This document shows, one piece after another, positions 1 through 35,095 of a stretch of DNA of 35,095 nt (positions within the stretch are counted from its first letter, which is position 1; the number at the start of each line of letters is the position of its first letter). The notes under the pieces were generated by a model that saw only the letters and a list, made by a program, of their open reading frames with translations, was not told the origin of the DNA and did not search any database. Source of the DNA: a virus. The DNA is taken from the IMG/VR virus record IMGVR_UViG_3300047320_000061, positions 1 to 35,095 of that record; one strand, 5' to 3'. The position numbers were made by a program, and so were the translations under genes.

Positions 1-1
1 T

Positions 2-592
2 AGCAAGGAGCGCGACCGCAGGCCATCGAAGAAAGAGCTCCAAACCATAATTGCGTACTTTCAGGAGATGCGGGATCGCCGCCAGCAAGAGATCGACATG
101 GTGCGCGTGACGCTGTTCGCGCTGTTCTCGACTCGTAGGCTGGAAGAGATAACGCGCATTCGCTGGGATTCCATTGATGAGGCACGCCAGAGCGTCCTGA
201 TCACCGACATGAAAAACCCAGGCCAGAAGTACGGCAATGACGTTTGGTGTCACTTGCCTGACGAGGCCTGGCAGATCATGCAATCCATGCCAAAAGGTTC
301 AGAGAGGCCTTTCCCGTACAACCACCGCTCTATTTCAGCGGCCTTTACACGGGCGTGCAACTTCCTTGAGATGGACAATCTGCACTTTCATGACTTACGC
401 CATGATGGTGTAAGCAGACTTTTCGAAATGGGATGGGATATCCCGAAGGTGGCCTCTGTGTCCGGACACCGGGATTGGAACTCGATGAGGCGCTATACGC
501 ACCTGAGAGGAAACGGCGACCCCTATAACGAGTGGCCCTTGCTGCAAGAAGTGATTAATGGCCCGAAGATCGAGCCGAAGAAAAAGACATAG
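2..592 (+). CDS. int: Tyrosine-recombinase integrase, C-terminal part (5' end outside window)
   Basis: This is the catalytic half of a phage integrase, which would recombine attP with attB. The frame is open to the first base of the window, so the N-terminal DNA-binding domain lies outside and the first internal ATG at 68 is not the true start. The tyrosine-recombinase residues are visible in order: an Arg in STRRLEEI, a Lys in the beta-hairpin DMKNPGQK, HDLRH (the HxxR box), SGHRDW, and the nucleophile Tyr in MRRYTHL. It is transcribed toward the late operon and stops 51 bp before the last minus-strand gene. In lambda the 3' end of int faces attP, but no repeat in this short gap can be identified as an att core from one copy. 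The family is certain; the phage of origin is inferred from position. Confidence 0.93.
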   Translation, partial: SKERDRRPSKKELQTIIAYFQEMRDRRQQEIDMVRVTLFALFSTRRLEEITRIRWDSIDEARQSVLITDMKNPGQKYGNDVWCHLPDEAWQIMQSMPKGSERPFPYNHRSISAAFTRACNFLEMDNLHFHDLRHDGVSRLFEMGWDIPKVASVSGHRDWNSMRRYTHLRGNGDPYNEWPLLQEVINGPKIEPKKKT

Positions 593-600
593 ATGCATCA

Positions 601-620
601 GGGCTGGCAATCGTCAGCCC
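601..620. terminator. Hairpin between convergent int and late operon
   Basis: A perfect 6-bp stem (GGGCTG/CAGCCC) with an 8-nt loop lies in the 51-bp gap between the stop of int and the end of the minus-strand operon. Neither side has a good U-run, so it is at most a weak bidirectional terminator. Confidence 0.4.
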
Positions 621-643
621 CTCCCCCGGCGTCCTGCCGACGT

Positions 644-973
644 TCACCCCCTCCCTCTTATTATCTGAACGCCATCCTCCGGGAACCTGCCGCCGTCGAA
701 AATGCCGATGAGTTCGGCCTCCTCCCATTCGAGCAATCCCCAGAGCCTGGCCGCGTCGGAAACCTCGAGCATCTCGCTCAACTCCTCGGCGCTGACCTGT
801 TTCCGCCGGCGGGCAAGCATCGCCAGTTCGACCAGCTTGCGCCGATGAGCCTCCGGATCAGTCACCAGATCATCGCGAGCCTTGATCGCGTCGCGCCAAT
901 CGGCCAGAGGGTTCTCAACCAAAGCGACACCACCACGACTGGAAATAGAAAGCTCCGTCGACTTCCTCGACAC
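644..973 (-). CDS. Conserved-looking phage protein, second gene of an SOS-type unit
   Basis: I do not recognise the family. It is a 109-aa soluble, charged protein, with no signal peptide or membrane segment. Two helices around AHRRKLVELAMLARRRKQ and SAEELSEMLEVSD suggest a small helical fold. The longest frame opens with GTG at 973 and overlaps the upstream gene by 59 bp, which is unusually long. A TTG at 922 lies just before the upstream stop (917-915) and would give a tightly coupled 92-aa product, so the start is uncertain. It is the last minus-strand gene and probably shares the LexA-box promoter near 1240 with its neighbour. Function unknown. Confidence 0.6.
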   Translation of the reverse strand: MSRKSTELSISSRGGVALVENPLADWRDAIKARDDLVTDPEAHRRKLVELAMLARRRKQVSAEELSEMLEVSDAARLWGLLEWEEAELIGIFDGGRFPEDGVQIIRGRG

Positions 974-1208
974 CGGTGATGTTCAAGCCCGTCGTCCCTA
1001 GACCGGTTACCTTGGCGTCCAGCAGTCGCGGGAGAATGTCGGGCCTATCACCAGTTTTCATGATGAACGCCTCGACCGTCACACGACCCAAGGTGCTGTT
1101 GGCTGATTCATTCATCTGCACGTCACCCTTTATAGGCGTGGCATCTCTGACCTCTTTCGCAGTCAGTGCCACGCCAAGGCGGCGGCGAGGGGTAACAAGG
1201 AAATGCAT
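915..1208 (-). CDS. Small phage protein behind a LexA box
   Basis: A 97-aa protein starting at the ATG at 1208; an in-frame GTG at 1232 lies inside the LexA box and would precede the transcript start, so it is unlikely. The N-terminus is basic (MHFLVTPRRRLG), followed by a beta-rich body (STLGRVTVEAFIMKTGD). I see no known catalytic motif. The gene sits downstream of Rz/Rz1 but is separated from it by an 89-bp gap containing a sigma70-like promoter and a 16-bp LexA box. It is therefore probably transcribed apart from the late operon and derepressed by DNA damage. A damage-response accessory role is inferred from regulation only. Confidence 0.7.
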   Translation of the reverse strand: MHFLVTPRRRLGVALTAKEVRDATPIKGDVQMNESANSTLGRVTVEAFIMKTGDRPDILPRLLDAKVTGLGTTGLNITGVEEVDGAFYFQSWWCRFG

Positions 1209-1224
1209 GGTTGCTGCTCGAATA

Positions 1225-1240
1225 CTGTACATGCGTACAG
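1225..1240. promoter_or_regulatory. LexA box (SOS operator)
   Basis: CTGTACATGCGTACAG has the diagnostic CTG-N10-CAG spacing and is almost fully palindromic. It overlaps the -10 and start region of the minus-strand promoter at 1239-1267, the classical position for LexA repression. Confidence 0.82.
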
Positions 1241-1267
1241 TTAACGAGAAGCGCGGGGATGGGTCAA
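1239..1267 (-). promoter_or_regulatory. Sigma70-type promoter for the 1208-644 unit
   Basis: On the minus strand, TTGACC (1267-1262), a 17-bp spacer and TTAACT (1244-1239) precede the gene starting at 1208. The -10 runs into the LexA box. It is a good -35 with a moderate -10, typical of a repressed promoter. Confidence 0.6.
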
Positions 1268-1298
1268 TACTGTATGGGATGACCGCCGACAGATGACC

Positions 1299-1802
1299 TC
1301 ACTGCTTGGTCAGTGAGTCGTAGGACCGCTCACAGGCGAATCCGGCCCGACGACTTGCTGTAAGCGCTGCCGCCAGTTCGCCCGCATATCCATCAGCTTC
1401 TGATCGCAGGTCGGCGAGCAGATCGACAAGGTCGTTGATTGTCTTGCCTCGCTGGGCAAGACGGGCGTTGAGGGTGGCGCGATCGGCGAGCAGCTTGGCG
1501 GTTTGTTCGCGCAGCCTGTCAGTATCAACGCGCTGCTGAGCAGCAAGAGCATCATCTTTCTGTTTCTGATCGGCTGCATCGTTGCGTACCTGGTCAATGT
1601 CTCGTTGGCGTTGCTGTTCGGTTTCGCGGGCTTCCTCGCTGGCTTTTGCCGTTGCGGTAGCGATGCCGTTCTTGTAATCGGCAAACTCAGTTCGCAGTTC
1701 TGAGAGCTGCAGCGTCTGGTATCCCGCGATTGACGCCAGTATCACGATCAGCCCTATCACTCCCCACACCCACGCCGGTACCAGCTTCAGGGCGGCGATC
1801 AT
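1299..1802 (-). CDS. Rz: Rz-like i-spanin (inner-membrane subunit)
   Basis: This is the inner-membrane half of the spanin complex, which fuses inner and outer membranes in the last step of lysis. It starts at the ATG at 1802, which overlaps the endolysin stop by 4 bp; a longer upstream frame lies inside the endolysin gene and is not used. The 167-aa product has one N-terminal transmembrane segment (VWGVIGLIVILASIAGYQ), then a long charged periplasmic coiled coil rich in Glu, Gln, Arg and Asp. Length and layout match lambda Rz. A second gene, Rz1, is completely nested in another frame. The pairing with an upstream GH24 endolysin makes the call secure. Confidence 0.9.
   Translation of the reverse strand: MIAALKLVPAWVWGVIGLIVILASIAGYQTLQLSELRTEFADYKNGIATATAKASEEARETEQQRQRDIDQVRNDAADQKQKDDALAAQQRVDTDRLREQTAKLLADRATLNARLAQRGKTINDLVDLLADLRSEADGYAGELAAALTASRRAGFACERSYDSLTKQ
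1310..1579 (-). CDS. Rz1: Rz1-like o-spanin lipoprotein nested inside Rz
   Basis: This is an outer-membrane lipoprotein that would pair with Rz across the periplasm. The frame differs from Rz and the gene lies wholly within it. I chose the ATG at 1579 because it gives a signal peptide with a basic n-region (MQPIRNRK), a hydrophobic core (LLLLSSALIL) and the lipobox LTGC. A start at 1555 would remove the positive charges. The mature part has a proline-containing linker (PPSCSPIAPPSTPVLP), typical of Rz1, and a short C-terminal helix (ANWRQRLQQVV). No strong Shine-Dalgarno is visible, so the exact start is less certain than the identity. Confidence 0.85.
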   Translation of the reverse strand: MQPIRNRKMMLLLLSSALILTGCANKPPSCSPIAPPSTPVLPSEARQSTTLSICSPTCDQKLMDMRANWRQRLQQVVGPDSPVSGPTTH

Positions 1803-2239
1803 GCTTTGCTCAGGAACAATGCTTGTTCTGCGGCGCGGCGCTTGGTAAGCCCGGGCAATTCCTTGCCTGCCGCCTTGTTCCAGCGCGGGAACTGATCGGC
1901 GGCGCGGGCATAGTCGCCAGCATTCAACAGCTTGAGCAGGGTCGATGACGCCAGATTGGGCGTGCCGAGGTTGTAGACGAAGCTCATCAGGGCGTCCCAC
2001 TGGTTCTGGTTCAACGAAACCTTCACCAGTCGATCAAGCTCCGGCTCGAAGCGGGCAAGGTCGTTCATGAGCATCCGCTCGGCCTGCTCCTCTGTAATTT
2101 TCATCCCCTTTACGACGCCACGGGTCGAGCCATAGCCGATCGTCCATGGTTCTGCACCTGTCGCCGGATCGGGATAGGCAACGAGACGGAGCCCTTCAGA
2201 TGATTTGATCAGGTCGATGCCTTTCTGCGATGTGCGCAT
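1799..2239 (-). CDS. Endolysin, GH24 muramidase (T4/P22 lysozyme type)
   Basis: This 146-aa enzyme cleaves the MurNAc-GlcNAc bond of peptidoglycan to lyse the cell. The Glu-Asp-Thr triad of the family is present: E15 in SSEGLRL, D24 in YPDPATG and T39 in GYGST. The C-terminal lobe has the family-typical NQNQWDALMSFVYNLG and FPRWNKAAGK segments. There is no signal peptide or N-terminal anchor, so export depends on a holin. No holin lies next to it; the best candidate is about 23 kb away, ahead of terminase. It overlaps Rz by 4 bp. A terminator-like hairpin sits 17-42 bp before its start. Confidence 0.95.
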   Translation of the reverse strand: MRTSQKGIDLIKSSEGLRLVAYPDPATGAEPWTIGYGSTRGVVKGMKITEEQAERMLMNDLARFEPELDRLVKVSLNQNQWDALMSFVYNLGTPNLASSTLLKLLNAGDYARAADQFPRWNKAAGKELPGLTKRRAAEQALFLSKA

Positions 2240-2255
2240 TCAGTTTTCTCCAGGC

Positions 2256-2281
2256 AAAAAAATACCCGCTCAATGGCGGGT
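2256..2281 (-). terminator. Intrinsic-terminator-like hairpin just upstream of endolysin
   Basis: On the minus strand, an ACCCGC/GCGGGT stem with a 6-nt loop is followed by a U-run. GCCTGGAGAAA, the endolysin ribosome-binding region, comes directly after. It would attenuate lysis-gene expression unless antitermination is active. Confidence 0.75.
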
Positions 2282-2298
2282 CCGGTCGCGTGCTGCGA

Positions 2299-2664
2299 TC
2301 AGATAGTGTCGGGCGCCAGCGCCGCGGGATCTGCGGCGATGTCAGGGATGGCAGGCGCGATCGGCCAGATAGGTGCCGCTGGCCATGTAGCCTGAGTCGC
2401 GACCTTGCCCAGCTGAAACTTGTAGGCCTTCCAGGCTTTCAGACTGACGGTCAGCGCGGCCAGTTCGGCCTCGTCCTCTTCGGTGGCCTCGCCGCTGTCC
2501 ACGCCGTAACCGAGCGTGTCCACTCGATCCTGAATGCGTGCGATCTGGGCGGCAGCGGATGCGTTGCGGGATGAAAGCTCAGCCTTGGCGGTGTCCAGGG
2601 CTAGCGCAGCGGCCGCAGCGTCTTTCATGGCCTTGGTGATCAGTTGGCTCCAATCGATGTTCAT
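2299..2664 (-). CDS. Tail fibre assembly-like protein
   Basis: A 121-aa protein starting MNIDWSQLITKAM. The C-terminal part, KAWKAYKFQLGKV followed by a Trp/Pro-rich stretch (WPAAPIWPIAPAIP), resembles the end of phage tail-fibre assembly chaperones (Caudo_TAP type), which carry W-K-x-Y-R and W-P. The N-terminal half is an alanine-rich helical region with DTAKAELSSRNASAAAQ. It is the last structural gene before the lysis genes and overlaps the upstream gene by 4 bp. The position next to the fibre genes supports a fibre chaperone role. The family match is by eye and moderate. Confidence 0.6.
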   Translation of the reverse strand: MNIDWSQLITKAMKDAAAAALALDTAKAELSSRNASAAAQIARIQDRVDTLGYGVDSGEATEEDEAELAALTVSLKAWKAYKFQLGKVATQATWPAAPIWPIAPAIPDIAADPAALAPDTI

Positions 2665-3002
2665 TGCTCAGCCTCGATGATTGGGTATTGTTCAACTACG
2701 GGCAGCAGCAGTGGTTGCGGCAAGCTCACTTCGCCATCCGGGACGTTGGTCAGTGGCACCGGGTAGGCCTGCTCCTGGCTGTAGTTGATGGGCAGTGGAA
2801 GCCGCAGCGTCAGCAGCAGATCTGCACCGACGCGGTCGACCGGCCCGCCAAACCACTGGGAATCTACTGCGCCCAGCGGCAGCGTGTCGCCGTCGGCCAT
2901 GCGTGAAAAGTCGAAGGCTTCACCATTCACGGTGAGGACGTCGCCCGACTTGATGACGGTGAGCGTCTCATCGGAGCGAAACGGAGAAAGATTGATGATC
3001 AT
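2661..3002 (-). CDS. Small protein of the tail-fibre cluster
   Basis: A 113-aa protein using the ATG at 3002, which overlaps the stop of the tail-fibre gene (TGATG arrangement); the longer frame from 3011 would cut into that gene. It begins MIINLSPFRSDETL and appears mainly beta, with proline-rich segments in the second half (LRLPLPINYSQ, LPQPLLLPVVEQYP). No membrane segment or enzymatic motif is seen. Because it is translationally coupled between a fibre gene and a fibre-assembly-like gene, it is probably a fibre accessory or chaperone. I do not recognise a named family with confidence. Confidence 0.7.
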   Translation of the reverse strand: MIINLSPFRSDETLTVIKSGDVLTVNGEAFDFSRMADGDTLPLGAVDSQWFGGPVDRVGADLLLTLRLPLPINYSQEQAYPVPLTNVPDGEVSLPQPLLLPVVEQYPIIEAEQ

Positions 3003-3691
3003 CAGTACCACCTGCCTACGGCATGCAAGCCGATTCGATATACCTGGTTCACGCTGAAGTTTGCCGTTACGGTCACGGCGCCGTTAGCGCCGAGGTTTGC
3101 GCTCAGTCGAGAACAAGTGAACGCATCAGTCGTCTCTGCAAACTGCAGGGTCGCCATGACCGTGGCGGTATTGCCCAGGAAAGCGATGGGTGGCGTCCAG
3201 AAGGCAGAGGCAGTTGCCCCTGCACCCGCCGGACCGAAGCCAAGGTTGCGCAGCCAGCACTCTTGCGTGCCATCCGCGAATCGCACATAGCTGCCGTTCA
3301 CGTTGGAACCACTCTCAACGATGTTACGCCCCGCCAGCTGGATCCCGACCGGGACGTTTAAGACGCCGCCATAGCTGTAGGTCATTGGTGGACCGCCCGC
3401 GCTGTTGTCGCTCAGAACAGAACGCCAGCTAAACCCACCGCTCCCGCCGCCTCGGTTGCAGGTAAAGGCCATGTGACCCGAGAAACCACTCCCGTCCCCG
3501 GCATCGTTCCACCCGGTATAGCCACCCTGCCCGCTTCCATAGGTTGCGCCGGCCAAGACCCGCAAACTATTGATGGCCGGGGCGTTATACAGCTCGTCGA
3601 AGTTGGCGTTTATCTTCACATTGGCGCTTCTGGGGGTATCACCGCCCACACCCGTTGGGGCAGCGCCCAACTGAATCGTTTGCTTTGCCAT
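3002..3691 (-). CDS. Tail fibre protein
   Basis: This 229-aa protein begins MAKQTIQLG and carries GDTPRSANVKINANFDELY, a short N-terminal module common at the base of phage tail fibres. The rest is rich in Gly, Ser, Thr and Asn with beta-strand patterns (GYTGWNDAGDGSGFSG), as expected of a trimeric fibre shaft and tip. The C-terminus (NFSVNQVYRIGLHAVGRWY) is probably the receptor-facing or trimerisation end. It is separated by 8 bp from an upstream tail-tip-associated gene and overlaps a small accessory gene downstream. Receptor specificity cannot be read from the sequence. Confidence 0.72.
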   Translation of the reverse strand: MAKQTIQLGAAPTGVGGDTPRSANVKINANFDELYNAPAINSLRVLAGATYGSGQGGYTGWNDAGDGSGFSGHMAFTCNRGGGSGGFSWRSVLSDNSAGGPPMTYSYGGVLNVPVGIQLAGRNIVESGSNVNGSYVRFADGTQECWLRNLGFGPAGAGATASAFWTPPIAFLGNTATVMATLQFAETTDAFTCSRLSANLGANGAVTVTANFSVNQVYRIGLHAVGRWY

Positions 3692-3699
3692 GGTTCTAC

Positions 3700-4365
3700 C
3701 TAGAGGTTATCCACATCGATTAAAAGAAAAGCGCCGTATGCGTTGTCGGAGGTTCCACGGTTAGAGTTGAAGGTATAAATTGTCTTTGATTGGTATTGAG
3801 CACCCCCTGCCACAGATCTACCCATCAACGTTCTAAGTATCCCTTGCGAGATTGGCTGTCCTCCCGGATTCGGGACTGTGGCACCCTCCCATAGCGCGCA
3901 ATAGGAAGCTGAGACCCATGCGGGGTTTTTACCTGGCGTGGATACACTTCCGTTCGTACCGGCATTCACTGGTACGTTGTAAAAACCCAAAAGCTTCAGA
4001 TACTTTTCGGCAGCTGAGAACACCCTCACCCCAGCCTCGTTATAAACCTCGAATCCGAAAGTCGAAGGGCCCGGGGGGTCGGCCGCGAATACCCAGTATT
4101 CAAACGTGGCTCCGTTAGTTTCGGTAAGAACCCGATGGACTACGTTTCCGCTTGCATCAAGCCGATTGAACACAACTGCAAATGTCGATGATCTAATGGC
4201 TATGATGCTGTTTTTCTTGCCGCTGGCAATATCAGCACCATATCCAACGTCCGGCGTTAGCTGAGCGCTGACAGCTGACCCCTTCGCGGTCATGCAATAG
4301 TTTGAATAGTTACCGTCGATTTGAAGAAAGCCGCTGGAGTTGAAAACCTGAAAACCGGCCGCCAT
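3700..4365 (-). CDS. Tail tip/fibre-associated protein
   Basis: A 221-aa protein using the ATG at 4365, which overlaps the stop of the preceding gene; a longer frame to 4428 is not needed. It begins MAAGFQVFNSSGFLQIDGNY, which parallels the start of its upstream neighbour (MPQGMQVWDANGVLIMDI). The two probably share a beta-rich tail-tip module and may be paralogues. The body is beta-rich (GATFEYWVFAADPPGPSTFG) and the C-terminus ends in SDNAYGAFLLIDVDNL. There is no membrane segment. This stretch looks less GC-rich than the head genes, as is common for exchangeable fibre genes. Confidence 0.7.
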   Translation of the reverse strand: MAAGFQVFNSSGFLQIDGNYSNYCMTAKGSAVSAQLTPDVGYGADIASGKKNSIIAIRSSTFAVVFNRLDASGNVVHRVLTETNGATFEYWVFAADPPGPSTFGFEVYNEAGVRVFSAAEKYLKLLGFYNVPVNAGTNGSVSTPGKNPAWVSASYCALWEGATVPNPGGQPISQGILRTLMGRSVAGGAQYQSKTIYTFNSNRGTSDNAYGAFLLIDVDNL

Positions 4366-4658
4366 CAGAACACCCCGTATAAAATCGTAGTAGATCTTCT
4401 GGTTGGTGGGCCGCTTCCCCAGTCCCAAGATATTCCAGACGTTGATACTTGGAATATTGGACGATTAACTGCATCACCAGGGTAGGTACCAGTCACGTCG
4501 GTGCTGTACGCAAATCCCCTGCCCCCAGCAAAATCAGGAATAGCAACAGATCCCGCGATTACTCCCGTGTTCACCGAACCGATAAAACGTGGAAGATTAT
4601 CGGTTATATCCATAATCAAGACGCCATTGGCGTCCCACACCTGCATACCTTGGGGCAT
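4365..4658 (-). CDS. Small tail-tip protein
   Basis: A 97-aa protein that follows the host-specificity gene J after a gap of one base and overlaps the next gene by one base. It begins MPQGMQVWDANGVLIMDITD, a pattern I associate with short proteins encoded directly after J in Pseudomonas siphophages. It is predicted beta-rich and Gly-rich (DFAGGRGFAYSTDVTG). It probably caps or decorates the tail tip. The family assignment is by recollection of pattern, and no biochemical role is known to me. Confidence 0.65.
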   Translation of the reverse strand: MPQGMQVWDANGVLIMDITDNLPRFIGSVNTGVIAGSVAIPDFAGGRGFAYSTDVTGTYPGDAVNRPIFQVSTSGISWDWGSGPPTRRSTTILYGVF

Positions 4659-4659
4659 A

Positions 4660-7600
4660 TCACCAACTCCCGATCCTAACTCGTAATACGCCGTTAATTA
4701 CCCACCGATCAGACAACGAGTCGGAAACCTTATACGTATTCGCCTGACTTGGATGACGGTTATTAATCGCCCCGGATTGAAGATTGACATCTATCAATGG
4801 AAGTCCCTGAGCATTTACCGCTTCTGATTGCAAAACTGTACCCACAACTAAGTTTTGAATCGTCGATTTCTGGATAAAGGCTTCACGGATGAACACCTGA
4901 TTGCCGATCACAGCAAAAGGGGAACTCGCGTATTGAGCGCCGTCTGTTGTCGCGAGGATGAATCGATCAGCAGCGATGAGGAACGTTGACTGGAACACCC
5001 CGCTGGAGTTTGAAAGCCCCAAACCATAACCAGTCCAAGCATAAGTACCGTTTGCGTTTGCTTGCAGCTTAACCTGGTAGGAAATGTCAACCTGGGCTTT
5101 CAGAGCGGCAGCATTACTGCTTGCAGCGTTCGCTGCGCTATTAGCCGAGTTGGCGGCATTCTGCGCGGTAATGGTCGCCGACTGATTAACCTGAATAGCC
5201 GCACTTTGCTGGCCCAGTTGCACGGTGATTGTGTCGGTCCTTAACCCCTGCGCATAGTCCCCTTCGATAATTGCCGACTGGATTGAATACACGCCAACAT
5301 ACGTCTGCTCAGAACCCGCATACGATGTTGTCTCGCCCGCCATCGTCGGGTTGACCTGCGCATAGACCCCATTGATCGCCTGGGCATTGGCGTTGATCTG
5401 GCTTCCCTGATTGTTTACCGTGCCGCTCAGGCTGTTGATCGCGCCCGCCTGAGCATCCAGCCCCGTGGCCGGGTCGTTGATCTTGTTGCTGATCGACGTT
5501 ATGGCTTGCCCTTGGGCAGTGAGGATCTGTCCTTGTTGAGTAACGGTCGACCCCATTTGCTGAACTGTGGTCGAACTGGCTTTACCATCAACGTCAGTAC
5601 GGAGGCCTTGCAAGGCGCTCGCCTGCGAAGACAACGTCCCGTTGATGTTGGTGATGTCCGTTTTGCTCTGCTGAACCTGCGCGGCTACGGCGCCGAAGTC
5701 ATTCGTGACAGTACCAACGTTTTTCCAGTACGTGGCATTAGGTGGTCCGTTCGTGCCGTCCGCCTTGGCCGGAACTGCTTGAATCGCTGACCACAGGTTA
5801 TCCCCTACCCGCACGGTGTTGTATCGAGCGTATGCCGCGTTGGGGTCGTAAACTCCCCCACTGACGATGTCATCGATCTGGCCCTCCAGATCAGATATTT
5901 GCTGATCGACGTACACCTGCGTGGCCTTGCCATCAATCTCCGATTTCAGATCCTGCCCGAATTGGTCCTTGGTCAATTCGTCGATGAGCAGATCGAGTAT
6001 CGGCTCAGCGTCAGCGCTGGAAATAGCCGAGACCACAGTTCCGTTGGATGGATACCATGGGCCGATGTTGCCTGTGCGGTCTACCAGACGTGCCCAGAAG
6101 TAGAAACGCACGCCTGCACGCAACCCCTGCAGGGTGTATTCGGATTGCGGATACGCCAGATCGCTGAGCTTTGTCGCGGCCGCAAGGTCTGTCGCAGGGC
6201 TGTACCAAATCTCCGTTCGTTGAGTGTCTTCTGCACCTGGCGGAAAAGTCCATTTCAGCTTGATGCCGAAGAGCAGTCCAATAGCCGTCAGAGATGTCAC
6301 CGCCGGCGGTAAACCTTCCTTGCCGTTGAGCTGAGTCAGGATCGAGGAACGCCAGATCGACGAGATATCGTAGGCACTCACAGCACGCACCCGGGCCAGA
6401 TAGCCGCCGGAATAGATGCCGGTAATGTCCACGCTCGTCGAACCGGTGCGTTGCACCTTGATCCAGTTGCCGTTGTCTTTGCGCCACTCGACGTCGTACC
6501 CGACAGCGCCGTTCACGGCGGGCCAGGTGATCGTCATGGTGGTAACGGCCAAGCCTTGGGCAATGGCCGTCGTAGAAGTCAGCGTTACGCTCGCCGGCGC
6601 CGGAACGACGGTAATCGGAATGACGCTGATCGGCCGCTCTTCCAGCTTTGCCCCAGTGTCGATGTAAGCGAACTTGCTCGGCTCGAACTGAAGCGCTGCG
6701 ATCTCGTAATCCCCTTCCGTCGTCCGCTTGGTGCTGAGCACGCGGTACAGGGGAATCGCCAGATCGTCAGCGTCGAGCGCCCACTGGAGCTGCGGTGTTG
6801 GGGTTTCGCTATAGGCCGTGGTCACCGTGATCGCGCGCCCGGCCACCGACTGCACCGTACGGCCCTCGGCCTTTCCGCTCGGCAGGTTTATGATCAACCG
6901 GTCGCCAGTCTTCGCCAGAGTGTCACGGTCCAGCGTCACGACTCGTCCAGCTGCGACAGAAATACGCCCGCCTACCTCGCGCCCAGCCAGCAGCGAGTCA
7001 GCCACCGGAATGATATAGCCGGGCAACGGAATCGCCCCCTCCATGCCGGTCTTGAACGTGACAGTGCGATCTTGGTTGTTGCTCATCACCACCCATTTGC
7101 CTCGGCGCTGAGCCTCAGACGCGCGGGTGCAACCGATGGCGCTGATTTCGACTGGCTTGTCACCGAAACGACGCTGCAAGTCCGGATCCGCAAACGCAGT
7201 GACGTCAGTGTCGTAGTTGTTCGCCGGGTTGTCGTAGCTGACAATCGCACGGGTGTATCGGGTCTTGGTCGACGCGCTGCCGTACGAGAACTTGCCGTCG
7301 ATGACGTTCGCCCGGGTGAAGACATAGTCAAAGTCTTGCGGGCGCGGCATATCAGCCTGGGCGACGAGTTGGCCCTGAGCCCAGTAGGTCATTCCCCGGT
7401 AGATTGCCGAGATATCGCGCAGCAGAGTCCAGGCCTCGGCCTTGCCTTGCAGGTTCATGTCGCAGAGAAAGCGTGGCTCCTGCCCCCCGACACCGTTCGG
7501 CACCAACTGGTCGCAGTACTGGGCAATCCGGTACAGCTCCCACTTGTCGACCATGAAGGGCTTGATGCGCTTTCCGAGCCCAAAACGGTCAGCGGTACAG

Positions 7601-8469
7601 ATGCCGTAAGTGACCCATGCGGGGTTGTTGGTCCACGCCGATTTGAACGTCCCGTCCCAGACACCGGTGTAGCTGCGGGTGACCGGGTCGTAGTTGCTCG
7701 GCACCTGCCATTTGCGACCGTTGCAATCCACTGTCACGGCCGGGATGTTGGTGAACTGCTCGGCATCGAATTCGATGTAGAGCAGCGCGGTGTTTGGGTA
7801 CCGCAGCTTCGCGTCGATCACCTCGGTGTAACCGGCGACCAACATGGTGTCGGCAATCTTGTTGGTGTTTTGGTTTGGCGTGATGCGGCGAACGCGGATC
7901 TGCCAGCCAGATGTTGCAGGCGGCAGGTCAACACGGCGGGACCGCTCATAGCGAGTCGTGGTCTTGCCATCGACGGCCTCATCTAGCACCTGCTGATAGG
8001 CGCCGCCGTCAGTCGCGATATCGATCGCGTATTCAATGCGATAGCCGCCGACGTTGCCGTTATCGTCCTGTTGCTGGAGTGCAGGCCACGCAAAGCGCAG
8101 GCGCACGGCGGAAAGCTGAGTGTTCGTCAGAGAGCGAACCCATGCGGTGTCGCTGCGCAGCTCGACGTTCACGGTCGTTTCGTTTTCGACCGAAGGAATG
8201 CCTGGGATGTAGGTCTGATCAACCGCGCCGGTACGCCACTCCCATTTTACATTCGGGAAGTTGACGTTGCCGCTGGCATCGTTGATGGGCGTGTTGTCGA
8301 GGTAGATGTTGGCGGCGGTCGGCACGCCATCGAACTCACCTTCGCCAACTGCGATCAGGATCTTTGCGACGTTGGTCGAGCGCAGGCTGTCAGCAGCTTC
8401 GATAGGAGTCTTCGGACTGGTGCTACCGCCTTTGGCGCCGGTGATGTCGATTTTCTCAGCTGCGCCCAT
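4660..8469 (-). CDS. J: Tail tip host-specificity protein J
   Basis: This 1269-aa protein is the central tail-tip fibre that recognises the host receptor. I chose the ATG at 8469 (MGAAEKIDITGAKGG), which has a Shine-Dalgarno (CTGGAGAAA) just upstream; a longer frame runs through a terminator hairpin. The order is that of gpJ. The N-terminal tip domains include PFMVDKWELYRIAQYCDQLV. Two fibronectin-III-like domains follow at roughly residues 615-700 and 720-810 (for example WPAVNGAVGYDVEWRKD). A long Gln/Asn/Ala-rich segment of repeated heptad-like units spans about 930-1130. Last comes a DUF1983-like C-terminal block (YAWTGYGLGLSNSSG, FLIAADRFILA) ending RVRIGSW. It is the largest gene in the window. 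Confidence 0.95.
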   Translation of the reverse strand: MGAAEKIDITGAKGGSTSPKTPIEAADSLRSTNVAKILIAVGEGEFDGVPTAANIYLDNTPINDASGNVNFPNVKWEWRTGAVDQTYIPGIPSVENETTVNVELRSDTAWVRSLTNTQLSAVRLRFAWPALQQQDDNGNVGGYRIEYAIDIATDGGAYQQVLDEAVDGKTTTRYERSRRVDLPPATSGWQIRVRRITPNQNTNKIADTMLVAGYTEVIDAKLRYPNTALLYIEFDAEQFTNIPAVTVDCNGRKWQVPSNYDPVTRSYTGVWDGTFKSAWTNNPAWVTYGICTADRFGLGKRIKPFMVDKWELYRIAQYCDQLVPNGVGGQEPRFLCDMNLQGKAEAWTLLRDISAIYRGMTYWAQGQLVAQADMPRPQDFDYVFTRANVIDGKFSYGSASTKTRYTRAIVSYDNPANNYDTDVTAFADPDLQRRFGDKPVEISAIGCTRASEAQRRGKWVVMSNNQDRTVTFKTGMEGAIPLPGYIIPVADSLLAGREVGGRISVAAGRVVTLDRDTLAKTGDRLIINLPSGKAEGRTVQSVAGRAITVTTAYSETPTPQLQWALDADDLAIPLYRVLSTKRTTEGDYEIAALQFEPSKFAYIDTGAKLEERPISVIPITVVPAPASVTLTSTTAIAQGLAVTTMTITWPAVNGAVGYDVEWRKDNGNWIKVQRTGSTSVDITGIYSGGYLARVRAVSAYDISSIWRSSILTQLNGKEGLPPAVTSLTAIGLLFGIKLKWTFPPGAEDTQRTEIWYSPATDLAAATKLSDLAYPQSEYTLQGLRAGVRFYFWARLVDRTGNIGPWYPSNGTVVSAISSADAEPILDLLIDELTKDQFGQDLKSEIDGKATQVYVDQQISDLEGQIDDIVSGGVYDPNAAYARYNTVRVGDNLWSAIQAVPAKADGTNGPPNATYWKNVGTVTNDFGAVAAQVQQSKTDITNINGTLSSQASALQGLRTDVDGKASSTTVQQMGSTVTQQGQILTAQGQAITSISNKINDPATGLDAQAGAINSLSGTVNNQGSQINANAQAINGVYAQVNPTMAGETTSYAGSEQTYVGVYSIQSAIIEGDYAQGLRTDTITVQLGQQSAAIQVNQSATITAQNAANSANSAANAASSNAAALKAQVDISYQVKLQANANGTYAWTGYGLGLSNSSGVFQSTFLIAADRFILATTDGAQYASSPFAVIGNQVFIREAFIQKSTIQNLVVGTVLQSEAVNAQGLPLIDVNLQSGAINNRHPSQANTYKVSDSLSDRWVINGVLRVRIGSW

Positions 8470-8485
8470 GCTTTTCTCCAGGCAT

Positions 8486-8506
8486 AAAAAACCGCCAGGC
8501 GGCGGT
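8486..8506 (-). terminator. Terminator-like hairpin just upstream of J
   Basis: On the minus strand, an ACCGCC/GGCGGT stem with a 4-nt loop is followed by a run of U and then GCCTGGAGAAA, the J ribosome-binding site. It has the same hairpin, U-run and RBS arrangement as before the endolysin. Confidence 0.7.
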
Positions 8507-8525
8507 CGGGTCTTCCAGTTCAGGA

Positions 8526-9125
8526 TCAGGTTTTGTCTTCGGCGTAGATCGAGGCAGAAATGATCGCCCCGCCCCACCGCCGGCGACCGATGCAGATTGG
8601 GACAGGGTTGCCGCTGGCTGTGGTGTTCTTGGCGGAACCGAAAGCGTAGGACGGGAGGTTTTCTGGTGCTGCGCTTTGCTTCAGGCCGGATGATTGCGGG
8701 CTGAGCATCTGCATCACACCGCCTAGCACCAAGGACGCGCCCAGCGATTGCCCCCAGCCCTGCATGCCGGGAACAAAGAAGGACGCGACAAAAATAACGG
8801 CACCAATGATTGTCTGGAGAATGCCCGCTCGCTTGCCGCCAGAGACGACGGGGACGATTCTAACCTCGCGAGTCCCGCCCAGCTCAAAGCTGTCCGGTGC
8901 CTCATTCTTCCGGTTGCGAAAGATCGCGAAGCGCATTCCCAAATGGTCCAGTCTTTTGATTTCTTGATCGAACCCAGCAAGGGTTGCTTTCAGGGCCTTG
9001 AACACCTCCCAAACCTGCCCTGAATCGATCTGCCGGCGATGCACCCGGCCAAATTTCTTGGCGAGCGACCCAGAGAAGAGGATGGTAGTCATTGGACTGT
9101 AGTTTGCTGCTGTCACGAGCATCAT
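8526..9125 (-). CDS. I: Tail assembly protein I
   Basis: This 199-aa homologue of lambda gpI is needed for assembly of the tail tip. The N-terminal ubiquitin-like part (MTTILFSGSLAKKFGRVHRR) and the hydrophobic middle (GILQTIIGAVIFVASFFVP) followed by the Gly-rich GWGQSLGASLVLGGVMQ match the family. The end (GNPVPICIGRRRWGG) is typical of gpI, a loop leading to YAEDKT. The start is uncertain: 9125 or 9122 follow a GAGA-type RBS and a hairpin, while 9092 (MTTILF) aligns better with the family N-terminus but lacks a Shine-Dalgarno. The gene lies directly upstream of J, as in lambda. It is separated from K by a three-gene insertion. Confidence 0.88.
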   Translation of the reverse strand: MMLVTAANYSPMTTILFSGSLAKKFGRVHRRQIDSGQVWEVFKALKATLAGFDQEIKRLDHLGMRFAIFRNRKNEAPDSFELGGTREVRIVPVVSGGKRAGILQTIIGAVIFVASFFVPGMQGWGQSLGASLVLGGVMQMLSPQSSGLKQSAAPENLPSYAFGSAKNTTASGNPVPICIGRRRWGGAIISASIYAEDKT

Positions 9126-9141
9126 CGTCTCACAAATAAAT

Positions 9142-9159
9142 AGCCACCCGAAGGTGGCT
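9142..9159 (-). terminator. Hairpin upstream of tail gene I
   Basis: A 7-bp perfect stem AGCCACC/GGTGGCT with a tight loop lies 16 bp before the gene I start. The following minus-strand sequence (TATTTATTTG) is U-rich but interrupted, so termination would be partial. Confidence 0.55.
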
Positions 9160-9168
9160 TATCGTCGT

Positions 9169-9513
9169 TCAGAGGCAGTCTTTCACTGCTGCCTCGATGG
9201 CTGATCGCCCTATACCAGGCATCCACGCGACACGTTGATAGAAGTTTACCCGGCTGCCGCTGGCAGACTTGCTCACCTCCACCAACTCGTCGGTCAGCTG
9301 CATCGCTCCAATCACGATCCGATATCCGTCGGAAGTCTCAGACATGACCGCTTCAGAGCGAGCGTCTTGCCATTTCGGGAAAACGCAGAGGGCATATTCC
9401 TTTGGCGACTTTTTGGTGTCCGCGCTTGTCGTCGGCGGGTTGGTTTTCAAATCGCTGGGAGACACGCAGCCAGCCAGCAGGGCAACCGCCAGCGCCCCTA
9501 TCAAAATTCGCAT
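9169..9513 (-). CDS. Lipoprotein inserted between tail genes K and I
   Basis: A 114-aa protein with a clear lipoprotein signal: MRILIGALAVALLAGC, with the lipobox LAGC and Cys at residue 16. Ser and Pro at +2 and +3/+4 (C-V-S-P) do not suggest inner-membrane retention, so outer-membrane anchoring is likely. The mature domain contains CVFPKWQDARSEAVMSETSDG and ends AAVKDCL, leaving two Cys that could form a disulfide. A GAGGGA RBS lies 7 bp before the ATG. Lambda has no lipoprotein here. Phage lipoproteins in such positions often block superinfection or modify the envelope, but that role is inference only. Confidence 0.8.
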   Translation of the reverse strand: MRILIGALAVALLAGCVSPSDLKTNPPTTSADTKKSPKEYALCVFPKWQDARSEAVMSETSDGYRIVIGAMQLTDELVEVSKSASGSRVNFYQRVAWMPGIGRSAIEAAVKDCL

Positions 9514-9689
9514 GATGATCCCTCATTGAGAAAGGGCCGAGGGTAGCACCGGCCTGTCTGCCCATCCAGTGTGGACAAAAGGCCAGTAACGAGATTGGAT
9601 CCAGCCGTAGTAGCTTTCCGACCTCAATCAACCGCCCTGTCTGTTGCTGGCAAGCGTGGGACCGGGGCAATATGACCTAGGAGGTCAAT
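9514..9689. other. 176-bp intergenic region flanking the inserted cassette
   Basis: This non-coding gap separates the divergent lipoprotein gene (minus) and the 65-aa gene (plus). On the plus strand TTGCTG (9644) and CAATAT (9668) are spaced 18 bp. The implied transcript start would fall on the Shine-Dalgarno at 9679, so I do not call a promoter. No terminator or repeat is seen. Confidence 0.4.
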
Positions 9690-9887
9690 GTGGCACTAGT
9701 AGTTAACAATCTCCAACTTTCCAGATTCAACACGCCGCCGACCGCTCAGATCCACCTTAGCGATCAAGACGGTTGCGCTGTAATCGTGAACATCAAGCTT
9801 GAAGGAAAGCCCGTTGACGAATTTTCTATTAAAGAAATGACTGCACTGGCATTAATAGCTGCGAAGCATCTTACGCATCAGGTTTGA
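9690..9887 (+). CDS. Small plus-strand moron-like gene within the tail operon
   Basis: A 65-aa protein of unknown function, and the only plausible plus-strand gene inside the virion operon. The start is GTG at 9690, with a perfect Shine-Dalgarno AGGAGGT at 9679-9685. The overlapping ATG at 9688 meets a stop after two codons. The product begins MALVVNNLQLSRFN, looks like a small alpha/beta protein (VIVNIKLEGKPVDEFSIKE) and ends in an Ala/Leu-rich helix. There is no signal peptide. It converges with the next minus-strand gene, overlapping it by 17 bp. Opposite orientation, strong RBS and less GC-rich composition are typical of a moron, a gene expressed from the prophage. Confidence 0.6.
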   Translation: MALVVNNLQLSRFNTPPTAQIHLSDQDGCAVIVNIKLEGKPVDEFSIKEMTALALIAAKHLTHQV

Positions 9888-10104
9888 TGTGCGCTTGAAT
9901 TGAATCGATGCGTGCCGCAAGAGACGCTTCTGCAGTAGCTCTTGCGGCACACTCCGAGTTCAATTGAACACTGAAGCTCGATACGGCCTGGGCTAGCACC
10001 GCAACGCGTTCGTCGCTGATCCGAATCATTCCAGCAGTGCTATCGGTTAGATAGGCCTCATTGATATACAACTGCCCGTCAACCACTGCAAACATCTTCT
10101 CCAT
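9871..10104 (-). CDS. J C-terminus-like small protein
   Basis: A 77-aa protein starting at the ATG at 10104, where AGGAGG lies about 5 bp upstream; a longer frame from 10131 overlaps gene K and lacks this RBS. The first 30 residues (FAVVDGQLYINEAYLTDST) resemble the segment of J near its C-terminus (FAVIGNQVFIREAFIQKST), followed by a helical tail (AARATAEASLAARIDSIQ). It may be a detached or duplicated J tip module. It lies between K and the moron-like cassette. The similarity is by eye over about 20 residues; function unknown. Confidence 0.65.
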   Translation of the reverse strand: MEKMFAVVDGQLYINEAYLTDSTAGMIRISDERVAVLAQAVSSFSVQLNSECAARATAEASLAARIDSIQAHIKPDA

Positions 10105-10127
10105 ATTTCCTCCTGCGGCATCGCCGC

Positions 10128-10892
10128 TCACTGTTTCGCGTCTTTGTGCCTGAGGATCAGGCGTGTTCTGTCATGCCAAGGCCCGCCGAAGACAATGATC
10201 TCGGACGGCTTGCCGTACATGTGATGCAGCAGGAAAGGCCCGGCGCCGTGCACCGCCACCGGTTCGCTGGGCAACATTGGATTTGGGCCGAGGTATATTC
10301 CTGCATGGTTTGGGTGCTTCGTCCGCCCTACTTCCATAACGATCATGTCGCCTCGTTGCGGGGTGCCGACACGCTCGAAGCCAGCCGCCTCGTAGGCCTG
10401 TTCATACAGGCTCGGTCCGTCGGCCTGCTCCCACCATCCGTCCTCGCGTTTGAACGCCTCAAATTCCAGCCCCCATTCGCGCTTGTACCAGTCAGCGCAC
10501 ACCTGCCAGCAATCCCAGGCGCCGTGCACGAACGGACGACCGAGTAACGGCGTGTGCCCAGTCGGTACGATGGTGCGCAGATCGCCTTCGGGCCAGCTCA
10601 TGATGTGCCATGGCAGTTCGGTCGCCTCGCACATGGCCAGATCGCGCGGCGAAGGCCGGCTGGTCGCGTCCGGATGCGAGTGAACGATGCCGACCACCTC
10701 TCCCTGGTCTTCAGCAGCGGCGTACTCCTCCGGAGCTATCCGAAACTCTTCGTTTGGCTCGGTCGCGGTGTTCGCGCACGGGATGTATTGCTGCTTGCGA
10801 CCAACGCTGATCAGCAGCCCGCAGGACTCGCGGGGGTATTCGGCGGCAGCATGGGCCTGCACCGCCTTCAGAATGTGTTTGAGCAAGGTCAA
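10128..10892 (-). CDS. K: Tail assembly protein K (JAMM + NlpC/P60)
   Basis: This 254-aa homologue of lambda gpK is a tail-tip assembly factor with two peptidase-like domains. The N-terminal Mov34/JAMM domain has E22 and the metal-binding H71-S-H73 with S81 and D84 (HSHPDATSRPSPRD). The C-terminal NlpC/P60 domain has the catalytic Cys128 (WDCWQVCADWY), His196 (HPNHAGIYLG) and a further His215 (AVHGAG). Both active sites appear intact, so it may cut peptidoglycan or process the tail. It overlaps gene L by 4 bp. The domain order is diagnostic. Confidence 0.94.
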   Translation of the reverse strand: MTLLKHILKAVQAHAAAEYPRESCGLLISVGRKQQYIPCANTATEPNEEFRIAPEEYAAAEDQGEVVGIVHSHPDATSRPSPRDLAMCEATELPWHIMSWPEGDLRTIVPTGHTPLLGRPFVHGAWDCWQVCADWYKREWGLEFEAFKREDGWWEQADGPSLYEQAYEAAGFERVGTPQRGDMIVMEVGRTKHPNHAGIYLGPNPMLPSEPVAVHGAGPFLLHHMYGKPSEIIVFGGPWHDRTRLILRHKDAKQ

Positions 10893-11638
10893 CTCCTAGC
10901 GATCAGCGAGACAGCCGGGAAGCCGCCGAAGGGCAATTCGTTGTTGGCACCCCAGCGTGGTTCACAGCCAGTGGTAAGCAACCCATTGCACTCATCGAGC
11001 TCAGGGTCGCCAGTCGAGTTACCGTCCTTGTCGAAATACGGACCGGTGTAGCCGCAGTTCGGCCCCCGATATCCCCCGGTGAGGCACCAATGGCACAGCG
11101 TGGTCATCTGGCGCCCGATTGATTCGCCACCTACGTCGCCCGGGCTGGCAAGCTCCCACGAAACGGTCTCCCCGTCCTCGTTGGTCTTCTGGTCCAGATA
11201 CCAGACTTCGATGGATTCCTGCGTGGGGTCAGCCTCAGCGTTGCCTGCCGGGAAGTTGGCCGCGTCGATGTAACGCACCAACGTGTGCCGCATGGTCAGC
11301 TTGAATTCGAGCAGATCGTCGAAGGCCAAACACAGAGCTGTGATGCGCCCATTCACGTTCCCGACAGAGAGCGTTGGACGCACCGCTGTCCCGTCGCCAT
11401 TGGCCTCAATGCCGTCAATCTGCATCGGCCAAGCGCCGTACTCCTCACCCTGCCACCAGATCGACTTCGCCGGCAGTTGGTCAGCGTCATCGCCAGCCGC
11501 GATGAGCTCGGCCTGAGTGTGCGGGATTGAGTGACCGTGGAACCGCAGGATGTCGGCACCGTAATCAGAGCCGTCCAGCTCAAACAGCAGCACCTCGCTG
11601 CCAGGCTCAAGAACCTGCAGGTCATTGATCAGGGGCAT
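10889..11638 (-). CDS. L: Minor tail protein L, Fe-S cluster type
   Basis: This 249-aa homologue of lambda gpL is a tail-tip protein between M and the J hub. The C-terminal part has clustered cysteines at 182 and 185 (LCHWC), 195 (GPNCGYTG), 217 and 225 (ECNGLLTTGCEPRWG). This agrees with the iron-sulfur-binding C-terminal domain known for lambda gpL. The N-terminal domain (LFELDGSDYGADILRFHGH) is beta-rich. The C-terminus FGGFPAVSLIARS is typical. The order M, L, K is exactly that of lambda. Cluster binding itself is inferred from the family. Confidence 0.92.
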   Translation of the reverse strand: MPLINDLQVLEPGSEVLLFELDGSDYGADILRFHGHSIPHTQAELIAAGDDADQLPAKSIWWQGEEYGAWPMQIDGIEANGDGTAVRPTLSVGNVNGRITALCLAFDDLLEFKLTMRHTLVRYIDAANFPAGNAEADPTQESIEVWYLDQKTNEDGETVSWELASPGDVGGESIGRQMTTLCHWCLTGGYRGPNCGYTGPYFDKDGNSTGDPELDECNGLLTTGCEPRWGANNELPFGGFPAVSLIARS

Positions 11639-11647
11639 GATGAATCC

Positions 11648-11986
11648 TTAGGGGTGGAATGCTTGGTCGAACGTGGCAGTGAGCTTGAACTGGCCGCCAC
11701 CCAACGGCGTTGGCACTGCCTTCTCACAGGTGTACAGGCCAACCTCGCCAAGCGGTGTGGTCCATTTGAAGGCTTTGGCCCCCGCATGCCGGTCAAGGAA
11801 TGCCATGATCCCTAACACCCTCGCCTTGCTGCCGGTGTAGGTGATGGGGAACGACTGTTCCTTGTTGTTCGGCCCATCACCCACCGTTTGTTTGTAGCCG
11901 TTACCGAACTGAGACTTGCGAACCCGCCAGTCAACATCTGGCGAATCTCCGGTCTGGGTCGGCCAGGTGAAGGTTTCGATTGCCAT
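11648..11986 (-). CDS. M: Minor tail protein M
   Basis: A 112-aa tail-tip protein of the lambda gpM family, close to the lambda length of 109 aa. Features that identify it are the N-terminal ETFTWPTQTG with DWRVRKSQFGNGYKQ, and the late KWTTPLGEVGLYTCEK. It starts at the ATG at 11986, one base after the stop of the tape measure gene, and is followed by L after 9 bp. It would form a ring at the distal end of the tail tube together with L. No unusual feature. Confidence 0.9.
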   Translation of the reverse strand: MAIETFTWPTQTGDSPDVDWRVRKSQFGNGYKQTVGDGPNNKEQSFPITYTGSKARVLGIMAFLDRHAGAKAFKWTTPLGEVGLYTCEKAVPTPLGGGQFKLTATFDQAFHP

Positions 11987-11987
11987 A

Positions 11988-14879
11988 TCAGGTCCTTGTC
12001 TGCCGGAAGCTCACGCCACCCGGGCGCCACGAATCAGCAACCGCCTTGTCAGCCGCTTGCTTGATCTGGATTTGCAGGTTTTGCGCGAGTGCTACCTGAT
12101 CAAGCTCCAAACCTTCCGAGCTACGATCCTCGACGGCGATGCTTACCGGGGCACTGATCTGTACGTTCGAGCCACCGCCACCAATGGAGCGGATGCCGAG
12201 CGCGCCGGTACTGGTGCGTGCCAGAGGGACAATGGCCTCTGGTCCTGCCTCACCCATAACGCCAGTCTGGCCGCCAGTCATGCCGAATGCCGTGGGCGAA
12301 CTCACAATGCTGTTCGTGAATGCGCCGCCATTGGCGAACATTTGCACGCCCGAGTCCCAAGCTCCGCCCTTGGCCTGCGCCGCAGCCCAATTCGAATAGT
12401 CAGCGCCGGTATACCCCGCCTGGGTCGAACCTGCGGAGCTCGCCGCCGCGCCTCCGAAGTAGCTCAGCCCTGCTCCGAATAGAGAACTGAGCAGCTGCGA
12501 TGAAGCCTGCCGAGTCGCGATTCGCGCCATATCAGCGAGAATCGACTTCGCGAAGTCGGAGAACGAAAGTTTCCCGGTCAACGCGAAGTTTACCACTGCG
12601 TCCTCCATGGAGCTGAAAGCGTCGGTGAACAGGCTCTTCGTCTGCCCGGCAACGTTCTTGGCGCTATCGAGATAGTTTTCCCAGGCCGAGGTAGCCCCAT
12701 TCGTCCAATCACCCTGGGCAGTTTCAACGTCGGCGTAGTTCTGCCGGATCTGGTCCGTTGCCTTTTTGTTGGCATCGGCAAGAGCCTGCGACTTCTTGGA
12801 AAACTCCTCATCCGACATATTGCGGGATGGGTCGGAGCGTTGGTTCTCCAAATCAAGTGATTGCTGGGCAAAGCGGTCTTGCTGGCTGTTCAGCTCGTTG
12901 TTCAGCGAGTTCTGGCGATCGCCTCGACCGACGCCGAGCGCTGCCCGCTGGCCTGCAAGCTCCAAGGCCTTTTGCTGCTGCCCCAAAGCCTGCACATACG
13001 AATTAATCGCCCGCTCCTGCTTCGCCAGCCGACCTTCCTCGTTGGTCGCCAGCACTGAAAGCTCGGTGTCAGCATCCTGCTGCGCCTTAACCATGCTGGT
13101 GCGCGCATCGGCGATCTTCTGGTCCAGCTGGATACGCTGTTCAGCAGTTGTTGAAGACTTGTCGCGGGTCGCCTCCAGCGCCGATATCTCGGCCTGATAG
13201 GCGTTGGTGACCTCTTCCTTCTCCGCCTGGATCAGTGCTACGCGTTGGGCCGCATACGACTCTTGCGAGATGATTCCGGCCTTTTGCTGGGCGTCCAGAT
13301 CCTTCTGGGCGTTGCCGTAGGTAGCCGTGAGAGCTTTGAGCTGGTTCTGCGTGTCGTTGAAACTGGTCAGATCCAGCTGGTTCGCCGGTCCCGACAGCTT
13401 TTTCTCGTACGACTTGCGGATATCGCTGATGCGCTGCTCGATCTCCACTTGGGAGCGACCAGAACTGAGGCCTTGGGTGCGAGCCTCGGCGATCTCCTTT
13501 TCCATCTTTTGCTGGTCGGTCAGGTATTTCAGACCATCTGCCAGCCATTTGTCCTCGCCCGCGATTTGCTGACGGCGGCTCGACTCTTCCTGACCAGTCA
13601 GCGCGGCCTTCTGCTGCTGAAGGTCGACGGCTTTCTGGGCTGCCGCGATTTGCTGCTGGTAGTAGGCGACCAGTTTTTGGTTTCCAAGCTCCTGAGCATC
13701 CTGCAGCTGGCCCTGCAGCACCTGGAGACGGAACAGCTCAGGACTGGCTTGCAGGCCGGTTTTCAGTTGGTTCCATGCACTGCTGATGCTTGTGCGTACT
13801 TCATTCCACGCTCTCGCAAGGCCACGAGTGGAGTCTTCCATCTCCTTGTTGCGGCGCGTCATCTCATCCGCAACGGCGGTGGAAAGGGTTTTGATCGCCC
13901 CCATCCGGTCGCCCTGCTCTTCCAGAGCGCGGATCTGATCGTAGGTGGACTGAGTGATGACGCCGTATTTGTTGCTGTACTCGACAGCCAGGTCTGTGAC
14001 CTTGCCTTTGGTAGAGGACAGCTGGTCAGCAATGCTGGCCGCGCTTTGCCCAGTGGCCGCCGCCGTCTCGGTCGCTGCTCGAGCAACCTCCTGAAACACC
14101 TCGCCGGTCAGCCTGCCATTCTGCGCGAGCGACAAAACTGCCTCGCCAGCCTCGGTGAAGTGCCGACCATCCGCGAGAGTGGTGGCGAACGCGGACAACT
14201 GGTCGGCCGTTTTACCAACGACGCCACCCGTGCTGATGACTGCCTTGTTGTACTCGTTGAACTGAGACTGCGAAGACAGCAGCGCAGCACCCAAAACGCC
14301 GACGGCAGCAGCCGACAGCGTGAATGGGTTAATCAGCCCCAACACATAGCTGCCCATGGCTTTTGCGGCAGCACCTACACCCCCAAAGGAGTCCTTGAGC
14401 TGACCACCTTGCTGAAGCAGGACGCTGAATGGCGCCTGACCGCCCTGAAGGCTGGTAACAATGTCCGTAAACTGTGACGGCACGGTCCGTAGAGCCGCAG
14501 CAGTTTGCTTGGCCGTGTTGCCGGTGCGCAAAAGCGAGTCGTCGAACCTTGTGAGATTCGCGCGGGACTGGTCGATCTTCGCCTGGTATTCGCTGAACGT
14601 TGCCGCGTCCAGGCCTACACCCTTGTGCTTGGAGAGCTTGGTTTCCAGTTCATCCAGACGGCCCAGAGCCTTTACGGTCGGATCAATCTCGCCCAGCAGG
14701 TCTGCCAGCTCATCCGCCTGGCTCTTGATGGCCTTCGAGGCTTTGTCAGCCCCTCGCGCGACACCTTCCGCAGCTTTCTCGGCCCGTCCGCCCGCCGCAG
14801 TGAGCTTGTCGAGGTCGGAGCTCGCCTGCGCGGCATCGGTCGAATCGACCTTGATCCCGAGTTCAGCAATCGATGGCAT
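11988..14879 (-). CDS. H: Tail length tape measure protein H
   Basis: This 963-aa protein sets tail length and helps DNA entry. It begins MPSIAELGIKVDSTDAAQA, the usual start of lambda-like tape measures. It has a hydrophobic segment at roughly 173-203 (GSYVLGLINPFTLSAAAVG), long coiled-coil stretches rich in Gln, Glu, Lys and Ala through the centre, and a lambda-type C-terminal domain at about 770-815 (FSDFAKSILADMARIATRQ). A Gly/Ala-rich end follows. The length would correspond to a tail of roughly lambda size. It lies between the G/GT assembly genes and M, exactly as expected. Confidence 0.95.
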   Translation of the reverse strand: MPSIAELGIKVDSTDAAQASSDLDKLTAAGGRAEKAAEGVARGADKASKAIKSQADELADLLGEIDPTVKALGRLDELETKLSKHKGVGLDAATFSEYQAKIDQSRANLTRFDDSLLRTGNTAKQTAAALRTVPSQFTDIVTSLQGGQAPFSVLLQQGGQLKDSFGGVGAAAKAMGSYVLGLINPFTLSAAAVGVLGAALLSSQSQFNEYNKAVISTGGVVGKTADQLSAFATTLADGRHFTEAGEAVLSLAQNGRLTGEVFQEVARAATETAAATGQSAASIADQLSSTKGKVTDLAVEYSNKYGVITQSTYDQIRALEEQGDRMGAIKTLSTAVADEMTRRNKEMEDSTRGLARAWNEVRTSISSAWNQLKTGLQASPELFRLQVLQGQLQDAQELGNQKLVAYYQQQIAAAQKAVDLQQQKAALTGQEESSRRQQIAGEDKWLADGLKYLTDQQKMEKEIAEARTQGLSSGRSQVEIEQRISDIRKSYEKKLSGPANQLDLTSFNDTQNQLKALTATYGNAQKDLDAQQKAGIISQESYAAQRVALIQAEKEEVTNAYQAEISALEATRDKSSTTAEQRIQLDQKIADARTSMVKAQQDADTELSVLATNEEGRLAKQERAINSYVQALGQQQKALELAGQRAALGVGRGDRQNSLNNELNSQQDRFAQQSLDLENQRSDPSRNMSDEEFSKKSQALADANKKATDQIRQNYADVETAQGDWTNGATSAWENYLDSAKNVAGQTKSLFTDAFSSMEDAVVNFALTGKLSFSDFAKSILADMARIATRQASSQLLSSLFGAGLSYFGGAAASSAGSTQAGYTGADYSNWAAAQAKGGAWDSGVQMFANGGAFTNSIVSSPTAFGMTGGQTGVMGEAGPEAIVPLARTSTGALGIRSIGGGGSNVQISAPVSIAVEDRSSEGLELDQVALAQNLQIQIKQAADKAVADSWRPGGVSFRQTRT

Positions 14880-14889
14880 GCTCGCTCCG

Positions 14890-15584
14890 CTATTTCGATT
14901 CGCTCATGATGAGCAAGGCCTCAGCCTCCATGACGCGAAGGTCGTGGAAGGCCTCGGTGATTTCTTTGCGCTTCATGCCGAGCATGGAGGCAGTGGGTGG
15001 AATGGCGGAATAGTCGAGGCCGATGGCGCCACCCATACCGACACGCCATTGTGTGGACATGGCTTCGAAGAGCCTGAAGGCCGGCCAGGCATCGGCCAGC
15101 ACCTCGTGCTCAACCTCTGGGAGATCCGCCCTTGTCATGCCGAAGGCGGCCAGATCGGCATCGGACGGTCCGGACTCGTACAGAATCCGGGCCGTCGCCG
15201 TCAGTTTCCCAAGCGGGCCGGTTGGTATGCCGCCTGATAGGCGTCCAGCACAGCCTTGGGCGCGCCTACGCAGGTGGTGACCAGAGCAGTGATGGCTTCA
15301 TCGCTGAACTTGTCGTCGAAGCCCCAGCCAGCCACGATGTCCTTCATCTGGTTGACTTGCATGGCGATCTCGTCAGCCGTCGCCTCCTGCCACGACAGGC
15401 CGCCTTCGGTGACCTTCGCTGCATGCTCGTCGCGGGCTACGTTCCACTTGTCGAACAGGGCCGACAGCGCAACGCGGTCCATGTACTTGAACTCGAAATC
15501 CACGTCGACAGGCTTGTCACCCACGCGCGGGATGGCGACCTTCGCTTTGAAGGTCGGGTTCTGGGCAATCTTGATCTTCGGCAT
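14890..15584 (-). CDS. GT: Tail assembly chaperone GT, made by -1 frameshift
   Basis: This is the predicted 231-aa fusion of G (127 aa) with the T frame (104 codons after the slip). Its role would be to coat the tape measure protein while the tail tube polymerises. The G frame ends GGA AAC TGA. A slip back by one base on GGGAAAC (15210-15204) enters a frame that runs without stops through LTATARILYESGPSDADLAA into the DUF1799-like T domain (MTRADLPEVEHEVLADAW) and ends at 14890. An ATG at 15138 lies inside T but has no clear need as a start. Lambda uses GGGAAAG at the same place for the same purpose. Frameshift efficiency cannot be read here. Confidence 0.85.
15201..15584 (-). CDS. G: Tail assembly chaperone G
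   Basis: The unshifted product is 127 aa, beginning MPKIKIAQNPTFKAKVAIPR and ending QPARLGN. It resembles the gpG-type tail assembly chaperones encoded between the tail tube and tape measure genes. The N-terminal half is beta-rich (VDVDFEFKYMDRVALSALF) and the C-terminal half is helical. It is expected in large excess over GT. The gene starts 4 bp after the stop of the tail tube gene. Confidence 0.88.
   Translation of the reverse strand: MPKIKIAQNPTFKAKVAIPRVGDKPVDVDFEFKYMDRVALSALFDKWNVARDEHAAKVTEGGLSWQEATADEIAMQVNQMKDIVAGWGFDDKFSDEAITALVTTCVGAPKAVLDAYQAAYQPARLGN
15204..15210 (-). promoter_or_regulatory. Programmed -1 frameshift slippery heptamer
   Basis: GGGAAAC reads G GGA AAC in the G frame, fitting X XXY YYZ, and is followed at once by the G stop codon TGA. 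The -1 frame is open into the downstream T domain. The downstream 105-codon frame would be unexplained without the shift. Confidence 0.85.
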
Positions 15585-15587
15585 GAT

Positions 15588-16241
15588 TTACGCGGCCGCC
15601 TGGTAACGAGTCGGGCGGGACGCCAGCGACAGGGTGATGACGCGGGTCATGATGTTGTTGCGCGAAAGCGTCGGGGTCGAGGTGATCGACACGTACGCGT
15701 TGTAGTAGATGACCGAGCCGTTCGGCAGGGTCAGGCGGACTACGCGCGGCTCACGATCTTCGTCCGCAGCCTCAACTGGACCCACGTACGGCAGAGACGG
15801 ATCATCGGCAACGGTGATCGACATGCTGATCGGCGACTTGGTGGTTGGCAGCTGACGATCATCGGACTCTTCCAGGAATCCGAAGGTGGTGAACTGTTGA
15901 TCTCCGCCGGAGCTGGTGCTGTCGGTGACCTGGCTGATTTGTGCCCAGCCACTTGCGGCGCGGACCGAACCAACGCCAGAGCCTGCGGTGTAAACGGTGG
16001 TCTTGGTGGTGTCGATGCCTTCCATCTCGAAGGTGCCCGAATCAGGATCAGCCACGCGGACGACCTTGTCGTTCAGGCGGGTCCAGCCAGAGTTCACGAC
16101 GACAATGTCGCCTTCGGCCAGACCGTGCGCAGCAGCACTCGCCACAGCCGGGTTCGCGTTGCTGATAGCCGTCACCAGCTTGGCTACGCTGTAGGTCGAC
16201 GCGATCTCCAGGATGGAGCCGTTGGGAAGAATTGCGCTCAT
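15588..16241 (-). CDS. V: Major tail tube protein V
   Basis: The 217-aa tail tube subunit starts at the ATG at 16241 (MSAILPNGSILEIAS); a longer frame to 16301 overlaps the upstream terminator hairpin and tail gene. The N-terminal part has NPAVASAAAHGLAEGDIVVV, a small beta domain that reads like an insertion. The rest holds the tail tube fold signature (QQFTTFGFLEESDDRQLPT, SPISMSITVADD). The C-terminus lacks an extra Ig-like domain of the kind found in lambda gpV. It lies directly downstream of the tail terminator and upstream of the chaperone G. Confidence 0.9.
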   Translation of the reverse strand: MSAILPNGSILEIASTYSVAKLVTAISNANPAVASAAAHGLAEGDIVVVNSGWTRLNDKVVRVADPDSGTFEMEGIDTTKTTVYTAGSGVGSVRAASGWAQISQVTDSTSSGGDQQFTTFGFLEESDDRQLPTTKSPISMSITVADDPSLPYVGPVEAADEDREPRVVRLTLPNGSVIYYNAYVSITSTPTLSRNNIMTRVITLSLASRPTRYQAAA

Positions 16242-16266
16242 TGGGTTTTGTCCTCGTACAGAAATG

Positions 16267-16288
16267 AAAAACCCGCACACGGCGGGTT
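16267..16288 (-). terminator. Terminator-like hairpin upstream of tail tube gene
   Basis: On the minus strand, an AACCCGC/GCGGGTT stem with a 5-nt loop is followed by U-rich sequence, 25 bp before the tail tube start. A second GC-rich inverted segment (TTTGCCCAATGGGCGGG) lies just upstream. Confidence 0.65.
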
Positions 16289-16309
16289 CAGGTTTGCCCA
16301 ATGGGCGGG

Positions 16310-16720
16310 TCAGTTGGTATCAGCGCGGTACTGAAACGACGCGGATACGGTGAGGGTGTTGTCAGCTTGAATCGGCGGGCCGGGCTCGACCGGGGTCAGC
16401 ACCAGCACCTCGAAGTCGCCCTGCTTCAATCGCAGATAGGCGGGGAAAAGGTCGCCGAGGTCATCTACCAAGCCCTCCGCATCGCCAGTGCCGTTACCAG
16501 CAGGCGTGACGACATTGATCTGGAACACGCCTGTGTAACCGCGATGGTCACCGGCAAGCGTGTTTGTGTTCGTGCCCGCCGGTAACGCAAAAGCGGCAAG
16601 GTATGTTTCGTCGTCGGTCGGCTCGAAGGTAACGCCCTGGTATGCAACGCGAAGGTTGCGAGCGGCAGCCCAGACAGCTAGGCGTTGCTCGAACAGGGAG
16701 CGGATGACTTTGTGGCTCAT
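16310..16720 (-). CDS. U: Tail terminator protein U
   Basis: A 136-aa protein that caps the tail tube and joins it to the head, close to the 131 aa of lambda gpU. The sequence MSHKVIRSLFEQRLAVWAAA with QGVTFEPTDDETYLAAFALP fits the phage tail terminator family formerly called DUF4128. The ending LTVSASFQYRADTN is typical. It overlaps the upstream small Cys-rich gene by 4 bp and is followed by the tail tube gene after a terminator-like hairpin. Confidence 0.88.
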   Translation of the reverse strand: MSHKVIRSLFEQRLAVWAAARNLRVAYQGVTFEPTDDETYLAAFALPAGTNTNTLAGDHRGYTGVFQINVVTPAGNGTGDAEGLVDDLGDLFPAYLRLKQGDFEVLVLTPVEPGPPIQADNTLTVSASFQYRADTN

Positions 16721-16914
16721 GTCTCCGCCCTCGTCATGAGTGCTGGTGACTTATCCTGAAGCCACTGCTGTTCCGAGCAAGTGCTGCATTGGTGAAGCCA
16801 CCACGGCGGGCTGCTCATTTTCAGAGGTGCGTCAGGCACTGTGAGCAACCGGCCTCCGCAATCGCAGAGCGTGTAACGAAGAAAGGTGAGTACCGGAACG
16901 TCTTCGTGTTTCAT
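16717..16914 (-). CDS. Small Cys-rich (zinc-ribbon-like) protein among neck genes
   Basis: A 65-aa protein with two cysteine pairs, LCDCGG near residue 17 and HQCSTCSEQQW near residue 42, a spacing suitable for one structural zinc ion. It overlaps both neighbours by 4 bp (ATGA junctions), so it is co-translated with the neck and tail-terminator genes. Lambda has no counterpart here. It may be an assembly factor or a passenger gene. Zinc binding is inferred from the cysteine pattern; function unknown. Confidence 0.75.
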   Translation of the reverse strand: MKHEDVPVLTFLRYTLCDCGGRLLTVPDAPLKMSSPPWWLHQCSTCSEQQWLQDKSPALMTRAET

Positions 16915-17333
16915 ACCTGATTGTTCCTGATGGCCTCCAGCACTATCTGCTGGAAGCGTGCCTGCGTGATTCTGACCATGCCCTCTGGTGCCTGATCGGA
17001 ATGGCCGTATTCCAGCGGAATTGCGTATGGCAGGTTGTTGACGATGAAAGCTGTCTCGCCTGCCTTGAACAGGATGGAGTCACCAGCTAAGCGCGCAGTG
17101 GCTTCAGCGCCCGTTGGATCGAGGGTGGTCAGGGTGCCAGTCGCCGGCGCGTCAATGCTGAACTGCCAATTTCCACGGAACCGCCCAGTGTCCACCGGAG
17201 ACATCCGGATCAGCGAGTTGCCAAGCTCGATCACGATCTCACGCAGACTCGCGTCTACCGCTTCCTTGGCCTGCTCGGCGAACTGTGCCAGCTGCAGCGC
17301 GAAGCTGCCCTGTTGCCCGGCGTATTTGCTCAT
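16911..17333 (-). CDS. HK97 gp10-like neck/tail-completion protein
   Basis: A 140-aa protein with the HK97 gp10 family hallmarks: a helical N-terminus (FAEQAKEAVDASLREIVIEL), the conserved MSPVDTGRFRGNW box, and the late NNLPYAIPLEYGHSDQAPEGM segment. This family acts at the head-tail interface. Its start overlaps the upstream head-closure gene by 4 bp. Length and position are normal for the family. Confidence 0.88.
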   Translation of the reverse strand: MSKYAGQQGSFALQLAQFAEQAKEAVDASLREIVIELGNSLIRMSPVDTGRFRGNWQFSIDAPATGTLTTLDPTGAEATARLAGDSILFKAGETAFIVNNLPYAIPLEYGHSDQAPEGMVRITQARFQQIVLEAIRNNQV

Positions 17334-17698
17334 GAGCGCACCTGCAGTTCGTACAGCAGAGGAGTTCCGGCGGGGTTGATCTCTTTCATCGGCGGGATGA
17401 TTGACCAGGTGCGCCCTTGCACCAGAACTTTGCTGAGCAGTGTCGGTGGAGCTGTCAGGCCTTTGGCCGCGACCTTCAGCTTCTTGTCGCCGACCTTGAT
17501 CAGGCTGTTGGTTTGGAATTCTTGCCCGGTGAAGTCGAGCAGGATGCCTTGGGCGGTTCGCTCTGTGACTGTGTCTGGGCCGGTCCCACCGACGGCGGGG
17601 TCGTAGACTCCCTTGACCGTGTCACGGACGGTTACTGGCTGACCAAACTCGGTGATCAGCTCAAGGGCCATCACGGCCATCTCGTCGTAGAAGGCCAT
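17330..17698 (-). CDS. Head closure / head-tail joining protein
   Basis: A 122-aa protein with a beta-barrel-like pattern: TVRDTVKGVYDPAVGGTGP, GILLDFTGQEF, TNSLIKVGDKKLKV, and QGRTWSIIPPMKEINPAG. This layout is typical of head-closure proteins that plug the portal and bind the tail. It lies between the DnaT_2-type adaptor and the gp10-like protein, the usual neck order. The assignment is by pattern and position. Confidence 0.78.
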   Translation of the reverse strand: MAFYDEMAVMALELITEFGQPVTVRDTVKGVYDPAVGGTGPDTVTERTAQGILLDFTGQEFQTNSLIKVGDKKLKVAAKGLTAPPTLLSKVLVQGRTWSIIPPMKEINPAGTPLLYELQVRS

Positions 17699-17713
17699 GG
17701 GCGGCTCCGTCGG

Positions 17714-18217
17714 TTATGCGCGGACCGCGAACAGGCCTCGCTTGAGCAGGTAATCGGCGAACTGTGAGCGGCTGGGCCGATCTGGCGCCGCTGGCATCAG
17801 GTTGCCGCTGGTGTTGCTGATTTGCGCGTACTCGCGCGTCACGGCGCCTTCAACTCGATCAAGGATCACGGCGCCTTTGCGCTGATCGATCGGGTTGACG
17901 TCGTCGTTGTAGATCTCGGCGGCAAGCGCCATCTGCCCGTACTGGATACGAGCAGGAATGTAGTCGGAGGCTTTGGTGTCGTGATCGATCACTACGCCCT
18001 TCCTGGGCCACGCCAAAGCCTGCTCCGAATTGCTGCGGCATCCCTTCCATTTCATGCCATCCATCGCCAAGGCGGCCCGGCGCAGCAACGCCTCTTGCGC
18101 AGGCTCATCCGCAGGAATGGTCACACCGTAGCGTGTGGCGTAGCTGACCAGTTCTGCGGCGGATGAGTAGCTGTCGGCGTCAGGCTTGCCGGTGCCGTCC
18201 TCAATGATGAGAGCCAT
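17714..18217 (-). CDS. Head-tail adaptor, DnaT-like (DnaT_2) family
   Basis: A 167-aa protein beginning MALIIEDGTGKPDADSYSSA, with AELVSYATRYGVTIPA and EALLRRAALAMDGMKWKG. These match a phage family often labelled putative DnaT-like ssDNA-binding protein. In this setting, directly before the head-closure gene, it is better understood as the first connector ring under the portal. The database name comes from distant similarity and should not be read as a replication function. Confidence 0.78.
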   Translation of the reverse strand: MALIIEDGTGKPDADSYSSAAELVSYATRYGVTIPADEPAQEALLRRAALAMDGMKWKGCRSNSEQALAWPRKGVVIDHDTKASDYIPARIQYGQMALAAEIYNDDVNPIDQRKGAVILDRVEGAVTREYAQISNTSGNLMPAAPDRPSRSQFADYLLKRGLFAVRA

Positions 18218-18220
18218 GAG

Positions 18221-18619
18221 TTATTCCTGGGTGGGTTGTGCTTTGAGCAGTTCCAGCAGCTCAGCCTTGTTCGCGGTGGTCGTATAGGTCACGGCCTTCG
18301 CGTCCAGCTGCTCTTTGATTTGCGCGACGGTCAGGCTATCACGCGGATCGGCGTTCTTGGCACGCTCTGCGGCCAGATCAGCTTGTGTCTGAGCGAGTTG
18401 GCCTTGGAGATCCAGCACCTGAGTGCGCAGCCCTTCAGATTCATCGACCCCGCCGCCGCTGTTGCGGCCGCCAGATTCTTCGATCCGAGTGCGGGCGTGA
18501 TCAACGCCACCGGTTTCGCCGACAGTCTCTGGACCGACGGTGATGTTGCCTTCAGTACCACCGAAGCCCCAGCGAGCCTTGATGTTTGGATCGATGTGAT
18601 TGTCTTTTACGACAGCCAT
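18221..18619 (-). CDS. Head protein with C-terminal HeH/LEM-like domain
   Basis: A 132-aa protein starting at the ATG at 18619 (MAVVKDNHIDPNIKAR); the longer frame to 18634 has no better RBS. The first part is Gly-rich and probably disordered (GGRNSGGGVDESEG). A short coiled coil follows (VLDLQGQLAQTQADLAAERA), and the last 40 residues (SLTVAQIKEQLDAKAV, NKAELLELLKAQ) resemble the HeH/SAP-like helix-extended-helix fold found in phage head proteins. It lies directly after the major capsid gene, so a decoration or head-vertex role is possible. Confidence 0.72.
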   Translation of the reverse strand: MAVVKDNHIDPNIKARWGFGGTEGNITVGPETVGETGGVDHARTRIEESGGRNSGGGVDESEGLRTQVLDLQGQLAQTQADLAAERAKNADPRDSLTVAQIKEQLDAKAVTYTTTANKAELLELLKAQPTQE

Positions 18620-18641
18620 GATTTTCTCCTTCAAATTCGCC

Positions 18642-18657
18642 AGCCCCCGAAGGGGCT
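18642..18657 (-). other. Hairpin between capsid and head-protein genes
   Basis: A 6-bp stem AGCCCC/GGGGCT with a 4-nt loop lies between the major capsid gene and the next gene. No U-run follows, so it is more likely an mRNA stability or processing element than a terminator. Confidence 0.45.
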
Positions 18658-18666
18658 AGCCATCGG

Positions 18667-19683
18667 TCAAGCCGATACGGTGGAAGTGATGAACGCCAGC
18701 GGCACCTGCTTACGAGCGAACTTGCGCTCCCAGTTGGTGGCCAGTGCCAGGTCAGCCCAGCTCGCCGAGATCGGGCGGGTGGTGGTCGGGGTGCCGGTGA
18801 TGGTGGCGCTCAGGAACGAGTAGCCGAGTGGGTGCACCACGAAGTCACGGCGACTCCACAGCGTTTCAGCGCCACCACCGTTACCGCGATCCGGCGTGCG
18901 GTCGTACTCAAGGCCGTCTTCACCCGGCGGGGTGTCTTCAGCGAAGCCCAGCGCACCCGGCCCGAAGATCACGGACAGATACTTGTTCGGCGTGCCAGCA
19001 ATGACCGGCATGCCGTCATCCACCACAACGCGCATGCTCTGGAAGCGGCCGAACTCTGGAGTCTGGTCAGCGATCGGCGTGAAGTCGATCAGGTTGAGGA
19101 TCTGCAGCTCGGTTTGCACGGCCGAGTGCATGGCGATGACGCTCAGGCCGCCCAGTTGGCCGGAGTAATCGCCCATGGTCGCCTTGGCGCGAATGATTGC
19201 AGCCGCACTGATGACGCCGCCGGCATCCACAACCATGTCGCCGCCGTTGCTGGCCACGTTGTCGTTGTAGATGCCCACAACCGTGGCGATAGCGCGGCGC
19301 TGGGCCTGCTTGCGCCAGTAGCTCAGCATGCGGCCGGCCACGAACTCGAGAGGATCCTGATTGGTGATGTTCTTCACCAAGTTCATGCAGTTGAAACCTT
19401 CGTTGAGATACGCGGCGCGCGCCTGCATGGAGGCACTGGTCACCGACAGCGGTACCGCGACGTCGGTGTACACGTCGTTCGAGTAGTTCGGCTCGATGGA
19501 CGCGTCCAGGTCAACCCACCACGGAATGGTGAAGGTGTTGGACGGGCTTGCCAGCAGCGTGGACATATCCGAGTTGCTGGTCAGGATGCCGGATTCGAAG
19601 AACGCGGTGCGCTCCACGCTGTTGACAGTGATGTAGTCGCGCAGCTCATCGCGAAACACGACGTCCGAGAGAATGGTTGGCAT
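18667..19683 (-). CDS. Major capsid protein
   Basis: A 338-aa coat protein expected to have the HK97 fold. It begins MPTILSDVVFRDELRDYITV and has an early ERTAFFESGILTSNSDM region. The central AYLNEGFNCMNLVKNITNQD and FVAGRMLSYWRKQAQRRAIA correspond to the spine helix. VIAMHSAVQTELQILNLIDF is typical of gp13-like coats. No N-terminal delta domain long enough to scaffold is seen, which agrees with a separate scaffold gene immediately upstream. Position after scaffold and before the neck genes is normal. Confidence 0.92.
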   Translation of the reverse strand: MPTILSDVVFRDELRDYITVNSVERTAFFESGILTSNSDMSTLLASPSNTFTIPWWVDLDASIEPNYSNDVYTDVAVPLSVTSASMQARAAYLNEGFNCMNLVKNITNQDPLEFVAGRMLSYWRKQAQRRAIATVVGIYNDNVASNGGDMVVDAGGVISAAAIIRAKATMGDYSGQLGGLSVIAMHSAVQTELQILNLIDFTPIADQTPEFGRFQSMRVVVDDGMPVIAGTPNKYLSVIFGPGALGFAEDTPPGEDGLEYDRTPDRGNGGGAETLWSRRDFVVHPLGYSFLSATITGTPTTTRPISASWADLALATNWERKFARKQVPLAFITSTVSA

Positions 19684-19695
19684 TGCGGGGTTTCC

Positions 19696-20409
19696 TTATT
19701 TCTTTGCCGACGCCGCTTTCAGGCGCTCATAACCGGCGGGATCATTACGACGGAGCTCAACGCGCTCCATCCCTGTGAGTTGGTCGAACGATTTCGCGGC
19801 CCCGCCGCCTTTGCCACCGCCAGCCCCGCCGCCAGTAGCCCTACTTGCTGCAATCAACGGCGCCAGTGCGGCATCGTTGAACAGTTGTTCCTTGAATTCG
19901 TCCACGGTCAGCGCGGAAGGCCGACGCTCGGCGTCCAGCACGACCACGATCGGCTTGCCTTCACGGATTTCCATACTGAGGCGCGGCTCGATGATCTGCT
20001 GCAGAACAGCGGATGAGCCTTGCACGGCCAGTTCGCCGGCCAACCGAGCAGCAGTTGCGCCCACGGTCAACGCGTGGATCTGAGCGTGAGCAGCGGACAG
20101 GGCGGTTTCTTTCTCGCCCAGCGCTTTGGTGTGCTTCTCGTTCCAGCTGCGTTCGAGCGCTTCGGTGTCCCCGTTCTTGCGGGCAGCTTCCTCGGCAGCC
20201 AGACGGGCCGATTCTTCAGCAGCCTCGCGCTTGGCCTTCTCTTCTTTTTTCTCACGCAGTAGTTCATCGACCTTGTTGCGCAAGCCGGAGTCGTCAGGAG
20301 CGGGAAGCCCCTCGACAGCCAGCACGTAGTTCTCGCCCTGAGCCTTGTAGAAGGCTTGCAGGGATGGCTCCAAAGCGTCGTAGGCGGCCTTGTCGATCAG
20401 GTATTTCAT
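19696..20409 (-). CDS. Capsid scaffold protein
   Basis: A 237-aa acidic/basic, mostly helical protein. After MKYLIDKAAYDALEPSLQ comes a long charged coiled coil (about residues 45-100, including REKKEEKAKREAAEESARLA), a middle alpha/beta part, a Gly-rich hinge (GGGAGGGKGGG) and a C-terminal helix with basic residues (GYERLKAASAKK) suited to bind the coat. It is encoded 12 bp before the coat gene. No protease motif is seen, so the scaffold probably exits or is cleaved by something else. Confidence 0.88.
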   Translation of the reverse strand: MKYLIDKAAYDALEPSLQAFYKAQGENYVLAVEGLPAPDDSGLRNKVDELLREKKEEKAKREAAEESARLAAEEAARKNGDTEALERSWNEKHTKALGEKETALSAAHAQIHALTVGATAARLAGELAVQGSSAVLQQIIEPRLSMEIREGKPIVVVLDAERRPSALTVDEFKEQLFNDAALAPLIAASRATGGGAGGGKGGGAAKSFDQLTGMERVELRRNDPAGYERLKAASAKK

Positions 20410-20452
20410 TGAGTTGTCCCCCTGGGACTGGTTTGCCGGCTCAGCCAGCGGA

Positions 20453-21553
20453 TCAGATGCCAGCGCGCTCGAATGCCAGAGGCTCCAGTTCTTTCATCTG
20501 GGCCAGGTTGAGCGGCTTGAAGTTGCGGTCGAGTTGCAGCTCGGCAAAGCGCTTGACGCTCAGGCCGCCGTTGCGGAACAGGTTGCCCCTAGCCTTGCCG
20601 ATGGCCTGGTCCTGAAACGATGCTGGCTGTTTCTGCAACCACTGGTAATACGTCAGATCGGCGCTGACCTGCCCTGCCCCGTCGGCTCCTTTGGATGCCC
20701 GGGTCGAGCCTTGGCGGAACATCTCGCTCAGCTTGGTGACCAGGACGAATGTGGTTCGGCAGTTCGGGTGAAACGGTGGCCGCGGCCCCGATTCGAGTGG
20801 GAATACCTTGCCGTCCAGCGAGCGGCAAATCTGGCTGGTCTTACTGTCGAGCGTGGCGACCAGTTCGATCTTGAGTACGACATCGCCGTTCGCCTTGGCC
20901 GTCTCCATCCGCGCCTGACTGGCAACGTGCTGAATGGCCGTGCGCACCACCGTTGTTGCGTTGCGGTCAGTGATTGCCAGCAGCCCATCGGTGTACTTGA
21001 GCGCCTTGGTGCCGCGAATGCGCTGAATGATCTGGGCATTGGTCTGCCCTTCGAAGAAGCCCTGCCGAATGGCGCCAGTGATGCGCGTGCGCTCGGCGCT
21101 GGTCCAGTCCTTGATGAAGGGCTTCAACAGCTTGCCCCCATCTGGCCCTCTGATGCTCAGTGGATTGTTGAGGACTGCCGACCTGATCGCGGTGACCGTG
21201 GGTATCGCAGCCTCGAAGCTCACACCAACCGGCGCAGCCTTGGTCAGGCTCGTAGCCTCAAACTCGGCCTCGTACTGAGCAAGGTCTATCAGATCAAGAT
21301 TCAACTGATCGGTGTAGCGGGTGAAGATCGCCAGAAGCAGGCTGTCGACCTCTTCCAGCAACTTTTCCAGACGCTTCGCGGTGAAGCTGGTGAAGTCACC
21401 CTTGTTCAGGCGCTCACGCAGCGAGCGGTCAATCTCCTTGAGGAATGGCGCGAACTTCGCGACCTCCCCAGCCTTGAGCCGTTCGAGGAAGACGGCGTGG
21501 CGGATGGTGGCATCAAGTAGCGCTTGGTTGGCCGCCATCGTCGTCTCCGTCAT
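20453..21553 (-). CDS. Minor head protein, Mu F / SPP1 gp7-like
   Basis: A 366-aa head morphogenesis protein. The MuF domain is clear in the second half: helices with GFFEGQTNAQIIQRIRG, the NATTVVRTAIQHVASQAR segment, then ICRSLDGKVFPLESG and PPFHPNCRTTFV with the conserved Cys and His. It probably sits inside the head near the portal and may be ejected with DNA. The first ATG (21553) overlaps the portal gene by 41 bp; the ATG at 21538 would reduce that to 26 bp. The order portal, MuF, scaffold, coat is standard. Confidence 0.9.
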   Translation of the reverse strand: MTETTMAANQALLDATIRHAVFLERLKAGEVAKFAPFLKEIDRSLRERLNKGDFTSFTAKRLEKLLEEVDSLLLAIFTRYTDQLNLDLIDLAQYEAEFEATSLTKAAPVGVSFEAAIPTVTAIRSAVLNNPLSIRGPDGGKLLKPFIKDWTSAERTRITGAIRQGFFEGQTNAQIIQRIRGTKALKYTDGLLAITDRNATTVVRTAIQHVASQARMETAKANGDVVLKIELVATLDSKTSQICRSLDGKVFPLESGPRPPFHPNCRTTFVLVTKLSEMFRQGSTRASKGADGAGQVSADLTYYQWLQKQPASFQDQAIGKARGNLFRNGGLSVKRFAELQLDRNFKPLNLAQMKELEPLAFERAGI

Positions 21554-22964
21554 CCAGGCCTAAACCTGCTGTGCTGGCTTCGAGTTCGCCCCGGATCTCG
21601 TCGTCAGTCTTCTCGGGGTTTATCACCCCACGATCACGCAGGTACTGCCAGAAATCAGACTCAGGCAGCTTGCCGCCCTGCACGGCGTTGAACAGGCCGG
21701 TCAGAATGGTTGCATCCAAGGTGATCTGGCTGAAGTCCTGATTGAGCTTGTATTCGATGTCGCCGCTGATGTTGAGGAACTGAGCCATCCACATCAGGCA
21801 TTGGGTGTATGCCTCGCTGACGTTGCTCACAACGAGAGACAGCACGCTGTGTTCGGCTGCGCTTTCGTTATCGGCCTGGGTCGCGGTCTTCACCGCGCTG
21901 CCGCGCTCGATCAGGCGGGCACCGAGGGCAACCATCTGGTCTTCCTTGGCGTCCATGGCCTCTTTGGCGAGCGTGTTGGGCTGAGCCTGCAGCATCCCGC
22001 ATGAACCATTGGCGGGAAGCAGCCACGGGGCGCGTGAGCCGAGATAGATGCCAGTCTCTTCCAGGTGGTCACGCCATTGCTCGTCCAGACCGGCCATCCA
22101 CGGCTGAGGCTGACCAACCAGGTAGCTGGCCTCCTCATAGTCCGCGCTGTTGCGGTAATGGCCGATGTTGATCTCAGCCATGTCGTACAGCGGCGCATCG
22201 TCGATGCTGGAGTCGTTGTTTTCGCTGCCAAGGAACATGAACGGGATGATGCGCCACGGCCTGCCAGCACCGTCCAGCGGCTGCACAATATCCATGGCCT
22301 CAGCCCACCCGTTCTCTTCGCTCCACAGCTCCTGCTGATACGTGCCTTCGTCGGTCAGGCGCAGGACGCGGTACAGGTCCTTTGCCTCAACCCCAAAGCC
22401 GTCTGCCGTATCCTTGTCGACCACTTCCTTCAGCACGATCAGGCTCAGCAGGTATTGCCCGCCGACCTTGCGTGTCTTCCAGTTGATGATCGCCTCAGCC
22501 ACATAACTGGCGATGGTCGGGCGAATGCCGCTTGCCTCGCTGTCTGCTCGACTGACGGCGCCAGATGCTACCGATGGGTAGTCCACCAGCAGCCCTTGGC
22601 GTCCGACCTCGAGCAAATGCCCGATGACCGACTGCGACTGCTGGTAAATGCTGATGCCCTGCCCGTCCACGTCTTTGTTCACGTAGTCGAGCGCACCCGG
22701 GACGGTAAGGGTCGGCCAGGTGCGGAACACAGCGCCAGTGAGGCTGTTCTTCGTGCGCCCGGTAGCGTTGTAGAAGACCGCGCGGGCCTGATAGCTCTTG
22801 TAACGCAGCTTGTTGTCGTCGGTCTTGTCGCTTGGGTTCGGGCGTGGCAAATACAGGTCGCCACGCTTCTTGACCGTCTCCGATCCCTTGCAGACGTCCC
22901 GCACCAGGCTCCAACGGGACTGGGCCGCGTCGTATTCCGGGCGGGTGAATTGTACGTCTGCCAT
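21513..22964 (-). CDS. Portal protein (DUF4055 type)
   Basis: A 483-aa portal through which DNA is packaged. It begins MADVQFTRPEYDAAQSRWSL, with GSETVKKRGDLYLPRPNPSD and YNATGRTKNSLTGAVFR near the start, a pattern of the DUF4055 portal family. The long helical stem region (MDAKEDQMVALGARLIERGS) and the acidic C-terminus are consistent. Its start codon overlaps the last base of the terminase gene. This portal type is common in Pseudomonas siphophages rather than the lambda gpB type. Confidence 0.9.
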   Translation of the reverse strand: MADVQFTRPEYDAAQSRWSLVRDVCKGSETVKKRGDLYLPRPNPSDKTDDNKLRYKSYQARAVFYNATGRTKNSLTGAVFRTWPTLTVPGALDYVNKDVDGQGISIYQQSQSVIGHLLEVGRQGLLVDYPSVASGAVSRADSEASGIRPTIASYVAEAIINWKTRKVGGQYLLSLIVLKEVVDKDTADGFGVEAKDLYRVLRLTDEGTYQQELWSEENGWAEAMDIVQPLDGAGRPWRIIPFMFLGSENNDSSIDDAPLYDMAEINIGHYRNSADYEEASYLVGQPQPWMAGLDEQWRDHLEETGIYLGSRAPWLLPANGSCGMLQAQPNTLAKEAMDAKEDQMVALGARLIERGSAVKTATQADNESAAEHSVLSLVVSNVSEAYTQCLMWMAQFLNISGDIEYKLNQDFSQITLDATILTGLFNAVQGGKLPESDFWQYLRDRGVINPEKTDDEIRGELEASTAGLGLDDGDDDGGQPSAT

Positions 22965-24460
22965 TAGCGTGCGAATCCCATTTTGAGAGAGGTGACCGGC
23001 TTGCGGCTGCTCTTGGTAACTGCGAAGTAGCGGAAGGCGTCACCGCCGTGAGAGGTCCAGTCGTGCAGCGGCTTGTCTTTCCAGCATCCGCGCTTGTCGT
23101 CCCACTCCTTGCGGTAGTTCTCCAAACAGGCGATGCCGGACTCACACTTGGCCTCGTCGAACACACACAGGGGCAGGATCTCCCGCACCTGCTCAATCCC
23201 GTCGTTGACGCCGATCTTCGGCACCACTTGGAACGTGAGCGTGTATTTCTGGCCGTCGATCTCGTATCCCTCGCGGGCGATTTCCCGGCGTGTCTTGGCA
23301 TCGCTGCCGAACTCGCGGTTATCGATGTCGTGCGGCCCCCAGTGCTCGGAGTAGTTGTATCCCTTGTCCTTGAGCACCTTCATGTAATGCCGCAGGCCTT
23401 CGCCGCTGTTCTCGTAGTAGTCGATGACGTGGTACTGCTCGCCAACCTTGCGAACGAACCAGATAGCCGTGGAGTCGCCGACACCGATGTCCCAGAAGGT
23501 CATCACCGGCAGGTGGCTGTTGTTCGGTATCGCGCCGATGCGCTGCTCGGTGTAGAGCTTGCGGAACTGCGCGGCGTAATACGCGCCCTCGATCGACTGC
23601 TGGAACGCCTCGGCCGGTATCGACGGGTATTCCCGCTTCATGTCGTCGCCGAGGGTCTTTTCCTTGGCTGCGTACCAGGCGCGCTGGCCAGGGTTCGTGA
23701 CGATTCCGTGCTTGGCTGCCAGCTCGTTGAAGTAGGCCGTCAGCCGGTCAGGAATGATCGCTGTCGAAGGGTCGAGCCAGTAGCCCTTGTTCTTCCACCA
23801 ACTGAAGAAGAAGAACTTCCAGTCCAGCAGACCCAGCGGCACACCGGCAAGCTGCTGCTTCTCCGCGCTTTGCGAGTAATCGAAGAAGTAGCCCGCCCTG
23901 CCCTCGGCCGTCGACTCGATGGTGACGAAGCAGTCAGTGGCGACCGCCTCAAATGCACCGGTGACGATCTCTCTGGCCTTGTGTGGGAACTTGGCGCAGA
24001 TCTTCCCGAACTCGGATACGTGCAGGTAACGCAGCGTGCCGCCCCGGAATGAGGTGCTGACGTAGAGCGATCCGCCCTTGCTGAAAACCAGTTCGCCGGC
24101 GGCATCGTTGCTCGCCGGGTTCGCCGCCTTGATCTCCTTGGGGAGGTTGTCATAGGCGTACTTGATCTTTTCCCGGAACAGGCGCTTGGCGTCGTTCAGG
24201 GTATGGGCGATCAAAGCGCACTTCGCTGACTCAAACAGCGCGGCGTCCAGCTGGATGATGCACTGCTCAGTCGTGAAGCCGAGCTGACGAGCCTTGAGGA
24301 TGATGTTGCGAGTGTGCAGCCCTTCGTAATACTCGACCTGCTCGTCTGTCATCTGGAAGCGGACTTTCTTGCCCTGCTTGTCCGTGATGAAGTACAGGTG
24401 GTTCAGACGCCAGCGCTTGTCCCTGAGCAACTTCAGATGCTCGGGCTTCATGTCAGGCAT
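22964..24460 (-). CDS. terL: Terminase large subunit (TerL)
   Basis: A 498-aa packaging ATPase and nuclease. The ATPase site has the deviant Walker A ILKARQLGFTT (about 56-64) and a Walker B YLHVSEFG ending in Glu150. The RNase H-like nuclease has Asp324 and Asp329 in MTFWDIGVGDST and Asp474 in DWTSHGGDAFRY. All key residues are present. It overlaps the small subunit gene by 8 bp. Whether packaging is headful or cos cannot be decided from the sequence alone. Confidence 0.95.
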   Translation of the reverse strand: MPDMKPEHLKLLRDKRWRLNHLYFITDKQGKKVRFQMTDEQVEYYEGLHTRNIILKARQLGFTTEQCIIQLDAALFESAKCALIAHTLNDAKRLFREKIKYAYDNLPKEIKAANPASNDAAGELVFSKGGSLYVSTSFRGGTLRYLHVSEFGKICAKFPHKAREIVTGAFEAVATDCFVTIESTAEGRAGYFFDYSQSAEKQQLAGVPLGLLDWKFFFFSWWKNKGYWLDPSTAIIPDRLTAYFNELAAKHGIVTNPGQRAWYAAKEKTLGDDMKREYPSIPAEAFQQSIEGAYYAAQFRKLYTEQRIGAIPNNSHLPVMTFWDIGVGDSTAIWFVRKVGEQYHVIDYYENSGEGLRHYMKVLKDKGYNYSEHWGPHDIDNREFGSDAKTRREIAREGYEIDGQKYTLTFQVVPKIGVNDGIEQVREILPLCVFDEAKCESGIACLENYRKEWDDKRGCWKDKPLHDWTSHGGDAFRYFAVTKSSRKPVTSLKMGFAR

Positions 24461-24974
24461 CCTTCGATAGTTCGTCCATCAGTGATGCCAGGGTATCGAC
24501 TGTCTTGTCGCCTTCCTCTGTGTCGAGGTTGTAAGCCTGACGCTCGCCCTTGATGACCTTGAGCTGCGCGTCGACACCAGCATTCAGTGAGCGGGCGAAG
24601 TCACCGTGATTGTCGTCCGTGACATCAACGCTACTGAGGAACTTGCTGAGCTTGTTCGAGATGGTGCGCCACTGAGCCAATCCAGCGCGGTGAGCCAACA
24701 CGACAGCAGCAGCCTGGTCGGATGCTTCCTCAATGATCTCGGCATCAGTAACCAGTGGTGCGTGGTTACCGTCTGTGGTTACTGCCTTGGTTACTTTCTG
24801 CTTTGTGGCAGTTCGCACCTGTTCGGTGAGGTCTCTCGACCAGCCTTCCTTCTTGGCGCGCTTGAGGATGGTTGCGTGGTTTACCCCTTGGGCGTCACCT
24901 ATCGCACGAACCGAAAGCGAACCGGCCCGGTAGGCTCGTTCGATTGCCTCCCAGTCGGGCTGCTTGGTTGTCAT
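24453..24974 (-). CDS. terS: Terminase small subunit (TerS)
   Basis: A 173-aa DNA-recognition subunit of terminase. The N-terminus carries a helix-turn-helix (DWEAIERAYRAGSLSVRAIG, GVNHATILKRAKKEGW). The central part is helical and suited to oligomerise, and the acidic C-terminal tail (NLDTEEGDKTVDTLASLMDE) would bind TerL. It overlaps terL by 8 bp. The packaging site usually lies in or near this gene, but I cannot place it. Confidence 0.88.
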   Translation of the reverse strand: MTTKQPDWEAIERAYRAGSLSVRAIGDAQGVNHATILKRAKKEGWSRDLTEQVRTATKQKVTKAVTTDGNHAPLVTDAEIIEEASDQAAAVVLAHRAGLAQWRTISNKLSKFLSSVDVTDDNHGDFARSLNAGVDAQLKVIKGERQAYNLDTEEGDKTVDTLASLMDELSKDA

Positions 24975-24982
24975 CTGGTTAC

Positions 24983-25180
24983 CTATTGCGCCTTGTTGAC
25001 CATTTTGGCTGTCTCACCATGGGCGTGACCGTGAAGAATACCCACGACAAGCCCCTGAGGAAGTCCAGCCTCTTTGGCTGCATCTATCGCTCTGGCGACA
25101 GCAAGATCTAGAGCTACAACCGCGTCAACGATTTCCAAGCTAACGGGTAGCTCGTGGCGAATACGCTGAACATTGCTCAT
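24983..25180 (-). CDS. Small protein upstream of terminase
   Basis: A 65-aa protein with ATG at 25180 and a GGGAG RBS; a longer frame upstream lacks one. It starts MSNVQRIRHELPVSLEIVDA and continues with an Ala-rich helix (VVALDLAVARAIDAAKEAGL) and GLVVGILHGHAHGE. No membrane segment is convincing, as the Ala/Val stretch is interrupted by charges. It sits between the holin-like gene and terS in the same direction. Family and function not recognised. Confidence 0.72.
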   Translation of the reverse strand: MSNVQRIRHELPVSLEIVDAVVALDLAVARAIDAAKEAGLPQGLVVGILHGHAHGETAKMVNKAQ

Positions 25181-25226
25181 GCTTTCTCCCGCGCCACGGA
25201 ACGGACGCATCTGGATTTGTGGCGCG

Positions 25227-25448
25227 CTATTGCTGATCAGGTGGCTCGCGCAACTTCGCCTGCGGGATCACCCGGGCAACAGCTACGGCGACACCCAGCC
25301 CGAGGTTCACCGAAGCGAACACGATTGGGTTTACCAGCCCCTGGAATGCTGACCAGCCAATGGCAGCAGCATTCACGGCCGCAATCAGCACGGCGATTTG
25401 AACACTGGTCATTCGCCAGGCCTTACGCCATTCAGGGATGAGGGCCAT
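25227..25448 (-). CDS. Holin-like membrane protein
   Basis: A 73-aa protein with ATG at 25448; a longer frame runs back into the overlapping lipoprotein gene. It starts with a short amphipathic segment (MALIPEWRKAWRMTS), followed by two hydrophobic segments (VQIAVLIAAVNAAAIGW and NPIVFASVNLGLGVAVAVA) and a charged tail (KLREPPDQQ). Size and topology fit a class II holin or a phage holin-like membrane protein. It is the best holin candidate in the window. It is far from the endolysin (2239), which is unusual compared with lambda but found in some phages. Confidence 0.72.
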   Translation of the reverse strand: MALIPEWRKAWRMTSVQIAVLIAAVNAAAIGWSAFQGLVNPIVFASVNLGLGVAVAVARVIPQAKLREPPDQQ

Positions 25449-25680
25449 GTTCTGCGTCCGAGGGAATGAGTTTTTCAAGGCTTTCGGCGTAGCGCTTCCA
25501 GTCGTCACGGCTCTTCGTCACGCGGCGCAGCGCGGCCTTTGGTGGTTCGGGCTCAGGACATGCCGACGGGGCAGACGTGAACCGGAAGACCGTTGTCTTG
25601 TGCTCGGCTGGCTGCCGGGTTCCTGTGTCTTGCTGTGCGCAGCCGGCAAGCAACAGCACTACAACCAGTGCGCACCTCAC
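25432..25680 (-). CDS. Small lipoprotein, possible o-spanin
   Basis: An 82-aa protein starting with GTG at 25680, overlapping the stop of the upstream gene. The signal is short (MRCALVVVLLLAGC, lipobox LAGC), followed by a polar region with a proline cluster (SACPEPEPPKAAL) and a helical end (DDWKRYAESLEKL). It overlaps the holin-like gene by 17 bp. The proline-rich lipoprotein layout and pairing with a TM coiled-coil protein upstream resemble a two-gene spanin set, additional to Rz/Rz1. A true spanin function is inference. Confidence 0.75.
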   Translation of the reverse strand: MRCALVVVLLLAGCAQQDTGTRQPAEHKTTVFRFTSAPSACPEPEPPKAALRRVTKSRDDWKRYAESLEKLIPSDAEHGPHP

Positions 25681-25985
25681 TTTGGCCGTCCGAACGACTT
25701 GACCATTTCGGTGAGCGAGTCCAGACGGAAGTCTTGGCGCTGGTCGGAGCTACGCAGGGTGTCGATGAACTTGTCACCGGAATCGCGGGATCGTTCGAGG
25801 GAATCCACTCGTTGGGTCAGAAGAGCCTGGCTGGTCTGGTATGCGTTCAGCGAGGCCTGAAGCGTAGAGAGCGAGCCCACGACATACACGAACGCGCCAA
25901 TCGCAGCAGCAGACAGGATCGTCTGGAGGACGGGCACGACGATTTTGAACACCGTGCTGTCAGCGATGCGGGATACGTCTGTCAT
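25677..25985 (-). CDS. Single-pass membrane protein with periplasmic coiled coil
   Basis: A 102-aa protein with an N-terminal polar stretch, one transmembrane segment (IVVPVLQTILSAAAIGAFVY) and a C-terminal coiled coil (QALLTQRVDSLERSRDSG, RLDSLTEMVKSF). This is the topology of an i-spanin, and the following gene encodes a lipoprotein, overlapping by 4 bp. It begins a lysis-like cassette of three genes ahead of terminase. It could instead be a phage membrane accessory protein. The start has a GGAAAG RBS right after a terminator-like hairpin. Confidence 0.72.
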   Translation of the reverse strand: MTDVSRIADSTVFKIVVPVLQTILSAAAIGAFVYVVGSLSTLQASLNAYQTSQALLTQRVDSLERSRDSGDKFIDTLRSSDQRQDFRLDSLTEMVKSFGRPK

Positions 25986-25998
25986 GGGCTTTCCGGAA

Positions 25999-26023
25999 TA
26001 AAAACGCCCGCAAGGAGACGGGC
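25999..26023 (-). terminator. Terminator-like hairpin before the lysis-like cassette
   Basis: On the minus strand, a GCCCG/CGGGC stem is followed by U-rich sequence and then the RBS of the 102-aa gene. Between this hairpin and the next one (26166) are about 140 bp in which I see no gene or convincing promoter. Confidence 0.6.
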
Positions 26024-26165
26024 AAAGGAGCGCTGGAGGAGCAGCACGATGGATTCATGGACGAATAAGGCCCTCGCTGAACATGGCGATCAGAGGTTCC
26101 GAGGGATTAGGCAAACAGATACATCCGGGAAAGCTTCCACTTTGGTAGCGGCTTTCCTCGGAGGT

Positions 26166-26198
26166 AAAAAAAAGCCCGGCATGGCGTCCGGGCTTTTT
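26166..26198. terminator. Strong bidirectional terminator
   Basis: A 7-bp AGCCCGG/CCGGGCT stem with an 8-nt loop is flanked by eight A on the left and five T on the right in the plus strand. It would stop transcription in both directions. On the minus strand it lies just after the exported-protein gene and before terminase and all virion genes. Confidence 0.85.
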
Positions 26199-26219
26199 CT
26201 TGCCTTGCTTCAGGCGTAT

Positions 26220-26513
26220 TCAGCAGATCGGCAGCGCAAAGCTTTCCGGCTTTGGCTTGGCCGAGGCCATTTCGAAGTGATTGCTGGATGCGCGCAGATT
26301 GGACTTCAGAGCTTCGTCGGTGGGCTGACTGCCTGTTCGCCATGCGACCAGGGTCATCTCCATGCGCTTGAACGCAACACCTTGAGGCTCGCCCATGGAG
26401 CGGACGGCGTGATAGGCCGAAGTCGCCGGATCCGCCAACGCGGTCAGGGAGAAACAGGACAGGCATGCGGCGAGCGCGAGCCCCAGATACACGGTCAGTC
26501 GCTTCATCATCAT
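26220..26513 (-). CDS. Exported protein of unknown function
   Basis: A 97-aa protein starting at one of three consecutive ATG codons (26513, 26510, 26507), with GAGGA placed best for 26513. The signal peptide is clear: basic start (MMMKRLTVY), hydrophobic core and a likely cleavage after SLTALA. The mature part of about 70 residues begins DPATSAYHAVRSMG and contains KRMEMTLVAWRTGSQPTDEA. It lies between two terminators, as the first gene after the Q-position gene. The family is not recognised. A longer frame opens upstream but runs through a terminator. Confidence 0.7.
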   Translation of the reverse strand: MMMKRLTVYLGLALAACLSCFSLTALADPATSAYHAVRSMGEPQGVAFKRMEMTLVAWRTGSQPTDEALKSNLRASSNHFEMASAKPKPESFALPIC

Positions 26514-26549
26514 TCGGCATTCCTCGGAGGTCTGGTTTTCTTCAGGCAC

Positions 26550-26573
26550 AAAAAAACCCGCTGGTTGGCGGGT
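26550..26573 (-). terminator. Terminator directly after the Q-position gene (tR'-like)
   Basis: On the minus strand, an ACCCGC/GCGGGT stem with a 6-nt loop is followed by a run of seven U. It lies 71 bp after the end of the 228-aa gene and before all late genes, the position of lambda tR'. Confidence 0.8.
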
Positions 26574-26643
26574 TTCTCGGTCTACTTCGCCAGAGGCGAA
26601 ATTGTGACAGTGACGAAATAGTGCCAGATCGCTCCTCAAATCG

Positions 26644-27330
26644 TCAAGCGGCAATTTCACGGTCATTTTCTGACCCTTCACGCATCATCGCGACCACTGC
26701 CGAAACCGGCTTGAGCGCCTGCTTGTCGAGCTTGTCGATATGCGTGCAGAGGGCATTCCAAATCTCTTCCCAGTCCCGCGCCCAGTTCTGCGGATTCATC
26801 TTCTCGCCAGTCCGGTCCTCGACGAACATGCATACCCCGCCTGGCCCCATGCCTGTTCCGCCACCCACGATCATCTTGTGCGACTGGAGGGCCGCCATAG
26901 CCATCCAGTAGGCGCGCTGCTTCTTGCGGTCTGTGAGCGATTCCATGCCGCTACCCAGCCAGACGAGACCGTGTGCAATGCTGAGGTCGTTACCGGTCGC
27001 GACCGGTGAGTACATGAAATTGCCGAAGTGACGCAGCGACTTGGGTAGCGTATCAATCGCGCGCAGCACCAGCCCGGCAATGAGCATGTGAGCGCAGCGC
27101 GATTCGGAGAGGCGACGGCCAGACCTCGTTTCCATAACGCCTTCCTTCCGAACCTCGTAAACCCTCGCCACTTCCTGACCATCATGGTTTTCAAGCATCA
27201 CCATGATCTTCGTATCCCCGGCGCCGCTCTTCTTGCCCAGCAGGGCCTGTTCAGCAGCCACCGCCAAAGCCGAAGGACGGTGTTCGTGCAGTGCATCGTG
27301 CCAAGCCTGACGCGCTCCGATAATTTTCAT
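26644..27330 (-). CDS. Unknown protein in the position of late antiterminator Q
   Basis: A 228-aa protein beginning MKIIGARQAWHDALHEHRPS. It is mostly helical, with basic patches (ETRSGRRLSESRCAHM, DRKKQRAYWMAMAALQSHK) and a Gly-rich loop (MIVGGGTGMGPGG). I do not see the zinc motif of lambda Q and do not recognise the family by sequence. It overlaps ninG by 4 bp and is the last gene before a strong terminator and the late operon. In lambda the nin genes are likewise followed by Q and tR'. A late-gene regulator is therefore the leading inference. A TTGACG at 26647-26642 could be a -35, but no good -10 follows at normal spacing. Confidence 0.7.
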   Translation of the reverse strand: MKIIGARQAWHDALHEHRPSALAVAAEQALLGKKSGAGDTKIMVMLENHDGQEVARVYEVRKEGVMETRSGRRLSESRCAHMLIAGLVLRAIDTLPKSLRHFGNFMYSPVATGNDLSIAHGLVWLGSGMESLTDRKKQRAYWMAMAALQSHKMIVGGGTGMGPGGVCMFVEDRTGEKMNPQNWARDWEEIWNALCTHIDKLDKQALKPVSAVVAMMREGSENDREIAA

Positions 27331-27932
27331 GCTACTTCTCCCCGTTTCAGTTCTCTGGTCAGTGCCCTGTAATGCGCGGTCAGCGCCTTCAGTTCGTCGA
27401 TCGTGTATTTCTTTGGCTCATGCGGGCCTTCTAACCAAGCCACCTTCTCGGCGCCGATCCGCTGCACAAGGCTGATCCGGTAGTTCACGATGTTGCCGGA
27501 CTTGTGCGTGTTGCATGGCGAGCACTGCAGGTGGCAGTTCAGCGGCTCAAAGCGCAGCTCTGGCGCACTCGCGACAGTGCGGTAATGGCCGGCGTCATTC
27601 TTGCCCTGGTGGAACCGGCCGCAGCTGATGCACGGTTGCGCGGCGTCTCGGGCACGCACCCAGGCGTTGAAGGCGATTTGCGTGTCCTTCATGTGGTCGG
27701 CGCGGGTCTTCAGCTTTTCCTTGCGTACTTTGAGGTCCTTACGATCAAGGTCCGCCAGCGCCTTACGGGCTTTCTCCTGATTCACCGGGTTCTTGGCTTC
27801 TGCCAGCGCACAGGATGGGCTGCACACCTTCTGGCCAAGGCGTTGTGGAGTGAACTGAGTGCCGCAGGCGGCGTTCACGCAGCGCTTCTTCCGGCGAACC
27901 GGCGGCGACTTAATCACAGCCTGTCCGATCAC
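27327..27932 (-). CDS. ninG: NinG (lambda Rap-like recombination endonuclease)
   Basis: A 201-aa homologue of lambda NinG/Rap, which cleaves branched recombination intermediates. Two cysteine clusters are visible: RCVNAACGTQF...KVCSPSC near the N-terminus, and the HNH-like CISCGRFH, AGHYRTVAS, NCHLQCSPCNTHKSGN. I prefer the GTG at 27932 because it overlaps the stop of the upstream micro-gene (GTGA) and follows GGGGGTGGG. The ATG at 27959 has no Shine-Dalgarno. The length then agrees with lambda NinG (204 aa). Downstream it overlaps the Q-position gene by 4 bp. Confidence 0.92.
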   Translation of the reverse strand: MIGQAVIKSPPVRRKKRCVNAACGTQFTPQRLGQKVCSPSCALAEAKNPVNQEKARKALADLDRKDLKVRKEKLKTRADHMKDTQIAFNAWVRARDAAQPCISCGRFHQGKNDAGHYRTVASAPELRFEPLNCHLQCSPCNTHKSGNIVNYRISLVQRIGAEKVAWLEGPHEPKKYTIDELKALTAHYRALTRELKRGEVA

Positions 27933-28027
27933 AGCCCACCCCCGAACGTATGCGCGCATGGGTTGGAGTGGTAGCTGTGCTCGAGCATTGTGGCGAGGGA
28001 CCGAATGAGGGCCTTAAAGATCATCAT
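27929..28027 (-). CDS. 32-codon micro-gene coupled to ninG
   Basis: A very short frame beginning MMIFKALIRSLATMLEHSYH. It starts with ATGA overlapping the stop of the upstream gene and ends in GTGA overlapping the GTG start of ninG. The N-terminal 15 residues are amphipathic or weakly hydrophobic. The two exact overlaps argue that it is translated, perhaps only to couple ninG translation. Function unknown. Confidence 0.55.
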   Translation of the reverse strand: MMIFKALIRSLATMLEHSYHSNPCAHTFGGGL

Positions 28028-28290
28028 GCTGGCACCTCGCGGGACTTGGCTTGCTCGGGAGCGAAGTCACCGCGCAGGGGCATTAATTGTGACGGGTGAT
28101 AGACGTATTTGTGGTCCATCCACACGACGACGACACCATCTCGGATTGTTCTGCGTGGTCCATCGGCCATCTCAAAACGATCGCCAGCCAGCAATATCCT
28201 GTACACCTCAACGCACGACCCAGCAGATACATGCCCTGGCAAATCGACCAACGTCAGCGCCAAATCACCCGGCTTGAATTGATGGCTCAT
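28024..28290 (-). CDS. Small phage protein
   Basis: An 88-aa protein starting at the ATG at 28290, which overlaps the DUF1367 stop by 4 bp; the longer frame to 28428 lies inside that gene. It begins MSHQFKPGDLALTLVDLPGH, a pattern like small SH3-type barrels in which K-P-G-D-L-A opens the first strand, and contains VWMDHKYVYHPSQLMPLRGD. It is a plausible nucleic-acid or protein-binding barrel. It belongs to the nin-like chain of overlapping small genes. Confidence 0.78.
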   Translation of the reverse strand: MSHQFKPGDLALTLVDLPGHVSAGSCVEVYRILLAGDRFEMADGPRRTIRDGVVVVWMDHKYVYHPSQLMPLRGDFAPEQAKSREVPA

Positions 28291-28874
28291 GCGTAGCTCC
28301 CGATCATGTCGGCGGCAGCCTGAGCGTCCTGCTCGGTTTCGAAATGCGCAGACAGCACCAGCCGCCAGCAGGCGCTGAAGACGTCGCGGTAAAGAGGCTC
28401 GAACTCGGTGTCGTCCATCGAGGCCCAACTGATCGACTTGCGCTCCTTGCGGATGCCGTCAGGGGTTTGCACCAGGAGGAAATGCCCGGCCTCGATGGTG
28501 ATCCAGTCGCGGAAAGCCTCGCGGCTCTTGTCCACGGCTGGGAATCGTTCGGCGCGCTCGGTCTCGATCTGGGCGATGTACGCTGCAACAGCCTCCGAAA
28601 GCTGCCCGGGCTTGCCACTGGCCCTCTCAAAGAACTTGGCCAATCCCTGAATGCCACGCAGCTCCTGCCGAGGCACAAGACCGCCGACAGGCTCCCAGTA
28701 TTCCCACGCCAGATCCAACATCGAGAAGAACTTCCCGTGGAACTTTGCGTTGCGCATCTTGGTGAACTTGCCATGGATGACCTGACCGGCCTTCCACTTC
28801 TGCATGGTCTCGCGGTCGGCTTCGGTGGCTGGCACCAGGCCTTGAGCGGTGCGAATGAGCGCGACTTCAGCCAT
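28287..28874 (-). CDS. DUF1367 phage protein
   Basis: A 195-aa protein of the DUF1367 family: MAEVALIRTAQGLVPATEAD, then GKFTKMRNAKFHGKFFSMLD and LAWEYWEP near the start, and helical segments after that. Members occur in nin-like regions of lambdoid phages, where they are thought to act in recombination or DNA metabolism, but the function is unproved to my knowledge. It overlaps its neighbours on both sides by a few bases. The start at 28874 shares a TGATG junction with the upstream micro-gene. Confidence 0.85.
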   Translation of the reverse strand: MAEVALIRTAQGLVPATEADRETMQKWKAGQVIHGKFTKMRNAKFHGKFFSMLDLAWEYWEPVGGLVPRQELRGIQGLAKFFERASGKPGQLSEAVAAYIAQIETERAERFPAVDKSREAFRDWITIEAGHFLLVQTPDGIRKERKSISWASMDDTEFEPLYRDVFSACWRLVLSAHFETEQDAQAAADMIGSYA

Positions 28875-28963
28875 CAGCGCATCCCCCAGCGACGACGTAG
28901 GTAAGTGCGCATCTCATGCTCAATCGGCAGATCCAGCGCGTACAGGATGACGATCACTTTCAT
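28874..28963 (-). CDS. 29-codon micro-gene
   Basis: A short frame starting MKVIVILYALDLPIEHEMRT, with GAGGGG 8 bp before the ATG. The start overlaps the upstream stop (ATGA) and the stop overlaps the DUF1367 start (TGATG). It has a hydrophobic N-terminus and a basic C-terminus (YLRRRWGMR). The perfect fit between neighbours and good RBS support translation; function unknown. Confidence 0.6.
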   Translation of the reverse strand: MKVIVILYALDLPIEHEMRTYLRRRWGMR

Positions 28964-29478
28964 GACAGACGCCCCTCGACAATCTCGCGCATCGTGCTGC
29001 CCTGAAGACCTTTGCGCTTGAGGTAGTCCAGTGCTTTTTCAGGAAGGTCGTTGCCCGGCGCGGCTTTGCGGAGACGCTGGACGAATCGCTTCGTCAGGGC
29101 GCTCAAGTCGTCCACTACGTCTGCGAGCTCGCGGACTTCCCCGGTGCGCTGGGCAAGATTGCAGGACAAGCTGTAAATCGTCTGACTATCGGAGACGCTT
29201 TCGTTTTTCCACTTCGCAGCTTCAGCGCGCAGCGCTTCGTTCTCACCCTTGAGCCTTTCAATCTCCCCCTTAGCAGCCTGAAGGGTGGCGTGTAGGTCTG
29301 TGTTTTCGGCCTTGAGCTGATCGACGCGCTTGCGGAGTACATCAGCGCGATGCATGCCCAGCTCAGACCAGTGGGCGGTTTCCTGGACCCAGTCGGTCTT
29401 ATCGCTGAATTCCTTGTAGGCGGCCTCGAAGTGCTGGAGTCGCTCGATCTCCGCCTTCAGCTTCTGAATGTCGGTCAT
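28960..29478 (-). CDS. Coiled-coil phage protein
   Basis: A 172-aa protein dominated by a coiled coil: MTDIQKLKAEIERLQHFEAA, then VDQLKAENTDLHATLQAAKG and GEIERLKGENEALRAEAAKW. A second helical section follows (ELADVVDDLSALTKRFVQRL). The C-terminus is GSTMREIVEGRLS. It overlaps the upstream gene by 4 bp. It resembles the Ea22/EaE-type accessory proteins of lambdoid early regions in composition only. Function unknown. Confidence 0.8.
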   Translation of the reverse strand: MTDIQKLKAEIERLQHFEAAYKEFSDKTDWVQETAHWSELGMHRADVLRKRVDQLKAENTDLHATLQAAKGEIERLKGENEALRAEAAKWKNESVSDSQTIYSLSCNLAQRTGEVRELADVVDDLSALTKRFVQRLRKAAPGNDLPEKALDYLKRKGLQGSTMREIVEGRLS

Positions 29479-29810
29479 GGCTTCACCTTCACGCCTGCGG
29501 CTTCGATGAACTTCAAGCAGGCGTGACGCATACCGACTGCTGAGTGATAAGCGTCCATATGGCTGTCGTCGATGGCCTCCTCCGGACCTTCTGGAACCGG
29601 CGGTGTCGGCGGCAGCTCAATTACCAGCGCCGCGCGGGAGGCTTGCCATGCCCACCATCCAGCGTGAGCAATCGGATTTGAATAGGTGCCATCCGGCTCT
29701 TTTTCGACAAAAAAGAACTCGACCGAGGATCTGTAGCCTTCACCACACCGGGCCACCATTTCCTCAGCGAATGCCGCCTCGAACTCTTCCCTCATTTTCT
29801 CGATGCTCAT
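29475..29810 (-). CDS. Ead/Ea22-like accessory protein
   Basis: A 111-aa protein with MSIEKMREEFEAAFAEEMVA at the start and a central AHAGWWAWQASRAALVIELP, the W-x-A-W-Q-A-S-R-x-x motif shared by many lambdoid early accessory proteins (Ead/Ea22 group). The rest is acidic. It is coupled by ATGA overlaps to a 38-codon membrane micro-gene upstream and to the coiled-coil gene downstream. The role is unknown; the motif is common in non-essential early genes. Confidence 0.78.
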   Translation of the reverse strand: MSIEKMREEFEAAFAEEMVARCGEGYRSSVEFFFVEKEPDGTYSNPIAHAGWWAWQASRAALVIELPPTPPVPEGPEEAIDDSHMDAYHSAVGMRHACLKFIEAAGVKVKP

Positions 29811-29923
29811 CTGAACAAAACTCCCACCTGAGCAGGCGCATTAACCCGCTGAACTTTGTGGTGCAAGCCGTAACCGGCCACCACGACGATGATGGTCAGG
29901 ACGATCCAGATTCGGTTGGCCAT
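29807..29923 (-). CDS. 38-aa single-pass membrane micro-protein
   Basis: The frame starts with ATG at 29923 behind AAGGAGA and ends in a TGA that overlaps the next start. The product begins MANRIWIVLTIIVVVAGYGL, a clear transmembrane helix, then a short basic tail (HHKVQRVN). The start shares a TGATG junction with the replication gene upstream. Small membrane proteins of this type sit in many phage early regions; function unknown. Confidence 0.72.
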   Translation of the reverse strand: MANRIWIVLTIIVVVAGYGLHHKVQRVNAPAQVGVLFR

Positions 29924-30711
29924 CAGAAGCTCTCCTTACGGCGCTGCAATTCAGCCAGCGCGGCGCGCGCCTGACGTTTGCGGAGGTATGTATCGACACG
30001 ACGGCGCTGCGCTGCCTTGCGGCGAGCAAGATCACTGCGGGCCTTGTTCGCGCTGACGATCGAGCGGACTTCGGCAAGCTTCTCGCGCATCTTCGGACTG
30101 ACGCGGCCGCGGACCTCGCCGGTGATCAGCCCAGCAATGGCTTGGCCGTTTTCCGTGATTGGCTCGATTCGCAGGTCTGCGAGGTACTTCGTTCCCGCGT
30201 CCTGGCTGATCAGTTGCGAGCGCACGGCGGATTCGATTGCGATGACCCGGCGCGCTGGATCGAAGCCCAAGGAGACTTCCCACTTGGCTGGAACGCTGTC
30301 GGCTCTTGCGTGGGTTACGAGGCGCTCGTAGGCACTCATGAACGCCATCCGGGCGCCGACCTTGTCACCGGCATCAAGGATTGGGCCTGACGCGACCATG
30401 GCTTGACGGATTTCAGCAGTCAGAAGCACAGTCTCGAACTCATCACTGGCAGCCAGCGCCATGGACCAGGCCTCATCCTTTCCCGGGCGACCATCAGCGG
30501 CCTGGATGCGCTGCAGGATTGCTCCGAGTGTCAGGCGTCCAGTCAGTTCGCGGCGGCAGCTACGCAGGGCACTGGCGATCACCTCGATGGTGTACTCCGC
30601 CAGATCCTCGGCCATCATCTGGGCAGCGCTGGAACTGATGGTCTGACCCAGCGTTTCAGCAGTAGCGCAGATCGCCATGGCGAGCTCTGCTTGATCATCG
30701 AATGAAAGCAT
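29923..30711 (-). CDS. Protein in the position of replication protein P
   Basis: A 262-aa protein starting at the ATG at 30711 (MLSFDDQAELAMAICATAET), with GGGAGGG about 7 bp upstream; an earlier in-frame start at 30729 sits on that RBS. The N-terminal domain is helical (YTIEVIASALRSCRRELTGR, TLGAILQRIQAADGRPG). The C-terminal 60 residues are very basic (KARSDLARRKAAQRRRVDTY), suited to bind DNA or helicase. No Walker A is present, so it is not a DnaC-type ATPase. It follows the O-like initiator with a 17-bp overlap, so a helicase-loader or replication accessory role is likely but inferred. Confidence 0.68.
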   Translation of the reverse strand: MLSFDDQAELAMAICATAETLGQTISSSAAQMMAEDLAEYTIEVIASALRSCRRELTGRLTLGAILQRIQAADGRPGKDEAWSMALAASDEFETVLLTAEIRQAMVASGPILDAGDKVGARMAFMSAYERLVTHARADSVPAKWEVSLGFDPARRVIAIESAVRSQLISQDAGTKYLADLRIEPITENGQAIAGLITGEVRGRVSPKMREKLAEVRSIVSANKARSDLARRKAAQRRRVDTYLRKRQARAALAELQRRKESF

Positions 30712-31618
30712 TGCCACGCCCTCCCCCATTGCGGATAGCGGACGCTGCCTGTTGCGCAGCGTTGATGTTGGCCTGCGTGTTCTCCATCTGGCGGGCGGTC
30801 ACGGCGTTGACTTGGCGACCGGTCAGCCACTGCGTACGAATGCCTTCAGCGCGCGCCACCAGCAACCCAAGGTCGTGCGATGCGCGGATGAAGAACGAGT
30901 CGTTGATGGTTACGTAGAACATCGCTACCTGCGGGGCCTCATCAGCCCCAAGGCGTTGAACAAGTTGGGCAACCTGGGCATTGACCTTGGCGTTACGAAC
31001 AGGCTCGACGCCGTAGCGTTCGAGATAGGCGATCGTGTAGCCGTCCCATGTCGCAGCGTTGGCGATCTGAGCCGGCGTCTTCTCCTTCGCTGCCCGAGGC
31101 TTCAGAACCTTCACGTTCGTCGCCGCCTGAGCGTTAGCGACTGGCAAGGGTTTTTGATCTTGGGCGAGGGAATCAGGAATCAGAGAATCAGAAGAGAGGG
31201 AATCAAGAGAGAGGGAATCAGCCGGGAAAGAACTGTTCTCGCATGGTGCTTGTACGGTGCTTTCCTCATACCAGTCTGGTTCTGGCTCGAAAACCTCAGC
31301 AGGAATGGTGCTCTGAGCCTCTTTTACGTGAGGGTTCTGGTGCTTTGCCCAGCTAACGATCTGAATGGCGCGGACACCTTCAGCCAAGTAACGGCGGATG
31401 AAGCCGTACGACTCCAAGCCATTCAGCATGAATTCAATGTCAACGTTGTCCGCCGGGAACAAGGCCATTTTCAAACGGCGCGGACGATCCTCAAGACGGC
31501 CCTCCCGATCAGCTTCAGTCCACATGCCGATGAAAAGCAGGCGAGTGGCGAAATCCAGCTCTGCCAGGTGTTCGTTCGAGAAGAACCCCGGCTTTATGTT
31601 GCGGGAACGTGCCATCAC
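30695..31618 (-). CDS. O: O-like replication initiator
   Basis: A 307-aa protein with an N-terminal winged-helix region typical of phage initiators: RNIKPGFFSNEHLAELDFAT, TEADREGRLEDRPRRLKMAL, then GFIRRYLAEGVRAIQIVSW. A low-complexity hinge (LSLDSLSSDSLIPDSLAQD) joins it to a C-terminal helical domain (TWDGYTIAYLERYGVEPV). In lambda the origin lies inside the O gene, at such a hinge. Here the DNA coding for the hinge is a 15-bp direct repeat array (31166-31220). It overlaps the antirepressor gene by 4 bp. Confidence 0.82.
   Translation of the reverse strand: MMARSRNIKPGFFSNEHLAELDFATRLLFIGMWTEADREGRLEDRPRRLKMALFPADNVDIEFMLNGLESYGFIRRYLAEGVRAIQIVSWAKHQNPHVKEAQSTIPAEVFEPEPDWYEESTVQAPCENSSFPADSLSLDSLSSDSLIPDSLAQDQKPLPVANAQAATNVKVLKPRAAKEKTPAQIANAATWDGYTIAYLERYGVEPVRNAKVNAQVAQLVQRLGADEAPQVAMFYVTINDSFFIRASHDLGLLVARAEGIRTQWLTGRQVNAVTARQMENTQANINAAQQAASAIRNGGGRGNAFIR
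31166..31220. repeat. Iteron-like repeats in the O gene, candidate replication origin
   Basis: GAATCA recurs at 31170, 31185, 31200 and 31215, exactly every 15 bp, with an extra copy at 31177. GAGGGAATCA is perfect at 31166, 31196 and 31211. The array lies in the part of O that codes for its hinge, as lambda ori does. A protein-level cause (Asp-Ser-Leu repeats) is also possible. Confidence 0.6.
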
Positions 31619-32409
31619 GCGACCCCCTTTAGTTCTTTGTCATGCGTGAATAGGCCGTCCCACGTTTTCTTCATGGGCAACTCGTTGTTCAGGTAAAGCT
31701 CGTAGAGACGGATCGCGCCCTTCTTCAGCAGCACCGGCGTGTAGGTGAAGAAAGAGTCTTTGCCGTGTGGAGTGACTTCGTGCGCGTGCTCGGTCATGTA
31801 CTTGTCGCGGGCATAGGACGCCACCCGCCAGCGCACGCCGGACTTGCTCTCGTTGTAGAGCCAGTTGCGACCCTCAAGAGCCCCTCCGACTTGCATAACG
31901 TTCACGCCATTCAGCTTTTTGCAGAACTGCGGCGCGGTCATGCCCTCCTGGAAGAGGTTTTCCATCTGGTGAATCTTGGTGGCTTGCTGCTCAACCTGAA
32001 TGGTGAGAAGGACGCGGGCCTTTTCAGACTCCAAGGCGATCTGCAGGATTTCCAGAGTGGAAAGCTGTACAGGCTGGACAGACATGCCTTCCAGTTCCTG
32101 CCATCGATCCACAATCGCGCCGGTGAACTTGGGGCTCAACTGTGCAACAACCACAAGACTGTCCCGTTTTCCCTTCTCGCCTGAGAATAAGTATTCCTCG
32201 ACTGGACGGCCGCCGGTGGGCTTTTCCACCAACGGTGGGATATCGATTACACCTTTCGCAGCCAGTCTTTCTATGGCTCGCTTCACACTGTCGTGACGCG
32301 AACCTACGAGGTCTGCGATTTCTTGAGAAGACATCGTGCGCGCCACATTTTCATAGCTAGCATTTCGTGGCGCGGGATGGTGGGTATTGCCTTGTGCATG
32401 AATTTGCAT
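31615..32409 (-). CDS. Rha/KilAC-type antirepressor or regulatory protein
   Basis: A DNA-binding regulator of 264 aa if started at 32409. An N-terminal helix-turn-helix (SSQEIADLVGSRHDSVKRAI) and EYLFSGEKGKRDSLVVVAQL plus GAIVDRWQELE match the Rha-type phage regulators. The C-terminal part with TAPQFCKKLNGVNVMQVGGA and NWLYNESKSGVRWRVASYAR resembles KilAC-type antirepressor domains. The start is uncertain. A start at 32448 falls in a hairpin. A promoter whose -10 covers 32407-32412 would leave only the ATG at 32334 (239 aa). If transcribed from pR, 32409 is possible. It may counteract CI or control host genes. Confidence 0.82.
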   Translation of the reverse strand: MQIHAQGNTHHPAPRNASYENVARTMSSQEIADLVGSRHDSVKRAIERLAAKGVIDIPPLVEKPTGGRPVEEYLFSGEKGKRDSLVVVAQLSPKFTGAIVDRWQELEGMSVQPVQLSTLEILQIALESEKARVLLTIQVEQQATKIHQMENLFQEGMTAPQFCKKLNGVNVMQVGGALEGRNWLYNESKSGVRWRVASYARDKYMTEHAHEVTPHGKDSFFTYTPVLLKKGAIRLYELYLNNELPMKKTWDGLFTHDKELKGVA

Positions 32410-32435
32410 ATAATCGGTCTCACTAAGTTGTTCAA
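32407..32435 (-). promoter_or_regulatory. Possible minus-strand promoter before the antirepressor gene
   Basis: On the minus strand, TTGAAC (32435-32430), a 17-bp spacer and TATATG (32412-32407) form a plausible sigma70 promoter. The -10 overlaps a perfect plus-strand TATAAT, so the two promoters would exclude each other. Confidence 0.45.
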
Positions 32436-32464
32436 AAGGCCGGGTCACTACCCCGGCTTTTTTT
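32421..32464 (+). ncRNA. Candidate short antisense RNA upstream of the antirepressor gene
   Basis: On the plus strand, TTGCCT (32387-32392), a 16-bp spacer and a perfect TATAAT (32409-32414) predict a start near 32421. An intrinsic terminator ends at 32464, giving an RNA of about 44 nt. It lies opposite the 5' leader of the antirepressor gene if that mRNA comes from pR. The arrangement recalls the Sar antisense RNA of P22 ant. No transcript is shown here; inference from signals only. Confidence 0.4.
32439..32464 (+). terminator. Intrinsic terminator, plus strand
   Basis: A 6-bp GCCGGG/CCCGGC stem with a 7-nt loop is followed by seven T on the plus strand. On the minus strand only TTTT follows, so it would act there at most weakly (tR1-like). 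No plus-strand gene lies upstream, which is why a short plus-strand RNA is suspected. Confidence 0.75.
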
Positions 32465-32499
32465 CGTCTCGAATTTGGCAGAGGCCCTCTGGATTACCC

Positions 32500-32706
32500 T
32501 CAAGAGTCCCTGCCTGAGGCCCTCATTGGGGTCACCAACTTCAGTACCGTGGCCTTCTTGCGGCCAACCTCTGAAAGCGCACCCCTGGCGATGCTGTCTT
32601 CCATGATTTCGTTGATGGCCCGGCTGAGATCCCAGCCGTTCGCGCTCATCAACTCTTCCACCCGTTTCCTTGTGGGTGGTGGCAGTCGTTCAAGCTCAAT
32701 GGTCAT
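32500..32706 (-). CDS. Small RHH-like protein
   Basis: A 68-aa protein starting at the ATG at 32706 with GGAGGG just upstream; an in-frame TTG 12 bp earlier overlaps this RBS. The sequence MTIELERLPPPTRKRVEELM with GWDLSRAINEIMEDSIARGA looks like one strand followed by two helices, as in ribbon-helix-helix repressors. It lies in the part of the early operon where lambda has cII. Whether it regulates the lysis-lysogeny decision is not visible. Confidence 0.72.
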   Translation of the reverse strand: MTIELERLPPPTRKRVEELMSANGWDLSRAINEIMEDSIARGALSEVGRKKATVLKLVTPMRASGRDS

Positions 32707-32725
32707 TCGGCCCTCCAAAGGGGCT

Positions 32726-32926
32726 TCAGCCCGCGATATCTTCTTGCTTGTCCTGCATCAGCTCTTCGATCACACCGTTCGCGACGGCCCACTCGATGAT
32801 TTCGTACAGATAGGTCGCGTGTTGCATGCGGGTTTTGGTGGCAGCTTTGCGCAGGATCCGATCCAGCACTGGTTCGAAACGAACCTTCACCGGGATGGCG
32901 CGCTTTTGATTGGGGTCCATGTACAT
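32726..32926 (-). CDS. Small Arc-like (RHH) protein after cro
   Basis: A 66-aa protein starting at the ATG at 32926 (RBS AAGGAA); the longer frame upstream runs through cro. After MYMDPNQKRAIPVKVRFEPV, a strand (IPVKVRF) leads into helices (LDRILRKAATKTRMQHATYL and EIIEWAVANGVIEELMQD), the Arc/MetJ layout. It is the first gene after cro, the position of cII in lambda. A transcriptional regulator is likely; the target is unknown. Confidence 0.75.
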   Translation of the reverse strand: MYMDPNQKRAIPVKVRFEPVLDRILRKAATKTRMQHATYLYEIIEWAVANGVIEELMQDKQEDIAG

Positions 32927-32988
32927 GCGGTGTTTCCTTCGTGGCTGATGAAGTGATGAAACGGAATTAATGGGTGGTGGCGGCATGA

Positions 32989-33165
32989 CTACGCAGCTTG
33001 TGTTTTCAGCTCTGCCTTCAGCGCACCCTGGGTAATCCGCTCGATTTGGTACTGGCGCAACTCGGGCACCCCTTCCCACTGGCGCACGGCCTCGTAGGTG
33101 ACGCTGAGGGCCTTCGCGAGCGCTGAGACAGAGCCGAAATGCTTGATCGCTTGTGTTTTGGTCAT
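32989..33165 (-). CDS. cro: Cro-like repressor
   Basis: A 58-aa Cro protein, starting at the ATG at 33165 with a perfect AGGAGG 6 bp upstream; a longer frame begins inside the operator region. It has the lambdoid Cro pattern: MTKTQAIKHFGSVSALAKAL, VTYEAVRQWEGVPELRQYQI and ERITQGALKAE, with the helix-turn-helix across SVSALAKALSVTYEAVRQW. It is divergent from cI and separated from it by 87 bp that hold three operator-like palindromes. It should repress pRM and start the lytic programme. Confidence 0.93.
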   Translation of the reverse strand: MTKTQAIKHFGSVSALAKALSVTYEAVRQWEGVPELRQYQIERITQGALKAELKTQAA

Positions 33166-33184
33166 GCCGACCTCCTTTTGCTTA

Positions 33185-33213
33185 TTCATATTCAAGCATG
33201 CTTGTGTTTGCAA
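33185..33213 (-). promoter_or_regulatory. Promoter pR (cro operon)
   Basis: On the minus strand, TTGCAA (33213-33208), a 17-bp spacer and TATGAA (33190-33185) lie upstream of cro. The palindrome CAAGCATGCTTG (33193-33204) sits inside the spacer, so repressor binding would block polymerase. Confidence 0.75.
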
Positions 33214-33240
33214 GGCAAGCATGCTTGACAAGCTTCCTTG
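33193..33240. promoter_or_regulatory. OR-like operators for CI/Cro
   Basis: There are three CAAG-N4-CTTG sites: CAAGCATGCTTG at 33193-33204 and again at 33216-33227, both perfect palindromes, and the imperfect CAAGCTTCCTTG at 33229-33240. Their start-to-start spacing is 23 and 13 bp. They cover pR and the cI promoter region. Confidence 0.8.
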
Positions 33241-33246
33241 TAGATT
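33241..33246 (+). promoter_or_regulatory. pRM -10; cI mRNA probably leaderless
   Basis: TAGATT lies 6 bp before the cI ATG, so transcription would begin at or next to the ATG. No Shine-Dalgarno precedes cI and no good -35 is present at the usual distance. A weak, activator-dependent promoter with leaderless mRNA is the lambda pRM pattern. Confidence 0.5.
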
Positions 33247-33252
33247 GCTCGC

Positions 33253-34104
33253 ATGAAAATTACTGATCGAATTACGAAGCTCGTCCTTGCGCGAAAGCCC
33301 GAGGTAGGCGCTCGCGGGTTCAAGCGTGACTTAGCGACCACTTGCGGGGTCAGCTATGAAGCTGTTCGCCAGTGGTTTGCTGGCGACACTGGCAACATTA
33401 AAAATGAGAACTTGAGCGCGATCGCCGAGGGCTACGACACGACTGTCGATTGGCTGCTTTCAGGAAAGGGTGAACCGCCCCGCCGCTCTGCTTCTGCCAA
33501 ACCTGCCGTCGAGCCGACCAAATCGGCAGCAGACCTGGTTCAGCAGATGCTGGCAAAACACGGAAAGAACCTCTCGGAGGACGCTCGTCAGAAGATCGCC
33601 GAAGCGGTTGAGGAGACGGCCACAGAGGTAAAGTCTGGCAACGTGCTCCCCGCCGACTTCTCTGGCCTTCGAGCGCGCCCGGATGAGGTGCTGATTCCTC
33701 AGTACGATATCCGGGCGGCAATGGGTCACGGTCAGGTGTCTCCGGAATACAACGAGACGATCCGTAACTTGATCGTTCGTGAGGATGTGCTGCGCGAGAA
33801 AGGCGTGACCTTTACGGCACTCAACGCCTTGGCGGTGATTACCGGCTGGGGACAAAGCATGGAAGGCACGATCAATGACAAGGATCCGGTGATCGTAGAC
33901 AGGGGTGTGAATGAGTTCGTCGGGGACGGAATCTACGTCGTTACCTGGCATAACCTGCTTTACATCAAACGTCTTCAGATTCTCGATGAAGATCACTTCT
34001 GGTTAATCTCGGACAACGAGAAGCACAAGGACCAGCAGGCGCGAATTGAGGATGTGACGATTCACGCAAAGGTGCTACTCATATGGAACGCTCGCAAGGC
34101 ATAA
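33253..34104 (+). CDS. cI: CI-type repressor with S24 peptidase domain
   Basis: The 283-aa prophage repressor. The N-terminal helix-turn-helix (about 20-45, GFKRDLATTCGVSYEAVRQW) shares the motif VSYEAVRQW with Cro (VTYEAVRQW), which fits a shared operator. A linker with charged helices follows. The C-terminal S24 domain has the nucleophile Ser202 (GWGQSMEGT) and Lys239 (LLYIKRLQ). The usual Ala-Gly bond cut during induction is replaced by Ala-Met-Gly (RAAMGHG, 155-160), so RecA-stimulated self-cleavage may be weak or use another bond. The gene overlaps a membrane-protein gene downstream by 22 bp. Confidence 0.94.
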   Translation: MKITDRITKLVLARKPEVGARGFKRDLATTCGVSYEAVRQWFAGDTGNIKNENLSAIAEGYDTTVDWLLSGKGEPPRRSASAKPAVEPTKSAADLVQQMLAKHGKNLSEDARQKIAEAVEETATEVKSGNVLPADFSGLRARPDEVLIPQYDIRAAMGHGQVSPEYNETIRNLIVREDVLREKGVTFTALNALAVITGWGQSMEGTINDKDPVIVDRGVNEFVGDGIYVVTWHNLLYIKRLQILDEDHFWLISDNEKHKDQQARIEDVTIHAKVLLIWNARKA

Positions 34105-34358
34105 AAACCAAAACAGGCAGGGCTTGCGCGATCATATTTGCAGTCGGTCTGGCGTTGTTGATCCTGGAATCCGGCGCGTACCTCATAGGTATTCGGTCAT
34201 CCGGGATCATGTTTATTGCAGGTATTGTTTTGGTGCTTTCGACGGCAGCAATTTCTGCCTTCTCGGACAAAACCAAGCCGAGGGCGGAGGAAGTTCTGAC
34301 TGTCGTCATCGCACTTGGCTTCTTCTGCTGGATAGGCTGGAAAGCTTTCATCAAATAG
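34083..34358 (+). CDS. Small membrane protein co-transcribed with cI
   Basis: A 91-aa protein with three likely transmembrane segments (RACAIIFAVGLALLILES, GIMFIAGIVLVLSTAAIS, EVLTVVIALGFFCWIGWK) and a basic N-terminus (MERSQGIKTKTGR). It overlaps the end of cI by 22 bp, with AAGGTG as a possible RBS, and is followed by a strong terminator. It should therefore be made with CI in the lysogen. Membrane proteins in this place are candidates for superinfection exclusion, like rex or sie genes. The role is inference. Confidence 0.8.
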   Translation: MERSQGIKTKTGRACAIIFAVGLALLILESGAYLIGIRSSGIMFIAGIVLVLSTAAISAFSDKTKPRAEEVLTVVIALGFFCWIGWKAFIK

Positions 34359-34382
34359 CCCGCCAGATTAGCGGGCTTTTTT
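34358..34382 (+). terminator. Intrinsic terminator of the cI operon
   Basis: A 6-bp GCCCGC/GCGGGC stem with a 7-nt loop is followed by six T, starting at the stop codon of the membrane-protein gene. It also separates this operon from the convergent minus-strand gene ending at 34390. Confidence 0.85.
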
Positions 34383-34389
34383 GTGCCTG

Positions 34390-34707
34390 TCAGAAAGGCG
34401 CCGGCGCCTCAGCTAACTCCACATCATCTACCTCGACCGGTCGATCATCGTCGCTGGCCGCTTCCCATGCCAGAGTGATCGACTCTTCCTCGTCGTTAAT
34501 GGTCATGTCGATACCGTCCGCATCCGACAAAACCGTCAGCAGCTCGTCCCACTCCCTATCCCCGTCAGTGTCCAGCCTGTGAATCGTCACTGTCCGATTC
34601 AGCTGCGACGTCGGGTAGTTAATCATTGATGAAACCCGCAACGACAACCGCTCCATTCCCGTCATTGGTTTCGGCCCTGCTTCCTTCTTCTTGTCCTGCT
34701 TTGCCAT
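34390..34707 (-). CDS. DUF1654-like protein under LexA and CI-type control
   Basis: A 105-aa protein starting at the ATG at 34707 behind AGGAGGTG; a longer frame runs back through the LexA box and operators. After a basic start (MAKQDKKKEAGPKPMTGMER), the core LSLRVSSMINYPTSQL and VTIHRLDTDGDREWDELLTV, DADGIDMTINDEEESITLAW looks like the Pseudomonas family DUF1654. The C-terminus is acidic (DDRPVEVDDVELAEAPAPF). Its promoter carries a LexA box and a CI-type operator. An SOS-induced antirepressor, in the manner of Tum of phage 186, is an attractive but unproved role. Confidence 0.82.
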   Translation of the reverse strand: MAKQDKKKEAGPKPMTGMERLSLRVSSMINYPTSQLNRTVTIHRLDTDGDREWDELLTVLSDADGIDMTINDEEESITLAWEAASDDDRPVEVDDVELAEAPAPF

Positions 34708-34728
34708 GAAACACCTCCTTTGTTGACG

Positions 34729-34744
34729 CTGTATATCCATACAG
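34729..34744. promoter_or_regulatory. LexA box (SOS operator)
   Basis: CTGTATATCCATACAG matches the LexA consensus CTGTATATATATACAG at 14 of 16 bases. It lies just downstream of the predicted start of transcription of the DUF1654-like gene, 22 bp before its ATG. Confidence 0.9.
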
Positions 34745-34749
34745 TACAA

Positions 34750-34778
34750 AAAATAAATACAAGCTTGCTTGCATTCAA
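34750..34778 (-). promoter_or_regulatory. Promoter of the DUF1654-like gene
   Basis: On the minus strand, TTGAAT (34778-34773), a 17-bp spacer and TATTTT (34755-34750). The operator CAAGCTTGCTTG (34760-34771) is inside the spacer, the same design as pR, and the LexA box lies at the start point. Confidence 0.65.
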
Positions 34779-34814
34779 ATCGCAAGCATGCTTTTATTAA
34801 TGCAAGCCGACTTG
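34760..34814. promoter_or_regulatory. OL-like operator cluster
   Basis: CAAGCTTGCTTG (34760-34771), CAAGCATGCTTT (34783-34794) and CAAGCCGACTTG (34803-34814) repeat the CAAG-N4-CTTG motif of the cro/cI region. Starts are 23 and 20 bp apart; the 23-bp step is shared with the first two sites near cro. A plus-strand promoter (TTGCAT, 17 bp, TTTTAT at 34769-34797) could be pL. Confidence 0.72.
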
Positions 34815-34859
34815 CAAGTGAAACACAAGCGAAGTTGGTCAGGGCCTCTTGAGACCCGC

Positions 34860-34872
34860 CGCTCTTTAACAA
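34860..34872 (+). promoter_or_regulatory. boxA-like antitermination element
   Basis: CGCTCTTTAACAA closely matches the boxA of bacterial rRNA leaders and phage nut sites, where NusB-S10 binds the RNA. It lies about 60 bp downstream of the possible pL on the plus strand. Confidence 0.6.
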
Positions 34873-34902
34873 CCAGCGCCATGAACGACTACCCGGCCAA
34901 AC

Positions 34903-35060
34903 CGGTTAGGTCACTCCCGGCACCATCGGTGGGAGGTCAGTAAACCGAAGGAAACAAACCGCTGCGCTAGTGAGGCGACCGGCGCCAGATGAAAGCCATT
35001 GAGGGGCTAAGTCTGGCGAGGTGATGACCGAACTGTGCGAATGACCCTGACGGGCGCAGT
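34903..35060 (+). other. Structured, non-coding leader of a presumed pL transcript
   Basis: No gene is visible from 34708 to the right edge on the plus strand. After boxA there are three stem-loops. The first pairs CGGTT/AACCG, with inner CTCCC/GGGAG, across 34903-34947. The second pairs CGCCAGA/TCTGGCG, with inner AGCC/GGCT, across 34983-35018. The third pairs ACTGTGC/GCGCAGT across 35032-35060. The regular succession suggests a functional RNA such as a nut or put-like antitermination region. Confidence 0.5.
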
Positions 35061-35095
35061 GAGTGATAAGACAGATTTCACTGGCTGGCCTTGGC

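What the first reader, a model, noticed from the sequence alone, without database searches (positions are those of the whole stretch)
34858..35095. boxA followed by three consecutive RNA stem-loops, no gene
From 34708 to the window edge there is no plus-strand gene. A boxA-like CGCTCTTTAACAA is followed by three paired elements, one with a 7-bp outer and 4-bp inner stem. Known: lambda nut sites combine boxA with a stem-loop, and HK022 put RNAs act without an N protein. A three-hairpin array is larger than nut and could be an RNA-only antiterminator or another structured leader.
Basis: partly seen in the sequence, partly recalled or inferred. Interest (0 to 1): 0.62.

Follow-up and report, generated by a model that had tools for sequence, protein, structure and literature searches.

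The report
Conserved structured leader RNA of Pseudomonas prophages
The end of this prophage fragment carries the start of its left early transcript: a copy of the host's ribosomal-RNA boxA signal followed by an intricately folded non-coding RNA of about 200 bases, shared by many Pseudomonas phages and missing from Rfam, which probably lets RNA polymerase run through stop signals without the phage protein (N) that lambda needs.

Summary
The element has relatives in over 140 loci, nearly all Pseudomonas prophages or phages. Covariation is strong: 11 alternative pairings of the pseudoknot, about 30 of the closing helix, 15 of 34 core pairs doubly compensated, 96.9% of cells paired against 24-31% for slid controls. 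A covariance model built without the window finds it (E = 2e-8). Rfam has no match.

Position is constant where checked: one copy per phage, on the left (PL) side of cI, before the early operon. The first downstream gene is unrelated between phages (68 clusters among 135) and never N-like. The leader is conserved while both flanks are not, so it is a portable cis-acting cassette.

Best explanation (inferred, not shown): it loads host Nus factors through boxA and modifies RNA polymerase through its fold, giving processive antitermination without N. No expression or read-through data exist. New RNA family, new variant of the nut/put kind.

The parts
34860..34872 (+). boxA, CGCTCTTTAACAA
   Evidence: 12 of 12 bases (GCTCTTTAACAA) identical to the boxA 167-182 nt before 16S rRNA in two Pseudomonas genomes. 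In 22 Pseudomonas loci found by the core model alone, without using boxA, 17 have it with 0-1 mismatch and 2 with 2 mismatches at a fixed distance (48-56 or 112-114 nt) before the core.
34842..34857 (+). possible small hairpin just before boxA (GGG..CCC), variable in sequence
   Evidence: 88% of 99 distinct upstream segments can form such a stem against 60% of shuffles: suggestive only
34887..34912 (+). P1 hairpin: GAC/GTC, UA/UA, CCGG/CCGG
   Evidence: alignment A1: GC to AU compensation at the outer pair; the inner stem is realised with other sequences (GCCC/GGGC, CCCGGC/GCTGGG)
34914..34935 (+). P2, stem 1 of the pseudoknot: CUCCC/GGGAG
   Evidence: 100% paired in 17 distinct sequences, 3 of 5 pairs with changes on both sides
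34926..34948 (+). stem 2 of the H-type pseudoknot: loop UCGGU (34926-34930) with ACCGA (34944-34948)
   Evidence: 11 distinct complementary pairings at the same place; mean score 16.7 own, 11.1 for swaps between types, 10.8 shuffled
34959..35062 (+). multi-branched core domain
   Evidence: covariance model R1, built without the window, matches here with 45.8 bits, E = 2.1e-8
34960..35061 (+). P3 closing helix: 34960-34974 with 35047-35061 (with mismatches)
   Evidence: about 30 distinct complementary versions in relatives, own score 21.7, cross 14.8, shuffled 12.8; 4 of 8 pairs doubly compensated
34979..35037 (+). P4': CCGG (34979-34982) with C35033 U35034 G35035 and G35037, flanked by the near-invariant GCGA and GAAYGACC strands
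   Evidence: 100% paired in A2, G-U variant included; coordinates derived from the alignment
34983..35018 (+).
   Evidence: in long-type relatives helix 4 has 3 of 6 pairs and inner helix 5 has 3 of 5 pairs doubly compensated
35020..35029 (+). P5: GGU/ACC
   Evidence: in long-type relatives this stem has 3 of 5 pairs with changes on both sides
35074..35095 (+). 5' part of a second conserved hairpin before the first gene, cut by the window edge
   Evidence: complete in L083 (GATTTCACTGGCTGGCCTTGGCGACAGGGCCAGACGGGAAATC, then SD and ATG); versions with other stem sequences in L009, L040, L071, L087
34757..34830 (+). inferred left operator/promoter region upstream of the leader
   Evidence: 34757-34793 is 76% identical to 33190-33226 on the PR side; 34803-34830 is a further partial inverted match. 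No consensus sigma-70 promoter was found.
33253..34104 (+). CI-type repressor gene
   Evidence: phrog_4, E = 5.9e-44
34390..34707 (-). DUF1654 gene between cI and the leader
   Evidence: PF07867, E = 6.1e-17; annotated in the same place in LESphi3

Best explanation
The feature is the untranslated leader of the phage's left early (PL) transcript. Once the repressor is lifted, RNA polymerase transcribes it first. Its boxA, the same as the host rRNA boxA, recruits NusB-S10 and the other host Nus factors. The downstream hairpin, pseudoknot and multi-branch core fold as they emerge, stay tied to the polymerase, and take the place that boxB plus N hold in lambda. The polymerase then resists Rho, and perhaps intrinsic terminators, across the whole early operon. 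Shown: the conserved structure, strand, position, single copy, boxA identity to rRNA, and independence from the next gene. Inferred: Nus recruitment, contact with the polymerase, antitermination, and the lack of a protein partner.
For: Covariation. G-U exceeds A-C 27 to 6 in the paired cells, so the + strand is the RNA. cI(+), leader, early operon order in phi2, BUCT566, LESphi3 and phiPSA1; BUCT566 and L083 carry RecT/Bet-type genes further along. One copy per phage record. boxA equals rRNA boxA and recurs in hits found without it. 135 first genes fall into 68 unrelated clusters with median 12% K+R. Leader pairs share 62% of 8-mers (median), flanks 1.3-1.5%. Sense-strand terminator-like sites 1.3-2.3 kb downstream in L083, L046, L023, L174. 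A lambdoid Pseudomonas phage, YA3, was reported to lack an N homologue although terminators follow PL (PMC7326022). HK022 put shows that RNA alone can do this (PMC9378689).
Against: No transcription, Nus-binding or read-through data. Only one copy, at PL; lambda, HK022 and mEp021 have sites on both sides. Terminator-like sites are not enriched on the sense strand (7 against 19 antisense over 76 kb), so an intrinsic terminator to be overcome is not demonstrated. A distant N-like protein encoded elsewhere cannot be excluded. Two of 22 model hits lack a recognisable boxA (L231, L237).
Confidence: 0.6

Rival explanations
1. It is a long nut site: the folded RNA is bound by a phage antiterminator protein, unlike N, encoded elsewhere in these phages.
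For: boxA plus downstream structure is the nut layout; most proteins of the early operons are unknown.
Against: No shared first gene and no N-like basic protein there (68 clusters); the same leader sits before unrelated operons.
Confidence: 0.18
2. It is only an rRNA-type boxA that protects a long untranslated leader from Rho; the folds serve RNA stability or processing, not polymerase modification.
For: boxA identical to the rRNA boxA; about 276 nt untranslated before the first start codon.
Against: Does not explain why a pseudoknot and a multi-branch core keep their shape through dozens of sequence versions.
Confidence: 0.12
3. The leader is cut from the transcript and acts in trans as a stable RNA, for example by titrating Nus factors or acting on host RNA or protein.
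For: Large, ornate, gene-independent RNA.
Against: Always cis-linked to the early operon directly after the promoter region where checked; two modules occur separately (type B lacks the pseudoknot); no terminator or processing signal was identified after the core.
Confidence: 0.07
4. Gene-specific translational control or a riboswitch for the first gene.
For: A second hairpin lies directly before the ribosome-binding site.
Against: The first gene is unrelated between phages with the same leader.
Confidence: 0.03

Closest known systems
HK022 put RNA (putL/putR)
   Same: leader just downstream of PL; structured RNA; no dedicated adjacent protein apparent; lambdoid phage
   Different: put is about 70 nt with two stem-loops and occurs at PL and PR (PMC9378689); this is about 200 nt with boxA, a pseudoknot and a multi-branch core, and one copy per phage
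lambda nut site with N protein
   Same: boxA followed by RNA structure in the left early leader
   Different: no small boxB hairpin plus N gene; much larger structure; no second site on the PR side in the window
Host rRNA antitermination leader (boxA with NusA/B/E/G and SuhB)
   Same: GCTCTTTAACAA identical to the Pseudomonas rRNA boxA; possible hairpin just before boxA
   Different: followed by a phage-specific structured RNA and phage early genes, not by rRNA
EAR (epsC motif, RF01735) of Bacillales
   Same: leader RNA with reported antitermination activity, thought to contact the elongation complex (PMC2864571)
   Different: no Rfam match; different hosts and genes

Membership tests
lambda-type nut/N | boxA in an early leader | tested here: met
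lambda-type nut/N | N gene (small basic antiterminator) at the start of the left operon | tested here: not met
   135 first genes in 68 clusters, median K+R 12%, 3% at or above 20%; no N family in the L083 operon proteins tested
lambda-type nut/N | sites on both PL and PR transcripts | tested here: not met
   one boxA in the window; one model match per phage record
HK022 put | about 70-nt RNA of two stem-loops | tested here: not met
   hairpin, pseudoknot and closed multi-branch core, about 200 nt; put size from PMC9378689
HK022 put | RNA alone modifies RNA polymerase | not testable with these tools
   needs a read-through assay
HK022 put | copies at PL and PR | tested here: not met
rRNA antitermination leader | rRNA-type boxA | tested here: met
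   12 of 12 bases identical to boxA before 16S in two Pseudomonas genomes
rRNA antitermination leader | precedes rRNA genes | tested here: not met
   precedes phage early genes
any Rfam 15 family (EAR, Pseudomon-1, c4 and others) | covariance-model match at gathering score | tested here: not met
   no match; in a permissive search only chance-level matches

The most novel reading that the evidence does not exclude
A new, widespread class of RNA-only processive antiterminators: a pseudoknotted, multi-branched RNA coupled to a copied host rRNA boxA replaces N in lambdoid Pseudomonas phages, with several unrelated RNA folds taking the same slot after the same boxA in other phages.
Probability: 0.4. 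Interest if true: 0.85.

Novelty: new variant of a known kind. Interest (0 to 1): 0.7.

Why it matters
A lambdoid Pseudomonas phage (YA3) has been noted to lack an N homologue. A conserved RNA sitting where nut/N would be expected gives a concrete, testable candidate for how such phages run their early operons. If it works as proposed, it would be a large natural RNA modifier of RNA polymerase found in about 12% of sampled Pseudomonas species genomes (24 of 199), and a model for how RNA structure combines with Nus factors. It is also an unannotated non-coding family in well-known phages such as LESphi3, phi2 and phiPSA1.

Tried and rejected
Folding energy alone: not significant. A home-made all-pairs covariation test with a tree-based null did not isolate the helices, because register shifts and few clades dominate; it was replaced by swap tests, named-structure counts and an independent model hit. 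Small ORF in the leader: rejected, start and frame not conserved. Rfam: no match. Megablast of the window end against named phages: none; relatives came from distant mode and pattern scans. Chance pattern hits without homology (L144, L158, L172, L192, L128, L206, L209, L217) were excluded by eye. Relatives cannot be drawn for the virus record, so a Pseudomonas genome reached through a locus was used as centre; outside it no further hit in 273 genomes of the class, with strict filters. A consensus promoter for PL was not found. Literature searches found no description of this leader; only open-licence papers are held, so this is not proof of absence.

Full report
WHAT IS THERE. The window is a 35,095-base virus record with lambdoid gene content: CI repressor on + (33253-34104); antirepressor, replication initiation, NinB, NinG, terminase, portal, head and tail genes on -. 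To the right of cI lies a DUF1654 gene on - (34390-34707), then operator-like repeats that match those at the PR side (33190-33228 against 34757-34830), then about 240 bases without a gene up to the window edge. That is the place of a PL leader. boxA CGCTCTTTAACAA is at 34860-34872.

RELATIVES. A 17-base pattern over boxA gave at least 120 IMG/VR stretches (capped). More than 60 of them carry a leader related to this one, in two main types: type A with an extra module after boxA (this window) and type B without it. Further scans added diverse members, and a scan of bacterial genomes returned mainly Pseudomonas. Named phages carry it mostly as an unannotated gap: phi2, BUCT566, TC7, LESphi3, phiPSA1, PseuP_222 and others. 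L083 differs from the window leader at a single base in the compared stretch and continues past the window edge into a second hairpin, a ribosome-binding site and a gene.

STRUCTURE. (1) P1 hairpin 34887-34912. (2) H-type pseudoknot: stem CUCCC/GGGAG (34914-34918/34931-34935), whose loop UCGGU (34926-34930) pairs with ACCGA (34944-34948). Across 30 distinct loop/tail combinations there are 11 different complementary pairings at the same place; mean score 16.7 own, 11.1 when loops and tails are swapped between types, 10.8 shuffled. On a structure-blind alignment P2 is paired in 100% of cells with 3 of 5 pairs doubly changed. (3) Core domain 34959-35062, closed by P3 (34960-34974/35047-35061), which exists in about 30 sequence versions (for example CGCTACGCC/GGCGTAGCG, CGCATTGC/GCAATGCG, GGCACCGC/GCGGTGCC, CTATACAC/GTGTATAG); own score 21.7, cross 14.8, shuffled 12.8. 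On a second alignment (16 long-type sequences, window not included) the 34-pair core is paired in 96.9% of cells, with 15 pairs and 55 cells changed on both sides; 0 of 500 shuffles reach the number of doubly changed pairs, of doubly changed cells or the covariation score; slid controls are paired in 24-31%. The model built from it finds the window at E = 2.1e-8 and distant members L127, L129, L137, L139, L141, but none of the unrelated leader types tested at a convincing score. The mismatch bias G-U 27 to A-C 6 shows that the + strand is the functional RNA. Near-invariant motifs between the helices are GCGA and GAAYGACC in the core.

BOXA. The same 12 bases precede 16S rRNA by 167-182 nt in two Pseudomonas genomes. 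To avoid circularity (the first scans required boxA), I took hits of the core model in Pseudomonas genomes: of 22 readable hits, 17 have boxA with 0-1 mismatch and 2 more with 2 mismatches, at a fixed distance; one is more diverged (3 mismatches) at 50 nt, and two have an unrelated upstream sequence.

CONTEXT. In phi2, BUCT566, LESphi3 and phiPSA1 the leader lies after cI and before the left operon. One model match per phage record and no second boxA in the window. 135 first genes fall into 68 clusters, none dominating, not basic. Leader pairs share 62% of 8-mers at the median, the upstream and downstream flanks 1.5% and 1.3%. It behaves as a mobile cassette under strong structural selection that is indifferent to the next gene. 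In the genus 24 of 199 species genomes have it; in a sample of 274 from the class only the centre genome did.

HOW IT MOST LIKELY WORKS. Shown: structure, strand, place, copy number, boxA identity, gene independence. Inferred: boxA loads NusB-S10 and partners; the fold binds or remodels the elongating polymerase, as put does at the zinc-binding domain (PMC9378689) or as N does in lambda; the polymerase passes Rho-dependent and perhaps intrinsic terminators. Terminator-like sites occur 1.3-2.3 kb downstream in several relatives, but the sense strand is not enriched for them (7 against 19), so resistance to Rho is the more cautious claim. YA3 was reported to have no N homologue (PMC7326022); whether YA3 itself carries this leader was not tested.

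VERDICT. As an RNA family it is new to Rfam; as a kind of system it is a new variant of phage early antitermination leaders. Membership in nut or put fails on tested features (size, architecture, N gene, second copy), which does not weaken the claim that it works like them.

Noticed in passing
L020, L032, L063, L099, L100, L106 (AGCGATAGAACAGGCCGATGG...); L011, L028, L060, L118 (GAGCTGGCCGATGCATAGCC...); L067, L093, L102, L108; L003, L089: The same boxA (CGCTCTTTAACAACCAG) is followed in other phages by several leader families that look unrelated to this one; the core model does not match them convincingly. Several RNA folds may fill the same slot.
   Followed up: partly
window 35074-35095; L083 300-342: A second hairpin with changing stem sequence but constant design lies just before the ribosome-binding site of the first gene in many relatives.
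   Followed up: partly
L172, L192, L128: boxA leaders, apparently not homologous to this one, followed by genes for short basic proteins that look N-like by eye.
   Followed up: no
L231, L237: Core domain present but boxA and upstream part replaced by another sequence (GAACTGGTGAACAGACCGC... or similar), suggesting module exchange.
   Followed up: no
window 33190-33228 and 34757-34830: Shared CAAGCATGCTTG-type repeats on both sides of cI, probably CI/Cro operators of PR and PL.
   Followed up: partly
L219 5365-5571: First gene after the leader in LESphi3 is annotated as a T3/T7-like RNA polymerase inhibitor; no Pfam match.
   Followed up: partly
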